Position numbers and translations under genes: made by a program. The notes beneath the pieces were generated by a model. That model saw nothing but the letters and a program-made list of their open reading frames with translations, was not told the DNA's origin and ran no database searches. A stretch of DNA of 64,000 bases from Solirubrobacteraceae bacterium (lineage in GTDB: Bacteria > Actinomycetota > Thermoleophilia > Solirubrobacterales > Solirubrobacteraceae), in the NCBI GenBank assembly GCA_031177685.1, contig JAPSGI010000017.1, forward strand, positions 1-64,000. The letters are read 5' to 3'. How positions within the stretch are numbered: position 1 is the first letter of the stretch; each line of letters opens with the position of its first letter. This document shows, in pieces, positions 1 to 64,000 of this stretch.

Positions 1-1499
1 CGCGCGATGCGCGCGCCGCGCCGGTGACGGTGCACCCGGCGATGGACGTGGCGGCGCACGTGGCGGTGGACCCTGCAGGTGCGCCGGGGCGCCGGCGCGG
101 CCGCCGCGGGCGGCGCGGGCGCCGGCGCGGCCGCCGGTTGGGCGGGCGCGGGTGCCGGGGCGGGCGCGGGCTCCTGCGGCGCCACGCTGGGCGCGCCGCC
201 CTCGGCGACTGCGCGGCCGAGATGGCCGTACCAGCGCTCCGCCTGCGGGTTGGCCGGGTCGCCGCCGAAGCCGAAGCCGAGCGCGGTCGCCTCGGCCGCG
301 TCGGCGCGCAGCTTGGACGTGATCTGCGCCGGGGTCATCCCGGCGCACGGTCCGGCGGCGCCGTTCTCCCCCAGGCACAGCGCGACCAGTCCGGCCACGT
401 GCGGCGCCGCCATGCTGGTCCCGCTCATGCGGGCGTACTGGCCCCCGGGATACGTGGAGAGGACGCACACGCCCGGCGCGGCCAGCGTGTGCGCCGCGTC
501 GGCGTCCAGCGTGGCGAAGTTCGAGAAGCTGGCCGCGAGGTCGTCGGACTCGCCGGCGCGGCAGACCGCGCCCTGGGCGCCGGGAAACCCGTCGCCGTCG
601 CTCATCGCGGTCACCGTGAGCGCCTCCGGGTACCAGGCGGGCGTGTCGGGCGGGCTGGCGCCGAAATCCCAGCCGTCGTTGCCGGCGGCCACGACCACGG
701 ACACGCCGCGGGCGACCGTGCGGCAGACCGCCTCGTGCAGCGGGTCGGCGTTCTCGCCGCAGTCCGAGTACACGCCAAGGCCGCCGAGGCTCATGTTCGC
801 CACGCCGATCCGCAGAGCCGACGCGTTGGCCGTCACCCAGTCCAGCCCGCAGATGACCGAGGAGTCGCTGCCGCTCCCGTTCGCGTCGAGCACCTTCAGC
901 GCGTGGACCCGGGTGCCCGGCGCCACGCCGACGACGCCCCCCGCGCCGTTGCGCGCGCCGACCGTGCCGGCCACGTGCGTGCCGTGGCCGTGGTCGTCGT
1001 CGGCGCTGCCCGTCCCGGTGCAGTCCTTCGCGGAGCCGACGTTCAGGTCGGGATGGTCGAGGTCGATGCCGGTGTCGATCACCGCCACGGACGACGTGGC
1101 GGATCCGCGGACGGAGTTCGTCGTGCCCGCGCCCACGCGGCGCACGCCGAAGGGGACGCTGTCCCCCGCCGCCACCGGCGCGCCGATCGCCCGGCGCGGG
1201 CGGTCGGGCGTGACCGACGCGACCTCGGGATCGGCGCGCAGCGCGGCGACCTGCGCGGCGCTCAGGCGCGCCGCGAAGCCGCGCACGGCATGGCGGAAGC
1301 GCAGGCGGGCGCGGAAGCCCCGCGCGCGCTCGCGCGCGTTCGTCTCGGCGTCCACGCCGGCGGCCCCCGGCGCGTACGTGACGATCCACTGCCCGGGGGT
1401 CGCGGGCGGCGCGGCCGGCCTTTCGCGCGCGGACGCGCCGGGGGCGGCCACCGCCGCCACCGTCAGGACAGCCCACATCGTGCGCCTGAAACGCCTCAC
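1..1499 (-). CDS. S8 subtilisin-like serine protease, secreted (C-terminus runs off window edge)
   Basis: Minus-strand reading from GTG at 1499: signal-like MWAVLTVAAVAAPGASA, catalytic motifs VAVIDTGIDLDHPD, HGHGTHVAGTVGARN, GTSMAAPHVAGL; His/Arg-rich tail. Confidence 0.9.
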   Translation of the reverse strand, partial: MRRFRRTMWAVLTVAAVAAPGASARERPAAPPATPGQWIVTYAPGAAGVDAETNARERARGFRARLRFRHAVRGFAARLSAAQVAALRADPEVASVTPDRPRRAIGAPVAAGDSVPFGVRRVGAGTTNSVRGSATSSVAVIDTGIDLDHPDLNVGSAKDCTGTGSADDDHGHGTHVAGTVGARNGAGGVVGVAPGTRVHALKVLDANGSGSDSSVICGLDWVTANASALRIGVANMSLGGLGVYSDCGENADPLHEAVCRTVARGVSVVVAAGNDGWDFGASPPDTPAWYPEALTVTAMSDGDGFPGAQGAVCRAGESDDLAASFSNFATLDADAAHTLAAPGVCVLSTYPGGQYARMSGTSMAAPHVAGLVALCLGENGAAGPCAGMTPAQITSKLRADAAEATALGFGFGGDPANPQAERWYGHLGRAVAEGGAPSVAPQEPAPAPAPAPAQPAAAPAPAPPAAAAPAPRRTCRVHRHVRRHVHRRVHRHRRGARIA

Positions 1500-1565
1500 T
1501 CCCGTCCTATCGGCCGCCACCGGCACAAGTTTGACCGCAGCGGTCGGCACGCGGACACCCGTGCG

Positions 1566-2861
1566 TCAGGCGAGCGTGCCCAGGTGCTCCAGGAACAGCG
1601 GGTACGAGATGGCCGCGGCGTCCATGCCGAGGACCGTGACGCCCTCGCGGGAGGCCAGTCCGGCGACGGCGCCGAGCATGGCCACGCGGTGGTCGCCGTG
1701 GGAGTCCAGCACGCCGCCCTGCAGCCCGCCGGTGCCGCTGACCGCGAAGCCGTCCTCGGTCGGCTCGATCTCGCCGCCCAGCGCGCGCAGTCCCTCCACC
1801 ACCGCGGCGATGCGGTCGGACTCCTTGACGCGCAGCTCGCCCGCGCCGCGGACGATCGTGTCGCCCTCCGCGAAGCACCCGAGCAGCGCGACCAGCGGCA
1901 GCTCGTCGATCGCCAGCGGGACCTCGTCGGCCTCCACGACCGTCCCCACCAGCGGGCCGGCGCGCACGTCGAGCTCGGACACCGGCTCCTCGGTGGGGAT
2001 CTCGCGGGGCGGCGGCGGCGACTCGAAGTCGCCCACCACCACGCCGCCCATGCGCTCGAGGATCCGCAGGAAGCCCGTCCGCGTCCAGTTCACGCCGACG
2101 TCGCGCAGCAGCAGCCGCGAGCCCGGCACCAGGACGCCCGCGGCGATCAGGAAGGCCGCCGAGGACAGGTCTCCCGGCACCGTGATCTCGTCCAGCTCGA
2201 GCTCGTCGGTGCGCGCGACCACGATGCGCCCGTCGTCGCGGCTCACCCCCGCCCCGGCGCGCGCGAGCAGCCGCTCGGTGTGGTCGCGGCTGGGGCGCGG
2301 CTCGGCGACCGCGACCTCGCCCAGGGACAGCAGCCCGGCCAGCAGCACGCACGACTTCACCTGCGCGCTGGCCACCGGCAGCTCGTAGTCCAGCGAGCCC
2401 AGCCGGGCGCCGTGGACGGTGAAGGGCGGGAAGCGCCCGTTCGTGGCGTCCACGCGCGCGCCCAGCATGCGCAGCGGCTCGGCGATCCGGTCCACGGGAC
2501 GCCGGCGGATGGACTCGTCGCCGTCCAGCGTCCACGAGCCCTCCTGCCCGGCCAGCCATCCCGGCAGCAGGCGCATCAGCGTCCCGGAGTTGCCCACGTC
2601 GATCGGGGCGTCGGCGGGCGCGGCGCCGCGCAGGCCGCCGCCGCGGATCACGATCTGGTCGGGACGCGCCTCCACGAGCGCGCCCACGGCGCGCAGCGCG
2701 TCCAGCGTGGAGTTGGTGTCGCCCGCGTCGAGGTAGTTGCGCACGTGCACCGGCTCCGCGCACATCGCGGCCAGCAGGGCGGCGCGGTGCGAGATCGACT
2801 TGTCCGGCGGAGCCACGAGGTCCCCGCGCAGGCGGGCGGCCGGCTCGAAGCGCGTCCTCAC
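1566..2861 (-). CDS. aroA: 3-phosphoshikimate 1-carboxyvinyltransferase (EPSP synthase)
   Basis: VAPPDKSISHRAALLAAM, DAGDTNSTLDALRA, GNSGTLMRLLPGWLAGQ, RVKESDRIAA, DSHGDHRVAMLGAVAG; GTG start overlapping upstream stop (GTGA). Confidence 0.95.
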   Translation of the reverse strand: MRTRFEPAARLRGDLVAPPDKSISHRAALLAAMCAEPVHVRNYLDAGDTNSTLDALRAVGALVEARPDQIVIRGGGLRGAAPADAPIDVGNSGTLMRLLPGWLAGQEGSWTLDGDESIRRRPVDRIAEPLRMLGARVDATNGRFPPFTVHGARLGSLDYELPVASAQVKSCVLLAGLLSLGEVAVAEPRPSRDHTERLLARAGAGVSRDDGRIVVARTDELELDEITVPGDLSSAAFLIAAGVLVPGSRLLLRDVGVNWTRTGFLRILERMGGVVVGDFESPPPPREIPTEEPVSELDVRAGPLVGTVVEADEVPLAIDELPLVALLGCFAEGDTIVRGAGELRVKESDRIAAVVEGLRALGGEIEPTEDGFAVSGTGGLQGGVLDSHGDHRVAMLGAVAGLASREGVTVLGMDAAAISYPLFLEHLGTLA

Positions 2862-3931
2862 GGGCGCGCCACCGGGTAGCCCAGCTGCGACACGAGCGCC
2901 TCGGCGCGATTCGCCGCCGCGTCGCCGGCGATCCACAGCGCGACCACGCCGTCGCGCATGTCGCTGGAGGGGTAGAGCGCCATGTCGTTTATGTCGATCC
3001 CGGCGCGGCCGAGCTCGAGCGCCAGCCGCGCCACCACGCCCGGCTGGTTGGGCACCGAGGCGCGCAGCTCGTGGACCGGGCCGCCGGCGAGCTCGCGCTC
3101 CAGCAGCTGACGCCGCGCCGTGCGGGCGGCCGCGTTCCACTCCGTCACGCGGCGCGCGTCGCCCGTGGTCAATGCGTCGCGGACGTCGGCCAGGCGGCGC
3201 ACGGTCTCGTCGATGCGCTCGACGACCGCGTCGCGGTTGGCCAGGTAGATGTCGGTCCAGATCGCGTCGTTGGCGCCCGCCACTCGCGTCGCGTCGCGAA
3301 AGCTCGGGCCCGCGGCGGGCAGGCGCTCGTCCTCGTCGGCCAGTGCGGCGGCCGCCTGGCCGACCAGGACGTTGGCCAGCACGTGCGGGAGGTGGGAGAC
3401 GCTCGCCATCAGGCGGTCGTGGGCGGCGGCGTCGATCGCGACGGGCCGCGCGCCGTAGCCCGCGATCGTGCGGTGCAGGCGCTCGAAGAGCGTGCCCGCG
3501 GTTTTCGCGGCCGGGGTGAGGTACCAGGTGGCGCCCTCGAACAGGTCGGCGCGCGCGTACGCCACGCCGGCCGTCTCGGCCCCGGCCAGGGGGTGCCCGC
3601 CCACGAAGCGCGGATCGTCGCGCCCCTCCACCACGACGCGCTTGGTCGAGCCGACGTCGGTGACCACGCACTGCTCGCCGGCGGCCCCGAGCACCTCGTC
3701 GAGCACCGCGGGCAGCGCGCCCACCGGCGCGGCGACGAACGCCGTGTCGGCGCCCTGCAGCGCCTCGGCGCTCGACCCGCACGGGTCGTCGACCGCGCCC
3801 AGGGCGACGGCCTGCTCGAGCACGCCGGCGGCCGGGTCGAAGCCGCGCACGCGCGCGCCCGTGCGCTCGCGGGCCGCGAGGCCGATCGAGCCGCCGATCA
3901 GACCGACGCCGATGACCGCTACGACGCTCAG
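2858..3931 (-). CDS. tyrA: prephenate dehydrogenase
   Basis: N-terminal Rossmann VAVIGVGLIGGSIGLA, VVTDVGSTKR, FVGGHPLAGAETAG; C-terminal ACT-like region. Start is uncertain: CTG at 3931 overlapping the aroG stop, or an upstream start inside aroG. Confidence 0.9.
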   Translation of the reverse strand: MSVVAVIGVGLIGGSIGLAARERTGARVRGFDPAAGVLEQAVALGAVDDPCGSSAEALQGADTAFVAAPVGALPAVLDEVLGAAGEQCVVTDVGSTKRVVVEGRDDPRFVGGHPLAGAETAGVAYARADLFEGATWYLTPAAKTAGTLFERLHRTIAGYGARPVAIDAAAHDRLMASVSHLPHVLANVLVGQAAAALADEDERLPAAGPSFRDATRVAGANDAIWTDIYLANRDAVVERIDETVRRLADVRDALTTGDARRVTEWNAAARTARRQLLERELAGGPVHELRASVPNQPGVVARLALELGRAGIDINDMALYPSSDMRDGVVALWIAGDAAANRAEALVSQLGYPVARP

Positions 3932-5010
3932 CTTGCCGCTCGCCGCGCTCGCACCGCCGCCGCAAGCTCGTCGAGGACGCCCACCGTCATGTCCCACGAC
4001 ATGCATGCGTCGGTGACCGACTGCCCGTAGGTCAGGGGCATGCCGGGCGCCAGGTCCTGACGGCCCTCCACCAGGAACGACTCCAGCATGACGCCCACGA
4101 TCGCCCGGTTGCCCTCGCCGACCTGGGCGGCCACGTCCGCGCCCACGGCGGGCTGGCGCGCGTGGTCCTTGCCGCTGTTGTCGTGCGAGGCGTCGATCAC
4201 CAGACGCTGCGGCAGTCCGGCCGCCTGCAGCCGCTCCAGCGCCTCGGCCACCTGCGGCGCCGTGTGGTTGGGCTGGCCGCGGCCGCCGCGCAGGATCAGG
4301 TGGCAGTCGCGGTTGCCGCGCGTGTGGAGGATCGCCGGGGTCCCGCTGACGTCGACCCCCGCGAACACGTGCTGCGCCGCCGCCGCGCGCACCGCGTCGA
4401 CCGCCACGCCGACGTTGCCGTCCGTGCGGTTCTTGAACCCGACCGGCATGGAGAGCCCGGACGCCAGCTGGCGGTGGATCTGGCTCTCGGTGGTGCGCGC
4501 GCCGATGGCGCCCCACGAGACGGCGTCGGAGATGTACTGCGGCATGATCGGGTCCAGGAACTCGCAGCCGATCGGCAGGCCCATTCCGAGCACGTCGAGC
4601 AGCAGGCCGCGGGCCAGCCGCAACCCGGTGTTGACGTCGCCGGACTCGTCGAGGTGCGGGTCGTTGATCATGCCCTTCCACCCGATCGTGGTGCGCGGCT
4701 TCTCGAAGTACACGCGCATCGCCACGCACAGGTCGTCGCCCAGCTCGGCCGCCTTGGCGCTCAGCAGGCGGGCGTAGTCGAGCGCCGCGTCGACGTCGTG
4801 GACGCTGCACGGGCCGACGATCGCGAGCAGGCGGTCGTCCTCGCCGCGCAGGATCGCCGCGACCTCGTCGCGGCCGCGCAGCACGACGTCCGCCTGCGCG
4901 GGGGACAGCGGCTGCTGGTGCAGGATCAGCGCCGGCGTCACGAGCGGTATGACCTGCTCGATGCGCTGGTCGCGTACTTGCTCTTCGGTGGGTGGAAGCC
5001 TGGTTCTCAT
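3928..5010 (-). CDS. aroG: 3-deoxy-7-phosphoheptulonate synthase, class I (DAHP synthase)
   Basis: LAIVGPCSVHDVDAALDYARLL, VYFEKPRTTIGWKGMINDPHLDES, GFKNRTDGN, IDASHDNSGKDHARQP, GQSVTDACMSW. AGGGAAAG ribosome-binding site before ATG at 5010. Confidence 0.95.
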   Translation of the reverse strand: MRTRLPPTEEQVRDQRIEQVIPLVTPALILHQQPLSPAQADVVLRGRDEVAAILRGEDDRLLAIVGPCSVHDVDAALDYARLLSAKAAELGDDLCVAMRVYFEKPRTTIGWKGMINDPHLDESGDVNTGLRLARGLLLDVLGMGLPIGCEFLDPIMPQYISDAVSWGAIGARTTESQIHRQLASGLSMPVGFKNRTDGNVGVAVDAVRAAAAQHVFAGVDVSGTPAILHTRGNRDCHLILRGGRGQPNHTAPQVAEALERLQAAGLPQRLVIDASHDNSGKDHARQPAVGADVAAQVGEGNRAIVGVMLESFLVEGRQDLAPGMPLTYGQSVTDACMSWDMTVGVLDELAAAVRARRAAS

Positions 5011-5055
5011 CTTTCCCTCACTCGCGTCGGGGGGCTCTGCGGACTGGCGTGGCAT

Positions 5056-5101
5056 CTGGCGATCGGGGCCCGGGGGCCCGAGCGCCTAGCTAAATCGCCA
5101 G
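5056..5101 (-). promoter_or_regulatory. candidate attenuator hairpin overlapping the leader-peptide 3' end
   Basis: Minus strand CTGGCGAT (5094-5101) pairs perfectly with ATCGCCAG (5056-5063), enclosing a GC-rich GGGCCC-CC-GGGCCC region; the left arm covers the Trp-Arg codons and start of the Phe codon of the leader ORF. Confidence 0.5.
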
Positions 5102-5178
5102 GCGTAGGCGTAGGAGAACCAGCCGTACTCGCCGCCGGCGGGCGTGGGTGCGAAGGAGATGCCGAGGCGATCGGTCAT
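5086..5178 (-). CDS. candidate aromatic leader peptide (30 aa) upstream of DAHP synthase
   Basis: ATG at 5178: MTDRLGISFAPTPAGGEYGWFSYAYAWRFS*; 9 of 30 residues are F/Y/W, mostly clustered at the 3' end next to a hairpin. Confidence 0.55.
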   Translation of the reverse strand: MTDRLGISFAPTPAGGEYGWFSYAYAWRFS

Positions 5179-5215
5179 GGCCAGGCGAACCTTTGTACCA
5201 GACGGCGCGCCGCGC

Positions 5216-6295
5216 CTACAAGACCTCGCCCAGCGCGGCGAGGAAGCGCCCGTTCTCCTCGGGCGTGCCGCAGGTGACCCGCAGGCAGCCCGCACGGCCC
5301 AGCGAGGCGCCGGCGCGGACCAGCACCTTGCGCTCCCCCAGGCTGCGCACGACGGTCGCCTCGTCGGCGCTCTCGGGCAGCGCGAACCACACGAAGTTGG
5401 CCTGGGACTGCGCGGGGTGCAGGCCCAGCGCGCGCAGCCCGTCCTCCAGCTCCAGCCGCGCCGCGATCGTCTGCTCGACCCGGCGCGCCACCTCGTCCTG
5501 GTGGCGCAGCGCCTCCAGCGCCGCGGCCTGCGCGGCGACGTTGGCGAAGAACGGCTGGCGGACCTGGTCGACCGCGGTCCGGAAGGTTTCCGCGCCGCAC
5601 AGGCCGTAGCCCACGCGCAGCCCGGCCAGGCCGTAGACCTTGGAGAAGGTGCGCAGCAGGACCAGGTTGGGGTGGCGCTCGAGCAGGTCGACCGTGGCGT
5701 CGGGGTCCTCGAGCACGGCGAACTCCCGGTAGGCCTCGTCGAGGATCACGCACACCGAGGGCGGCACGCGCTCCAGCAGCGCCCGGATCTGCGCCAGCGG
5801 GACGGCGGTGCTGGTCGGGTTGTTGGGGTTGCACACGACGAGCATCCGCGTCGCGACGGTGACCGCCGCGGCCATCGCGTCGAGGTCGTGGCGCTCCTCC
5901 GCGTCCAGCGGGACCGTGACGGGGCGCGCCCCGGACGCGGCCGCCAGGTGGGGGTACATCGAGAACGACGGCCAGGCGTAGACGATCTCCGCCCCCGGCT
6001 CCAGCAGGGCCTCCGCCGCCGCGAGCAGGATGTCGCAGGAGCCGTTGCCGATCGCGATGCGGCCGGCCGGCACGCCGTGGCGGCGGCTCAGCGCCGCGCG
6101 CAGCGACGCGTTGCCGGGATCGGGGTAGCGGTTGACGGTCTCCAGCGCGCGCCGCGCCGCCTCCAGCACGCCGGGCGCGGGCGCGAACGGCGTCTCGTTG
6201 GACGCCAGCATCGCCACGTCGGCGTCCAGCGCGTAGCCGTCCGCGGCCGGGTAGACCGGGATGCGCCGGATCCGCTCCGCGAACTCGAGGGACAT
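5216..6295 (-). CDS. hisC: histidinol-phosphate / aromatic aminotransferase (HisC family)
   Basis: LASNETPFAPAPGV, NRYPDPGNASLRAAL, GNGSCDILL, NPNNPTS, DEAYREF, RTFSKVYGLAGLRVGY PLP-lysine motif. Confidence 0.9.
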   Translation of the reverse strand: MSLEFAERIRRIPVYPAADGYALDADVAMLASNETPFAPAPGVLEAARRALETVNRYPDPGNASLRAALSRRHGVPAGRIAIGNGSCDILLAAAEALLEPGAEIVYAWPSFSMYPHLAAASGARPVTVPLDAEERHDLDAMAAAVTVATRMLVVCNPNNPTSTAVPLAQIRALLERVPPSVCVILDEAYREFAVLEDPDATVDLLERHPNLVLLRTFSKVYGLAGLRVGYGLCGAETFRTAVDQVRQPFFANVAAQAAALEALRHQDEVARRVEQTIAARLELEDGLRALGLHPAQSQANFVWFALPESADEATVVRSLGERKVLVRAGASLGRAGCLRVTCGTPEENGRFLAALGEVL

Positions 6296-6300
6296 GGCGC

Positions 6301-6723
6301 CTATTGTGGCGCGCCGGGCGGGCCGCCAGGGCCGAAGCGGCTGGTCTCGCCCTCGGGCAGGCGCCCGTCGCGGCCCACGTAGCCGTCCTTGCCGCCCACC
6401 ACCAGGTACACGGCGTCCTCCTCGCCGACGTTGCGGACCTTGCGGACGGTCGCCGCGTCCACCCGCGCGGCGGCGCCGGGCTCCAGGCGGTGCGCGGTCC
6501 CGTCGCCGAACTCCATCTCGATCGTCCCGCGGTGGACGAAGTACAGCTCCTCCTGCTCGTCGTGGAAGTGGCGGCCGGTCTCCAGGCCCGGCGGCAGGAC
6601 CAGCGCGTTGACCCCGAACGCCTTCACGTCCAGCGCCCGCCGGACCTTGCGGAACCCGTAGCGGTCCCCCATGTCGTCGATGTGGCCGACGGCGTAGCCC
6701 TCGCCGGTGGCGATCTCGCTCAT
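6301..6723 (-). CDS. cupin-domain protein
   Basis: MSEIATGEGYAVGHIDDMGDRYGFRKVRR..., cupin motif GRHFHDEQEELYFVHRGTIEMEFGDG. Confidence 0.85.
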   Translation of the reverse strand: MSEIATGEGYAVGHIDDMGDRYGFRKVRRALDVKAFGVNALVLPPGLETGRHFHDEQEELYFVHRGTIEMEFGDGTAHRLEPGAAARVDAATVRKVRNVGEEDAVYLVVGGKDGYVGRDGRLPEGETSRFGPGGPPGAPQ

Positions 6724-7085
6724 TGGGCGGCCTCCAGGTCGGTGCGCAGGGAACCGGCCTCGCCGAGGTAGACGTGGCGGGGCACGTGGCCCTCCTGCGC
6801 GTGGTAGTGCAGCAGCAGGCGGATGACGCGCGGCAGCGCCCCGGGCCGATCGATCTCCCGCGCACAGAGCAGCGGCACGCGGTCCAGGCCGAGGTTGCGC
6901 GCCGCCACGGCCGGGAACTCCGCGTCCAGGTCGGCCGTCGCGGTGAAGATGCAGCTGACCATCGCCTCGGGACGCAGGTCGTTGCGCTCCATCACCGCGC
7001 GCAGCAGCTCGGCGGTGCGGGCCAGGATCGGCTCCGGCTCGTTGGCCTCCACGTCGATGGCGCCGCGCAGCGCGAACAGTCGCAT
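6720..7085 (-). CDS. aroH: chorismate mutase, AroH type
   Basis: MRLFALRGAIDVEANEPEPILARTAELLRAVMERNDL...SCIFTATADLDAEFPA..ARNLGLDRVPLLCAREIDRPGALPRVIRLLLH; ATGA overlap with the downstream cupin gene. Confidence 0.92.
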   Translation of the reverse strand: MRLFALRGAIDVEANEPEPILARTAELLRAVMERNDLRPEAMVSCIFTATADLDAEFPAVAARNLGLDRVPLLCAREIDRPGALPRVIRLLLHYHAQEGHVPRHVYLGEAGSLRTDLEAAQ

Positions 7086-7115
7086 GGCGCGCGACTGTAC
7101 CGGCGGGCGGTGCGC

Positions 7116-7283
7116 CTAGCGCGCGACGGCGCGGTACTCGGACCGCGTCAGCTCGTCCCAGCGCATGCTCTGCGCGGGCACGCGCAGCAGCGACGCGGCG
7201 ACCAGCTCGCGCTGCGAGCGGCCGGTGCGCGCGGGGTGCGCGCTGCACTTGCCGTTCCAGTGGATCTGCTTCGGATAGACCAT
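7116..7283 (-). CDS. hypothetical small protein (55 aa)
   Basis: MVYPKQIHWNGKCSAHPARTGRSQRELVAASLLRVPAQSMRWDELTRSEYRAVAR*; almost every codon ends in G or C; divergent from the crp/fnr gene. Confidence 0.45.
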   Translation of the reverse strand: MVYPKQIHWNGKCSAHPARTGRSQRELVAASLLRVPAQSMRWDELTRSEYRAVAR

Positions 7284-7392
7284 GACGAGACGGTCCCACC
7301 GCGCGATCCGGGCGTCGTGCGCGCGTGCGACGCACGGTGTGTGACGGTCGCGACGTTGCGGCGGCGGCCGGGCGACGGACTAGGCTGCGCGC

Positions 7393-8037
7393 ATGAAGTG
7401 GGCTCTGCTGGACGGCGTGCCCGACGAGGACGTGCGGGCGCTGCTGAGCATCGCGCGCCGGCGCCAGTTCGCGCGCGGCGAGGTGGTGTTCCACCAGGAC
7501 GACCCCGCCGACACGCTGCACCTGATCGACAAGGGGCGCTTCGCCGTGCGCGTCCAGACGTCCCTCGGCGACACCGCGATCCTGTCGGTGCTCGGCCCGG
7601 GCGAGATGTTCGGCGAGCTGGCGCTGCTGGGCGAGGCCGAGGCGCGCCGCAGCGCGACCGTCGCGGCACTGGAGGCTGGGGAGACGCGCTCCGTCCACCG
7701 TCTGGACTTCGAGCGCCTGCGCCGCGAGCACGCCGGCACCAGCGGCGTGCTGATCGCGATCCTCTCGGGCCAGGTGCGCCGGCTCTCGCAACATCTGCTG
7801 GAGGCGCTGTACGTGCCCGCCGACAAGCGCGTGCTGCGGCGGCTCGTCGAGGTCGCCGAGCTCTACGGCGACGACACGGTCCCCCTGACGCAGGAGGACC
7901 TGGCGGGCCTGGCCGGCACCTCGCGCGCCACGGTCAACCGGGTGCTGCGCGAGGAGGAGGAGCGCGGCGCGGTCAAGCTCGGGCGCGGGCGCACGACGGT
8001 GCTCGACGCCGAGGCGCTGGGCCGCCGGGCTCGCTAG
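7393..8037 (+). CDS. Crp/Fnr family transcriptional regulator
   Basis: Cyclic-nucleotide-binding fold (FARGEVVFHQDDPADTLHLIDKGRFAV, GEMFGELALLGE) plus C-terminal HTH (LTQEDLAGLAGTSRATVNRVLREEEERGAV). Confidence 0.92.
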   Translation: MKWALLDGVPDEDVRALLSIARRRQFARGEVVFHQDDPADTLHLIDKGRFAVRVQTSLGDTAILSVLGPGEMFGELALLGEAEARRSATVAALEAGETRSVHRLDFERLRREHAGTSGVLIAILSGQVRRLSQHLLEALYVPADKRVLRRLVEVAELYGDDTVPLTQEDLAGLAGTSRATVNRVLREEEERGAVKLGRGRTTVLDAEALGRRAR

Positions 8038-8441
8038 GCCTGACCGGGGTCGTCGACCAGGTGCAGGATGCGGTCGGCGCCGGTCATCCCGACGACGTCG
8101 CGGACCACCGCGGGCGCGCGCACGACGATCAGCTCGAAGTCGCGGCTGGGGTCCCCGGCGAGCTGCTGCGCCATCAGCAGAGCGCGCAGGCCGGAGGAGT
8201 CCATGAACGTCACGTCGCGCAGGTCGACGAGCGCGACGCGCGCCGAGGAGCGACGGACCGCGCGCACGCGGTCGACCAGCTCGTCGGACACCGAGATGTC
8301 CAGCTCGCCCCGGACGCGCAGGTGCACCGTGTCTCCCGACCACTCCATTCCGATTCCAAAAGCCGGCATCCCGTCCCTCACACGGTGATCGTAGGGGTCG
8401 ACCGTCGCCATCCCAAAGGTTGCAACGCACGGGTGTGACAA
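8034..8441 (-). CDS. STAS-domain anti-sigma factor antagonist-like protein
   Basis: VHLRVRGELDISVSDELVDRV...ARVALVDLRDVTFMDSSGLRALLMAQQLA; the start may lie downstream of 8441. Confidence 0.85.
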   Translation of the reverse strand: MSHPCVATFGMATVDPYDHRVRDGMPAFGIGMEWSGDTVHLRVRGELDISVSDELVDRVRAVRRSSARVALVDLRDVTFMDSSGLRALLMAQQLAGDPSRDFELIVVRAPAVVRDVVGMTGADRILHLVDDPGQA

Positions 8442-8469
8442 AGGTTGGAGAGAGAGTTCGCCGGGGTGA

Positions 8470-9705
8470 TTACGGGCGCAGCGCCCGCTCCACCACGAGG
8501 CTGACGCGGCGGACGGTCTCGGCGTAGGCGGCGCCCACGCGGCCGTTGTGGCGCGGGCGGCGCGCCGCGGACGCGAGCCGGCGCGCCTCCCCGGGCCGGC
8601 GCAGCGCGTCGCCGCGGGTGACGGCGCCGCGACCCATCAGCGCGACCGCCTCGTCGTCGCGTGCGGAGGCCTTGCCGGCCTCGATCCAGGCGTAGCGGAA
8701 GGCCAGTCCGCCGGCCAGGTAGAGCGTGCTCGCCAGGTGGTGCACGCGCGGGCCGAGTGGGCGGCGCACCAGCCGCAGCGCCAGTCCTGCCCCCACCATC
8801 CATTCGGCGGCCCGGAACAGGCGCCCGGCGCGTCCCTCGTGCAGCGGCCGCGCGGCGCGGCCCAGGCGGCGCTGGTTGAGCTGGGCTAGCCCCAGCTCGC
8901 ACAGCATCGCCCCCGTCTCCAGGTTGCCCAGCGCGGTGCGGGTCGGGTGACCGGCGGGCACCCCCGCAGCGACGAGCGCCAGCCGGCACGCGGCGGCGCC
9001 GCTCGCGGTGGCGGTCGAGACGAAGATCGGTCCGAGGAAGAGCCGGCTGCGCGCCCACACCGGAACCGCGGTGGCGGCGAGCAGGATGCCCGTGTACGAG
9101 CCCAGGTAGCCCCCGATCGCGGCGTTGGCGGCGCCGGCGGCGCGCGCCATCCGCGGGCGGCCGGCCACGTCGGCGGCGACCGCCCCGGCGCCCAGCGCAC
9201 TGAAGGCCACCAGCGCCCATGCCCCGGTGTTCATGGGCGAGCGGGGCTTGAAGATCCGCAGCATGTTGAGGAAGCGCGCGGGACGCCCGAGGTCGACGAT
9301 CAGCAGCGGCGGGCACGGGAGCACCGCCGCGAGCGCCACCTTGCGCGCGACGGCGGCGGAGCGGCCGTCCCCCGCGGCGTCGCAGGCCAGCCCCACGAAC
9401 GAGGACCCCGCGGCGACGCCCCCGAACCAGAAGTACAGCGGCACCTCCCACGTCCACACCGGAGCCTTGACGAACGGGCCTTCGACGGGATCGGGCAGCG
9501 GCCCCGAGCGCATGCGCCGGTTGGCCTCCGCGACCTCGCCGGGCTGCGCCTCGGCGGCGGCGTAGCCGGTGTCGCGGCCGAACAGGAACGACCACGCCGC
9601 GTCGCCCCAGCGCGTGCGCTGCAGCGCGACGTCCGCGCCCGCGCGCGCCCACGAGGCCGGCTCGCCGCGCGTGCCCAGCGCGGGCGTCGCGTCGCGCTCG
9701 CTCAT
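8470..9705 (-). CDS. NrfD/PsrC-type membrane subunit of formate dehydrogenase
   Basis: Multi-TM protein with WEVPLYFWFGGVAAGSSFVGL, DLGRPARFLNMLRIFKPRSPMNTGAWAL; overlaps the upstream Fe-S subunit gene (ATGA). Confidence 0.9.
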   Translation of the reverse strand: MSERDATPALGTRGEPASWARAGADVALQRTRWGDAAWSFLFGRDTGYAAAEAQPGEVAEANRRMRSGPLPDPVEGPFVKAPVWTWEVPLYFWFGGVAAGSSFVGLACDAAGDGRSAAVARKVALAAVLPCPPLLIVDLGRPARFLNMLRIFKPRSPMNTGAWALVAFSALGAGAVAADVAGRPRMARAAGAANAAIGGYLGSYTGILLAATAVPVWARSRLFLGPIFVSTATASGAAACRLALVAAGVPAGHPTRTALGNLETGAMLCELGLAQLNQRRLGRAARPLHEGRAGRLFRAAEWMVGAGLALRLVRRPLGPRVHHLASTLYLAGGLAFRYAWIEAGKASARDDEAVALMGRGAVTRGDALRRPGEARRLASAARRPRHNGRVGAAYAETVRRVSLVVERALRP

Positions 9706-10580
9706 CGCCGTCCCCGCGCCAGCGCGAAGGCCGCGGTCGCGCCGGCCGCGGCCAGCACGCCGGCGGCGACCGCCGCCGCCGTGGCCGGCACGACGTTCTC
9801 CTGCACGGGCGACTCGGCGCGCGCCGGCAGCCCGTAGCGCTCCGGCGGCTCGGTCAGCAGGAAGAACGCCCCCAGGCCGCCCGCGAGCTGCTCGCCCGTC
9901 GCGTCGCCCGCGCCGTACAGGTAGGCGCCCTCGATCCCGCGGCGGCGCAGCTCGGAGACGCGGCGCTCGGCCGTCCGCACCAGCTCCTCGTAGGGGCCGA
10001 ACTGGATCGAGTCGGTGGGGCAGGCCTTGGCGCAGGCGGGCTCCAGCCCGTCCTGCAGGCGGTCGTAGCACAGGGTGCACTTGGCGGCCCGGCCGTCGCG
10101 CGGGTCGCGGTCCACCACGCCGAAGGGGCATGCCGGCACGCAGTACCCGCAGCCGTTGCAGACGTCGGGCTGCAGCACGACCGTATCGAACTCCGTGCGG
10201 ATCAGCGCGCCCGTGGGGCAGGCGTCCAGGCAGCCCGCGTTCGTGCAGTGCTTGCACACGTCGGACATGAAGACCCAGTTCTCCATCGCCGCCACCGCCG
10301 CGTCCACGTCCACCTCGTTGCCGGCCGGCAGCTGCGGGAGGTGCCCTCCGTTCTCGGCGATCTCCACGAAGCGCACGTGGCGCCAGGTGGCCGCGCTCAG
10401 CTCGCCGGTGTGGTCGTAGGAGCCGCCCCGGGTGAACTGGGAACCGTCCGCCGGCAGGTCGTTCCACTGCTTGCACGCCACCTCGCACGCCTTGCAGCCG
10501 ATGCAGACGGTGGTGTCGGTGAAGAACCCCATCCGCCCGGCGTCCACGTGGTGGATGGCGATCTCGGTCGGCGCGCTCAC
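9702..10580 (-). CDS. formate dehydrogenase iron-sulfur (beta) subunit
   Basis: Cys clusters CIGCKACEVACKQWND, CKHCTNAGCLDACP, CNGCGYCVPACPFG, CTLCYDRLQDGLEPACAKACP; C-terminal hydrophobic anchor; GTGA overlap with the alpha subunit stop. Confidence 0.93.
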   Translation of the reverse strand: MSAPTEIAIHHVDAGRMGFFTDTTVCIGCKACEVACKQWNDLPADGSQFTRGGSYDHTGELSAATWRHVRFVEIAENGGHLPQLPAGNEVDVDAAVAAMENWVFMSDVCKHCTNAGCLDACPTGALIRTEFDTVVLQPDVCNGCGYCVPACPFGVVDRDPRDGRAAKCTLCYDRLQDGLEPACAKACPTDSIQFGPYEELVRTAERRVSELRRRGIEGAYLYGAGDATGEQLAGGLGAFFLLTEPPERYGLPARAESPVQENVVPATAAAVAAGVLAAAGATAAFALARGRR

Positions 10581-13500
10581 GTGATCTCCGACGGGTACTC
10601 GGCCGGCGGGTCGTCGTCCGCCGGGCCGATGCGCTGGTCCAGCCGCACGCCGGACAGCCTGGCCGTGGCGGGGCGCGCGCGCCGGCCCGCGCGGACGTTG
10701 CAGGAGAAGGCCTTGGACTCCTGGATGTTCACGTTGGGGTCGCCGGACAGCGCGCCGAGGTCGTTCGTCGTGTCGCCGGGGTAGTCGCCCGTGTACCCCC
10801 AGTGCCAGGGCAGCGCCACCTGGTGGACGACGCGTCCGTCCAGGCGCAAGGGGCGGATGCGCGGCGTCACGCGGGCGCGCGCCTCGACCTCCCCGCGCTC
10901 GGTCTCGATGACCATCCAGCCGCCGTCCTCGATCCCGCGGTCCGCGGCCAGGGCCGGGTCGACCTCCGCGAACATCTCGGGCTGCAGCTCGGCCAGCCAG
11001 GGGACGTTGCGGCTCATCGCCCCCGCCGTGTGGTGCTCGGTCAGCCGGAAGCTCGTGGCCACGACCGGATAGCGCGGGTCGCCCGTGGGGTTGTAGGGGT
11101 TCTCCGGGCGCTGCCACTTGACCGCGGCCGGGTTCATGTGCAGGTCCGGGTACAGCAGGTTCTCCAGCGGCGACTCGAACGGCTCGTAGTGGGTGGGCAG
11201 CGGGCCGTCGAGCAGGCCGCTGGGGGCGAACAGCCAGCCGCGGCCGTCGGGCATCATGATGAACGGGTCGTCTCCGGAGATCGCGTCCATGGCCAGGCCG
11301 TCCGGCGGCGCCGTGTAGTCCGGGCGCTTGTCCACCGGGAAGTCCGGCACGTCGTAGCCGGTCCAGGCGCCCGCCTCCTCGTCCCACCACACGTAGCGCT
11401 TGCGCTCCGACCACGGGCGCCCGTCCGGATCGGCGGAGGCGCGGTTGTAGAGGATGCGCCGGTTGACCGGCCACGCCCACCCCCACTCGGGCGACACCCA
11501 GCCGCCGGGCGCGTCCAGGTCGCCGGGGTCGCGGCGGCGCGCCTGGTTGACGCCGTCCTTGAAGTAGCCGCTGTAGATCCAGCAGCCGCACGCGGTGGAG
11601 CCGTCGCTCTTCAGCGCCGTGAAGGCGGGGACGTGCTCGCCCGTGGCGACGTCGTAGCCGTTGATCTCCTTGGCCACCGCCTCGACGTCGGGCTCCCCGG
11701 TCTCCCCGACCTCGGGGTAGTCCCACGTGAGCTTGCGGATGGGCCAGTCGCGCCGGCGCCGCGAATTGGCGTAGTGCGCGCGCACGCGCTTGGCCAGGTG
11801 GTGCATGAACCACAGCTCCGAGCGCGCGTCGCCGGGGGGCTCCAGGGCCTGGTCGCGCCACTGCAGCAGCCGCTGGGTGTTGGTGAACGTCCCCGCCTTC
11901 TCCACGTGCGACGCCGCGGGCATCAGGAAGACCTCGGTCTGGACGTCCTGCGTGCGCAGCTCGCCCGACTCGACCTCCGGGCTGTCGCGCCAGAACGTCG
12001 CCGACTCGATCTCGTTGAGGTCGCGCACCACCAGCCACTTCAGGCTGGCCAGGGCGCGCCGCTGGAGCCCCGCGTGCTGCGAGCCCACCGCCGGGTTCTG
12101 GCCCATCAGGAACAGGCCCTCCACGCCACCGTCCAGCGCGCGCAGCATCGTGGAGAAGTGCGAGTGGTTGCCGGTCAGCTTGGGCAGGTGACCGAACCCG
12201 AAGTCGTTGCGCTTCGTGGCGGCGTCGCCGAACCACGCCTTCAGCAGCGAGACCACGTAGGTCTCGTAGAAGGCCCACCAGCCGCGGTCCCTGCCGGACT
12301 CCTCCACGTAGTCCGCGAGCGTCTGGCCGTCCTCGTTGGCACGCGGCATCTGCAGGTAGCCCGGCAGGATGTCGAACAGCGTCGGGATGTCGGTGGAGCC
12401 CTGGATCGACGCGTGCCCGCGCAGGGCCATGATCCCGCCGCCCGGCCGCCCGACGTTCCCCAGCAGCAGCTGCAGGATCGCCGCGGTGCGGATGATCTGC
12501 ACTCCGGCGGTGTGCTGCGTCCATCCCACGGCGTAGCAGAAGGCGGTGGTGCGCTCGCGACCGGAATTGGCGACAAGGGCGTCGGCCACCTCGAGGAAGT
12601 CCTCGCGCGAGATGCCGCAGATGCGCTCGACCGTCTCGGGCGTGTAGCGGCTGAAGTGACGCCGCAGCACCTGGAAGACGCAGCGCGGGTGCCGCAGCGT
12701 GTCGTCGCGCGGGACGCCGGACACGTCCATCCCCGCGCCCGTGCGCTCCTCGTAGGCCATGCTGGTGTGGGTCTGGGCGTCGCCCTCGCCGCCGCCGCGT
12801 CCCTCCGCGTAGCTCCACGTCGACGTGTCGTAGGTCGCGGTCTCCGGATCGAAGCCCGAGAACAGCCCGCCGAGGTCCTCCGTGTCCTGGAAGTCCTCGC
12901 GCAGGATCGTCGGCGCGTTGGTGTAGTTGACGACGTAGTCGCGGAAGTAGCCCTCGGTCTCGATCACGTGGCGGATCAGCCCGCCGAGGAAGGCGATGTC
13001 GCTGCCCGCGCGGATCGGGACGTACTTGTCGGCGAGCTGGCTCGTGCGCCCGAAGCGCGGGTCGACGTGGATGACCTTGGCGCCGCGCTCCTTGGCCTTC
13101 ATGACCCAGCGAAAGCCGACGGGGTGCGCCTCGGCCATCGAGGAGCCCTCGATGAGGATGCAGTCCGCGTGCTGCAGGTCCTGCTGGAAGCCGGTGGCGC
13201 CGCCGCGCCCGAACGTGGCGCCCAGACCGGGCACCGTGGAGGAGTGTCATATGCGCGCCTGGTTCTCGATCTGGATCGCGCCCAGCGCCGTGAAGAGCTT
13301 CTTGATGAGGTAGTTCTCCTCGTTGTCCAGCGTGGCGCCGCCCAGGTGCGCGAAGCCCAGCGTGCGGTCGACGCGCCAGCCGCGCCGGTCGCGGTCCTGC
13401 CAGCCGTTCTCGCGGGCTTCGATCACGCGCTGCGCGATCATGTCCATCGCCTGCTCGAGCTCGAGCTCCTCCCACTCGGCGCCGCCGGGGCGCCGGTAGC

Positions 13501-13825
13501 GGACCTTGGTCAGCCGGCCGGGCTGCTGGACGAGCTGCCGTGAGGCCGCCCCCTTGGGGCACAGCGTCCCCTGGTTGATCGGCGAGCGCGGGTTGCCCTC
13601 GATCTCGACCAGCTCGCCGTCGCGCGTGTAGACGAGCTGGCCGCAGCCGACGGCGCAGTACGGGCACACGGACTCCGTGACCTTCAGCCCGGCGATCCGC
13701 GCGCCCGCCTCGCGGGTGCGCCGCGAGACCGCGGAGCCGCCCATCCCCCAGTCCAGCGCCCGCCCGACGATCGGCAGCCGGCGCAGGCGCTCGAACGAAG
13801 CGGGACGCGAGGCCTCCGGCGTCAT
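10577..13825 (-). CDS. formate dehydrogenase alpha subunit, selenocysteine-containing (in-frame TGA at 13247-13249 read as Sec)
   Basis: Two track ORFs (13247..14140 and 10577..13234) are the same frame split by one TGA: ...ENQARI-U-HSSTVPGLGATFGRGGATG..., the conserved Mo/W-ligand position of formate dehydrogenases; N-terminal CPYCAVGC Fe-S motif. Confidence 0.93.
13217..13235 (-). promoter_or_regulatory. bacterial SECIS-like hairpin
   Basis: mRNA GGUGCCC-GGUCU-GGGCGCC: 7-bp stem and GGUCU apical loop at nt +19 to +23 after the UGA. Confidence 0.8.
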
Positions 13826-13883
13826 GCGCGCGACATACCCCCGCGACCGTCGCTCGAACCGGCGATGGCATGCTCGAGGCGGG

Positions 13884-13909
13884 GCGCCCCGGGGATGGCC
13901 CCGGGGCGC
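13884..13909 (-). terminator. strong hairpin, probable terminator of the 13920-14192 gene
   Basis: Perfect 11-bp inverted repeat GCGCCCCGGGG-ATGG-CCCCGGGGCGC, no T-tract. Confidence 0.5.
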
Positions 13910-13919
13910 GCACCGAGCC

Positions 13920-14192
13920 CTACGCCGTGGCCGCCTCCGGCAGACCCACCGCGTACTCCGCGTCCACCTCGAAGTACGTGTTCTCGCTCGCCCCGGCGGT
14001 GGCCGGGTCGAGGTAGTCGCGCAGCTGGTCGACCGACTCGGCCTCCCACAGGCAGACCGCCGACGAGCGGTCCGTGCTGGGGAAGAACTGCCGGCCCTGC
14101 ACGCCAGGCGGGCCCCCGGTGGACACCTGCTCGGCGTCAATGGAGAAGAACTTCTCCGGATCCGTGATCCGGTGCAAGACGACGACGTTCAT
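13920..14192 (-). CDS. hypothetical protein (90 aa)
   Basis: MNVVVLHRITDPEKFFSIDAEQVSTGGPPGVQGRQFFPSTDRSSAVCLWEAESVDQLRDYLDPATAG... Confidence 0.7.
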   Translation of the reverse strand: MNVVVLHRITDPEKFFSIDAEQVSTGGPPGVQGRQFFPSTDRSSAVCLWEAESVDQLRDYLDPATAGASENTYFEVDAEYAVGLPEAATA

Positions 14193-14314
14193 CGTTCGCC
14201 ACCTCCCGTTGAGTCGCCCGAGGCGACCGTATCCAGACCGGCGCGCCGTGGCAAGGGCGCCGTCGGACGTCGGACCGCTTGCGCGGCGGGTTGCCGGGGG
14301 CAGATACTCGCGGC

Positions 14315-14710
14315 ATGTCGGGGGACAGCGCCGACCTCGTCCGCGCGAGCATCGCCGCGTTCAATCGCCGCGACGTGGACGCGTTGCGCGAGATGTGGGA
14401 CGACGACATCGAATTCGACGTGACCGACGTGCTGCTCACGGGGCCGCATCGCGGGAAGGACGAGGTCGCAGGCCTGTTGCGGGGGCTGTGGGACCTGCTG
14501 GAGGAGATGTGGATGGAGGCCGAGCGCATCGAAGAGGTGAGCGACGAAGAGCTCGTCGTGGTGGTCCATCAGGGCGGCCGCGGGCACGGGAGCGGCGTCG
14601 CGGTCGAAGCCCGGCGCGGTCACGTGATGAGGCTCAGGCACGGCCGGATCTGGCGCGTCAAGGTCTACGCGGATCCGGCTTCGGCGCTCGCAGCCGCGGG
14701 GCTGCGGTAG
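14315..14710 (+). CDS. SnoaL-like (NTF2-fold) protein
   Basis: MSGDSADLVRASIAAFNRRDVDALREMWDDDIEFDVTDV...HGRIWRVKVYADPASALAAAGLR. Confidence 0.75.
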   Translation: MSGDSADLVRASIAAFNRRDVDALREMWDDDIEFDVTDVLLTGPHRGKDEVAGLLRGLWDLLEEMWMEAERIEEVSDEELVVVVHQGGRGHGSGVAVEARRGHVMRLRHGRIWRVKVYADPASALAAAGLR

Positions 14711-14716
14711 AGGTCG

Positions 14717-15160
14717 ATGTCGCGCGAGAACGTGCAGCTGGCACACCGCGCGTTCGACGCGATCTCCCGGCGCGACCTGGCCGGGTTCCTGGACGTGATG
14801 GACCCGGAGGTCGTCGCGACGCCGCGCATCGTCTCCGTGGAGGGCCGCGCGCTCCACGGGCACGACGGCATGCGCGAGTGGTGGGACGCCATCTTCGGCG
14901 CGTTCCCCGACTTCGACCTCGAGGTGGTGACGGTCGAGGCCCCCGGCGACGCGACGGTCGCGCAGCTCGTCGCGCGCGGCCGGGGACAGGGCAGCGAGGC
15001 GCCGTTCGAGGACCCGATCTGGGTCGCGTCCCGCGTGCGCGCCGGAAAGGTCGTGTGGTGGCAGACGTATCGCAGCCGGGAGGAGGCCCTTCGGGGCCTG
15101 CGAGCCCGGCCTTCGTCTATTGCGCCAGACCCACGGCCTCGACCGCTTCGGCCTGGCTGA
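14717..15160 (+). CDS. SnoaL-like (NTF2-fold) protein
   Basis: MSRENVQLAHRAFDAISRRDLAGFLDVMDPEVVATPRIVSVEGRALHGHDGMREWWDAIFGAFPDF... Confidence 0.75.
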   Translation: MSRENVQLAHRAFDAISRRDLAGFLDVMDPEVVATPRIVSVEGRALHGHDGMREWWDAIFGAFPDFDLEVVTVEAPGDATVAQLVARGRGQGSEAPFEDPIWVASRVRAGKVVWWQTYRSREEALRGLRARPSSIAPDPRPRPLRPG

Positions 15161-15515
15161 GGTGGGTCGAGAAGCGGACGATCTTGCCCTCGCGGATCGT
15201 CCAGGCGTGGAAGAAGCGGTTCTCGATCACCGCGTCGCTTCCCTTCATGCGTCCGCCGTCGCGCACCGCCGTCACGACGTGGTCCACGTCCGCCGCCACG
15301 ACCTCCTCCAGCTCGATCCGGAAGTCCTCGAACGTATCGGTGTACGAGCGCAGCACGGCGCCGACGGCCTCGCGTCCGCGCAGGACCTCGGCGTCGGGCA
15401 TGACGTCCGTGACGTCGAACGCGATCTCGGGCGCGTGCAGCTCCCACATCGGCTCTCCCGTCTCGGCGAGGTGCGCGTAGTAGCGGCGGATCAGGTCCAG
15501 GTTGTCCCCCGGCAT
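15117..15515 (-). CDS. SnoaL-like (NTF2-fold) protein
   Basis: MPGDNLDLIRRYYAHLAETGEPMWELHAPEIAFDVTDVMPDAEVLRGREAV...HAWTIREGKIVRFSTHLSQAEAVEAVGL; tail-to-tail overlap with 14717..15160. Confidence 0.75.
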   Translation of the reverse strand: MPGDNLDLIRRYYAHLAETGEPMWELHAPEIAFDVTDVMPDAEVLRGREAVGAVLRSYTDTFEDFRIELEEVVAADVDHVVTAVRDGGRMKGSDAVIENRFFHAWTIREGKIVRFSTHLSQAEAVEAVGLAQ

Positions 15516-15609
15516 CGCCGGTCGAGTATCCGCCGCGCGCAGGTGAGCGTCAAACCGCGTAGGGCAGACGTGAGAGAGTGCGCGTGTCCGTCGTCGAGAG
15601 GGGGAGCAC

Positions 15610-15891
15610 ATGGCTCAGACCAAGGCCCAGCGCAGCGCCGCCGCGAAGAAGGCGGCCGCCACGCGCAAGCGCAACGCCGCCAAGTCCAGCGGCAAGGAGA
15701 CGACCAAGGCGGTGAAGAGCGCCGCGAAGAGCGCCGGCAAGGCGGCCAAGGCCGCGGGCGACACCGTCCGCAGCGCCGCGGAGTCGGTGGCGCGGCAGGC
15801 CGACGCGGGCGCGAAGCGCTCGACGCGCGCGCGGACCGCCAAGCCGCGCGCGAAGGCCGCGACCAAGCGGGGGGCGGCGAAGAAGCGCTGA
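15610..15891 (+). CDS. Lys/Ala-rich histone H1-like protein
   Basis: MAQTKAQRSAAAKKAAATRKRNAAKSSGKETTKAVKSAAKSAGKAAKAAGDTVRSAAES...TKRGAAKKR. Confidence 0.7.
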   Translation: MAQTKAQRSAAAKKAAATRKRNAAKSSGKETTKAVKSAAKSAGKAAKAAGDTVRSAAESVARQADAGAKRSTRARTAKPRAKAATKRGAAKKR

Positions 15892-15932
15892 GCGTCGCGA
15901 GCGCGGCGGTTCGTCCTCTGCGGGGGTAGGCG

Positions 15933-16175
15933 ATGTCGCGGGAGAACGTGGAGGCGGTTCGCCTCAGCGACTTCAGCCTCGCTGCGGACGACTTCGAGGC
16001 GATCGGCGACTACGTCGTCGTGACCGTCAAGCAGAGCGCCCGGCTCCGAGGTAGCGACGCACGCATCGACGACACGATCTACCACGTGTGGCACGTGCCG
16101 AATGGCAGGCCCCGGGAAACGTGGGGATACGGCAGCCGGGACGAAGCCCTCGAAGCCGCGGGGCTGCCGAGGTAG
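15933..16175 (+). pseudogene. truncated SnoaL-like paralogue (internal deletion)
   Basis: Starts MSRENVEAVR like 14717..15160, then jumps to a C-terminal NTF2-like part (DYVVVTVKQSARLRGSDARIDDTIYHVWHV...SRDEALEAAGL); only 80 aa. Confidence 0.55.
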
Positions 16176-16214
16176 CGCGCTCACGCGCAGACGGCGGGTA
16201 GCGTTGCGGCCTCG

Positions 16215-17111
16215 ATGGCCGACTACGAGACCCTTCTCTACTCGGTCGACGGCGCGATCGCGACCGTTACGCTGAATCGCCCCGAGCGGCTGAACACCAT
16301 CGTCGCCCCCCTGCCGGACGAGCTCGAGGACGCCGTGCGGGCGGCGTCGCGCGACGCCGCGGTGCGCGTGATCGTGCTGCGCGGGGCCGGTCGCGCCTTC
16401 TGCGCGGGGTTTGACTTCGGGCCGGAGTTCGAGGGGTACGCCCGGGCCATGCAGACCGACGGCGAGTGGGACCCGGGCAAGGACTTCTCGCTCGTGCTCG
16501 ATCCGGCCACGGGACCCGTGCCGAAGTTCATGTCCCTGTGGCGTTCGCCCAAGCCGGTCATCGCGCAGGTGCACGGCTGGTGCGTGGGCGGCGGCAGCGA
16601 CCTGGCCCTGTGCGCCGACCTTGTCATCGTGAGCGAGGACGCGCGGATCGGCACGCCGTACGCGCGCATGTGGGGCGCATACCTGACCGGCATGTGGATC
16701 TACCGTCTCGGCCTCACGCGCGCGAAGGAGCACGCGCTGACGGGGCGCCCGCTGTCGGGCCGGCAGGCGGCCGAGGTCGGCCTCGTCAACCGCGCGGTTC
16801 CCTTCGCGCAGCTCGAGACGACCGTGCGCGAGGAGGCCGAGCGGCTCGCATCGTTGCCCCCGTCGCAGGTGACGGCGATGAAGTGGATGGTCAACCAGGC
16901 CTACGAGAACATGGGCCTGGCGTCGACGCAGACACTGGGGCCGGTCCTCGACGGCTTGATGCGCAACACCCCGGAGGCCCGGACGTGGATCGAGCGCGCG
17001 CAGCGCGAGGGTGCCCGCGCCGCCATCGAGCAGCGCGACGCTCCCTTCGGCGACTACTCGCAGGCCCCGGCCGACGAGCGGCCGGACCCGTGCAACGTCA
17101 TCGAGCCATGA
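16215..17111 (+). CDS. enoyl-CoA hydratase/isomerase (crotonase) family protein
   Basis: ATVTLNRPERLNTIVAPL, GAGRAFCAGFDF, KPVIAQVHGWCVGGGSDLALCADLVI. Confidence 0.9.
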   Translation: MADYETLLYSVDGAIATVTLNRPERLNTIVAPLPDELEDAVRAASRDAAVRVIVLRGAGRAFCAGFDFGPEFEGYARAMQTDGEWDPGKDFSLVLDPATGPVPKFMSLWRSPKPVIAQVHGWCVGGGSDLALCADLVIVSEDARIGTPYARMWGAYLTGMWIYRLGLTRAKEHALTGRPLSGRQAAEVGLVNRAVPFAQLETTVREEAERLASLPPSQVTAMKWMVNQAYENMGLASTQTLGPVLDGLMRNTPEARTWIERAQREGARAAIEQRDAPFGDYSQAPADERPDPCNVIEP

Positions 17112-17127
17112 AGCGCAGGAATCGGAC

Positions 17128-17201
17128 TGGGCCGGGGAGGATTCGAACCTCCGTCTAACGGATTATGAGTCCGCTGCTCTGACCAGCTGAGCTACCGGCC
17201 C
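17128..17201 (-). tRNA. tRNA-Met (CAT) (tRNA-Ile2 not excluded)
   Basis: GGGCCGG/CCGGCCC acceptor stem, anticodon loop CTCATAA on GCGGA/TCCGT, T-arm GGAGG-TTCGAAT-CCTCC, discriminator A. Confidence 0.93.
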
Positions 17202-17209
17202 GTCGGGGC

Positions 17210-18193
17210 TCACCGTATCGCGCGGTCGATCGCCTTCTGCATCTCGGCGATCGAGGCGGGGCCTTCGAAGGCGGCGACGACGATGCCGCGGCGGTCGATC
17301 ATGAACGTCCAGGGCTCGCTGGGCAGCCGCCAGGCGCGAAACTCCGGGCGGTAGCCCTTCTCGAGCTCGTTGTCGTTGAAGACCTCCATGTGGATGAACT
17401 CCGCGCGTCCCTCGTTGCGCGCCTTGAGCTCCTCCAGCTCGTCGACGATCGGGCCGCACACCCGGCTGCGGCACAGGCCGGGCGTGGCGAACGTGATGAC
17501 GACCGGCCGCTTGCCGAGGACGTCGGCGAGGCTGACCTCGTGCATCGTGCCCGGCGGGATCCGGGTGTCGATCTCGGAGACGTCGCGCACGTCGTCCTTG
17601 GTGGGCGTGTCGACGCGGATCGCCCTATCGCCCGGCCGCGGCGGGCCGCCCTTGCCGTCGCCGACCCGGAAGGCGATCGCCGAGGAGGCGACCAGCCGCC
17701 CGTCCAGGCGCGCCAGCGCGATGATCACGCGGCGGCCGGGCTTGGCGAACGGCACCTCGGCGACGTAGACCGCCTTGGCGGAGTCCGGGTCCAGCGAGGT
17801 GGTCTTGGAGCGGTACGGGGGGCTGACGGTCAGCGACTCGCTGCGCGCCGGGAACGGCCCGCGCACGTCGGTCTGGTCCGCCGAGGCCGTGTAGATCGCC
17901 ACGGCGGCGCCGTTGATCTGCTTGCCGCCCTGGTCGACCAGTCCGAAGGCGAACCGGTTGCGCTTGCCGGGATCCACGACCGAGACGGCGGGGGAAAGCT
18001 GCGGCCCCTGACGCAGCCCCTGGATCAGCTCGCCCAGCGTCGCGTTCCCCCGCGCGGTGGGGAAGTCCTCGGGCCGCGCCGAGGGCGCGGCGGCGGGCGT
18101 GGTGCCCTGGCCGCCGTCGTCGTCGCCACAGCCGGACAGCAGCCCCGCGGCGAGGGCGACGGCGAGCAACATGAACAGCGGGAGTCGCCTCAT
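17210..18193 (-). CDS. thioredoxin-fold lipoprotein
   Basis: Lipobox LLSGC after signal peptide; C-terminal thioredoxin-like KRPVVITFATPGLCRSRVCGPIVDELEELK...WTFMIDRRGIVVAAFEG. Confidence 0.8.
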   Translation of the reverse strand: MRRLPLFMLLAVALAAGLLSGCGDDDGGQGTTPAAAPSARPEDFPTARGNATLGELIQGLRQGPQLSPAVSVVDPGKRNRFAFGLVDQGGKQINGAAVAIYTASADQTDVRGPFPARSESLTVSPPYRSKTTSLDPDSAKAVYVAEVPFAKPGRRVIIALARLDGRLVASSAIAFRVGDGKGGPPRPGDRAIRVDTPTKDDVRDVSEIDTRIPPGTMHEVSLADVLGKRPVVITFATPGLCRSRVCGPIVDELEELKARNEGRAEFIHMEVFNDNELEKGYRPEFRAWRLPSEPWTFMIDRRGIVVAAFEGPASIAEMQKAIDRAIR

Positions 18194-18265
18194 TCGCGAA
18201 GGCAAAGGGTAGGGATCGAGCACCGCCGCCCGCGCCGGACCGGAACTGATTGGATACCGATCCCT

Positions 18266-18988
18266 ATGGCGGAGAGAGCGGCGATCGTGACCGGCGCCTC
18301 CAGCGGCATCGGGCTGGCGCTGGCGCGGATGCTGGGCGAGGAGGGCCACGCGCTCACCATCGCCTCCCGGCGCCCGGAGAAGATCGAGGCCGCGGCCGAG
18401 CAGCTGCGCGGGGAGGGCCGCGAGGTCGAGGTCGTTGCCGGCAACATGGCCGAGGAGGACGCGATCAAGGCCGTGGTGGACGCCCACCGCGCGCGCTTCG
18501 GGCGCCTCGACGTCCTGGTCAACAACGCCGGCGTCGGCATCGGCGCGCCGATCGCCGAGACGCAGACCAAGCGCCTGGACATCCAGCTCGACGTCAACCT
18601 GCGCTCCTACGTCCTCTTCTACCGCGAGTGCGTGGACATGCTGCGCGCGGCGGCGGGCGAGCACCGCAACGCGCTCGTCGTCAACACCGCCTCGATCGCC
18701 GGCAAGAGCGGGCAGGGCTGGCTGTCGATCTACTCGGCGACGAAGTTCGGCGTCGTGGGCTTCACGCAGGCGATGAACCGGGAGCTGGGCGCCGAGGGGA
18801 TCAAGTCCTGCGCGCTGTGCCCGGGCTTCGTGGACACCGCGATGACGGACTTCGTCAAGGGCTCCGTGTCCCCGCAGGACATGATCCAGCCGTCGGACAT
18901 CGCCGAGGTGGTGCGGGCGCTGCTGCGCCTCTCCCCCGCCTGCGTGGTGCCCGAGGTGGTCTTCCAGCGCCCCGGCGAGGGGCTCTAG
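18266..18988 (+). CDS. short-chain dehydrogenase/reductase
   Basis: VTGASSGIGLALA, NNAGVGIGAPI, NTASIAGKSG, YSATKFGVVGFT. Confidence 0.92.
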   Translation: MAERAAIVTGASSGIGLALARMLGEEGHALTIASRRPEKIEAAAEQLRGEGREVEVVAGNMAEEDAIKAVVDAHRARFGRLDVLVNNAGVGIGAPIAETQTKRLDIQLDVNLRSYVLFYRECVDMLRAAAGEHRNALVVNTASIAGKSGQGWLSIYSATKFGVVGFTQAMNRELGAEGIKSCALCPGFVDTAMTDFVKGSVSPQDMIQPSDIAEVVRALLRLSPACVVPEVVFQRPGEGL

Positions 18989-19476
18989 GCGACGCCGGCG
19001 GGCTCGCGCTCGCGCGCGGCCTCGGCGGCCAGGCGGTCGCGCTCGGCCTCCACGATGGCCAGCGCGCGCTCGTAGACGTCGGCCTGGCGCAGCCGGCGCA
19101 GGATGCCGTGGTCGGCCACGTTGCGCTCCAAGAGCTCGCGGTGCGCCGCGACGACGTCCTCGAGCTCGGGCAGGTGCTCGGCCAGCAGGCTCGCCTCCAG
19201 GTGCGCGGTGAGGATGCGCAGCTCGCGCTCGGTGGCGCGGCGCGCGCGCTTGGCCTGCGTGAAGCGGTCCCAGGTGTGGGCGAAGGAGATCAGGCTGGTG
19301 CGCCCGCCGCAGCGGTGCGCGGCGAGCATCGGGCACACGCCGCCGTCGCGCGTGGTGTAGGCGCCGACGATGATGTCGTGCGAGCGGATGCCGTCGAGCA
19401 TGGCGATGCGCGTCTCGACCGGCAGGCAGTCGATGGCCCGCCGCAGATCCTCGATGGCATAGCGTCTGCGTCGCAT
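18985..19476 (-). CDS. hypothetical protein
   Basis: MRRRRYAIEDLRRAIDCLPVETRIAMLDGIRSHDIIVGAYTTRDGGVCPMLAAHRCGGRTSLISFAHTWDRFTQAKRARRATERELRIL... Confidence 0.75.
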   Translation of the reverse strand: MRRRRYAIEDLRRAIDCLPVETRIAMLDGIRSHDIIVGAYTTRDGGVCPMLAAHRCGGRTSLISFAHTWDRFTQAKRARRATERELRILTAHLEASLLAEHLPELEDVVAAHRELLERNVADHGILRRLRQADVYERALAIVEAERDRLAAEAAREREPAGVA

Positions 19477-19571
19477 TTCGGAAGTACCGCCCGCCCGGCG
19501 TGAACGCGAGCGTACGGTAACGCGTCGGACCTCACAAGGAATCACCTTCGCCCTGAAAGGATCGTTGCGAG

Positions 19572-20621
19572 ATGAAGCTCGGCGTCAACGTGGGTTACTG
19601 GGGGCTCGGCCTCACCGCCGAGCAGCAGCTCTCGATCGTCCAGGAGGCCGAGCGCATCGGCTACGACTCGGTGTGGGCGGCCGAGGCCTACGGCTCGGAT
19701 GCCGCCACCGTCCTGGCGTGGCTGGCGGCCGGGACCGAGCGGATCGGCATCTGCTCGGCGATCTTCCAGATCCCCGGGCGCAGCGCCGGGATGACCGCGA
19801 TGACGGCGGCCACGCTCGACCAGCTCTCGGGCGGGCGCTTCCGCCTGGGCCTCGGCCCGTCGGGGCCGCAGGTCAGCGAGGGCTGGCACGGCGTGCGCTT
19901 CGCCCGCCAGCTGCAGCGCACGCGCGAGTACGTCGAGGTGGTGCGGACGATGCTGCGCCGCGAGCGCGTGGAGTACCACGGCGCGACGATCCAGCTACCG
20001 CTCCCCGACGGCCCGGGCAAGGCGCTGAAGCTGACGATCTCGCCCGTGCAGGAGGAGATCCCGATCTACATCGCCGCGATCGGGCCGAAGAACGTCGCGC
20101 TGACCGGCGAGATCGCCGACGGCTGGCTGCCGATCTTCTTTTCCCCCGAGCACGTGCAGGAGTTCCGGCCGATGCTGGAGGAGGGCGCGCGGCGCGCCGG
20201 GCGCTCGCTGGACCGGTTCGACATCGCGCCGACGGTCAACGTGCTGATCTCCGACGACGTGGACGCCGCGCGCGACGCCATGCGCCCGATGCTCGCGCTC
20301 TACGTCGGCGGGATGGGCTCGCGCGAGAAGAACTTCTACAACCAGCTCATGCAGCGCTACGGGTTCGAGGCGGAGGCCAAGGAGGTCCAGGACCTCTACC
20401 TCGACGGGCGCAAGGAGGAGGCCGCCGCCGCGCTGCCCGCCGAGCTGATCGACACCACGACGCTGGTCGGGCCCAGGGACGTCGTGCGCGAGCGCCTGGC
20501 CGTGTACGCGCAGGCGGGGGTCGGGACGCTCAGCGTCAGCCCGATGGCCTTCGACGCGCAGACGCGGCTCGAGCAGCTGCGCCTGGTCGCGGAGCTGGCC
20601 GAGTCCGCCGCGGCGGTCTAG
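19572..20621 (+). CDS. LLM-class (F420-dependent) oxidoreductase
   Basis: MKLGVNVGYWG..AERIGYDSVWAAEAYGSDAATVLAWLAAGTERI..., TLDQLSGGRFRLGLGPSGPQVSEGWHG. Confidence 0.9.
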   Translation: MKLGVNVGYWGLGLTAEQQLSIVQEAERIGYDSVWAAEAYGSDAATVLAWLAAGTERIGICSAIFQIPGRSAGMTAMTAATLDQLSGGRFRLGLGPSGPQVSEGWHGVRFARQLQRTREYVEVVRTMLRRERVEYHGATIQLPLPDGPGKALKLTISPVQEEIPIYIAAIGPKNVALTGEIADGWLPIFFSPEHVQEFRPMLEEGARRAGRSLDRFDIAPTVNVLISDDVDAARDAMRPMLALYVGGMGSREKNFYNQLMQRYGFEAEAKEVQDLYLDGRKEEAAAALPAELIDTTTLVGPRDVVRERLAVYAQAGVGTLSVSPMAFDAQTRLEQLRLVAELAESAAAV

Positions 20622-21709
20622 CGCGCCGGCGCGCCGGACTGCAGGCCGCGCAGGAGCGCCTCGACGACCTCGGGGTCCAGCTGCGAGCCGGCGGCCGCGC
20701 GCAGCTCGTCGCGCGCGTCGTCCTCGTGCAGGGCGGGGCGCCAGGGGCGGTGGGCGCACATCGCGCAATACGTGACGGCGGCGTGCAGGATGCGCGAGGT
20801 CAGCGGGACCTCGTGGCCCAGCAGCCCGTCGGGGTAGCCGGCGCCGTCGTGGCGCTCGTGCGCGTGGCGCAGCGTGCGCGCGACCGCGCGCAGGTGCGGG
20901 ATCGGGTGCAGCAGCCGCTCGGCGATCACGGGGTGCTCGCGGACCACCTCGATCTCGTCGGCGGACAGCGGCGCGGGCCGCAACGGCAGCCCGGCCGGGA
21001 CGCCCAGCATCCCGACCTTGTGCAGCAGGGCGGCGTGGCGCAGCGTCTCCAGCTCGTCCGGCGGCAGTCCGAGCGCCCGGCCCGCGGCCAGCGCGACCTC
21101 GACGACCCGCGCCGACGCGGCCTCCGAGCCGGCCGTCGCCGCGAGCCGGGCGAGCTCCTCGGGATCGGCGCGCACCAGCGAGGCGCGCAGGCCCGCGGCG
21201 GCCAGCGCGCGGCCCAGCTGCGTGGCCATCGCCAGCGCGAGGCGGCGCTCCTCCAGGCCGGTCCCGCCCGGCCGGCCGGCCAGGACCGCGACGACCGCGA
21301 CCACGAGTCCCTCGTGCGAGACGGGGACCAGCAGGCGCCCGTCGCCGTTGCCCGCCACGTGGTTGCTCTCCATCACCGCGAGCAGCTCGCTCGGCGTGAC
21401 GAACGGCGTCCGGGGCGGGGCCGCCTCGTGGTGGTGCCCGCGCGCCACGAGGCGCGGGCGTCCGGAGCGCGCCTCGCGGCGCCACAGCTCGACGGCCGCC
21501 GCCTCCAGCGCTTCCGCGACGTGCGCGACGGCGAGCTGGACGACCTGCTCCTCGTCCGCGGCCAGCGCGAGCGACCGCGAGAACTCGGCCAGCGCGGCCA
21601 GCCGCGGGTCGGTGGGCCGGCGCTCGCCCGGACGGGCCCGCAGCGGCGCCTCGGCCCAGGGACCGCCGTGCGCCTCGGGCTCGCCGTTGCCGCCGGCGGG
21701 CCCGTCCAC
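20618..21709 (-). CDS. GAF + HD-GYP-like domain protein (possibly the 3' half of a frameshifted GGDEF-GAF-HD gene)
   Basis: GAF-like middle; HD region LRHAALLHKVGMLGVP...HPVIAERLLHPIPHLRAVARTLRHAHERHDGAGYPDGLLG. The GTG start has no visible ribosome-binding site. Confidence 0.75.
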   Translation of the reverse strand: MDGPAGGNGEPEAHGGPWAEAPLRARPGERRPTDPRLAALAEFSRSLALAADEEQVVQLAVAHVAEALEAAAVELWRREARSGRPRLVARGHHHEAAPPRTPFVTPSELLAVMESNHVAGNGDGRLLVPVSHEGLVVAVVAVLAGRPGGTGLEERRLALAMATQLGRALAAAGLRASLVRADPEELARLAATAGSEAASARVVEVALAAGRALGLPPDELETLRHAALLHKVGMLGVPAGLPLRPAPLSADEIEVVREHPVIAERLLHPIPHLRAVARTLRHAHERHDGAGYPDGLLGHEVPLTSRILHAAVTYCAMCAHRPWRPALHEDDARDELRAAAGSQLDPEVVEALLRGLQSGAPAR

Positions 21710-22770
21710 ACCGGCTCGGGCTCGGCCGCCGCGGTCGGGCGCGCGGCCGGCCCCGGCGGCGCGATCCGGCTGCGCCCGCTGCGCTTGGCGTCGCGCAGCG
21801 CGCGGTCGGCCAGCGCGAGCAGGCCCTCGGCGCTGCGCTCGGGCGCGCCGAACGTGGCCCAGCCCGCGCTGGCCGTCAGGGGCTCAGCGAGCCCGTGACC
21901 CCCCGCTTCCCCCACGGCGTGGACCAGGCGCCGGGCCAGCTCGCTCGTCTCCGCCTCCCCCGCGGCGACCGCGATCACGCCGAACTCGTCTCCCCCCTGG
22001 CGGCACAGCACATCCTCCTCGCGCACCGCGCGCTCGAGCGCCCGCGCCACGCGGCGCAGCGTGTCGTCCCCCGCCTGGTGGCCGAGGTGGTCGTTGATCG
22101 CCTTGAACCCGTCGAGGTCCAGCACGATCAGCGAGAACGGCTGCTCGTGGCGCCGCGCGCGCGCCGCCTCGCTCTGCAGTGCGCGCCAGAAGCGCCGGTA
22201 GTTGCCGATGCCGGTCAGCTCGTCGGACTCCGCGATGCGCAGGGCCTCGGCCTCGCGCTCCTCCAGCGCGCGGCGCTCGACGCGCAGCGCCCGCACGACG
22301 ACGTGGGTGACGACGGCGAACGCGAGGGCGGGAAGAAGCACCGCGGCGGCAAGGGGGGCGAACTCGCCGGCGCGGTCCGGCTCGTAGGCCAGCGGCGCCA
22401 GGAAGGCCACCAGCGCGGCCACGCCCACGATCACCGTGCGGATCCGATTCTGAAACACCGCGGCGTGGAGGACCGGAAGCACGTAGTAGGCGGGAACCAG
22501 GCTGCGCGAGTCGCCGGTCTGGGTCACGAGCGCGGCGACGATGCCGACCGCCAGCAGCTCCCCACCGAACGTCAGCCACACGGGTGCGCGCCCCGTGCGG
22601 TCGAGGATCGCCAGCGCGGTCGCCACGAGCGCGGCGAGACCGGCGAGCCCGAGGATCGCCGGGCGCGCGGAGTCGTCCTCCAGGAAGGCCGCGACGACGA
22701 GCAGCACGGCGCCGCCGGCGAACAGAAGCGCCGCCGAGCGACCGGCGAGTCGGGCGTCGAGGGCTCTCAT
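21373..22770 (-). CDS. membrane GGDEF diguanylate cyclase-like protein (last ~110 codons look non-coding)
   Basis: N-terminal TM segments; DELTGIGNYRRFWRALQ, LDLDGFKAINDHLGHQAGDDTLRRVA, RQGGDEFGVI; after KRSGRSRIAPPG the frame becomes Arg/Ser/Pro-rich and overlaps the HD ORF. Confidence 0.75.
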   Translation of the reverse strand: MRALDARLAGRSAALLFAGGAVLLVVAAFLEDDSARPAILGLAGLAALVATALAILDRTGRAPVWLTFGGELLAVGIVAALVTQTGDSRSLVPAYYVLPVLHAAVFQNRIRTVIVGVAALVAFLAPLAYEPDRAGEFAPLAAAVLLPALAFAVVTHVVVRALRVERRALEEREAEALRIAESDELTGIGNYRRFWRALQSEAARARRHEQPFSLIVLDLDGFKAINDHLGHQAGDDTLRRVARALERAVREEDVLCRQGGDEFGVIAVAAGEAETSELARRLVHAVGEAGGHGLAEPLTASAGWATFGAPERSAEGLLALADRALRDAKRSGRSRIAPPGPAARPTAAAEPEPVWTGPPAATASPRRTAVPGPRRRCGPVRASAGPPTRGWPRWPSSRGRSRWPRTRSRSSSSPSRTSRKRWRRRPSSCGAARRAPDARASWRAGTTTRRPRPGRRSSRRASCSR

Positions 22771-22885
22771 GAGCGCCCTCGGTGGCCGGTTCCGGCGCGT
22801 GTACGCGGCCTCACGCTACCGCCCGCCCTATGCTCGCACGCGCCCAAGATCCGCCGGGACCATCCTTTCCCATGTCCATCCATCC

Positions 22886-24130
22886 TTGGCAACGGAACAC
22901 GACCTACCCATAAAAACTCACGCTGCACGCCTGCTCCTGGGCGCCTTCGGCGATCCCGGGCATGCGTTCCCGATGATCGCGCTGGGCACGCGTCTGGCCG
23001 CTCGCGGGCACCGCGTGACGCTGCAGACGTGGGAGCGCTGGCGCACCGCGGTGGAGGCCGCGGGGATGGAATTCGCCCCCGCGCCCGAGTACCGCGTCTT
23101 CCCCACGCTCGGGCGGCCGCTGAAGCCCTACGAGGCGGTGTACCGGGCGGCCGGCGAGATGCGTCCGCTGGTGCGCGAGCTGGCGCCCGACGCGGTCGTG
23201 GCGGACATCCTGACGCTCGCGCCCGCGCTCGCCGGCGAGCTGGAGGACGTTCCGGTCGCCACGCTGGTCCCGCACGTGTTCCCCGCGGGCGCGCCCGGCC
23301 AGCCGCCGTACTCGATGGGCGCGCGGCTGCCCCGCACGGCGGCAGGGCGCGCGCTGTGGCGGGAGGTGGGCCGCCTGGCCGCCGGCGGGCTGCGGCGCGG
23401 GCGCGACGAGCTCAACGAGACGCGGAGGCGGCTGGGACTGGCGCCGCTGCCGTACGTGCACGGCGGGATCAGCCGCCGGCTGTGCCTGGTGGCGACGTTC
23501 CCGCAGCTGGAGTACCCGCGCCCCTGGCCGGCGTGGACGCGCGTGGTCGGCCCGCTGCTGTGGGAGCCGCCCGCGGACGAGGTCGAGCTCCCGCCCGGCG
23601 AGGGCCCGCTGGTCCTGGTCGCGCCCTCGACGTCGCAGGACCCCGACCACCGGCTCCTGCGCGCGTCCCTGCGCGGGCTGGCGCGCGCGCCGGTGCGCGT
23701 GCTGGCGACCGCCAACCGGCCGCTGGCCGGCGCCGCGATCGACACGCCGCCCAACGCGCGCCTGGTCGACTGGGTGTCCTACGCGCGCACGATGCCGCGC
23801 TGCGACGTCGTCGTGTGCCACGGCGGCCACGGGACGGTCGCCCGCGCCCTCGCCTCGGGATGCGCCGTCGTCGCCGTCCCCGCCGCGGGCGACATGAACG
23901 AGAACGCCGCGCGGATCGCCTGGGCCGGCGTCGGCACACGCGTCCCCGGCCGCCTCACCACGCCCGCCGCGATCCGCCTGGCCGTCGAGCGCTGCCTCGC
24001 CGACCCGCAGGTCCGCGCGCGCGCCGGCGCCCTCGCGACCTGGCTCGCCGCCCACGACCCGGCGACCCGCGCGGCCGAGGAGATCGAGGCTTTCGCGGGC
24101 GCGGAGCGAACACACGTTCCGTCCGGTTAG
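22886..24130 (+). CDS. UDP-glycosyltransferase-like (MGT/GT-B family)
   Basis: LLLGAFGDPGHAFPMIALGTRLAARGHRVTLQT..., MPRCDVVVCHGGHGTVARALASGCAVVAVPAAGDMNENAARIAWAGVG. TTG start inferred at 22886. Confidence 0.88.
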   Translation: MATEHDLPIKTHAARLLLGAFGDPGHAFPMIALGTRLAARGHRVTLQTWERWRTAVEAAGMEFAPAPEYRVFPTLGRPLKPYEAVYRAAGEMRPLVRELAPDAVVADILTLAPALAGELEDVPVATLVPHVFPAGAPGQPPYSMGARLPRTAAGRALWREVGRLAAGGLRRGRDELNETRRRLGLAPLPYVHGGISRRLCLVATFPQLEYPRPWPAWTRVVGPLLWEPPADEVELPPGEGPLVLVAPSTSQDPDHRLLRASLRGLARAPVRVLATANRPLAGAAIDTPPNARLVDWVSYARTMPRCDVVVCHGGHGTVARALASGCAVVAVPAAGDMNENAARIAWAGVGTRVPGRLTTPAAIRLAVERCLADPQVRARAGALATWLAAHDPATRAAEEIEAFAGAERTHVPSG

Positions 24131-24149
24131 CGCGCCATCGTCGCGCGGC

Positions 24150-24896
24150 ATGGAACGCGAGACGCTGGAGCGACATCTGGCAGACGGACTCTCGCTGGCA
24201 AGGATCGGCGAGATCGTCGACCGCCACCCGAGCACCGTCGCGTACTGGCTGCGCAAGCACGGCCTCATCGCCGTCCAGCGCGAGCGCTACGCCCCCAAGG
24301 GCGGCATCCCCCGCGAGACGCTCGCGCCGCTGGTCGAGAGCGGGCTGTCGATTCGCGACATCGCGGCGGCGCTCGGCGCCGGGTACTCGACGGTGCGGTA
24401 CTGGCTCGGGCGCCACGACCTGCGCACGGAGCGCGCGCGCCGCACGGGTGTCCCGGCGCCGGAGCGCCCCAGCCAGGTCCTGCGCATCTGCCGGCACCAT
24501 GGTCGGACCACGTTCGTGCGGATCAACGCACGTCACTACCGGTGCCTGGAGTGCCGCCGCGACGCCGTGGTGCGCCAGCGGCGGCGTATGAAGCTGACGC
24601 TGATCGAGGAGGCGGGCGGGCGCTGTGCTCTGTGCGGGTTCGACTCGTGGCCGGCCGCGCTTCAGTTCCATCACGTCGATCCAACGACGAAGACCTTTCA
24701 CATCAGCAACGGCGGGCGAACCATGTCGCTCGCGCGGCTGCGGGCGGAAGCACGTAAGTGCGTGCTGCTCTGCGCCAACTGCCACGCCGGCGTAGAGGCC
24801 GGGGCGGTGACGCTACCGGCCACGCTTCTAGACTCTCGGATGCAGCAAGCGGTCCGGGGTAGCTCAATGGCAGAGCGAGCGGCTGTTAACCGCTAG
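24150..24896 (+). CDS. HNH endonuclease with two N-terminal HTH repeats
   Basis: HTH repeats LERHLADGLSLARIGEIVDRHPSTVAYWLRKHGL and LAPLVESGLSIRDIAAALGAGYSTVRYWLGRHDL; HNH core CALCGFDSWPAALQFHHVDP...CVLLCANCHAGVEAG; ORF ends inside tRNA-Asn. Confidence 0.85.
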   Translation: MERETLERHLADGLSLARIGEIVDRHPSTVAYWLRKHGLIAVQRERYAPKGGIPRETLAPLVESGLSIRDIAAALGAGYSTVRYWLGRHDLRTERARRTGVPAPERPSQVLRICRHHGRTTFVRINARHYRCLECRRDAVVRQRRRMKLTLIEEAGGRCALCGFDSWPAALQFHHVDPTTKTFHISNGGRTMSLARLRAEARKCVLLCANCHAGVEAGAVTLPATLLDSRMQQAVRGSSMAERAAVNR

Positions 24897-24924
24897 GTTG
24901 TGGGTTCGAGTCCCACCCCCGGAG
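24853..24924 (+). tRNA. tRNA-Asn (GTT)
   Basis: TCCGGGG/CCCCGGA acceptor stem, anticodon GTT in CTGTTAA loop, T-arm with GGTTCGAGTCC. Confidence 0.95.
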
Positions 24925-24929
24925 CTTCT

Positions 24930-26030
24930 CTACGTCGGCGCTTGGGCGCCCGCTCCGGCCGGGGGGAGCGGCGGGTCGCTGTGCAGGCGCTGGATCTCCT
25001 TGCGGTACTCCCAGTACTCGTAGAGCGCGATCTGGATCGACGCGGCGGCGGGGATCGCGAGCAGGGCGCCCGCGACGCCGAACAGCGAGCTGCCGAACAG
25101 GACCGCGACGAGGACGACGAAGGGCTGGACGTTCACGGCGCGGCTCTGGATGCGCGGCTGGATGACCGTGTTCTCGACCTGCTGGTAGGCGATCGCCCAC
25201 ACGACCCAGACGATCGTGTCGATCGGGAAGTCGTTGAACAGGGTCACGAGGCCGACGAAGACCGCGGCGATGGTGGCGCCCACCAGCGGGATCAGGTCGA
25301 AGAAGAACACGACCACGGCCAGTGCGCCCGCGAAGGGCACGCCGAGGATGCGCAGCACGATGTACGTGCTGACGCCCGCGATCGTCGCCTGCAGCAGCAT
25401 GCCGGCGACGTAGCTGCCCACCGCCCGCGCGCTGCGGTCCAGCGCGCGGCGCAGGCGCTTCTCGCGGTCGGGAGGCTGGAGGGTCAGCAGCGCCTCCACC
25501 CACCCCCTTCCCCGGCTGACCATGAAGATCGACAGGATCAGGATCGTCACCGCGGCGAAGACCGAGCTGACCAGGCCCGACCCAAGGTCGGCCAGCGTGC
25601 CCGCCGCCCCGCCGAGCTCGGCCGGCAGCTTCTCGGCCTCCTGCTCCAGGCGCTGGGTGATCTGGTAGTCCTCGTCCAGGTCACGCAGCTGCTTGTTCTC
25701 GTTCACCGTCTGCTGGATGTCGTCGACGTATTCGGGCACGTTGTCGGCCAGGTCGTTGACCGCGCCCACGATCGAGGGCACGAGGATCGCGCCCAGCGCG
25801 ATCGGCACCATGAACAGCGCCAGGTAGGAGACGGCGATCGCCAGGCCCCGCCGCATGTAGCGGTCGAGGAAGTTCACCGGCCCCGACATGGCCACCGCCA
25901 GGAACAGCGCCACGACCAGCCAACCCAGCGGCGTGCGCAGCAGGTAGGCGATGTAAACGGCCAGCACGACCGTGAGGACGATCAGCACCGAGCGGAAGAC
26001 GACGCGAGTCAGCGACTCCTGGCCGGACAC
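24930..26030 (-). CDS. AI-2E family transporter (PerM-like)
   Basis: Multi-TM protein: VLTVVLAVYIAYLLRTPLGWLVVALFLAVAMSGPVNFLDRYMRRGLAIAVSYL..., DLIPLVGATIAAV, YQQVENTVIQPRIQSRAVNVQPFVVLVAVLFGSSLFGVAGALLAIPAAA. Confidence 0.92.
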   Translation of the reverse strand: MSGQESLTRVVFRSVLIVLTVVLAVYIAYLLRTPLGWLVVALFLAVAMSGPVNFLDRYMRRGLAIAVSYLALFMVPIALGAILVPSIVGAVNDLADNVPEYVDDIQQTVNENKQLRDLDEDYQITQRLEQEAEKLPAELGGAAGTLADLGSGLVSSVFAAVTILILSIFMVSRGRGWVEALLTLQPPDREKRLRRALDRSARAVGSYVAGMLLQATIAGVSTYIVLRILGVPFAGALAVVVFFFDLIPLVGATIAAVFVGLVTLFNDFPIDTIVWVVWAIAYQQVENTVIQPRIQSRAVNVQPFVVLVAVLFGSSLFGVAGALLAIPAAASIQIALYEYWEYRKEIQRLHSDPPLPPAGAGAQAPT

Positions 26031-26039
26031 GGCGCCATC

Positions 26040-26062
26040 GTGCCGTCCCGGCCGGACGGCAC
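26040..26062 (-). terminator. hairpin downstream of dnaG
   Basis: GTGCCGTCC-CGGCC-GGACGGCAC perfect 9-bp stem, extended by flanking GCGCC/GGCGC. Confidence 0.5.
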
Positions 26063-26072
26063 GGCGCGGACG

Positions 26073-27878
26073 CTAGCCCGCGCGCGCCCCGCGCTCCATC
26101 GCCCGGTCCACCGCCGAGTCCAGCTCCGCCTTGCGCCCGGCTCGCTCGGCGGCCAGCTCGCCTACGGACGACGGCGCCTCGCGCATGGCCGCGGCGATGG
26201 CCCGGTCCAGGCGCGAGACCTCCAGCTGCAGCATCTGCACGTCCAGCGTGGCGCGGTCGCCGGGCTCGCGGGCGGCCCGCAGGGCCAGCTCGGCGACCAG
26301 GGAGGCGAGCTCGGGATCGTCCTCGGGCAGCCCGTCCGTGGGCGAGGAGAGATGCTCGCGCAGGTGCGCGGCGGCGCGGCGCACCGGCGCGCCGGTGAAG
26401 TGAGCATCCAGGTCGACCCGGCGCAGGGCGTCGCGCCCCGGCTCCGGGAGCGCGATGCACAGCGCCAGGAACGTGCGCTCGACCTCCTCGCGGGGGTCGA
26501 GGCGCGGCGGCGGCCCGGAGCGGGCCGGCTCGCCGGCGGCCGCCCGCCGCGGCGGCTCCTCGTCCGCGGGAGGCGGCGTCGAGAGGCGGGCCGCCAGGTT
26601 GGGCGGCAGGGCGAGCCGGCTGGCGGCCAGCTGGACGAGGTCCTCGCGCTCGACGTCCTCGTCCATCGTCCCGGTCACCCGCCAGACGTCCTTGAAGGCC
26701 CGGTTGCGTCCGTCGGTCGTGTCGAGGTCGGCCGTGACCAGGATGCGCTTGACCCGGAACGTCGCGATCGGGACGGCGCCCGCGAGCCGGGCGCGGATCG
26801 CCTCCGCGCCCTCGGCGGCCACCAGGTCCGCCGGGTCCGTGCCGGCCGGCAGCTCCACGATGTCGAAGCGCAGGTCGCGCGCGCGCTCCAGCCGCGAGGC
26901 GCGCAGCATCGCCTCCTGGCCGGCCGCGTCCGCGTCCAGCGCGATGTGCAGGGTGCCGCCGGGCCCGACCAGCCGCGCCACCTCGCCGATCTGGCGCTCG
27001 GTCAGCGACGTCCCCATCATCCCCACGGCGTTCTCGATCCCGGCCTGGTGCAGGGCGATCACGTCGGTGTAGCCCTCCACGAGCACGACCGACTGAGACT
27101 TGGCGGCCGCGGCCCGCGCCAGGTCGGCCGCGAACAGCTGCCGGCCCTTGTGGAACAGCTCCCCTTCCGGGGAGTTGAGGTACTTCGGGCGCTGGTCGTC
27201 GCGCAGGGCGCGACCGGCGAACCCGACCACGCGCCCGCGGTGGTCGGCCAGCGGGAACATCAGGCGCCCGCGAAACGGGTCGTAGACGCCGCCGCGCTGG
27301 CGCCCGCGCTTGACCAGCCCCGCGGCCAGCAGCTCCTCCTCGGAGTAGCCGCCCGCGCGCCAGCGCGTGACCATGTGGTCCCACGGCTTGGGCGCATACC
27401 CGACCCGGAAGCGGCGCAGCGTCTGCTCCTGCAGCCCGCGCCCGAGCAGGTACGCGCGCGCGTCGGAGGCCTCGGCGGCCTCCCACAGGTACCGGGCGTA
27501 GTAGGCGGCGGTGCGCTCCATCACCGCCTGCAGGCGCTCGCGGCGCTGGCGCCGGGCCGCCGCCTGCGGGTCCTCCTCCTCGCGCTCGAGCTCCACCCCG
27601 TAGCGGTCGGCCAGGAGCTCCAGCGCGCCGACGAAGTCCACGCCCTCGGTCTCCTGCACGAAGCGGAAGACGTCGCCGCCCGCCCCGCACCCGAAGCAGT
27701 GGTAGACCTTCTTGACCGGGTCGATCCCGAAGGACGGCGTGCGCTCCTCGTGAAACGGGCACAGGCCCTCGAGGCTGTTGGGACCGGCGCGGCGCAGCTC
27801 CGTGCGCGCGGACACCAGGTCCACCATGTCGACCGCGTCGCGCACGCGCTCCCGCGAGTCGTCGGTGTAGCGCGCCAT
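26073..27878 (-). CDS. dnaG: DNA primase
   Basis: Zinc finger CPFHEERTPSFGIDPVKKVYHCFGCGAGGDVFRFV; Toprim VVLVEGYTDVIALHQAGIENAVGMMGTSLTE, ALDADAAGQEA. Confidence 0.96.
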   Translation of the reverse strand: MARYTDDSRERVRDAVDMVDLVSARTELRRAGPNSLEGLCPFHEERTPSFGIDPVKKVYHCFGCGAGGDVFRFVQETEGVDFVGALELLADRYGVELEREEEDPQAAARRQRRERLQAVMERTAAYYARYLWEAAEASDARAYLLGRGLQEQTLRRFRVGYAPKPWDHMVTRWRAGGYSEEELLAAGLVKRGRQRGGVYDPFRGRLMFPLADHRGRVVGFAGRALRDDQRPKYLNSPEGELFHKGRQLFAADLARAAAAKSQSVVLVEGYTDVIALHQAGIENAVGMMGTSLTERQIGEVARLVGPGGTLHIALDADAAGQEAMLRASRLERARDLRFDIVELPAGTDPADLVAAEGAEAIRARLAGAVPIATFRVKRILVTADLDTTDGRNRAFKDVWRVTGTMDEDVEREDLVQLAASRLALPPNLAARLSTPPPADEEPPRRAAAGEPARSGPPPRLDPREEVERTFLALCIALPEPGRDALRRVDLDAHFTGAPVRRAAAHLREHLSSPTDGLPEDDPELASLVAELALRAAREPGDRATLDVQMLQLEVSRLDRAIAAAMREAPSSVGELAAERAGRKAELDSAVDRAMERGARAG

Positions 27879-28885
27879 CAGGGTGCGAAGGACCGCGGGA
27901 CGGCCATGTCCTCGAACTTCCGGATGCAGAAGCGGTCGGTCATGCCGGCGATCCAGTCGGTGACGCGCTCGGCGGCCGACGCGCCCTCGATCCCCGGGGG
28001 CGGATGCTCGACGTAGTGGTCGAACAGCGTGCGCAGGATCGTCTCGATGCGGGCGTGCTCGCGCCGCGCCTCGGGCGCGAGGTACACGCGATCGAACATG
28101 AAGGTCCGCAGGCGGTCCATCGCGCCGCCCACCTCCTCGCCCTGGACGATCTCGCCGGCCGCCGCGGAGTGCTCGACGAGATCGTGGACGAGGGTGTCGA
28201 TGCGCCGCGAGCCGCTCGGCCCCAGAACCGCGATCTCCTCCGCGGGCAGGTCCCCGGGCGAGAGCACGCCGGCGCGGACGGCGTCGTCGATGTCGTGGTT
28301 GATGTACGCGATGCGGTCGACCAGGCGCACGATCGCCCCCTCCTGGGTCGCGGGCCGCGGCGCGCGACCGGAGTGGCAGCGGATCCCGTCGCGCACCGGC
28401 AGGCATAGGTTGAGCCGCTCGAGCACGTCGACCACGCGCAGCGAGTGCTCGTAGTGGCGAAAGCCGGTCCCGAAGCGCTCGCGCAGGCAGTCGTCGAGCA
28501 CCGCCTCGCCGATGTGGCCGAAGGGCGGGTGGCCGAGGTCGTGGCCCAGGCCGATCGCCTCGACCAGGTCCTCGTTGAGGCGCAGCGCCCGCGCCACGGT
28601 GCGCGAGACCTGCGTCACCTCCAGCGTGTGGGTCAGGCGCGTGCGGTAGTGGTCGCCCTGGGGCGCCACGAAGACCTGCGTCTTGTGCTTGAGGCGCCGG
28701 AACGCCTTGGAGTGCACGATGCGGTCGCGATCGCGCTGGAACGGCGTGCGCAGCGAGCAGTCCTCCTCCGGCCGCTCCCGCACCGCCGGGTAGGAGCGCG
28801 CGGCCAGCGGCGACAGCGCCTCCTCGGCCTCGCGCACGCGCGCCTGGAAGCCGTCGGCTACCCCGCTGCTCAGTCCGGTTCCCAT
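27878..28885 (-). CDS. dgt: deoxyguanosinetriphosphate triphosphohydrolase-like protein
   Basis: RTPFQRDRDRIVHSKAFRRLKHKTQVF, RTRLTHTLEVTQVSRTVARAL, GLGHDLGHPPFGHIGE, YINHDIDDAVRAG. Confidence 0.94.
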   Translation of the reverse strand: MGTGLSSGVADGFQARVREAEEALSPLAARSYPAVRERPEEDCSLRTPFQRDRDRIVHSKAFRRLKHKTQVFVAPQGDHYRTRLTHTLEVTQVSRTVARALRLNEDLVEAIGLGHDLGHPPFGHIGEAVLDDCLRERFGTGFRHYEHSLRVVDVLERLNLCLPVRDGIRCHSGRAPRPATQEGAIVRLVDRIAYINHDIDDAVRAGVLSPGDLPAEEIAVLGPSGSRRIDTLVHDLVEHSAAAGEIVQGEEVGGAMDRLRTFMFDRVYLAPEARREHARIETILRTLFDHYVEHPPPGIEGASAAERVTDWIAGMTDRFCIRKFEDMAVPRSFAP

Positions 28886-31512
28886 GCCCGGATTCTCGCA
28901 GCCGCCTGGGCGGCAGCGACCCGAGCCACCGGGACGCGGTACGGCGAGCACGAGACGTAGTCCAGCCCGGACTCCGCGAAGAAGGCGATCGACTGCGGAT
29001 CGCCGCCGTGCTCGCCGCAGATCCCGAGCTTGAGGTCGAGTTTCTCCTTGCGTCCCAGCCACGCGCCCATGCGCACCAGCTGGCCCACGCCCGGCTCGTC
29101 GATCGCCTCGAACGGCGAGCGGTCGAGGATCCGCATGTCGATGTAGCGCGCGAGGATCTTGCCCTCGATGTCGTCGCGCGAGAAGCCGAGCGCGGTTTGG
29201 GTCAGGTCGTTCGTGCCGAAGGAGAAGAAGTCGGCGTGCCGCGCGATCCGGTCGGCCAAAAAGCACGCGCGCGGGAGCTCGATCATCGTGCCGACGCTGT
29301 AGTCCTCCAGGCCCTCCTCCTCGGCGGTGCGCACGATCAGCTCGCGCATCAGCTCCAGCTCGCGCTCGTAGTCGACCAGCGGCACCATGATCTCCACGTG
29401 CGGGGCGTGTCCGGTGCGCTCCCGCACGGCGCGGCCGCCCCGGGCGATGGCGCGCACCTGCATCTCGGAGATCTCGGGGTGCAGGATGCCCAGCCGCACG
29501 CCGCGCGTGCCCAGCATCGGGTTGGTCTCCGCCAGGGAGTGGACGCGCTCCAGCGTGTGCTCGAGCTCCTGGAGATCGTCGGACTGCTCGATGCGCGCGC
29601 GCTCGACGTCGCGCTCGACGTCCGCGGGGTGCGGGAGGAACTCGTGCAGGGGCGGGTCGAGCAGGCGGATCGTGACCGGCAGGCCCTCCATCGCCTCGAA
29701 GATGCCCTCGAAGTCCTCCTGCTGCAGGGGCAGCAGCTCGTCGAGCGCGGCGCGGCGCTCGTCGCGGTCGGCGGCCAGGATCATCGCGCGCATCTTCGGC
29801 GCGCGGTCGGCGGCCAGGAACATGTGCTCGGTGCGGCACAGGCCGATCCCCTGCGCCCCGAACTGGCGCGCCCGGCGCGCGTCGGCGGGCGTGTCCGCGT
29901 TGGTGCGCACGCCGAGCTCGCGGACCTCGTCCGCCCATGCGAGGACGGTGCGGAACTCCTCGGTGATCTCCGGCTCGATCAGCGGGACGTCGTCGACGGT
30001 GATCGTGCCGGTGGTGCCGTCGATGGCGATCCGGTCGCCCTCCGACAGCGTCGTGCCGTTCACGCTCACCGTGCCGGCGGACAGGTCGATCTCCAGGTCG
30101 GAGGCGCCGCACACGCACGGCCGTCCCATGCCCCGCGCCACGAGCGCGGCGTGCGAGGCCTTGCCGCCCTCGCTGGTGAGGATCCCGCGCGCGGCGTCGA
30201 AGCCGGCCACGTCGTCGGCCTCGGTGAAGGGGCGGACGAGGACGACCTCCCGGCCCTCCCCCGCCGCGCGCACCGCGGCGCCGGCGGTGAACACGATCTC
30301 GCCCTTGGCGGCGCCCGGGGAAGCGGCCACGCCGCGCGCCAGCACCTCGTAGTCCACCTGCGGGTCGAACGTCGGGTGCAGCAGGGCGTCCAGGGCGGCG
30401 GCGTCGATGGTGAGCAGCGCCTCGGGTTTGGTGAGGAGGCCCTCCTCCACCGCGTCGACCGCGAAGCGGACCGCCGCCTGCGCGGGGCGCTTGGCGGCGC
30501 GCGTCTGCAGGAGGTACAGGCGCCCCTCCTCGATCGTGAACTCCGTGTCCTGCATGTCCTTGTAGTGGCACTCCAGGGTGCGCAGGATGTCCATCAGCTC
30601 GCGGTGGGCGTCGGGCAGCTCGTCGGCCAGGCGGGCGATGTCGAGCGTGTTGCGCACGCCCGAGACGACGTCCTCGCCCTGAGCGTCGATGAGGAAGTCC
30701 CCGGACGGCTCGGGCGCGCCGGTGACCTCGTCGCGGCTGAAGGCCACGCCCGAGCCCGAGGTCGGGCCCTTGTTGCCGAACACCATCTGCTGGACGTTGA
30801 CCGCGGTCCCCCACTCGTCGGGGATGCCGTTCAGCCGCCGGTAGGCCACCGCACGCTCGCCCGACCACGAGTCGAAGACGGCACGGATGGCGTGGCGCAG
30901 CTGCTCGCGCGGGTCGGCCGGGAACTCCTCGCCGGTCTCCTCGCGGTAGATGCTCCGGAACGTCCCGGTCAGCTCGCGCAGCGCGTCGACGTCGAGCTCG
31001 GTGTCCTGCTTGACCTCGCGGTCGCGCTTGGCCGCCTTGATCGCGTCCTCGTAGCGCTCGCCGCGGATGCCACGCACCACGTTGCCGAACATCTGCACGA
31101 AGCGCCGGAACGAGTCCCAGGCGAAGCGCTCGTTGCCGGTCGCGCGGGCCAGGCCCTCGACGGAGCGGTCGTTGAGGCCCAGGTTCAGCACCGTGTCCAG
31201 CATCCCGGGCATCGACTCCCGCGCGCCGCTGCGCACGGAGACGAGCAGCGGGTCCTCGGGATCGCCCAGGCGCCGGCCGGCGCGCTCCTCGAGCTTCGCC
31301 AGGGCCTCGTCGACCTGCTCCTCCAGGCCAGGCGGCTCGGTCCCCTCGCGCATGTACTCCACGCACGCCTCGGTGGTGATCGTGAACCCGGCCGGGACGC
31401 GGTCCGGGCCCAGCACGCGCGTCATCTCGGCGAGGTTGGCGCCCTTGCCTCCGAGGAGCTCGCGCTGGTCCGCCGATCCTTCGGAGAACTCGTAGACGTA
31501 CTTGGTCGGCAA
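28870..31512 (-). CDS. ppdK: pyruvate, phosphate dikinase
   Basis: KYVYEFSEGSADQRELLGGKGANLAEM, swivelling His region LTSEGGKASHAALVARGMGRPCVCG, QGIGLCRTEHMFLAADR, FFSFGTNDLTQTALGFSRDD. Confidence 0.96.
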   Translation of the reverse strand: MPTKYVYEFSEGSADQRELLGGKGANLAEMTRVLGPDRVPAGFTITTEACVEYMREGTEPPGLEEQVDEALAKLEERAGRRLGDPEDPLLVSVRSGARESMPGMLDTVLNLGLNDRSVEGLARATGNERFAWDSFRRFVQMFGNVVRGIRGERYEDAIKAAKRDREVKQDTELDVDALRELTGTFRSIYREETGEEFPADPREQLRHAIRAVFDSWSGERAVAYRRLNGIPDEWGTAVNVQQMVFGNKGPTSGSGVAFSRDEVTGAPEPSGDFLIDAQGEDVVSGVRNTLDIARLADELPDAHRELMDILRTLECHYKDMQDTEFTIEEGRLYLLQTRAAKRPAQAAVRFAVDAVEEGLLTKPEALLTIDAAALDALLHPTFDPQVDYEVLARGVAASPGAAKGEIVFTAGAAVRAAGEGREVVLVRPFTEADDVAGFDAARGILTSEGGKASHAALVARGMGRPCVCGASDLEIDLSAGTVSVNGTTLSEGDRIAIDGTTGTITVDDVPLIEPEITEEFRTVLAWADEVRELGVRTNADTPADARRARQFGAQGIGLCRTEHMFLAADRAPKMRAMILAADRDERRAALDELLPLQQEDFEGIFEAMEGLPVTIRLLDPPLHEFLPHPADVERDVERARIEQSDDLQELEHTLERVHSLAETNPMLGTRGVRLGILHPEISEMQVRAIARGGRAVRERTGHAPHVEIMVPLVDYERELELMRELIVRTAEEEGLEDYSVGTMIELPRACFLADRIARHADFFSFGTNDLTQTALGFSRDDIEGKILARYIDMRILDRSPFEAIDEPGVGQLVRMGAWLGRKEKLDLKLGICGEHGGDPQSIAFFAESGLDYVSCSPYRVPVARVAAAQAAARIRAWEPD

Positions 31513-31524
31513 GGCCGCGCGATT

Positions 31525-32241
31525 CTACGCCGCCGGCCTCCAGCGGACGTGGGCGTGGTGCTCGAGCGTCTCGCCGATCGCGCGCTCGGCCTGGCGCAGG
31601 GCGCGGTCGGTGGCGGCGGGGGCGTCGGCGAGGGGCCGGCCGAGCGCCTCGACGAGGAACTCGTGGGCGTCGGCGTCCAGCGGGAAGGCGGAAGCCTCGC
31701 AGGCGCCGCAGACCACTCCGCCGGCCGCGCCGGAGAAGCCCGACAGGTGGTCGCGCTCGCCGCAGGAGGCGCAGGCGTCCAGGTGCGGCGCGAGGCCCGC
31801 GGCGACGAGCAGCTTGAGGCGAAACGCGAGCTGGTTGGCGCGTCCGGCGCACGCGGGAGCGCGGTCCAGCAGGGCGAGCTGGTTGCGCAGGAGGTGGAAG
31901 ACCTGCGGGTTGGGGTCGTCGGTCTCGAACAGCCGCGCGACGGCGTCGCAGGCGCGCGCGGCGGAGTCCAGCGCCGCGCGGTCCTCGCGCAGTCGCGGGT
32001 GGGCGGCCACCGTCTCGGCGGAGGTGACCGTGAGCAGGTCGCCGCGACCCTCGTAGAGGATCAGGCGCAGGTGGAAGAAGGGCTCCAGCCGCCCGCCGAA
32101 GCGACTGCGCGCCTTGCGCGCGCCTTTGGCGATCGCGCCGACGCGTCCGCGGTGCGGGGTATAGAGGTGCAGGACCCGGTCGCCCTCGCCGTAGCGGATC
32201 GAGCGCAGGACCACGGCCTCGGTCTTGAGCGAGCCGGCCAT
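31525..32241 (-). CDS. recO: DNA repair protein RecO
   Basis: KTEAVVLRSIRYGEGDRVLHLYTPHRGRVGAIAKGARKARSRFGGRLEPF; Cys motif CASCGERD...GVVCGAC. Confidence 0.92.
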   Translation of the reverse strand: MAGSLKTEAVVLRSIRYGEGDRVLHLYTPHRGRVGAIAKGARKARSRFGGRLEPFFHLRLILYEGRGDLLTVTSAETVAAHPRLREDRAALDSAARACDAVARLFETDDPNPQVFHLLRNQLALLDRAPACAGRANQLAFRLKLLVAAGLAPHLDACASCGERDHLSGFSGAAGGVVCGACEASAFPLDADAHEFLVEALGRPLADAPAATDRALRQAERAIGETLEHHAHVRWRPAA

Positions 32242-32259
32242 GGCTACGCTTCTTGGAGC

Positions 32260-32514
32260 ATGAAGAAGGTCATCGTCTACACCACCGTCCCCTGCGCTCG
32301 CTGCGGGAACGCCAAGGAGATCCTCGACCGCTACGGCGCCGAGTACGAGGAGGTCAATCTGGCAAAGGACCCGGACGGCCGGGCGCAGCTGGTCGCGCGG
32401 ACGGGGCTGATGACCTTCCCGCAGATCGTCATCGGAGGCCGCACGGTCGGCGGCCTGGACGACCTGCGCGCCGCCGACGAGCGCGGCGAGCTGGCCGAGC
32501 TCCTGGCCGCCTGA
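32260..32514 (+). CDS. glutaredoxin
   Basis: MKKVIVYTTVPCARCGNAKEILDRYGAEYEEVNLAKDPDGRAQLVARTGLMTFPQIVIGGRTVGGLDDL (CARC active site). Confidence 0.93.
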   Translation: MKKVIVYTTVPCARCGNAKEILDRYGAEYEEVNLAKDPDGRAQLVARTGLMTFPQIVIGGRTVGGLDDLRAADERGELAELLAA

Positions 32515-32520
32515 CCCGCG

Positions 32521-32562
32521 ACTGGAGCGTTTTGGGGGCTATGACCCCCAAAAGGGTCCAGT
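32521..32562. terminator. two-tier hairpin, probable bidirectional terminator
   Basis: ACTGGA-GCG-TTTTGGGGG-CTATGA-CCCCCAAAA-GGG-TCCAGT between convergent genes. Confidence 0.75.
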
Positions 32563-32565
32563 CGC

Positions 32566-34029
32566 TCAGCGGCGGACGATCGTGAAGCGGGCGCGGCTGG
32601 GGCGGGAGATGTTGCCGGCGGCGTCGCGGGCCGTGGCCGTGGCCCGGTAGCGGCCGGGTGGCAGCGCGCGGCGGCCGATCCGGCCGGTGAAGGCGACGGC
32701 GTTGGGACCCTGGCGGCCCTGGCGGCGCAGGGTCCCGCGGGCGATCCAGCGCGTGCAGCGCGGGCGCTTGCGGTTGGCGCGCGTCGGGCGCCGGCACGCG
32801 CGGCCGACCCGCCGCCCGGGCGCCGCCCGTGCGATGACGATCCTCACCGCGGCGGGCTCGGACAGGATGAAGCGCAGCGTGGTCCCCACGGGGATGCGTC
32901 GCCGCGCCCGCGCCGACACCGGGGTCGCCCGCGCGCCCACGCGGAAGCGAGCCGGCACGGCGGTCAGCCGGCGGTCGAAGGTGGGCGGGGCCCGGTCGGC
33001 GACCGTCCCGGGCCCGCCGCCGCCCGGGCCGCCGGGCCCCCCGGGACCGCCGCCGGAGCCCGGCGTGTCCAGCGTCAGGCGGGCGATCTTGCCCGCCTTC
33101 TCCTCGGTGAACCACAGCGCGCCGTCGGGCCCCACCGTGATCCCGCGCGGCTGGCTGTCCGGCGTGGGGATGGGAAACTCGGTCAGGACGCCGTCCGTGG
33201 TCATGCGACCGATCAGGTTGCCGGCCAGCTGCGTGAACCACAGCGCGCCGTCCGGGCCGGCCACGATGTCGCTCGGCCTGCGGTCGGCCGGCAGGGGGAA
33301 GCGTGTCCACGTGCCGGCCGTCGTGACGCGGTAGATCGCGCTGCCGGTGAAGTCGGTGGTCCACAGGTTGCCGTCTGGCCCCAGCGCCATGCGGAACGGG
33401 TGCGAGCCGACCGCGAGGTCGTACTTCGTGAAGGGATTCCCGGGAATCCAGCGGCGGACCGATCCCTCGGTGTACGAGGGCATCCACACGTGGCTGTTGG
33501 GCAGCGTCACGAGGTCGGTGAAGCCGGAGCCGACCGGCCCGGACGGACCCGAGCAGTTCATGGACGACGCCGGCCAGTTGTTCGGGCTGGCGAAATGGCA
33601 GACGAGGTTGGCGTACCCACCCGCGGAGGTTGCGGTGGCGAAGTGGAAGTTGCCGTTGATCTCGGTGAGGCCGAACGTCGTGGTCTCCGCGGTCCGCGAC
33701 TCGAGGAAGCCGTTCGGACGGCGCCGTGTCACCTTGTTGCCCTCGCTCCAGTACACGTTCCCGTCGCTGGCCGTCATCACGTCGAAGGGGTCGGCGGTCA
33801 CGGGCAGCGGCGGGACGCGGTCTCCGGCCGTCGAGATCCGGCCGATGCCCCGGCTGGTGCCTACGTCGGTGAACCACAGCAGTCCGTCGGGCCCGGTGGT
33901 GATGAAGTACGGCTTGTGGACGCCCTGCGCCGTCCCGGCCTCCACGGGGAATTCGGTGATCGTCACCGCCCCGGCCGGAGACGCGAATGCGAGCGTGAGG
34001 AGAGCCGCCAGCCCCAGGCGCCGTCCCAT
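32566..34029 (-). CDS. secreted Vgb/NHL-like beta-propeller protein with Gly/Pro linker and C-terminal Ig-like domain
   Basis: Signal peptide; repeated GPDGxLWFT motifs; GSGGGPGGPGGPGGGGPG linker; C-terminal FILSEPAAVRIVIARAAPGRRVGRACRRPT...PGRYRATATARDAAGNIS. Confidence 0.88.
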   Translation of the reverse strand: MGRRLGLAALLTLAFASPAGAVTITEFPVEAGTAQGVHKPYFITTGPDGLLWFTDVGTSRGIGRISTAGDRVPPLPVTADPFDVMTASDGNVYWSEGNKVTRRRPNGFLESRTAETTTFGLTEINGNFHFATATSAGGYANLVCHFASPNNWPASSMNCSGPSGPVGSGFTDLVTLPNSHVWMPSYTEGSVRRWIPGNPFTKYDLAVGSHPFRMALGPDGNLWTTDFTGSAIYRVTTAGTWTRFPLPADRRPSDIVAGPDGALWFTQLAGNLIGRMTTDGVLTEFPIPTPDSQPRGITVGPDGALWFTEEKAGKIARLTLDTPGSGGGPGGPGGPGGGGPGTVADRAPPTFDRRLTAVPARFRVGARATPVSARARRRIPVGTTLRFILSEPAAVRIVIARAAPGRRVGRACRRPTRANRKRPRCTRWIARGTLRRQGRQGPNAVAFTGRIGRRALPPGRYRATATARDAAGNISRPSRARFTIVRR

Positions 34030-34036
34030 CAGCCGA

Positions 34037-34885
34037 CTATAACGCCGTTCGCCGGGGCGCCCGCTGGCAGCGGGGGCAGGCGTAGGTGCCCCGGCCGGCG
34101 GCCGTGAGCTTGCGGATGCGGGTGCCGCAGCGTGGGCAGGGCTCGTCCTCGCGGCGGTGGACGAGGAACTCCTCCTGGAAGGACCCGCGCGCGCCGTCGG
34201 GGTCGCGGTAGTCGTCGATCGACGCGCCGTCGGCGGCCAGTCCCGCGCTCAGCGCCTCCAGCACGCCCGCGTGGACGGCCCTCCATTGCGGACGGGTGAG
34301 CCGGCGCGCCTCGCGCAGGGGATGCACGCGCGCGCGGAACAGCGCCTCGTCGGCGTAGATGTTCCCCACGCCCGCGACGCGGCGCTGGTCGAGCAGGAAC
34401 GCCTTGACGGGCGTGCGCGAGAGGCGGCCGAGTGCGTGCAGGTGCGACGGCGTGAACGCGGGATCGAAGGGCTCCAGGCCCAGGCGGGCGGCGAAGAACG
34501 ACTCCAGATCCGCGCGCCCGCGCGCCAGCTCGCCGGTCCCGAAGCGGCGCGGGTCGTCGAACACGAGGCGGTGCCCGTCGTCCAGCGCGATCCTGACGCG
34601 GACGTGGGCCGGCTCGGGCGCCGGGTCGTAGAGGACCGCGCCCGTCATGCGCAGGTGCTGGACGAGGTACAGCTCGGGATCGAGCTCCCAGACCAGGTAC
34701 TTGCCGCGCCGGCCCAGGCGCCGCAAACGGCGGCCGGTCAGAGCGGCTGAAACCTGGCGCGGTGTCAGGGGCCGCGGCCAGCGCGGGTCCAGGACCTGCA
34801 CCCGCGCGAGCACCCGCCCCTCCACCCGCGGAGCCAGCCGCCGCCTGATCGTCTCCACCTCGGGCAGCTCAGGCAGGACCACCAC
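34037..34885 (-). CDS. mutM: formamidopyrimidine-DNA glycosylase
   Basis: LPELPEVETIRRRLAPRVEGR; AGVGNIYADEALFRARVHP; zinc finger CPRCGTRIRKLTAAGRGTYACPRCQ. Confidence 0.95.
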   Translation of the reverse strand: MVVLPELPEVETIRRRLAPRVEGRVLARVQVLDPRWPRPLTPRQVSAALTGRRLRRLGRRGKYLVWELDPELYLVQHLRMTGAVLYDPAPEPAHVRVRIALDDGHRLVFDDPRRFGTGELARGRADLESFFAARLGLEPFDPAFTPSHLHALGRLSRTPVKAFLLDQRRVAGVGNIYADEALFRARVHPLREARRLTRPQWRAVHAGVLEALSAGLAADGASIDDYRDPDGARGSFQEEFLVHRREDEPCPRCGTRIRKLTAAGRGTYACPRCQRAPRRTAL

Positions 34886-34918
34886 CCCCGCACCGGACCA
34901 CCCCTGAATGCCGCAGCT

Positions 34919-36070
34919 TCACGAGACGAAGCTCTCGCCGGGAAGGTCCGCACCCCGGCCCGTGAGCCAGTCCAAGACCGAGGCGCCGACGTCCGCCAAG
35001 GGCCCGTCATGCCGCCGTCCCCGGTGACCCGCAAACGAGGCGAGCAGAGGCGCGTACTCGCGCGTGTGATCGGTCCCCGCAGTGGTGGGATCGCACCCGT
35101 GGTCGGCGGTCAGGACGAACAGATCCTCGGGCCGCAAACGCTCGCGGCAGCGCGCGACGAAAGAATCGATCTCGCGCAGGGCGCGCGCGAAGCCCGGCAC
35201 GTCCTTGCGGTGGCCGTAGACCTGATCGGTCTCGACCAGGTTCACGAAGGCGAGCCCGCAATCCAGCTCGTCCAGCAGCCGTTCGACCGCGTCGAAGGCG
35301 ACCGCGTTGGTGGGACCGGGGTGCGAGATGTCGACGCCGACGCCGGCCATCAGCTGACCGGCCTTGCCGACGGCGTGGACCGGGACGCCGGCGTCATGCA
35401 CCTCCTCGAGGTAGGAGCGCCCCGGCGGGCGCACCGAGAAGTCGCGCCGCCCGTGGGTCCGCGTGAACGAGCCGGGCGGGCCCTGGAAGGGCCGCGCGAT
35501 CACCCGGCCCACCGCGTGCTCGCCGGACATCACGTCGCGCGCCGTCGCGCACGCCGCGTACAGCTCGTCCGGGGCGACCACGTCCACGTGCGCGGCGATC
35601 TGCAGGACGGAGTCCACGCTCGTGTAGACGATGAGGCGGCCGGTGCGCAGGTGCTCCTCGCCGTAGCGCAGGATCGCCTCCACGCCTTCGGCCGTGTGGT
35701 TGCCCAGGATCCCGCGACCCGTGCGCTCGGTCAGCGCGTCGACGATCTCCGGCGGAAAGCCGTCCGGGTAGGTGGGCAGCGGCCGCGGCGTCACCACGCC
35801 CATCAGCTCCCAGTGCCCGGTCGTGGAGTCCTTGCCGGGCCCCAGCGGGTGCAGGCGGCCGTGGAGCACCGGCTCCGGAGCGCGCGCCACGCCGCGCAGC
35901 GGCGCCACGCAACCAAGTCCGAGCCCCTCCAGCGCCGGCAGCTCGAACCCGCCCACGGCCTCGGCCAGGTGCCCCAGCGTGTCCGCCCCGGCGTCGCCGT
36001 ACTCGGCCGCGTCGGGCAGGGCACCGACCCCGCAGGCGTCCAGCACGACGACGAACGCGCGGCGGCTCAC
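34919..36070 (-). CDS. deoB: phosphopentomutase
   Basis: FVVVLDACGVGALPDAAEYGDAGADTLGHLAE, GKDSTTGHWELMG, VYTSVDSVLQIAAH, LTADHGCDPTTAGTDHTREYAPLLA. Confidence 0.95.
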   Translation of the reverse strand: MSRRAFVVVLDACGVGALPDAAEYGDAGADTLGHLAEAVGGFELPALEGLGLGCVAPLRGVARAPEPVLHGRLHPLGPGKDSTTGHWELMGVVTPRPLPTYPDGFPPEIVDALTERTGRGILGNHTAEGVEAILRYGEEHLRTGRLIVYTSVDSVLQIAAHVDVVAPDELYAACATARDVMSGEHAVGRVIARPFQGPPGSFTRTHGRRDFSVRPPGRSYLEEVHDAGVPVHAVGKAGQLMAGVGVDISHPGPTNAVAFDAVERLLDELDCGLAFVNLVETDQVYGHRKDVPGFARALREIDSFVARCRERLRPEDLFVLTADHGCDPTTAGTDHTREYAPLLASFAGHRGRRHDGPLADVGASVLDWLTGRGADLPGESFVS

Positions 36071-36630
36071 CGGCGCGCCGGCCGCGTCACGCGCAGCGAG
36101 CGCAGGAGCGGCTGGAACACGGTGCGGTCCACGCGGGCGAACTCGGCGGGCGGCGCGTACGCGTCCACCACCAGCTCGCCGCCGTACGCGTACAGGTGGG
36201 TCGAGCGCACGGTGCGCCGTGCGACGCCCATCCGCTGCGTGGCCACCAGCTCCACGCCCGGCACGCCGCCGATGCGCACGCGACCCGACCGCAGCACCTT
36301 CAGCGAGCGGTCGCGCGCCCGGGCCGCCGACCGCAGCGCACGTCCGGCGCGGCGCAGGTCTCCCGCCGTCTTGGGCAGCTGCTCGATCCGGCGGTAGCGC
36401 CAGAAGTTGATCGCCACCTGGCCGGAGCTGATCGCCGCGATGTGCGGCGGGCTGGGTTCCCCCAGCCGCCAGTTGGCCGGGCGCACGAAGGTGACGCCGA
36501 AGCGCGGCAGCTCCACCGTGCGCTTCCCCACGGGCGCGGCGGCGCGCGGAGTCTCGGGCGGGCGCTGGCGGTCGTTGCCGCACGCGGCCACGACCAGCGC
36601 GGCGGCAAGGCACGGAAGCAGGCGGCGCAC
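36067..36630 (-). CDS. putative lipoprotein
   Basis: GTG start; VRRLLPCLAAALVVAACGNDRQRPP lipobox; VELPRFGVTFVRPANWRLGE. Confidence 0.7.
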   Translation of the reverse strand: MRRLLPCLAAALVVAACGNDRQRPPETPRAAAPVGKRTVELPRFGVTFVRPANWRLGEPSPPHIAAISSGQVAINFWRYRRIEQLPKTAGDLRRAGRALRSAARARDRSLKVLRSGRVRIGGVPGVELVATQRMGVARRTVRSTHLYAYGGELVVDAYAPPAEFARVDRTVFQPLLRSLRVTRPARR

Positions 36631-36650
36631 GGCCGGCGATTGTGCCAGGA

Positions 36651-37592
36651 CTAGCGCGCGGCGCGCGGATGCGCGTCGAAGTACACGTCGCGCAGGCGCT
36701 CGGCCGACAGGTGCGTGTAGATCTGGGTCGTCGCGATGTCGGCGTGGCCCAGCATCTCCTGCACCGAGCGCAGGTCGCACCCGCCCGCCAGCAGGTGCGT
36801 GGCGAAGGTGTGGCGCAGCGTGTGCGGGCTCATCTTGTCCGCCAGCCCGGCCGTGCGCGCGTGGCGCTGGACGATCTTGTAGAGGCCCTGGCGGGTCAGC
36901 CCGCCGCCGCGCTGGTTGACGAACAGGCGTGTCTCCTCGCGGTTGCCCACCAGCCGTGGCCGCCCGCGGGCGACGTAGGCCTTCAGCGCCGCCACCGCTT
37001 GGCGGCCGACCGGCACGAGGCGCTCCTTGTCGCCCTTGCCGCGCGCGCGCAGGATCCCTGCGTCGAGATCGACGTCGCGCACGTCCAGGCCGACCGCCTC
37101 GGAGGCCCGCAGCCCGCACGCGTACATGAGCTCGAGCAGCGCCCGATCGCGCAGGGCGGCCGGCTCGGTGCCCGCCGGGGCGCCCAGCAGCTTCTGCACT
37201 TCCCCGCGCGTCAGGACGTGGGGCAGCCGCTGCGCCCGCTTGGGGGCGCGCAGCTCGGCGGTCGGGTCGCGGTCCAGCAGCTCCTCCCGGCGCAGGTGGC
37301 GGTAGAAGGAGCGCAGGCAGGCGACCTTGCGCTGCACCGTCGCGGGCGCCACCGCGGGGCGGTCGCCGGCGCCGCTGGCCAGCTCGGTGACGAACTTGCG
37401 CAGGTCGCGCGCGTCGAGCTCGAGGGCGCCCAGGCCCTCACGCTCCAGGAACGCCGAGAACTGCAGCAGGTCGGAGCGGTAGGCCTCCAGCGTGTTGCGC
37501 GAGAGCCCGCGCTCCAGCTCGAGATAGGCCAGGAAGTCGAGCATCAGCTCGCCGAACGCGCGGGTTCCCGGATGGCTGGGCGCCGTGGCCAT
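36651..37592 (-). CDS. xerD: site-specific tyrosine recombinase XerD
   Basis: N-terminal core-binding domain; catalytic ACGLRASEAVGL, HTLRHTFATHLLAGG, MLGHADIATTQIYTHLS. Confidence 0.95.
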   Translation of the reverse strand: MATAPSHPGTRAFGELMLDFLAYLELERGLSRNTLEAYRSDLLQFSAFLEREGLGALELDARDLRKFVTELASGAGDRPAVAPATVQRKVACLRSFYRHLRREELLDRDPTAELRAPKRAQRLPHVLTRGEVQKLLGAPAGTEPAALRDRALLELMYACGLRASEAVGLDVRDVDLDAGILRARGKGDKERLVPVGRQAVAALKAYVARGRPRLVGNREETRLFVNQRGGGLTRQGLYKIVQRHARTAGLADKMSPHTLRHTFATHLLAGGCDLRSVQEMLGHADIATTQIYTHLSAERLRDVYFDAHPRAAR

Positions 37593-37646
37593 GCCTGGAC
37601 GGTTTCGCCTTGCCGCCCGCGTCTCCTTGGCAGTGCAAGCGGGCGT

Positions 37647-38174
37647 TCACCGCAGCTCGTCGCGCAGCCACATCAGCGCGATCAGCGACTTGGAGTCGCG
37701 GCACTCGGCGATCGCGTCGTCGAGGCGGTCCAGCGGCCAGCGCAGGATCTCGATGCGCTCGTCCGGGTCGGGCTCGAAGTCGGGCACGTCCTCGAGTTCC
37801 CGCGCCGCGAACAGCACCACCTCCTCGTCGGTGAAGCCCGGGCTGGTGTGGAAGCGCTCGATCTCGCGCCAGCGCGCGGCGCGCTTGCCGATCTCCTCGG
37901 CCAGCTCGCGCTGCGCGGTCTGCAGCGGCGTCTCCCCCTCCTCGTCGAGCTTGCCCGCCGGCACCTCCAGCAGCGCCGGGGCGCCGACCGCCTCGCGCGG
38001 CTGGCGGACGAGCCACACGTGCTCGCGGTCCCACGCCACGATCCCCACGGCGCCGGGGTGGCCGACGACCTCGCGCTCCACGACCTCGCCGTCGGCCTCG
38101 CGCCAGCGCTCGCGCCGGACCGTCGCGATGCGCCCCTCCCACGCGACCTCCGCGCCTACGCGCTCGAAGCTCAT
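37647..38174 (-). CDS. NUDIX hydrolase (ADP-ribose pyrophosphatase-like)
   Basis: LEVPAGKLDEEGETPLQTAQRELAEEIGKRA Nudix box. Confidence 0.93.
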   Translation of the reverse strand: MSFERVGAEVAWEGRIATVRRERWREADGEVVEREVVGHPGAVGIVAWDREHVWLVRQPREAVGAPALLEVPAGKLDEEGETPLQTAQRELAEEIGKRAARWREIERFHTSPGFTDEEVVLFAARELEDVPDFEPDPDERIEILRWPLDRLDDAIAECRDSKSLIALMWLRDELR

Positions 38175-38677
38175 CCGCGCGCTTCCCCCAGCAGCCGCTC
38201 GACGATCGTGACGTCGCGCCAGCGCCCGTCCAGCAGACCGTGGCGGCGGTGCGTGCCGACCTCCTCGAACCCGCAGGCGCGCGCGACGGCCAGGCTCGCG
38301 CGGTTCTCGGGGAAGATCTTGCCGATGAGCTTGAAGCGCCCGTCGCGCTCGGCGGCGTCGCACAGTGCGCTCAGCAGCGTTCGCCCCACGCCGCCGCCGC
38401 GGGCCGCCGCCGCCACGTAGAGCGCGAACTCGCCGACTCCACGGTAGGCGGGCACGTCGCTGTAGTCGGTCACGGCGGCCCAGCCCACGACCCGACCGTC
38501 GCGCTCGGCGATCAGGAAGGGACCGCGCTGCCGCAGCCACGCCCGCACGTTCTCGGCCGCGGGCGGGGTGGTGACGAACGTGGCGTTGCGACCGTCGATG
38601 CCGTCGCCGTAGATCGCCGCGATCGCCTCGGCGTCGTCGGGCCGGGCCGGCCGGACCGCGGCCACCTGGACGGTCAC
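38171..38677 (-). CDS. GNAT N-acetyltransferase (phosphinothricin acetyltransferase-like)
   Basis: VRPARPDDAEAIAAIYGDGIDGRNATFVTTPP...EFALYVAAAARGGGVGRTLLSAL. Confidence 0.88.
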   Translation of the reverse strand: MTVQVAAVRPARPDDAEAIAAIYGDGIDGRNATFVTTPPAAENVRAWLRQRGPFLIAERDGRVVGWAAVTDYSDVPAYRGVGEFALYVAAAARGGGVGRTLLSALCDAAERDGRFKLIGKIFPENRASLAVARACGFEEVGTHRRHGLLDGRWRDVTIVERLLGEARG

Positions 38678-39684
38678 CGCGCCAGCTCCGCGAGCACGCT
38701 CCCGGCGGCGAGCGCGGCGGCGAAGAAGTCGGGGTCCTCGCGCAGGGTGCGGCCCATCGTCTTCGCGGGCAGCCCGCTGGCCTCGTAGCCGTCGAGGTCG
38801 ACGGCTACGCGGCGGACGTCGTGGCGGTAGTCGTCGGGAAGCTCCGGGTCGGAGTCACGCGGAAGCGCGACGATCGCGCGCGAGAGCAGCAGGCCCAGCA
38901 CGGTCAGCGTGTGGTGCGAGATGCCGCGGTGGCGCTCGCGCGGGTCACCCGACGACATGCGCGCGACCACGACCGTGGGGCAGCCGAGCGCGATCGCCGC
39001 ATGCGCGGTGTCCAGCGCCGCCATCCCCCCGTGCCCGAGCGCCGAGGCCGATCCCAGGATTCCCGGCCCCGGGCCGCACACGGCCACGTCCCACCCATCG
39101 TCGTGGACGCCGTGGTGAATCGCGCCGGCGGTCGTGATCGCCTCGCGCTCGCCGCCGTAGGCGGGCCCCGCCGTCACGTGGGCCGCCAGCAGTCCCCGCT
39201 CGCGCAGCTCGCCCACCACGCGCGACATCGCGCCAGGCCACGCCCCGCCCGCAGTCTGCACGTAGCCCACGCGAGCCTCCGGCTGCGCCTGCCCGAGCGC
39301 CCAGACCACAGGCGCGAGCTGGCCATGCAGCCCGAACACGCCGGCCGGCCGCGCCAGCGGAAGCGCGAGCTGCGCCCCCTCCACGGCGTTCACGGCGTGC
39401 TGCAGGCTCGTGTAGTTGAGCTTCATCACGTGAGCACCCTCCGCCCCGGCGCCGTCCAGGCCCCGCGACAGGTTGACGTGCACGAGATCGAACCCGCCGG
39501 AGCCCAGGCCCAGCTCCACCGCCGCGGTGTTGACCACGACCTCGTCACCGACCTCGCTGGCGCCGACCAGGCCCACGTCCGCCGCGGCCGCCCGCTCCTC
39601 GCCGTCGACCGAGACCGTCAGCCGCTGCCAACCACCCACCGAGGCCTCCACCGACACCACAACCCCCCGCCGCAGCGTCAGCAC
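38674..39684 (-). CDS. DUF3866 family protein
   Basis: VEASVGGWQRLTV, VHVNLSRGLDGAGAEGAHVMKLNYTSLQHAVNAVE, WDVAVCGPGPGILGSASALGHGGMAALDTAHAA. Confidence 0.75.
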   Translation of the reverse strand: MLTLRRGVVVSVEASVGGWQRLTVSVDGEERAAAADVGLVGASEVGDEVVVNTAAVELGLGSGGFDLVHVNLSRGLDGAGAEGAHVMKLNYTSLQHAVNAVEGAQLALPLARPAGVFGLHGQLAPVVWALGQAQPEARVGYVQTAGGAWPGAMSRVVGELRERGLLAAHVTAGPAYGGEREAITTAGAIHHGVHDDGWDVAVCGPGPGILGSASALGHGGMAALDTAHAAIALGCPTVVVARMSSGDPRERHRGISHHTLTVLGLLLSRAIVALPRDSDPELPDDYRHDVRRVAVDLDGYEASGLPAKTMGRTLREDPDFFAAALAAGSVLAELAR

Positions 39685-39698
39685 AAGCGCCCTCCCAA

Positions 39699-39751
39699 GG
39701 GGGGTGGGCCCTCTGAGCCCCGCATACCGAGGCTAAAGCTGACCACCCCCC
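39699..39751. terminator. hairpin downstream of the M20 peptidase gene
   Basis: Outer stem GGGGGGTGG/CCACCCCCC with an inner AGCC...GGCT pairing. Confidence 0.4.
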
Positions 39752-39778
39752 GGATGGGAGCCCCTGACCAGCCGCCGT

Positions 39779-40914
39779 TCACGACGCCAGCGCCTCGGCG
39801 ACCGCCGACGGCAGCAGCAGCGCCACGCGCAACATGTCCTCCAACGCCGAGGCCGCCACAGACTCGTCGGGCTGATGGTTAGCCCGTGTCCCGTTGGCCA
39901 GGTTCACGCAAGGCAGCCCGGCCGCATGGAAGACGTTGGCGTCCGACCCCCCACCCGTCACGATCCGGCGCGGCTCGAAACCCGCCCCCCGCAACGCCGC
40001 CTCGGCCGCCACGACGGCAGCCGAGGACGCCTTCTCCCGGTAGCCCGAGAACAGCCGCTCCACCGACACGTCCACGTCGCACTCGAAGGCATTGGCGCCG
40101 TCGTGCACGCGGTCCACCATCTCGGCCACCAGCTCCTCCACGCGGCCGTCGTCCAGCGACCGCGCCTCCGCCTCGATGCGGCACCGGTCCGGCACCACGT
40201 TCACCGACGCGCTGCCGCCCTGGATGCTCCCGACGTTCGCCGTCGTCTCGGGATCCAGGCGCCCCAGCCGCATCCCGGCGACCGCCGCGGCCGCGGCGGC
40301 GATCGCGTTGCGCCCGTCCTCGGGACGGATGCCGGCGTGCGCCGAGGCACCGTGGAACTCCGCGTTGAGCCGGAAGTAGGTCGGCGACGCCATGATGATC
40401 TCCCCGATCGCCGTGGCGTGGTCGAAGACGTAGCCGCAGTCGGCGCGCAGGCGCGAGCGCTCGAACGCCTTGGCGCCGCGCAGCGCGTTCTCCTCGCAGA
40501 CGGTGAACAGCAGCTCCAGCCCGGTCTGCGGCCCGCGCTCCAGCTGGGCGCGCGCCACCTCCAGGATCACCGCGACCGCCGCCTTGTTGTCGGCGCCCAG
40601 GATCCCCGCGTGGCGGTTGCGCCACACCCCCTCCTCCAGCACCGGCTCGATCGGCGCCTGCGGGACCACGGTGTCCAGGTGCGCGCACAGCAGCACCGTC
40701 GGCGCGCCCTCGGGCCCGGCCATGCGCGCCAGCAGGTTGCCGCACTCCGAGCCCGCCGCCGGCCCGGCGTCGTCCTCCTCCACCTCGAGCCCCATCGCGC
40801 GCAGCTCGGCGGTCACGCGATCCGCGCACGCGCGCTCGTGCCCGAAGGGCGACTCGATGCAACACAGCTGCGCGAAGACGTCGTTGAGTCGGCGCCGCTG
40901 CGCCTCGGTCGGCG

Positions 40915-40918
<4 letters not shown>
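39779..40918 (-). CDS. M20/peptidase T-like metallopeptidase
   Basis: [66 protein letters not shown]. Confidence 0.9.
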
Positions 40919-42581
<1,663 letters not shown>

Positions 42582-42585
<4 letters not shown>

Positions 42586-43409
42586 GCAGGTCTGCCCAAC
42601 GAGTCTAGCTGCCGCAGCAGCGGAGCCTTTTCCACGAGCGAAGAGATCGACCGAAACTCCCCATAGATCGTGATCGCCAGCACGATCGCCAGGGCGATCG
42701 CCTGCCCCAGCGTGTCCAGCGTGAGGACGATCCACAGGCCGGCGAGCGCGCCGACGAGGTTGGACCCGGTGTCGCCGAGCATCGCGCGCTCGCGCAGGTC
42801 GTACGCGCCCACGACGAGGGTCGCGCCGGCGAAAAGGCCCAGCGCCCACAGCGGATCGAGGTCCCAGGCGCCCAGCGTCAGTCCCGCCCCGAGCAGCACG
42901 AACACCTTGACGCTGCGTCCCGGCCGCAGGTCCAGCAGGTTGAAGAGGTTGGTGGAGAGCACGAGCACCGCCGCGGCCAGCAGATACTCCCCGTCGCCGT
43001 AGCCCAGACCGGAGAGCGCGTAGAGCGCGAGCCCGAACGACCCGGCCGCCTTCAGCGCACCGGTGCTGATTCCGCCACGCAGCAAGGCGGCGCCATGACC
43101 GCGCCAACCGCGCGGCGCCCCTCCCAGCGCGTCGTCGAGCAGGCCCAGCGCGGCGACCCCGAACGCGTACACCGCGACGGTGCGCAGCTCCGGCGCGAGC
43201 ACGTCGTCGGCGAGGCCCAGCTCCTGCACCAGCGCGAGCGGTCCGGCGGCCAGCGCCGCGGCGGCGATCACGATCGTCCCGGCCGGGAACGGGAGCCGGG
43301 CGCCGCGGAAGTTCTCCATCGCCAGGCGGCTGTCGCCCAGCGTGCGCAGCATCGCCGGGGCGATCAGCGCCGCGACGGCGGCGGAGAGGATCAGCGGCAG
43401 GGCCGGCAC
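42582..43409 (-). CDS. divergent MraY/WecA-like membrane glycosyl-1-phosphate transferase homologue
   Basis: Multi-[53 protein letters not shown]. Confidence 0.75.
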
Positions 43410-43444
43410 GCGTCGAGCCTAGAGCGGGAGGCGGCGGACGGCGG

Positions 43445-44296
43445 CTAGGGGGTCGCCGCCGCGGTGGGGAGCAGCGCCTGCGCGCTGTCCTTCTCGCCGT
43501 ACGCGCCCTCGGCGCCGAGCAGCACGAAGACCAGCGCCGCCTTGCCGGCCAGCGTGTCGACGTTGTCCACGCTGGAGATCCGGTGGTCGGTGTACCAGCC
43601 GATCTGCGAGGGCTCCGTGCCGGTCTCCTCGACGCCCACCACCTGGGCCAGCTCGTCGTCGGACAAACCGTCGACCATGCCGTTCTCGAACGCGTCGGTG
43701 TTCGCCGCCTCGTCGCCCTCCAGCTCGCGCGGCGCGTGGTAGACGATGACCGCGTCGAGGCCGTCCAGGCGCCCGCTGAAGGACGTCAGCACGGTCCGGC
43801 GGTAGCGCCGCGCGGCGCGGCCGCCCGTGACCAGCGCCACGCCCACGCTGCGGCCCAGCCGCTCGTAGTCGCCGGCGTCAGGCGGGTCGCCGGCGCCCCG
43901 GACGGCACCGGCCGCCGTTTCGGACGGCGGCTCGGACACCACGGCCACGCCCCCCAGCCGCGAGCCGGTCCCCTCCAGGGCCTCGCGCACGTCGCGGATC
44001 GTGCTGTTGGGCAGGTCGCCCAGGCCGATCAGCCCGATGCGCCGGCCGGTGAGGCGCCCCTCGACCAGGAGCGGATAGAGACCTTCTTCGAACGAGGCGC
44101 GCTCGTTGAGCTCGCGGCTCAGCTCGGCGGAGCGCGCGTTGGCCTGGCGGACGTCGGCGCGCAGCGAGTCGCGCACGTTGCGCTCGGCGCTGGACACCAG
44201 CCCCTGATCCCCGATCGCCACGCCGAGCAGCAGCCCGATCATCAGGGCGAGGAAGACCGCGACGAGCGAGAGCGCGTGGTAGCGGAAGTCGAACAT
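43445..44296 (-). CDS. SteB/MctB-like copper transporter family protein
   Basis: [40 protein letters not shown]; next to a steA homologue and near pyrG, as in mycobacteria. Confidence 0.85.
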
Positions 44297-44311
44297 GGGC
44301 GGCCGGGGAGC

Positions 44312-45493
44312 CTAGAGGTCCATGCCGAGCAGCACGCGCAGCTTGAGCCACAGCAGCTCGGCGACCTCGCGCAGCCCGGGCGTGGCGAGGACGACCGCGA
44401 CCAGGACGACCAGCCCCATGGCCAGCACGAGCAGCACCGGGCTGGAGCCCGGCTGCGGGCGGTACAGGCGGCTCACGCCCTTGGCGTCCACCAGGATCTC
44501 GCCGATCCGCAGGCGGGTGAGGAACGTCGAGGACATCCCGGCGCGGTTCTTGTCCAGGAACTCGACGAGGTTGAAGTGCGAGCCGACCGAGACGATCAGC
44601 GACGCGCCCTTCTCGGAGGCGATGAGCATCGCGACGTCCTGGCTGGTGGCCGGCGCCGGGACGATCTTGTAGGGGAGGCCGAGGCGCTCCACGGCCTCGC
44701 GGCCGGGCGCGCGGCCGTCGGAATAGCCGTGCACGACGAGCTCCGCGCCGCTGCGCAGCGCGCCCTCGGTGGCCGAGTCCATGTCGCCCACGATCATGTC
44801 GGGCTTGAAGCCCTCCTCGATGAGGGCGTCCGCGCCCCCGTCCACGCCCACCAGCACCGGGCGCGTCTCGCGGATGTAGGGCCGCAGCGCCTTGATGTCG
44901 CGCTTGTGGTCCACGCCGCGCACGACGACCAGCGCGGGACGGTCGCGGAAGTCGGTGGCGAACTGCGGCAGCTCGAGCTTGCCGGCCAGCAGCTCGCGCT
45001 CCTGGACCATGTGCTGGACGGTGTTCTGCGCGAAGGCCTCCAGCGCCTCGCCGATCTCGCGCCGGCGCTGCTCGGTGAGCTCCTGGACGGTCTGCGGGTC
45101 CTGGACCTCGCCGCGGCCGACCACCTCGCCGCGGCGCAGGATCTCCCCGGCGCGCACGACGATCGGATCGCCGTCCTCGAGCACGTCGAAGAGGTCCGCG
45201 GCCGGCGCGTCCACGAGGTGGATGCCGGCCTGGACGAGCAGCAGCGGTCCGGCGTTGGGATAGCGGCCGCTGGTGGAGGGCGCGCAGTTGACCACGCACT
45301 CGACGCCGCACGCGATCAGGTCCTCGGCGGACACGCGGTCGAGGTCGACGTGGTCGATGATCGCCACGTCGCCCCGGCGCAGTCGCTTGACCAGCCGCTT
45401 CGTCCGCTTGCCCAGACGCGCAATCCCCGCCACCTCGCGTTCGGCGGCAGCCGGGCGCGCCGCGGGATCGCCTGTCGTCCCGGAGACCGCCAC
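44312..45493 (-). CDS. steA: SteA-like cytokinetic ring protein
   Basis: GDVAIIDHVDLDRVSAEDLIACGVECVVNCAPSTSGRYPNAGPLLLVQAGI, KPDMIVGDMDSATEGAL, C-terminal TM. Confidence 0.85.
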   Translation of the reverse strand: MAVSGTTGDPAARPAAAEREVAGIARLGKRTKRLVKRLRRGDVAIIDHVDLDRVSAEDLIACGVECVVNCAPSTSGRYPNAGPLLLVQAGIHLVDAPAADLFDVLEDGDPIVVRAGEILRRGEVVGRGEVQDPQTVQELTEQRRREIGEALEAFAQNTVQHMVQERELLAGKLELPQFATDFRDRPALVVVRGVDHKRDIKALRPYIRETRPVLVGVDGGADALIEEGFKPDMIVGDMDSATEGALRSGAELVVHGYSDGRAPGREAVERLGLPYKIVPAPATSQDVAMLIASEKGASLIVSVGSHFNLVEFLDKNRAGMSSTFLTRLRIGEILVDAKGVSRLYRPQPGSSPVLLVLAMGLVVLVAVVLATPGLREVAELLWLKLRVLLGMDL

Positions 45494-45565
45494 GCCGGGG
45501 AGTCTAAGGCTGACGAGCGAATGGCTGCGCCTCGCGGCGTCCTCGGGGGCGGCCCGTGCTGGGAG

Positions 45566-47275
45566 TTACGCAGCGTTCAACAGCTCGCGCGCGTGCTTGC
45601 GCGCGCCGGCGTCATCGTCGTCGGCGCCGAGCATGCGCACGAGCTCCGCGACGACAGCGGCGCCATCCAGCTCCTCGACGGTCGCGCGGGCCGGCTCGGC
45701 GGCGATGTCCTTCTCGATGCGGAAGTGGCGGTCGGCCAGCGAGGCGACCTGCGGCAGGTGCGTGATGCACAGCACGCGGCGGCCGCGGGCCAGCGCGCGC
45801 AGCCGTTCCCCGACCGCCCGTGCGGTGTGTCCCCCGATCCCCGCGTCGATCTCGTCGAAGACGAGCAGCGGGGATTCGGCTGGCGGGTCGCCGCGCTTCG
45901 AGGAGGCGCCCGCTGCGGGCGAGGCGTTCTCCGCGGCGACGCCCGTCAGCGCGAGCATCACGCGGGAGAGCTCGCCGCCCGAGGCGATCTCGCGCAGTGG
46001 GGCGGCCGGCACGCCGGGGTTCGGGGCGATCAGGAACTCGACCGACTCGGCGCCGGCGAGGCCCGGCGCCTCGCGCTCTGCGAGCGACACCTCGAAGGAC
46101 GCGCCCTCCATCGCGAGCTCGCCCAGCCGCTCGCGCACGGCGCGTGCCAGCCGCGGCGCGGCTTCGCGCCGCGCGTCGCCCAGCGCGCTCGCCAGCCCGC
46201 TCAGCTCGCCCTCGGCCGCGGCGAGGGCAGCCTCGGCCTCGCCGATCGCCTCCTCGGCACCCGCCAGGTCGTCGCGCCGTGCGCGGCAGCGCTCGGCGTG
46301 CTCGAGCACCGCGGCGATCGTGCCCCCGTGCTTGCGCCGCAGCCGGTCCAGGATCGAGAGGCGCTCCTCCACCTCCTCGAGCCGGCCCGGCGCGCCCTCG
46401 ACCTCCTGCTCGTACGAACGCAGCGACGCGCCCACGTCCTCGAGCTCCAGCAGCGCCGCGCGCACGCGCTCCGCCAGCCCGTCCAGCCGCGCGTCCACGC
46501 CCTCCAACGTGTCCAGCTCTCGAGCCGCGCCGGCCAGCAGCGCGGCGGCGCCCGGCCCGCCCGACTCCGGCGACACGGCCTCGGCTCCCGCCAAGGCCGC
46601 CGCGCGCAGCCCCTCCAGGTGGCGCAGCCGGTCGCGCTCGGCCGCCAGCTCGGCCGCCTCGTCCTCGTCGGGCGCGGCCGATTCGATCTCGTCGAGCTCG
46701 AACAGCAGCAGGTCCAGCTCGCGCTCGCGCGCCCCGGCCCGCGCCCGCAGCTCCTCCAGGGCGCCGCGCGCCTCGCGCGCGCGGGACCACGCCGCGGCGT
46801 ACGCGGCCCGTCGCTGCGCCTGCGCTGGCCCGCAGAACCCGTCCAGCACGTCGAGCTGCGCCGAAGCGAGCGTGAGCTTGCGGTGCTCGTGCTGGCCGTA
46901 GAACGAGAGGAGTCGGGCACCCACGTCGCGCAGCTCCGCCGCGCCGGCGGCGCGGCCGTTGACGTACGCGCGCGTGCGGCCCTCGGCGCTGACCCGTCGC
47001 GCCAGCACGAGCTCCTCGGCGTCCTCGGGCAGTCGCTCGCCAAGCTCCTCACGCAGCGTCGCGGACAGCTCGAACGCGCCCTCCACCCACGCCTCCGCCG
47101 CCCTGGGCCGCACGATGCCGCTCCGCGCGCGCCCACCCAGCAGCAGGTCCAGCGCGTGCGCGAGCACGGTCTTCCCCGCGCCGGTCTCGCCGGTCAGGAC
47201 GTTCAGCCCCGGCGCCAGCCGCAGCTCGGCCCGCTCGATCAGCAGGAGGTTCTCGACGCGCAGTTCGTTGAGCAC
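45566..47275 (-). CDS. recN: DNA repair protein RecN
   Basis: MLNELRVENLLLIERAELRLAPGLNVLTGETGAGKTVLAHALDLLLGGRA; SGGELSRVMLAL; LLVFDEIDAGIGGHTARAVGERL; ITHLPQVAS. Confidence 0.95.
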   Translation of the reverse strand: MLNELRVENLLLIERAELRLAPGLNVLTGETGAGKTVLAHALDLLLGGRARSGIVRPRAAEAWVEGAFELSATLREELGERLPEDAEELVLARRVSAEGRTRAYVNGRAAGAAELRDVGARLLSFYGQHEHRKLTLASAQLDVLDGFCGPAQAQRRAAYAAAWSRAREARGALEELRARAGARERELDLLLFELDEIESAAPDEDEAAELAAERDRLRHLEGLRAAALAGAEAVSPESGGPGAAALLAGAARELDTLEGVDARLDGLAERVRAALLELEDVGASLRSYEQEVEGAPGRLEEVEERLSILDRLRRKHGGTIAAVLEHAERCRARRDDLAGAEEAIGEAEAALAAAEGELSGLASALGDARREAAPRLARAVRERLGELAMEGASFEVSLAEREAPGLAGAESVEFLIAPNPGVPAAPLREIASGGELSRVMLALTGVAAENASPAAGASSKRGDPPAESPLLVFDEIDAGIGGHTARAVGERLRALARGRRVLCITHLPQVASLADRHFRIEKDIAAEPARATVEELDGAAVVAELVRMLGADDDDAGARKHARELLNAA

Positions 47276-47385
47276 GCCGACGGTGTACCAGCGGCGTCCG
47301 ACGGACCGGGCCCACCACAGCCGGCACGCGCCAGTCTCGAGGGAGATTTGTCACAGAGCGCGACACGTATGAGAGAGTCGGGTGC

Positions 47386-48024
47386 ATGGGCCGGCTGTAC
47401 GAGGCGACCTGGGGCCGGGGCTTCGCCGCCATCTACGACCGCCTGCTGGCCTCGACGGAGGAGGCCGGGCTGCGCGACGACCGGCGCGAGCTCCTCGCCC
47501 AGGCCAGCGGTGTCACGCTCGAACTGGGGGCCGGGACCGGGCTCAACCTCGACCTCTATCCCGAGGCGGTCACCGAGCTGGTGCTCACCGAGCCCGCCGA
47601 GCACATGGCCAAGCGCCTGCGCGAACGCGTGGCGGGCGAGGGCCGCGCCGCCGAGGTCGTGCAGACGCCGGCCGAGCGCCTTCCCTTCCCCGACGACCGC
47701 TTCGACACCGCCGTGGCCACGCTGGTGCTGTGCACGGTCGACGACCCCGAGGCCACGCTCGCCGAGGTCACTCGCGTGCTCAAGCCGGGCGGGCGCTTTT
47801 TGTTCCTCGAGCACGTCCGCGCGCAGGACCCCCGCGTCGCGCGCTGGCAGGACCGCCTGGAGCGCCCGTGGAAGTTCGTCGGCGCGGGCTGTCACTGCAA
47901 CCGCGACACCCCCGCGACGCTGGAGCGCTCGCCCCTGGACGTGCAGCGGCTCGAGCGGGGCGAGCTGCCCAAGTCGCCGCCCATCACCCGTCCGCTGGCC
48001 AGCGGCGTGGCGGCCGCGCCCTAG
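47386..48024 (+). CDS. class I SAM-dependent methyltransferase
   Basis: VTLELGAGTGLNLDLYPEAVTELVLTEPAEHM, DTAVATLVLCTVDDPEATLAEVTRVLKPGGRFLFLEHV. Confidence 0.9.
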   Translation: MGRLYEATWGRGFAAIYDRLLASTEEAGLRDDRRELLAQASGVTLELGAGTGLNLDLYPEAVTELVLTEPAEHMAKRLRERVAGEGRAAEVVQTPAERLPFPDDRFDTAVATLVLCTVDDPEATLAEVTRVLKPGGRFLFLEHVRAQDPRVARWQDRLERPWKFVGAGCHCNRDTPATLERSPLDVQRLERGELPKSPPITRPLASGVAAAP

Positions 48025-48863
48025 AAGGCCAGCCGGCCGAACTTCTCGCGCAGGCGGTGGTAGAAGGTCGCGCCCGCCAGCTGAGCGAGCACGGCCTGGC
48101 AGTCGACGAACCGCAGCTCCAGCGCCGCACCGGGCTCCAGCTCGCAGGCGACGCGCCCGTCCACCGTCACGTCCGCGGGCTCCTCGCGCGAGCGGTTGGA
48201 GACGGTGAGCACGTCGTGCGGCGCCACCACCAGCGTGCGGGCGGTGAGCGAGTGCGGCGCGATGAACGAGACGACCCAGCCCTCCACCCCCCACGCCATC
48301 ACGGGACCGCCGTTGGCCAGGTTGTAGCCGGTGGACCCCGCGGGCGTGGAGACCACCAGCCCGTCGCAGCGCACGCGCCCGATTTCGTCCGCGCCGATCG
48401 CGTAGGCGAGGTCGGCCACCCGGAATCCGGCCTTGCGGTGGAAGCTCACGTCGTTGATCGCGCGATGCTCCTCGCCGTCGATCCGCACGAGGATCGCGGG
48501 CAGCTCCATCCGGTCGAACTCGCCGGTCATGGCGCGGCGCAGGCCGTCCTCCAGCTCGTCGGGGTCCACGGTGGCCAGGAACCCCACCTCGCCGAAGTTC
48601 ACGGCGAACACGGGGATCCCGGTCCGCGAGTAGCGGCGCAGCGCGGTCAGGATCGTGCCGTCGCCGCCCAGGACGACGCAGAGGTCCGGCCGCACCTCGC
48701 CGTTGGGCGCCACGCCTGGGTCATCGGGCGACAGCCCGTGCTTGGACATCTCCTCAGGGTCGAGCCGCAGCGTCGCGCCCGCCTCGCCGGCCAGCCGGCG
48801 CAGCGTCCCCAGCGCGCCGGCGACCTGCTCGGGCCGCCGGTGCGTCAGCACCGCGATCTCCAT
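48021..48863 (-). CDS. nadK: NAD kinase
   Basis: LCVVLGGDGTILTALRRYSRTGIPVFAVNFGEVGFL, GLVVSTPAGSTGYNLANGGPV. Confidence 0.95.
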   Translation of the reverse strand: MEIAVLTHRRPEQVAGALGTLRRLAGEAGATLRLDPEEMSKHGLSPDDPGVAPNGEVRPDLCVVLGGDGTILTALRRYSRTGIPVFAVNFGEVGFLATVDPDELEDGLRRAMTGEFDRMELPAILVRIDGEEHRAINDVSFHRKAGFRVADLAYAIGADEIGRVRCDGLVVSTPAGSTGYNLANGGPVMAWGVEGWVVSFIAPHSLTARTLVVAPHDVLTVSNRSREEPADVTVDGRVACELEPGAALELRFVDCQAVLAQLAGATFYHRLREKFGRLAF

Positions 48864-49663
48864 CAGACGTCCGTCTCCGCGACCGCCGCCTCCAGGTCGT
48901 CCACGGCCCCCGCGCGCCCGTCCTCCGCCAGCCACGCGAACGTCTCCAGGTTCCCCTTGGGGCCGGGCAGACCCGACGGCGCGAACCCCAGCACCGACGC
49001 GCCGAGCCGCCGCGCCGCCCGCGCGACCGCCACCACGGCGTCGCGCCGCGCCGCGGGATCGCGCACCACGCCGCCCTTGCCGACGTGCTCGCGCCCGGCC
49101 TCGAACTGCGGCTTGACCAGCACGAGCGCGTCGAAGCGCGGCGCGGCGCAGGAGAGCACCGCGGGCAGGACCTTCGCCGCGGAGATGAAGGACACGTCCA
49201 TGACGATCAGGTCGGGCGCGTAGGGCAGCGACGCGGGCTCGAGGTCGCGCGCGTTGACGCGCTCGCGCACGGACACGCGCGGATCGTTGCGCAGGCGCCA
49301 GTGCAGCTCCCCGTAGGCGACGTCGAGCGCCACCACGTGCGCGGCGCCGCGCTGGAGCAGGCAGTCCGTGAACCCGCCGGTGGAGGCGCCGACGTCGAGC
49401 GCCTGGCGGCCCGCGACCTCCACGCCCGTGGCGTCCAGCGCGTTGGCCAGCTTGCGCCCGCCGCGCGAGACGAACTCGGGGGCGTCGTCCACGTGCACGG
49501 CCACGTCGTCGGTCACCAGCTGCCCCGGCTTCTCCGCGCGGCGGCGATCCTCGCCCAGGCGCACCTCGCCCGCCAGCACGGACGCCGCCGCGCGGCTGCG
49601 CGTGGCGTAGACGCCCCGCTGCGCGAGCAGCGTGTCCAACCGCACCTTCGTCGCCTTGGACAT
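48863..49663 (-). CDS. tlyA: TlyA family rRNA methyltransferase/hemolysin
   Basis: S4 domain RLDTLLAQRGVYATRSRAAASVLAGEVRLG; ALDVGASTGGFTDCLLQRGAAHVVALDVAYGELHWRLR; LVKPQFEAGREHVGKGGVVRDP. Confidence 0.95.
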   Translation of the reverse strand: MSKATKVRLDTLLAQRGVYATRSRAAASVLAGEVRLGEDRRRAEKPGQLVTDDVAVHVDDAPEFVSRGGRKLANALDATGVEVAGRQALDVGASTGGFTDCLLQRGAAHVVALDVAYGELHWRLRNDPRVSVRERVNARDLEPASLPYAPDLIVMDVSFISAAKVLPAVLSCAAPRFDALVLVKPQFEAGREHVGKGGVVRDPAARRDAVVAVARAARRLGASVLGFAPSGLPGPKGNLETFAWLAEDGRAGAVDDLEAAVAETDV

Positions 49664-49688
49664 CGGGGGAACGCTACCTTCCAGACCC

Positions 49689-49928
49689 ATGGCGAACCGA
49701 CTTCCGAGCCTTATCGCACGCGGCCGGGCCATTCCGTGGGCGACCGTCCTGACCGTCGCGGCGCAGGTCGCGCGGGAGGGCAAGAGCCGCTGGGATCGCC
49801 TCAGCAAGCGCGAGCAGGACGAGCTCGTGCGCATCGTGCGCAAGGCGCCGCGGGGCCCGTCGGCCTTCAGCGCGCAGGACCGCGCGCAACTTCGCCGCAT
49901 CGTGCGCAAGGTCGCCGCCCTCCACTGA
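49689..49928 (+). CDS. conserved hypothetical small protein (79 aa)
   Basis: MANRLPSLIARGRAIPWATVLTVAAQVAREGKSRWDRLSKREQDELVRIVRKAPRGPSAFSAQDRAQLRRIVRKVAALH. Confidence 0.65.
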   Translation: MANRLPSLIARGRAIPWATVLTVAAQVAREGKSRWDRLSKREQDELVRIVRKAPRGPSAFSAQDRAQLRRIVRKVAALH

Positions 49929-49974
49929 CTTGCGTGTCGTTGAGCCGGCTATAGCGGCTCAAAGGCACGCAAGT
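49928..49974. terminator. two-tier hairpin, probable terminator
   Basis: ACTTGCGTG-TCG-TTGAGCCG-GCTATAG-CGGCTCAA-AGG-CACGCAAGT immediately after a stop codon. Confidence 0.7.
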
Positions 49975-50036
49975 TCGCGGGGACGACGCGGGCCGGGAAT
50001 GCGGGCGGGCTCGTCGTGTGTGCGGGGTCACACACG

Positions 50037-50052
50037 TTGACTGGCCAGTCAA
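50037..50052. promoter_or_regulatory. perfect 16-bp palindrome, candidate TetR-type operator
   Basis: TTGACTGGCCAGTCAA five nt before the ATG at 50058; preceded by hairpin GTGTGTG-CGGGGT-CACACAC (50016-50035). Confidence 0.55.
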
Positions 50053-50057
50053 CCAAC

Positions 50058-50423
50058 ATGGATCTCGCCATGACCGCACTGCGCCTCATCTCCCTTCCCA
50101 CGCACGGCCTGCTGGAGCTGGCCGGCGGGATCGCCCTGATGGCGGCTCCCTTCGTCCTCGGCTTCACCGCGGCGGGGCTGGTGGCCGCCGTGGTCGTGGG
50201 CGCCCTGGTCGTCGGGCTGGCCCTCTCGGCCGCCACGACGGACGGCTCGGGCCTCCCGATCTCCGCCCACTTCGCCTTCGACCGCGGCATCGCGGTGGGC
50301 CTGCTGGGCGGCGCGCTGATCCTGGGCCTGGCCGGCGACGTCGCCGCCGCGGCGGTCTTCGCCGCCGCCGCGCTCGGGCAGGCCGCGCTGAACATCACGA
50401 CTCGCTACACGGCGAGGGCGTGA
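50058..50423 (+). CDS. small multi-TM membrane protein (SPW-repeat-like)
   Basis: MDLAMTALRLISLPTHGLLELAGGIALMAAPFVLGFTAAGLVAAVVVGALVVGLALSAATTDGSGLPISAHFAFDRGIAVGLLGGALILGLAGDVAAAAVFAAAALGQAALN. Confidence 0.75.
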   Translation: MDLAMTALRLISLPTHGLLELAGGIALMAAPFVLGFTAAGLVAAVVVGALVVGLALSAATTDGSGLPISAHFAFDRGIAVGLLGGALILGLAGDVAAAAVFAAAALGQAALNITTRYTARA

Positions 50424-50484
50424 CCCGAACTTCCCTCATCGATCCAAGCCCCATCACATAGCAACATCTCTCCTCCCTAAGAAG

Positions 50485-50510
50485 CGGCCCGCCTCCCCCA
50501 AGGCGGGCCG
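50485..50510 (+). terminator. rho-independent-like terminator
   Basis: CGGCCCGCC-TCCCCCAA-GGCGGGCCG followed by TTTCGCTTT. Confidence 0.7.
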
Positions 50511-50539
50511 TTTCGCTTTCCGGGGCTACACTCGCCCGG

Positions 50540-51205
50540 ATGGCGAGCGGGACCGCCGAGCCGCAGGAATTCCTCCCGGCGCTGCGCTTTCGCCGGCTGA
50601 CGCCGTACTTCGACCACGTCGTGCGGCTCACCATGCGCGAGGCGACGTTCAAGCGCCGGCTGCTGGACGGGCTCGCGCTGCAGCCCGGCGAGCGCGTGCT
50701 CGACGTGGGCGCGGGCACGGCCACGCTCGCCATCGAGCTCAAGCGACGCACTCCGGGTGCGACCGTGGTGGGGCTGGACGCCGACCCGGACGTCCTGGCC
50801 CTCGGCCGCGCCAAGGCGGCGCAGGCGGGTTGCGAGGTCGAACTGGTCGAGGGACTGTCGAACGCGCTGCCCTTCCCCGACGCGAGCTTCGACGCCGTGG
50901 TCTCGACGCTGTTCTTCCACCACCTCGACGGCGAGGCCAAGCGCACGACGCTGCGCCAGGTGCGGCGCGTCCTGCGCCCCGGCGGGCGCCTGCACGTGGG
51001 GGACTTCACCCGGCCCGCCGACCCACTTCAGGCCGCGCTGAACTTCCCGGTGCGCGTGTTCGACGGATTCGCCGTGACCGCCGACAACGTGAGCGGCGGG
51101 CTGCCGCACCTGTTCGCCGCGGCGGGCCTCGAAGACGTACGCGAGCGCGACCGGCTGCGCACCGCGATGGGCACGCTCGCGCTGTGGAGCGCGCGGCGCC
51201 GCTAG
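50540..51205 (+). CDS. class I SAM-dependent methyltransferase
   Basis: RVLDVGAGTATLAIELKRRTPGATVVGLDADPDVLALGRAKA, DAVVSTLFFHHLDGEAKRTTLRQVRRVLRPGGRLHVGDF. Confidence 0.9.
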   Translation: MASGTAEPQEFLPALRFRRLTPYFDHVVRLTMREATFKRRLLDGLALQPGERVLDVGAGTATLAIELKRRTPGATVVGLDADPDVLALGRAKAAQAGCEVELVEGLSNALPFPDASFDAVVSTLFFHHLDGEAKRTTLRQVRRVLRPGGRLHVGDFTRPADPLQAALNFPVRVFDGFAVTADNVSGGLPHLFAAAGLEDVRERDRLRTAMGTLALWSARRR

Positions 51206-53148
51206 GCGCCGGCCAGCGCGGAGCGCGGGTCGCGCACCGCGGCCTCGATGCGCTCGGCGATCTTCTCGCCCGTGTAGCCGACCTCCTCGTGCAGGAGCGC
51301 CGGCTTGCCGTGCGTGACGTACCGGTCCGGCAGGCCCACCCGCAGGATGCGCGGCGTGGGGCCCGCTTCCGACAGCGCCTCCCACACGGCGGACCCGAAG
51401 CCGCCCATGAGCGTCCCCTCCTCCACCGTCACCAGCAGGTCGTGCTCGGCGGCCAGCTGGGCCATCAGCGCGGTGTCGATCGGCTTGGCGAAGCGCGCGT
51501 CGGCCACCGTGACGTCCAGCCCCGGCTCGGCGAGCAGCTCCGCGGCCTCCAGGCCCTTGCCGACGCCCGACCCGTAGCCGACGATCGCGACGCGCGAGCC
51601 CTCGCGCAGCACCTCGCCCGTACCGATCGGGATGGCCGCCGGCTCGGAGGGCAGCGCCACGCCGGCCGCCTCCCCGCGCGGGTAGCGCAGCGCGATCGGG
51701 CCCGCGTCGTGCTCGACGGCCGTGCGCAGCATGTGCACGAGCATCGCCTCGTCGCGCGGCGCCATCAGCACCATGTTGGGCAGCGGGCGCAGGTAGGCGA
51801 TGTCGAACGCGCCGTGATGCGTGGGGCCGTCGTCGCCCACCAGCCCAGCCCGGTCCATCGCGAACACCACGGGGAGCGACTGCAGGCAGACGTCGTGGAC
51901 GATCTGGTCGAAGGCGCGCTGCAGGAAGGTGGAGTAGATCGCGCACACGGGCTTGACGCCCTGCAGCGCCAGCCCCGACGCGAACAGCACCGCGTTCTGC
52001 TCGGCGATCCCCACGTCGAAGTAGCGGTCGGGCAGCTCCTTCTCCAGGATGTTCAGCCCGGTCCCCGAGTTCATGGCCGCGGTGATCCCGACCACCCGCT
52101 CGTCGCGCCGGCACTCGGCCACGAGCGCCTCGCCGAAGACCTTCGTGTACTGCGGCGGCGCGGGCTTGGCGGCCGGCTTGGCCGCCGCCTTGGCGGCCGC
52201 CGGGGCGCCGTTGGCGATCGACTTCGGCTTGGCGGCGTGCCATTTCTCCATGCCCTCGAGGTCGCCCTCCTCGGCGGGGGCGAAGCCCTTGCCCTTGACC
52301 GTCGCCACGTGGACGACGACCGGGCGCTCGGCCGCCAGCGCCTCGCGCAGCGCGCCGCGCAGCGCGTGCACGTCGTGGCCGTCGACCACGCCCATGTAGG
52401 CGAAGTCCAGCTCCTCCCACCACAGGCCCGGCGCCCAGAACGCCTTGATGGACTCCTTGAAGTGCGGACCGAACTGCTCGAAGCGCGCGCCGATGCCGCC
52501 GGGGAGCTTGGCCAGCCCGCCCTCCACGCCCTCGCGCGCCTTCCACAGCTTGGGGTTGAGGCGCATGCGGTTGAAGTAGCGCGACAGCGCGCCGACGTTG
52601 GGCGCGATCGACATCCCGTTGTCGTTGAGGACAACCACGAGCGGCGTCCCCAGGCCGCCCGCCAGGTGGACCGCCTCGAACGCCACGCCGCCGGTCATGG
52701 CGCCGTCGCCGATCACCGCGACCACGCGCCCGTCCTCGCCGTGGCCCATGCGCATGGCCTCCTTGAGGCCGACGGCGTAGCCGATCGAGGTGGAAGCGTG
52801 CCCGGCGCCCATCACGTCGTGCTCGGACTCGGCGATCGAGCAGAAGGGCGCCAGCCCGCCGTACGTGCGGATCGTGTCCAGGCGCTCGCGCCGGCCGGTC
52901 AGCACCTTGTGGGGATAGGCCTGGTGGCCCACGTCCCACAGGACCTTGTCGCGCGGGCTCTCCAGCACCGAGTGGACCGCGACCGCGAGCTCGCACGCGC
53001 CCAGGTTCGCGCCGAAGTGCCCCCCGATCTCGCCGATCGTCTCGATGATCAGCTCACGGACCTCCTGCGCGACCTGCTGCAGCTCGTCGTCGGAGAGCCC
53101 GTGCAGGTCGGCGGGGCCGTCGATGCGGTCGAGGAGGCGTTCGGTCAT
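51202..53148 (-). CDS. dxs: 1-deoxy-D-xylulose-5-phosphate synthase
   Basis: GGHFGANLGACELAVAVHSV, DVGHQAYPHKVLTGR, VAVIGDGAMTGGVAFEAVH, PTHHGAFDIAYLRPLPNMVLMAP. Confidence 0.96.
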   Translation of the reverse strand: MTERLLDRIDGPADLHGLSDDELQQVAQEVRELIIETIGEIGGHFGANLGACELAVAVHSVLESPRDKVLWDVGHQAYPHKVLTGRRERLDTIRTYGGLAPFCSIAESEHDVMGAGHASTSIGYAVGLKEAMRMGHGEDGRVVAVIGDGAMTGGVAFEAVHLAGGLGTPLVVVLNDNGMSIAPNVGALSRYFNRMRLNPKLWKAREGVEGGLAKLPGGIGARFEQFGPHFKESIKAFWAPGLWWEELDFAYMGVVDGHDVHALRGALREALAAERPVVVHVATVKGKGFAPAEEGDLEGMEKWHAAKPKSIANGAPAAAKAAAKPAAKPAPPQYTKVFGEALVAECRRDERVVGITAAMNSGTGLNILEKELPDRYFDVGIAEQNAVLFASGLALQGVKPVCAIYSTFLQRAFDQIVHDVCLQSLPVVFAMDRAGLVGDDGPTHHGAFDIAYLRPLPNMVLMAPRDEAMLVHMLRTAVEHDAGPIALRYPRGEAAGVALPSEPAAIPIGTGEVLREGSRVAIVGYGSGVGKGLEAAELLAEPGLDVTVADARFAKPIDTALMAQLAAEHDLLVTVEEGTLMGGFGSAVWEALSEAGPTPRILRVGLPDRYVTHGKPALLHEEVGYTGEKIAERIEAAVRDPRSALAGA

Positions 53149-54050
53149 GAGGTGCGGGTGTAGATGAAGTCGGTCACTTGCTCGAGCTCCGCCGCGGCGC
53201 CGGACGGCGCCGCCTCGGCCAGCGCCGCGCGGGCGCCGGCGTGCGACTCGGCCGCCAGCTCGCGGGCCCCCTCCAGGCCGTGGGCGCTGACGTAGGTCAG
53301 CTTCCCCAGCCGCTCGTCGCTGCCCCGCGGCTTTCCGAGGCTCGCCTCGGTCCCGGTGACGTCGAGGATGTCGTCCACGATCTGGAAGAGCACGCCCAGC
53401 TCGGCGGCGAAGGCGCGATAGGCGATTGTGGCAGGTTGGCTCGCTCGCCCAAGTAGCAGAACGCACTCGACCGCGGCGGCGATCAGCCGGCCGGTCTTGA
53501 GCTCGTGCAGGCGCCGGACGCCCGCGGGCCCGGGCTCCGTCGTCTCCGCCACGTCGGCGTACTGGCCGCCCACCATGCCCTGGACGCCGGTGGCGCCGGC
53601 CAGCTCGCGCGCGGCGGCCAGCACGTCGGCGGGGTCGCCCGCTTGGTCGCCGAGCAGCAGCCGGAAGGCCTCGGCGTACAGCGCGTCGCCGGCCAGGATC
53701 GCCACGTCCTCCCCGAAGCGCACGTGGCAGGTCGGACCGCCCCGGCGCAGGTCGTCGTCGTCCATTGCCGGCAGGTCGTCGTGGATCAGCGAGTACGTGT
53801 GGATCAGCTCCACCGCAGCGGCGAAGGGCAGGACGCCCGCGGGGTCGCGGCCGATGGCCTTGGCGGTGGCCAGCGCGAGCACCGGGCGGATCCGCTTGCC
53901 GCCCGCCAGCAGCGAATAGCGCATGGCCTCCTCCAGCCCGGCGGTGGCCGCCTCGCGCGAGAAGCGCAGGCCCGCGAGGTACTCCTCGACGGCCGCCTGC
54001 AGCTGCTCCGGGTAGCGCGTGGTCGCGCGCGTCACGATCACTGCGCGCAT
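53145..54050 (-). CDS. ispA: polyprenyl (farnesyl/geranylgeranyl) diphosphate synthase
   Basis: GGKRIRPVLALA, IHTYSLIHDDLPAMDDDDLRRGGPTCH (FARM), FQIVDDILDVTG (SARM). Confidence 0.93.
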   Translation of the reverse strand: MRAVIVTRATTRYPEQLQAAVEEYLAGLRFSREAATAGLEEAMRYSLLAGGKRIRPVLALATAKAIGRDPAGVLPFAAAVELIHTYSLIHDDLPAMDDDDLRRGGPTCHVRFGEDVAILAGDALYAEAFRLLLGDQAGDPADVLAAARELAGATGVQGMVGGQYADVAETTEPGPAGVRRLHELKTGRLIAAAVECVLLLGRASQPATIAYRAFAAELGVLFQIVDDILDVTGTEASLGKPRGSDERLGKLTYVSAHGLEGARELAAESHAGARAALAEAAPSGAAAELEQVTDFIYTRTS

Positions 54051-54078
54051 TGTCCCGCATCCGGGCCGGCGGGCAGTG

Positions 54079-54279
54079 CTACAGCAGGCTGTCCTGGCCG
54101 GGCGCGGGCTCGCTCGCGCGAGCCGCACGGTCCAGCTCGGCCGCCGCGCGCGACGCCAGCCGGGCGCACTCGGCGACCAGCTCGGCCGCCGCGCCGGCGT
54201 CGAGGTCGCCGGCGCGCAGACGTGCGGCGGCGTTCTCGAGGTCGCCGGCCAGGCTGTCGAGGTCGGGCGTCTCGGTCAT
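54079..54279 (-). CDS. xseB: exodeoxyribonuclease VII small subunit
   Basis: MTETPDLDSLAGDLENAAARLRAGDLDAGAAAELVAECARLASRAAAELDRA; small-subunit-like, weak length-limited match. Confidence 0.55.
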   Translation of the reverse strand: MTETPDLDSLAGDLENAAARLRAGDLDAGAAAELVAECARLASRAAAELDRAARASEPAPGQDSLL

Positions 54280-54686
54280 CGCGTGGAGGGATTCTGCCGC
54301 AGCTCCTCCAGCGCGGCGCCCAGGATCCCGTTGACGAACGCCGGAGCCTGCGCGGAGCAGAACGTCTTGGCCGTCTCCACGGCCTCCTCGATCGCGCCCT
54401 CCGCCGGGATCGGCGCCTCGCCGGGGAGCTCGCCGGCGTGGCGCAGCTCGTACAGCGCGGCGCGCAGGATCGAGCGCTCCAGCGGCGCGATGCGGTCCAG
54501 CGCCCAGCCGTGCGCGTGGCGCTCGATCAACGCGTCGAGCTCCTCGCGGTGGGCCTCCACCCCGCGCGCGAGCGACCGGGTGAAGGCGGACGCGTCGCGC
54601 GGCAGCGCCGCCTCGAGGTCCTGCCCCGTGGCGTCCTGCTGGTAGAGCGCGAAGACGGCCGCCCGCCGCTGGTCGCGCCGGCGCAC
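54276..54686 (-). CDS. nusB: transcription antitermination factor NusB
   Basis: RRRDQRRAAVFALYQQDATG...LDRIAPLERSILRAALYELRH...AIEEAVETAKTFCSAQAPAFVNGILGA. Confidence 0.94.
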   Translation of the reverse strand: MRRRDQRRAAVFALYQQDATGQDLEAALPRDASAFTRSLARGVEAHREELDALIERHAHGWALDRIAPLERSILRAALYELRHAGELPGEAPIPAEGAIEEAVETAKTFCSAQAPAFVNGILGAALEELRQNPSTR

Positions 54687-55246
54687 TACGCGCGCGAGAC
54701 GTACTCGCCGGAGCGGGTGTCCACCCGGATCGTCTCGCCCGTCTCGATGAACAGGGGGACCTGGATGGTCGCGCCGGTCTCCAGCGTGGCGGGCTTGTTG
54801 CCGCCGCCGGAGGCGGTGTCGCCTCGCAGCCCCGGCTCGGTTTCCGTGACCTCCAGGTTCACCGCGCTGGGCAGCTGGATGTCCGACGGCTGCTCGTCGA
54901 TGAACAGGACGTCGATCTCGTCGGATGGCTTGAGCCAGCGCAGCGTCTCCGCCAGCGTGCCCTGCGGGATCGTCATCTGCTCGTAGGTGGCGGCGTCCAT
55001 GAAGTGCGCGTCGGTCCCGTCCGCGTAGAGGAACTGCATCTTGCGCGACTCCGTCCGCACGGACCGGAACTTCTCTCCCGCGCGGAACGTCCTGTCGATG
55101 ACCGCACCGTCGGACGCCCGCCGCAGCTTCGTGCGCACGAACGCCCCGCCCTTCCCCGGCTTGACGTGCTGGAACTCGAGGACCTTGAAGACGACCCCGT
55201 CGACCTCGATGTGGTTGCCGTTCTTGAGCTGGTTGGTGGAGATCAT
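54686..55246 (-). CDS. efp: elongation factor P
   Basis: MISTNQLKNGNHIEVDGVVFKVLEFQHVKPGKGGAFVRTKLRRASDGAVIDRTFRAGEKF... Confidence 0.97.
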   Translation of the reverse strand: MISTNQLKNGNHIEVDGVVFKVLEFQHVKPGKGGAFVRTKLRRASDGAVIDRTFRAGEKFRSVRTESRKMQFLYADGTDAHFMDAATYEQMTIPQGTLAETLRWLKPSDEIDVLFIDEQPSDIQLPSAVNLEVTETEPGLRGDTASGGGNKPATLETGATIQVPLFIETGETIRVDTRSGEYVSRA

Positions 55247-55306
55247 GCTCGCGCGGAAGGCTAGTGGCGGTTCGCCTCGGACGGCGGTCACGTATATCGT
55301 CGCGCG

Positions 55307-55843
55307 GTGGGACCGGGGGTCGACATTCGCGTCGCCGTGCCCGACGACGCTGCGGCCGTCGCCCGGATCGGCCGCGCGGCGCTGCCCGCGCAGTACGCCG
55401 GGCAGGTCGACCAGGCGGCCATCGACGCCGCCGTCCGGCAGACGTACTCGGACGCGGCCGTGGCGGACTGCATCCGCCGCTGCGCCGACGCCGGCGACGC
55501 GCACTTCCTGGTGGCGGAGCAGGACGGACGGATCGCGGGATTCCTTCACTTCGACTGCTTCGGGCCCGAGCCCGAGCTGCACCGCCTCTACGTGTCCGCG
55601 CAGGTCCGGAGCCGCGGAACCGGCGCTGCGCTGCTGGACGCGTTGCACGAGCGGCTCGCGCCGCCGGGCGGCTACATGCTGCTGGTGGTCGCGGGCAACG
55701 ACCGGGCGGTCCGGTTCTACGAGCGTCAGGGGCTGCGCGTCGCCGAGGAGGTCGACGGCCTGACGTACTACCGCGAGCACATGGGCGTCGAGTTCCCGGC
55801 CGGCACGCGGCCGTTCGCGCTGCTGGTCATGCGCCGCGACTAG
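55307..55843 (+). CDS. GNAT N-acetyltransferase
   Basis: DIRVAVPDDAAAVARIGRAALPAQYAG...LHRLYVSAQVRSRGTGAALLDALHERL...VVAGNDRAVRFYERQGLRVAEEV. Confidence 0.9.
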   Translation: MGPGVDIRVAVPDDAAAVARIGRAALPAQYAGQVDQAAIDAAVRQTYSDAAVADCIRRCADAGDAHFLVAEQDGRIAGFLHFDCFGPEPELHRLYVSAQVRSRGTGAALLDALHERLAPPGGYMLLVVAGNDRAVRFYERQGLRVAEEVDGLTYYREHMGVEFPAGTRPFALLVMRRD

Positions 55844-56430
55844 GCCCGCGACTCGACGAACTCGCGCAGCACGGCCTTGCCGCCGCTGGCGACGGGCTCG
55901 CCGTGGGCGAACAGCAGCGCGTCGAAGTCCTCCTCGAGCAGCGGCACGAGCCCCTCGACGATGCCGGCCTTCACGGCCGCCGGGTCGTCGCCGAGGTACT
56001 GGTCGGGCGGGTGGCCGAGTCCGCCGTAGTTGACGATGCCGTCGCCGAAGGCCAGCGCGCCGGGGCCGGCGGCGACGTGCAGCGCGGCGTCGTCGGGGCA
56101 GATGCGCCCGAACGCGAGGACCCGGACACCGGGCGCGAGCTCGGCGCCGGCGTCGTAGCCCTGTACCTCCACGCCAGCGCCTTCGAACTCGTGCAGGCCG
56201 GAGCGGTGCGCCAGGACCGGCACGCCGAGGTCGGGGGCGCTGCGCAGGTGATGGCGCACGGTCAGCACCGCGCGCGCGACGTCGTGTCCCAGCCACTCCG
56301 GCCCCTCGCCCTCCGGCAGCAGCGGGTCCAGCGCCGTGCCCGAGTCCGTGAGCAGGTACGAGCTTACGTCCATGCCGAGGTTGGGATGGCGCGCCTGCCA
56401 GTGCAGGACGCCGGGGACGATCTCTCGCAT
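55840..56430 (-). CDS. MBL-fold-like hydrolase, degenerate metal site
   Basis: VPGVLHWQARHPNLGMDVSSYLLTDSGTALDPLLP...LLFAHGEPVASGGKAVLREFV; no HxHxDH motif. Confidence 0.65.
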   Translation of the reverse strand: MREIVPGVLHWQARHPNLGMDVSSYLLTDSGTALDPLLPEGEGPEWLGHDVARAVLTVRHHLRSAPDLGVPVLAHRSGLHEFEGAGVEVQGYDAGAELAPGVRVLAFGRICPDDAALHVAAGPGALAFGDGIVNYGGLGHPPDQYLGDDPAAVKAGIVEGLVPLLEEDFDALLFAHGEPVASGGKAVLREFVESRA

Positions 56431-56473
56431 GGGCGAAGCCTACGCTTGCACACGAATCTGATAATCTGATCCG

Positions 56474-56725
56474 ATGCAGCGGCTGACCGCAACCGAGGCG
56501 GCGCGTCGGTTTTCCGACGTTCTGGACGCCGTGGAGATGGGCCGCGAGAGCTTCGTGGTCGTCCGCCGCGGGCGTGAGGTGGCCACCATCTCCCCCGCCG
56601 TAGCAGCCACCGGGAAGCGCCTGAATACGCTGCTCGACCAGCACCGCCCAGACCCGGGCTGGTCACGTGAGCTGCAGGAGATGCGCGCCTCGCTCGTCGA
56701 GGACGCGGACGCATGGAGCGACTGA
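56474..56725 (+). CDS. Phd/YefM-type antitoxin
   Basis: MQRLTATEAARRFSDVLDAVEMGRESFVVVRRGREVATISPAVAA. Confidence 0.88.
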   Translation: MQRLTATEAARRFSDVLDAVEMGRESFVVVRRGREVATISPAVAATGKRLNTLLDQHRPDPGWSRELQEMRASLVEDADAWSD

Positions 56726-57111
56726 TCGTCGACACAACGGTCCTCGTCGCGGCCGAACGCGCTGGGTCCGGTCTGGCCGACGCCATCGGAGACGCCGACG
56801 ACGTCGCCATCGCCGCCGTCACAGCAGCGGAGCTGCTCGTCGGCGTCGAGTTGGCTGACGGCCGGCGGCGAAACCGGCGCGCGGCCTTCGTCGAGGCGGT
56901 GCTCGCCGAGATTCCCGTCGAGCCGTATGACGTCGAGACGGCCCACGCGCATGCCGGTCTGCTCGCGCACACACGGCGCAGCGGCCGCGTGCGCGGCGCA
57001 CACGACCTCCTGATCGCGGCCACCGCCATCGCGACCCGTCGCGCCGTCGTCACCGACGACGCCGCCGGGTTCGACGGCTTGCCCGGACTGGAGCTGCGCT
57101 CCGGCGGTTGA
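56713..57111 (+). CDS. vapC: PIN-domain (VapC-type) toxin
   Basis: LIVDTTVLVAAERAG, AAVTAAELLVGVELADG, GAHDLLIAATAIATRRAVVTDDAAGFDGLPGL; overlaps the antitoxin gene. Confidence 0.9.
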   Translation: MERLIVDTTVLVAAERAGSGLADAIGDADDVAIAAVTAAELLVGVELADGRRRNRRAAFVEAVLAEIPVEPYDVETAHAHAGLLAHTRRSGRVRGAHDLLIAATAIATRRAVVTDDAAGFDGLPGLELRSGG

Positions 57112-57156
57112 CAGCGGCCTCCGCGAAGACCACGATGGGCGCATGGCGGGCGGGGC

Positions 57157-57969
57157 GTGAGGCGACACCTCAGCTACGCGAACGTGGTCTCGAGCCTGGC
57201 GCTGTTCTGCGCCCTCGGCGGTGGGGCGGTGGCGGCCGTGAATCTGCGCTCGGGTGAGGTGAAGAGCCGCCACGTCGCGCGCAACGCGATCACGTCGCTG
57301 AAGGTGCGCGACTTCTCCTTGCTGCGACGCGACTTTCGCCGCAACCAGCTTCCGCGCGGCGCGCGGGGGGCGCCCGGCACACCGGGCGCGCAGGGCGCGG
57401 CCGGCTCGGACGCGAGCGTGAACGGCGTGGCCGCCGGGGGTGCTCTGGCGGGTACCTACCCCAACCCCGGGATCGCCGCCGGGGCGGTGGGCTCTGCGCA
57501 GCTGGCGGGGGGCTCCGTAGGGGCGGCGCAGCGGGCGCTGACCCCGCTGGTACACGCAGGCGTGTTTCCCTTCAACGACGTGCCGACCAACGTCCAGACG
57601 ACCTTCACGCTCGCGACGTCGACCACGTCCGATCCGCTCGACATGCACTCCGGCGCGGATCTCACACGCCTGACCGCGCCGATCGACGGGTTCTACCGGG
57701 CCGACGTCGCGGTCACGTGGGACAACCCCTCGGTCGCCGGCCGGCGCGAGCTGTGGAGCTTCGTCCAGCGGGTCTCCGGAGGGACCGTCCTGTCCCCCCT
57801 GAGCCGCGTCGCCGCGGCTCCCGACGGCGACACCCTCCACACGGGGTGGTCCATGATCCGGCTCAGCGCAGGCGACAAGATCAGCTTCCGGGGCGTTCAA
57901 ACGAGTCCGGTGGCGGTGGACGTGCTCGGCGGCGACGCCGCCCTGGTCTGGCTCGGACCGCTCAGCTAG
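57157..57969 (+). CDS. secreted collagen-like repeat protein with C-terminal C1q/TNF-like jelly-roll region
   Basis: Signal-like SYANVVSSLALFCALGGGAVAA; GARGAPGTPGAQGAAGS collagen-type repeat; C-terminal VFPFNDVPTNVQTTFTL...GFYRADVAVTW...AGDKISFRGVQ. Confidence 0.7.
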   Translation: MRRHLSYANVVSSLALFCALGGGAVAAVNLRSGEVKSRHVARNAITSLKVRDFSLLRRDFRRNQLPRGARGAPGTPGAQGAAGSDASVNGVAAGGALAGTYPNPGIAAGAVGSAQLAGGSVGAAQRALTPLVHAGVFPFNDVPTNVQTTFTLATSTTSDPLDMHSGADLTRLTAPIDGFYRADVAVTWDNPSVAGRRELWSFVQRVSGGTVLSPLSRVAAAPDGDTLHTGWSMIRLSAGDKISFRGVQTSPVAVDVLGGDAALVWLGPLS

Positions 57970-57972
57970 CCG

Positions 57973-58932
57973 ATGCTCCACGAGCGCTTCCCCGCCACGC
58001 GCGAGACCCTGCCGCGCGTGGAGCTGTGCCGGCTGCCCACCCCCGTGCGGCGACTGACCGGATTGGAGACCGGACACGAGCTGTGGGTCAAGGACGACTC
58101 CCGCTCCGCGCCGCTGTGGGGCGGCAACAAGCCGCGCAAGCTGGAGTGGATCCTGGCCGACGCGCGAGCGCAGGGGCGGCGCACGATCCTCACGTTCGGC
58201 GGGCTGGGCACAAACCATGGGCTGGCCACGGCGCTGTACGCCCGGGAGCTCGGCATGCGCACCGTCCTCGCGCTCGTCGACCAGCCGCGCGACGAGCACG
58301 TGGAGGCCCAGCTCGTGCGCATCCGGGCCAGCGGGGCGCGCGTCCACCGCACGCGAACCTCGCCCCGCACGGTGCTCGCGCTCCCCTACCTCATGGCGCG
58401 CTATCGGCGGCCGTACCTGCTGCCCGTGGGAGGCTCGTCGCCGGTCGGCGCGGTGGGCTTCGTGGAGGCGGCGCTGGAGCTGGGCGCGCAGGTGGAGGCC
58501 GGCGAGCTGCCCGAGCCCGAGCGGATCGTGCTGGCGCTGGGCTCCGGCGGCAGCGTGGCCGGGCTGATGGTCGGACTGGGCCTGGCCGGCCTGCGCACGC
58601 GCGTGCACGCCGTCCTCGTCAACGACAAGCTGCGCCTCGACAAGCCGCGGCTCACCCGACTGGCGCAGCGCACGCGCCGCCTGCTGCGCCGCCGCGGTGC
58701 CGAGCTACCCGCGGCCCCGCTGGCCGAGCTCGACGTCGTCCGCGACTTCATGGGCGCCGGCTACGGGCACCCGATCCCCCAGGCCGGCGACGCGATCCGG
58801 CGCGCGCGCGAGGCCGCGGACCTGACCCTGGAGTCCGTCTACACCGGCAAGACGATGGCCGCCGTGCTGGCGGGCGCGATCCGCGGCGACGGCCCGCTGC
58901 TCTACTGGCACACGCACAGCGCGCCGCGCTAG
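57973..58932 (+). CDS. PLP-dependent D-cysteine desulfhydrase / ACC deaminase-like enzyme
   Basis: LPTPVRRLTGLETGHELWVKDDSRSAPLWGGNKPRKLEWILADARAQG, FGGLGTNHGLATALYARELG, LALGSGGSVAGLMVGL. Confidence 0.88.
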   Translation: MLHERFPATRETLPRVELCRLPTPVRRLTGLETGHELWVKDDSRSAPLWGGNKPRKLEWILADARAQGRRTILTFGGLGTNHGLATALYARELGMRTVLALVDQPRDEHVEAQLVRIRASGARVHRTRTSPRTVLALPYLMARYRRPYLLPVGGSSPVGAVGFVEAALELGAQVEAGELPEPERIVLALGSGGSVAGLMVGLGLAGLRTRVHAVLVNDKLRLDKPRLTRLAQRTRRLLRRRGAELPAAPLAELDVVRDFMGAGYGHPIPQAGDAIRRAREAADLTLESVYTGKTMAAVLAGAIRGDGPLLYWHTHSAPR

Positions 58933-59906
58933 CGGATGTAGACCGGCGTCCCGATCCGCACCCAGCGATACAGGCGGATCACGTCGCGCGGGTACATGCG
59001 GATGCAGCCGTGGGAGGCGGCGCCGCCGATCGACCACGGGTTGTTGGTCCCGTGGAAGCCGACCGCGCCGGTGATCCCGATCCAGCGGGCGACGAGCGGG
59101 TTGCCCGGGGCGCCGCCGGGGATCGTCTGGCCGGCCAGGCTGCCCGCCCACGACGAGTTGGGGACCGACCACGCGGGGTTGACGACCTTGGAGAGGACGC
59201 GGAACAGCCCGGTCGGCGTCGGGTAGCCCGGCTGCCCGACCGCCACGCGGTAGGTCCGGATCAGGCGCAGGTGGTTGAACAGCCGCGCCCGGCGGCCGGC
59301 GCGCGACACGGTGACGATCGGGCCGGTGATGGCGCGCAGGCGGCGCTCGTCGACCCGCGGCTTGACCGGTTGGGTGTAGGCGCGCAGCAGGCGCGGCGCG
59401 GTCCACGAGCGCAGTGCGGACGCGATACGGTCCTCCAGGTGCGCCGGCTTGGCCAGCTTGCGCCCGGGACGGGGCCGCGAGGCTCGCAGCCGCCGCACGC
59501 CGTAGAGCACGCGCGAGTTGCGCGGCGCCACGTAGGCGCCCCGCCGCACGCGTCCCAGCAGCTTTGGGGCAGCTGACCGCATCTGCGTCGGGACCACGGC
59601 GATCCGGGCCCCGGCGGGCGCGCGCAGCGCACGGCCCACGAGCAGGCCGACCTTCACGGAGACCCCGGCGTCGCGCGGCAGGACCGAGAAGCGCTTGGCC
59701 CCCACCGCCACCACGAGGCGCCGGGCCAGCGGCTCGGCGATCCGCTCGCGCACGACCGCGGTCGCCTGCGCGCGCGTGAGCCCGCCGACCGGCACGTCAC
59801 CCACGGTCACGTCGGGCGCGACGACCGCGGATGGCGAGGCCGCGAGCGCGGAGGCGGGCACGACGGCCATGCCGAGCACGGCGGCGACCGCCACGAGCGC
59901 CCTCAC
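58929..59906 (-). CDS. secreted L,D-transpeptidase (YkuD)
   Basis: Signal peptide; FHGTNNPWSIGGAASHGCIRMYPRDVIRLYRWV (HGCIRM catalytic motif). Confidence 0.93.
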   Translation of the reverse strand: MRALVAVAAVLGMAVVPASALAASPSAVVAPDVTVGDVPVGGLTRAQATAVVRERIAEPLARRLVVAVGAKRFSVLPRDAGVSVKVGLLVGRALRAPAGARIAVVPTQMRSAAPKLLGRVRRGAYVAPRNSRVLYGVRRLRASRPRPGRKLAKPAHLEDRIASALRSWTAPRLLRAYTQPVKPRVDERRLRAITGPIVTVSRAGRRARLFNHLRLIRTYRVAVGQPGYPTPTGLFRVLSKVVNPAWSVPNSSWAGSLAGQTIPGGAPGNPLVARWIGITGAVGFHGTNNPWSIGGAASHGCIRMYPRDVIRLYRWVRIGTPVYIR

Positions 59907-60868
59907 CGCGCCTGTCCGTCCGCGTCGGGAGGGGGCGCCTCGGCGGGTGTCGCAGCGGACGGACCGGCCGGCACCAGCCCGCCCAGCACGTCCTCGCGCG
60001 CGTAGTGCCCCACGGCGTCGAACCAGCGCTTGGCGTGCAGGCCCTGGCGCAGGTCGCAGTCCGCCACGACCATGCCCTCCTCGCCGTACAGCGGCCCCGC
60101 CACGACGTTGCCCCAAGTCGGCTCCACGATCGCCGCCCCGCCGCGGCCGAAGACCTCAACGTCGGGCAGCTCGAGCGGGAAGTCGTCCGGGAAGGCGTCG
60201 CGCGGGATGTACTGGGGAACCGACACCACGAAGGCCCCGGACTCGATCGCGACGTGGCGCATGGTGGCCAGCCACCCGTCGCTGTCGTCCGCGGTGGGGG
60301 CGACCCAGATCTGCGGCCCGCCCCGGTAGACGGCGTAGCGCGCCAGCGGCATCCGGTTCTCCCAGCAGATCAACCCGCCGACGCGTCCCAGCGGCGTGTC
60401 CACCGGCGCGAGGTCGTCGCCGGCGCCGATGCCGTGGAACAGGCGCTCCTGCATGGTCGGCATCAGCTTGCGATGGCGGTGCAGCAGCCCGCCGGGGCCG
60501 ATCAGCAGCATCGTGTTGTACAGCGTGCCGGGCCGCTGGGACTCGCGCTCGTTGACGCCGATCACGCAGTGCAGGTCGAGCTTGCGGCACGTCTGCGCCA
60601 GGCGGTCGACGAGCGGGCCCGGGACGTCCACCGAGGACTCCCACAGGCGCTCCCACAGCTCGTCGGAGCCGCCGAACGAGGCCGCCCGGCGCGCCCACGC
60701 GTTGGACGGGTACAGCGACACGAACGTCTCGGGCAGCACGGCCAGGCGGGCGCCGTCGGCCGCCGCGCGCTCCAGCAGCGCGAGCGCTTTGTCCACGGTG
60801 GCCTCGGCGTCCAGGATCGCCGGAGTGGCCTGGATCGCGGCGATGCGCACGGTCTGCAGCGTCGGCAT
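59903..60868 (-). CDS. nitrilase / carbon-nitrogen hydrolase
   Basis: RIAAIQATPAILDAEATVDKALALLERAAADGARLAVLPETFVSLYP; RKLMPT; VGGLICWENRMPLARYAVYRGG. Confidence 0.93.
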   Translation of the reverse strand: MPTLQTVRIAAIQATPAILDAEATVDKALALLERAAADGARLAVLPETFVSLYPSNAWARRAASFGGSDELWERLWESSVDVPGPLVDRLAQTCRKLDLHCVIGVNERESQRPGTLYNTMLLIGPGGLLHRHRKLMPTMQERLFHGIGAGDDLAPVDTPLGRVGGLICWENRMPLARYAVYRGGPQIWVAPTADDSDGWLATMRHVAIESGAFVVSVPQYIPRDAFPDDFPLELPDVEVFGRGGAAIVEPTWGNVVAGPLYGEEGMVVADCDLRQGLHAKRWFDAVGHYAREDVLGGLVPAGPSAATPAEAPPPDADGQAR

Positions 60869-60886
60869 GGGGCGAGGATACGGCCG

Positions 60887-61963
60887 TCAGGCGACCGTGA
60901 CGAAATCCTTGGAAATGGAGCTGAGCACCTCCGCCCCGTCGGGCCTCACGACGACGAGGTCCTCGATGCGCACGCCGAAGCGGCCGGGCAGGTAGATCCC
61001 GGGCTCCACGGTCACCACGTTGCCCGCCTGCAGCGGCGCCTCGCCGGCCTTGGACAGCCGCGGCTCCTCGTGGACTTCCATGCCCACGCCGTGCCCGAGG
61101 CCGTGGCCGAAGCGCTCGCCGTAGCCCGCCTGGGCGATCGCGTCGCGCGCGACGGCGTCCACCTCGCGCCCGGTGGGTCCCGCCCGCACGGCGCCCAGCC
61201 CCGCCTCCTGGGCGCACCGGACCACCTCGTAGACCTCCTCGGCCTCCCCCTCGACCTCACCCGTGGCGAATGTGCGCGTGCAGTCCGAGCAGTACCCGTC
61301 GAGCTCGGCGCCCCAGTCCACGACCACCAGCGTGCCGGCCGGGATCTCCAGGTCGCGCGGGTCGGCGTGCGGCAGCGCGCCGTGCGCGCCGGCCGCGACG
61401 ATCGGCGGGAAGCTCGGGCGCTGGGCGCCGCGGTGGCGCATCTCGTCCTCCAGCGCCAGCGCGAACGCGCGCTCGGTCCGGCCGGCCAATCCATCCTCGA
61501 GCACGGCTCGCAGCGCCTCGTCGGCCAGCTGCGCGGCGGCGCGGATGCGCGCCAACTCGCCGGCGTCCTTGACGGCGCGCAGGCGCTCGACCAGGCCGCC
61601 GGCCGCGACCAGCTCGACGCCCTCCAGCGCCGCGGCCAGGCGTCCGTGGTCGCGCACCGAGAGGTGTGCGTCGTCGAACCCCAGGCGCAGCGGGCGGTGT
61701 TCCGGCAGCACCTCGCCGATCCCGTCCAGCAGGTCGCGCTGGCCCTCGCGGCGCTCGAAGGCCTCCCCCACCTCCGCCGCGGCGCGCTCCACGTAGCGGA
61801 AGTCGGTGACGAACGTGCCCCGACCGCCGGCGTCCACCACGGCCAGGCCGTTGGTGCCGCCGAACCCGGTCAGCCAGCGCAGGTTCACCGGCTCGCGGAC
61901 CAGCAGCGCGTCGAGCTCGCGCTCCGCGGCCAGCTGCGCCAGCCGCGCGGCGCGGTCGCTCAC
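60887..61963 (-). CDS. pepQ: Xaa-Pro aminopeptidase/dipeptidase (M24)
   Basis: LVVVDWGAELDGYCSDCTRTFATG, YGERFGHGLGHGVGMEVHEEPRLS, GNVVTVEPGIYLPGRFGVRIEDLVVV. Confidence 0.93.
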   Translation of the reverse strand: MSDRAARLAQLAAERELDALLVREPVNLRWLTGFGGTNGLAVVDAGGRGTFVTDFRYVERAAAEVGEAFERREGQRDLLDGIGEVLPEHRPLRLGFDDAHLSVRDHGRLAAALEGVELVAAGGLVERLRAVKDAGELARIRAAAQLADEALRAVLEDGLAGRTERAFALALEDEMRHRGAQRPSFPPIVAAGAHGALPHADPRDLEIPAGTLVVVDWGAELDGYCSDCTRTFATGEVEGEAEEVYEVVRCAQEAGLGAVRAGPTGREVDAVARDAIAQAGYGERFGHGLGHGVGMEVHEEPRLSKAGEAPLQAGNVVTVEPGIYLPGRFGVRIEDLVVVRPDGAEVLSSISKDFVTVA

Positions 61964-62400
61964 CGCGGCAGCTCCTCAACCAGGCGCGCCAGCGCCTCGC
62001 GGTAGCCCTCCACGCCGTGGCCCGCGACGCTCGCGATGCACAGGTCGCGGATCACCGACGTGCGCCGCCACTCCTCGCGGACCATGATGTCCGACAGATG
62101 GACCTCGACCGCGGGCAGCCCGGTCAGCTCCAGCGCGTCGTGGATCGCCCAGGAGTAGTGCGTCCATGCCCCGGGGTTGAGCACGATGCCGTCGGCCAGG
62201 CCCTCCAGCTTGTGCAGGCGCTCGACGAACTCGCCCTCGTGGTTGGTCTGAAAGAACTGCACGACGAGGCCCAGCTCGCGCGCGTACTCGGAGATCTTCT
62301 GCTCGAGCTGCGTGAAGGTCAGCCCGCCGTACTGCGAGGGGTCGCGACGCGCCAGCTCGCCCAGGTTGACCCCGTGCATGACCTCGACCCGGTTGCGCAT
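61960..62400 (-). CDS. aroQ: 3-dehydroquinate dehydratase, type II
   Basis: VEVMHGVNLGELARRDPSQYGGLTFTQLE, QTNHEGEFVERLH, LNPGAWTHYSWAIHDAL, VEVHLSDIMVREEWRRTSVI. Confidence 0.93.
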   Translation of the reverse strand: MRNRVEVMHGVNLGELARRDPSQYGGLTFTQLEQKISEYARELGLVVQFFQTNHEGEFVERLHKLEGLADGIVLNPGAWTHYSWAIHDALELTGLPAVEVHLSDIMVREEWRRTSVIRDLCIASVAGHGVEGYREALARLVEELPR

Positions 62401-63938
62401 CAGCGCAACAACTCTCGCACGGCGGCCTCGATCTCCGCGTCTGGGACCTCGGCGCCCTCGCGCACGTCGCCCGGGGCCTCGACCAGCACGAACGGCACGC
62501 GGCCCTCGCCACGGCGCTTCTTGTCGCGCCGCAGCGCCTGCAGGACGTCCTGCGGCTGGACGCCCTCCAGCCGGCGCGGGAGGCCGTGCGCGGCGAGCAG
62601 CTCGGCCACCTCGGCGCGCAGCTCGTCGCGCCCGGACAGCCGCAGCGCGGCCAGCAGGCCGAGCGCCACGGCCTCGCCGTGGCGATAGCGCCCGTACCCC
62701 GCGGCGGTCTCGATCGCGTGCCCGACGGTGTGCCCGAGGTTGAGCACCTGGCGGCGGCCGGCGTCGCGCTCGTCCTGCGCGACGATCGCCAGCTTGGTGC
62801 GCGCGCAGGCCAGGATGACGTCGGGCTGCGCGGCGCCGCCCGCGCCCTCGCGCACGCGTTCCCACAGCGCGCCGCCGGCGATCAGCGCCGTCTTGACCAC
62901 CTCCGCGTAGCCGGCCGCCAGCTCCTCGGGCGGCAGCGTGAGCAGGGTCGCGGGATCCACGAGGACCGCCGACGGCTGGTGGTAGGCGCCGACGTAGTTC
63001 TTGGCCTCGGGGATGTCGACGCCGGTCTTGCCGCCGTATGCGGAGTCGACCTGCGCCACCAGCGTGGTGGGGACGTGGACCACCCGGAGGCCGCGCTGGT
63101 AGGTCGCGGCGCAGAACCCCGCGAGGTCGCCGACCACGCCGCCGCCCAGCGCGACGACGAGGTCGTCGCGCGTGGCGCCCTGCTGGGCCATGGCGCGCCA
63201 GACGCGCTCGGCGGAGGCGAGCGTCTTCGACGGCTCGCCGGGGTCCACCAGCACGCTCCCCGCGACCGGCTCGAGGTGGCGGCCGTGCAGCTCCCACACC
63301 GTGGTGTCGCTGACCGCAAAGCGCCGCCCTGCGACCGGGAACCAGCCGGTCTCCAGCAGCGCCGGACCGGCGAACACCGGGTAGTCGCCGGACGCGCTGC
63401 GCGCCCACACCATCCGCGCCCCGGCGGGCGCGTCGGCCAGCGCGAGCAGATGGGGCAGCGCGTCGGTCACCGCCCCGGGGGCGCCCGCGGGGACGATGGC
63501 GTCGGCGGCGCGCTCGTAGACGGCGTGGCGCTGCGCGTGCAGGGCCTCGAAGGCCTCGCGGTCGCGCGCCAGCGGCCGCCCCCCGGCCCGGCCCGCGCGC
63601 TCCCAGGCCGTCGCGGAGTCCACGTCCAGCCAGACCACGGTGTGCGGACCGAGCGCCTCGCACACGCGCTGCGAGCCCAGCGCGCCGCCGCCCAGCGCGA
63701 CCGGCGCGCCCTGCGCCGTCTCCAGCGCCTCCAGCACGACCGCCTCCTCGCGCGCGCGGAACGCCGCCTCGCCCTCGCGGTCGAAGAACGTCTCCAGCGG
63801 CTCGCCGAGCGCGCGCAGCAGCAGCTCGTCGGTGTCCAGCGCCTCGCGTCCCAGCGCCGCCCCGGCCGCCCGCGCCGCCGTCGACTTGCCCGCGCCCATG
63901 AAGCCGGCGAAGACCAGCGAGGGTCTTACCGCCGCCAA
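62400..63938 (-). CDS. aroKB: bifunctional shikimate kinase / 3-dehydroquinate synthase (AroK-AroB fusion)
   Basis: N-terminal FAGFMGAGKSTAARAAGAALGREALDTDELL (shikimate kinase P-loop); C-terminal LVVALGGGVVGDLAGFCAATYQRGLRVVHVPTTLVAQVDSAYGGKTGVDIPEAKNYVGAYHQP and LNLGHTVGHAIE (DHQ synthase), one uninterrupted ORF. Confidence 0.95.
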   Translation of the reverse strand: MAAVRPSLVFAGFMGAGKSTAARAAGAALGREALDTDELLLRALGEPLETFFDREGEAAFRAREEAVVLEALETAQGAPVALGGGALGSQRVCEALGPHTVVWLDVDSATAWERAGRAGGRPLARDREAFEALHAQRHAVYERAADAIVPAGAPGAVTDALPHLLALADAPAGARMVWARSASGDYPVFAGPALLETGWFPVAGRRFAVSDTTVWELHGRHLEPVAGSVLVDPGEPSKTLASAERVWRAMAQQGATRDDLVVALGGGVVGDLAGFCAATYQRGLRVVHVPTTLVAQVDSAYGGKTGVDIPEAKNYVGAYHQPSAVLVDPATLLTLPPEELAAGYAEVVKTALIAGGALWERVREGAGGAAQPDVILACARTKLAIVAQDERDAGRRQVLNLGHTVGHAIETAAGYGRYRHGEAVALGLLAALRLSGRDELRAEVAELLAAHGLPRRLEGVQPQDVLQALRRDKKRRGEGRVPFVLVEAPGDVREGAEVPDAEIEAAVRELLR

Positions 63939-64000
63939 TCGATGCGCTCCTTGTAGCCCTCCACGGCCGCGCGGACGTCGTCTATGTGGTCGCCGCCGAA
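63926..64000 (-). CDS. aroC: chorismate synthase C-terminus (partial)
   Basis: FGGDHIDDVRAAVEGYKERIDWRR* plus position upstream of aroKB; very short. Confidence 0.6.
   Translation of the reverse strand, partial: FGGDHIDDVRAAVEGYKERIDWRR

Follow-up and report, generated by a model that had tools for sequence, protein, structure and literature searches.

An AroR-like leader peptide with a conserved adjoining helix upstream of DAHP synthase genes in Solirubrobacterales and other actinobacteria

The aroF gene of Corynebacterium glutamicum is preceded by a leader peptide containing Phe-Tyr-Phe (PMC4046766). As summarised in PMC11802643 from Neshat et al. (2014), this leader, AroR, raises aroF transcription by stalling under Phe limitation. 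The aroR leader has also been replaced to relieve the control of aroF by Phe and Tyr, in a study that called the control translational (PMC7356990). The trpL attenuators of Corynebacterium and Streptomyces share end-product codons, a logic of ribosome position and an often leaderless transcript with the locus described here, but they contain only Trp codons, precede trpE, use a U-run terminator and have unrelated triples (gGCC-rGCy-GGCC) (PMC1262725, PMC8079986). The Cys leaders of Mycobacterium are similar to it in having a conserved leader ORF and no intrinsic terminator, with Rho suggested instead, whereas their Cys codons lie near the stop and no conserved hairpin was reported, in contrast to helix P1 below (PMC1262725). 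That survey of actinobacterial leaders lists Trp, Cys, Leu/ilv and ileS candidates and reports no conserved structure for the remaining amino acid pathways (PMC1262725), and none of the eight leaders in a survey of S. lividans belongs to DAHP synthase (PMC8079986). An earlier note on this DNA had stated that no multi-aromatic leader is described in the lineage; this agrees with the literature searched, but has to be qualified by the published Phe-Tyr-Phe leader of AroR (PMC4046766, PMC11802643).

The DNA that we analyzed is a 64,000-nucleotide stretch from a Solirubrobacteraceae bacterium (the window). It carries an aromatic-pathway cluster on one strand, with genes for chorismate mutase type I (6720-7085) and a cupin protein, hisC, the leader, aroG, and genes for prephenate dehydrogenase and aroA, the latter called by eye from the sequence. 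The earlier note had placed a 30-codon ORF between hisC and aroG, 75 nt before aroG, and both the ORF and the gap to the aroG ATG (5010) are present in the sequence (Table 1). This ATG is a likelier start than the one at 5055, because GAGGGAAAG precedes it and because it aligns with the GTG start of a same-genus relative, with which the start of the longer ORF does not align. The leader ends in E-Y-G-W-F-S-Y-A-Y-A-W-R-F-S-stop, and the aromatic richness claimed for it is real: the last 13 residues include three Tyr, two Trp and two Phe. AroR, as far as the summary cited above describes it, is likewise short, contains aromatic codons and immediately precedes the gene of a class I DAHP synthase; it has Phe-Tyr-Phe, whereas the window's leader has W-R-F with Tyr upstream.

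Table 1. Features of the leader region and its neighbouring genes in the window.
Feature	Position	Strand	Evidence or remark
hisC (aminotransferase class I/II)	stop codon 5218-5216	minus	upstream neighbour of leader
Candidate promoter -10 element of leader transcript, TGGTACAAA (TACAAA 5197-5192)	5192..5200	minus	conservation in relatives
Leader peptide ORF, 30 codons + TAG, MTDRLGISFAPTPAGGEYGWFSYAYAWRFS-stop	5086..5178	minus	coding frame kept in 120 relatives
Aromatic-rich codons Y18 to F29, YGWFSYAYAWRF	5092..5127	minus	aromatic/frame comparison of relatives
Nucleotide-conserved core, TGGCGATTTAGCTAGGCG (Trp-Arg-Phe-Ser-stop and foot of P1)	5083..5100	minus	119/399 class genomes
Helix P1 5' arm, GGCGCTCGGG, from third base of stop codon	5077..5086	minus	pairing and covariation in relatives
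Helix P1 3' arm, CCCGATCGCC, one mismatch to 5' arm	5058..5067	minus	pairing; arm also in same-genus relative
Shine-Dalgarno-like sequence of aroG, GAGGGAAAG	5011..5019	minus	sequence; GAAAGGA at same place in relatives
aroG, DAHP synthase class I, presumed regulated gene	3928..5010	minus	PF00793, E 6.8e-84

The end of the leader is conserved at the nucleotide level. A 16-base core, UGG CGA UUU A.. UAG GCG (pattern TGGCGATTTANNTAGGCG), was found in 119 of the 399 genomes of the class, once per genome apart from a second match on an 809-base contig in one of them; the reversed pattern, searched over the class genomes as a control, gave no match. All but one of the core-bearing genomes come from three families of the window's own order. 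Each of the 120 distinct copies precedes a DAHP synthase gene (AroF 69, AroG 43, AroF-AroG pair 8), and a position before other genes (trp, phe) is thereby ruled out for every copy fetched. None of the 22 AroF loci sampled from other orders in the class, as well as from three genera and one additional family within the window's order, contained the element.

Comparison of the 120 copies indicates that the leader ORF is conserved as a coding frame, which supports its translation. The peptides vary strongly except in the aromatic-rich stretch that ends in W-R-F-x-stop, where x is S, T, I, R or M. In the one other genome of the genus that was compared, the leader lies upstream of an AroG with 81% identity; its N-terminus differs and its end is identical (DYRWFTYAYAWRFS-stop). 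Frame 0 contains a mean of 2.82 aromatic codons in the ten codons that precede the core, and the other frames 0.48 and 0.12. Across the 20 preceding codons, stops are absent from frame 0 of every leader and interrupt the other two frames in 17 and 36 leaders. Of the 120 copies, 119 have a Tyr among the 12 codons preceding the core, 55 an extra Trp and 57 an extra Phe. The leader Tyr codons are divided almost equally between UAU and UAC (108:103), so at these positions the amino acid rather than the nucleotide sequence appears to be selected.

The last Phe codon and the neighbouring Arg codon behave differently, being UUU and CGA throughout the copies found. Since both are rare in three nearby genes (UUU in 0 of 25 Phe codons, CGA in 2 of 97 Arg codons), their fixation suggests that codon choice or the RNA itself is under an additional constraint. 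This invariance is partly ascertained, as the core was searched as a fixed pattern, although loci anchored on AroG and a mismatch search agree with it. The latter, allowing up to three mismatches in 32 genomes without an exact core, recovered leaders ending in W-R-F-R-stop, Y-R-F-I-stop, P-R-F-S-stop and L-R-F-T-stop, most of them with recognisable P1 arms, which suggests that the Trp is less constant than CGA-UUU and the GGC that follows the stop. In one locus, L247 (G029:C3:90380-90402), the stop TAG is replaced by CAG and the frame continues through the P1 5' arm, as it does in Actinomycetia. Two AroG-like frames, at G005:C1:33787-34863 and G055:C106:8013-9104, contain in-frame stops (TGA and TAG in the former, TAG in the latter) and are possibly decaying or mis-assembled copies.

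By the comparative evidence, P1 is a conserved, covarying helix. Its 5' arm starts with the third base of the leader stop in relatives (GGCGNNCGG), and its 3' arm lies mostly 20-60 nt downstream. Nine or ten of the ten pairs form in 105 of 120 loci, compared to 26% of shuffles, and all ten in 67% of loci, compared to 2%; most of the remaining loci have a one-base bulge. In 40 distinct loci without the bulge, 98.6% of P1 cells are paired versus 39-43% in slid versions, and almost no shuffle equals the real set, but such pairing percentages lean high because the 3' arm was picked by complementarity. The stronger evidence therefore comes from two-sided changes, which occur in five of nine pairs in these loci (CG/UA at columns 19-20, AU for GC at column 18). 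The window's own P1 hairpin folds at -19.3 kcal/mol (z -2.0), with one mismatch and an unusually short loop, while the folding energy of the whole leader region does not exceed that of shuffles (z = -0.06). The AroR-type layout, i.e., UUU, about 5 nt, the helix and a second arm tens of nucleotides downstream, is also that of the order; the loop in the window is much shorter. The 3' arm of the same-genus relative, CCGAGCGCC, is absent from the window, and the CCCGATCGCC arm is present in both genomes.

A different switch had been proposed in the earlier note, in which two copies of CCGATCGCC (5174-5166 and 5066-5058) compete for GGCGAT at the Trp-Arg-Phe codons, the downstream pairing extending to an 8-bp match between CTGGCGAT and ATCGCCAG. 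The two copies and the match do occur in the sequence. The competition model was rejected, since the leader-internal copy is absent from the same-genus relative and the conserved helix starts at the stop codon. The CTGGCGAT/ATCGCCAG pairing shares the downstream arm of P1 and is weaker, with a duplex energy of -12.2 versus -18.1 kcal/mol. In loci of one genus (L011, L100, L102 and L181-L196), P1 encloses a hairpin with a CGUGAG loop and a conserved CUCACG lies downstream of P1; the two could form a pseudoknot or kissing interaction.

A promoter directly upstream of the leader is supported by a conserved -10-like element, TG-N-TACAAA, immediately before the leader ATG. TACAA occurs within 24 nt before the ATG in 50% of relatives and in 1% of shuffles, and the element is compatible with the leaderless leaders described in actinobacteria (PMC8079986). 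Of the promoter put forward earlier, TACAAA is present and conserved as a -10-like element, whereas the proposed -35 hexamer TTGTAG shares bases with the end of hisC, and a sigma-70 consensus is lacking. Closer to the DAHP synthase gene, TANNNT is found 30-42 nt before the start in 57% of loci versus 15% in shuffles (e.g., L006, L113 and L210) and is missing from the window; it may represent a second promoter between attenuator and gene. An element noted by eye near the Shine-Dalgarno sequence, CCAGGC, was present in just 10% of loci over the stretch searched.

The same layout extends to Actinomycetia, where leaders ending in Y-W-R-F-[IT]-x-A-P-G-G-A or similar lie upstream of AroG relatives in Mycobacterium, Mycolicibacterium, Glycomyces, Promicromonospora, Cellulosimicrobium, Catellatospora and other genera. 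A pattern search of the phylum with the Mycobacterium-type sequence retrieved four genomes only, all of one genus; this pattern is too narrow to assess breadth, and protein-anchored loci were therefore used instead. The Actinomycetia helix consists of GGCTCCGGG and CCCGGAGCC with the arms mostly 36-52 nt apart, and it has 9/9 pairs in 55 of 65 non-redundant loci, as compared to 6.6% of shuffles. In both groups, the helix begins about 8 nt after the first base of UUU, the shared arrangement being aromatic codons, UUU, about five bases and the helix. Two small Corynebacterium-like genomes of the Mycobacterium family (2.4 and 2.7 Mb; L291 and L292) encode MRMWRFYFSKAPEAETS and MRNWRFYFEWGSGR, and their W-R-F-Y-F agrees with the Phe-Tyr-Phe leader published for C. 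glutamicum aroF. These Corynebacterium-like loci have an intrinsic terminator after the helix, whereas none is detectable in the window's order. Relative to AroR, as summarised in the cited source, the frame in the window's order ends at the foot of the helix and Tyr is added (119/120), usually with Trp. Outside Actinomycetota, a Thermobaculum record (L047) contains NVNYAWFTFRPAPDG about 461 nt upstream of an AroG relative, which resembles the actinobacterial leaders.

Judged by sequence, the element is an AroR-like leader of which the window's order has its own variant. Searches of Rfam 15, including T-box, gave no match to the element in the window or 14 relatives, and neither did NCBIfam for six leader peptides or Pfam for two. 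With no Rfam or NCBIfam model covering it, current annotation misses the element, and it apparently represents a wide, unannotated relative of AroR. In this way a single published attenuator from C. glutamicum becomes a regulator widespread in the phylum at the entry step of aromatic synthesis. Its geometry (UUU Phe codon, about five bases, helix) stays constant across variation in helix sequence, peptide, stop position and enzyme family. The leader is also a naturally occurring regulatory part for engineering the shikimate pathway in actinobacteria.

The conservation of leader peptide and adjoining hairpin in well over a hundred actinobacterial genomes leads us to read the element as an aromatic-supply switch: probably, it is a cis-acting, ribosome-read leader that adapts the DAHP synthase operon to how much Tyr, Trp and Phe is available. 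The conserved coding frame, the invariable position before DAHP synthase, the covariation of P1 and the fixed spacing are the comparative basis for this, and they uphold the central proposal of the earlier note, i.e., a translated, multi-aromatic leader placed to control DAHP synthase through ribosome-dependent RNA structure. The alignment across relatives suggested there as a check gave conserved aromatic codons in 120 loci as well as the covarying downstream helix. The stalling, the direction of the switch and its output we infer. Transcription would start a few bases before the leader ATG, giving a nearly leaderless leader, and a ribosome would read the variable peptide and then the aromatic-rich stretch and W-R-F-x-stop. 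When charged tRNA-Tyr or tRNA-Trp is short, it would stall at or before the Trp codon with its front edge just before the stop, leaving P1 free to form; with good supply, a ribosome at the UAG would cover the 5' arm and block P1. By analogy with AroR, formation of P1 would turn the gene on.

To model the effect of ribosome position, 117 loci were folded under a ribosome-sized mask. The mean P1 probability was 0.68 with the A site on the codon before Trp and 0.71 on Trp, dropping to 0.04 on Phe and 0.00 on the stop. This suggests that stalling at Tyr or Trp would permit P1 and that a finished leader would prevent it. Because P1 is already blocked with Phe in the A site, the model predicts that running short of Phe only at the last codon would not switch the gene on. 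Simple stalling also does not account for the invariant CGA-UUU codons. The modelled ribosome position switches one helix, and the GC-rich hairpin and U-run of a classical attenuator are not detectable in the window's order.

The output can be considered in terms of termination or translation. In a classical transcription attenuator, the P1 3' arm and a downstream segment would form a mutually exclusive terminator hairpin with a degenerate U-run, which we consider possible though on balance doubtful. The 3' arm indeed pairs downstream with a mean probability of 0.36 when P1 is blocked and 0.11 when it is free, and 38 of 52 loci of Actinomycetia relatives, compared to 1.6 expected, have a terminator-like hairpin and U-rich tail no more than 70 nt beyond the second arm. 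In the window's order, however, intrinsic terminators between P1 and the gene are as frequent as in shuffles (2 of 115 loci versus 2.2), and consensus folds of three groups show no conserved second helix downstream. For the attenuator that the earlier note envisaged, the order thus shows no detectable intrinsic terminator, and we do not class the element as a terminator-type attenuator. Transcription-independent control is common in GC-rich genomes, and the leader is close to the gene. Both facts, and the two actinobacterial elements of the leuA/ileS type that act on translation (PMC1262725), speak for translational attenuation, in which P1 or its alternative hides the aroG Shine-Dalgarno sequence. 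Yet its predicted accessibility is the same across ribosome positions (mean change -0.04; a fall of more than 0.2 in 7 of 117 loci and such a rise in one), which led us to reject sequestration as the main output and makes this reading quite unlikely. With no detectable terminator and unchanged accessibility, no OFF structure was identified in the window's order. These two results and the analogy with AroR leave premature termination without a U-run, perhaps Rho-dependent, as the most likely output, rather than hiding of the ribosome binding site. An order in which this terminator is missing raises the testable question of how attenuation proceeds in GC-rich bacteria with few intrinsic terminators.

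What the ribosome senses could also differ from charged tRNA. Nascent W-R-F-x-stop might arrest the terminating ribosome and thereby sense either a free aromatic amino acid or how fast termination proceeds. In that case the switch would be the ribosome halted on the P1 5' arm, tuned by the upstream aromatic codons. TnaC of the E. coli tna operon is a comparable case, with a Trp-containing leader, a conserved end and no intrinsic terminator after it, although it belongs to a catabolic operon induced by free Trp, arrests at Pro24-stop and has no helix at the stop. An arrest would explain why R-F and the stop position are invariant next to a variable N-terminus, why the rare codons CGA-UUU are fixed, and why, in the window's order, stop codon and P1 foot are fused. 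This reading remains improbable, since the frame in Actinomycetia continues past R-F into the helix, so that a stop is not required there, L247 in the window's own order lacks it as well, the x residue is variable, and aromatic enrichment over some ten codons is better suited to tRNA sensing. A broader version, prompted by the invariant CGA-UUU and the fusion of stop codon and helix foot, is that Solirubrobacterales rebuilt an AroR-like leader as a switch without an intrinsic terminator, in which the terminating ribosome, possibly arrested by W-R-F, would both sense all three aromatics and do the switching, with Rho or another mechanism as output; we rate this as speculative and fairly unlikely. 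That the ORF arose by chance in a GC-rich spacer, with no regulation, would agree with a whole-spacer fold no more stable than shuffles. Such an origin is already contradicted by the way core, frame, helix and gene context are kept across 120 loci, and we regard it as extremely improbable.

Elsewhere in the window, the formate dehydrogenase gene (~13432-10577, minus strand) has an in-frame TGA at 13249-13247, in the context QARI-UGA-HSSTVPGLGATFGRGG. This is the usual place of selenocysteine in formate dehydrogenase, and a gene caller would truncate the molybdopterin oxidoreductase there.
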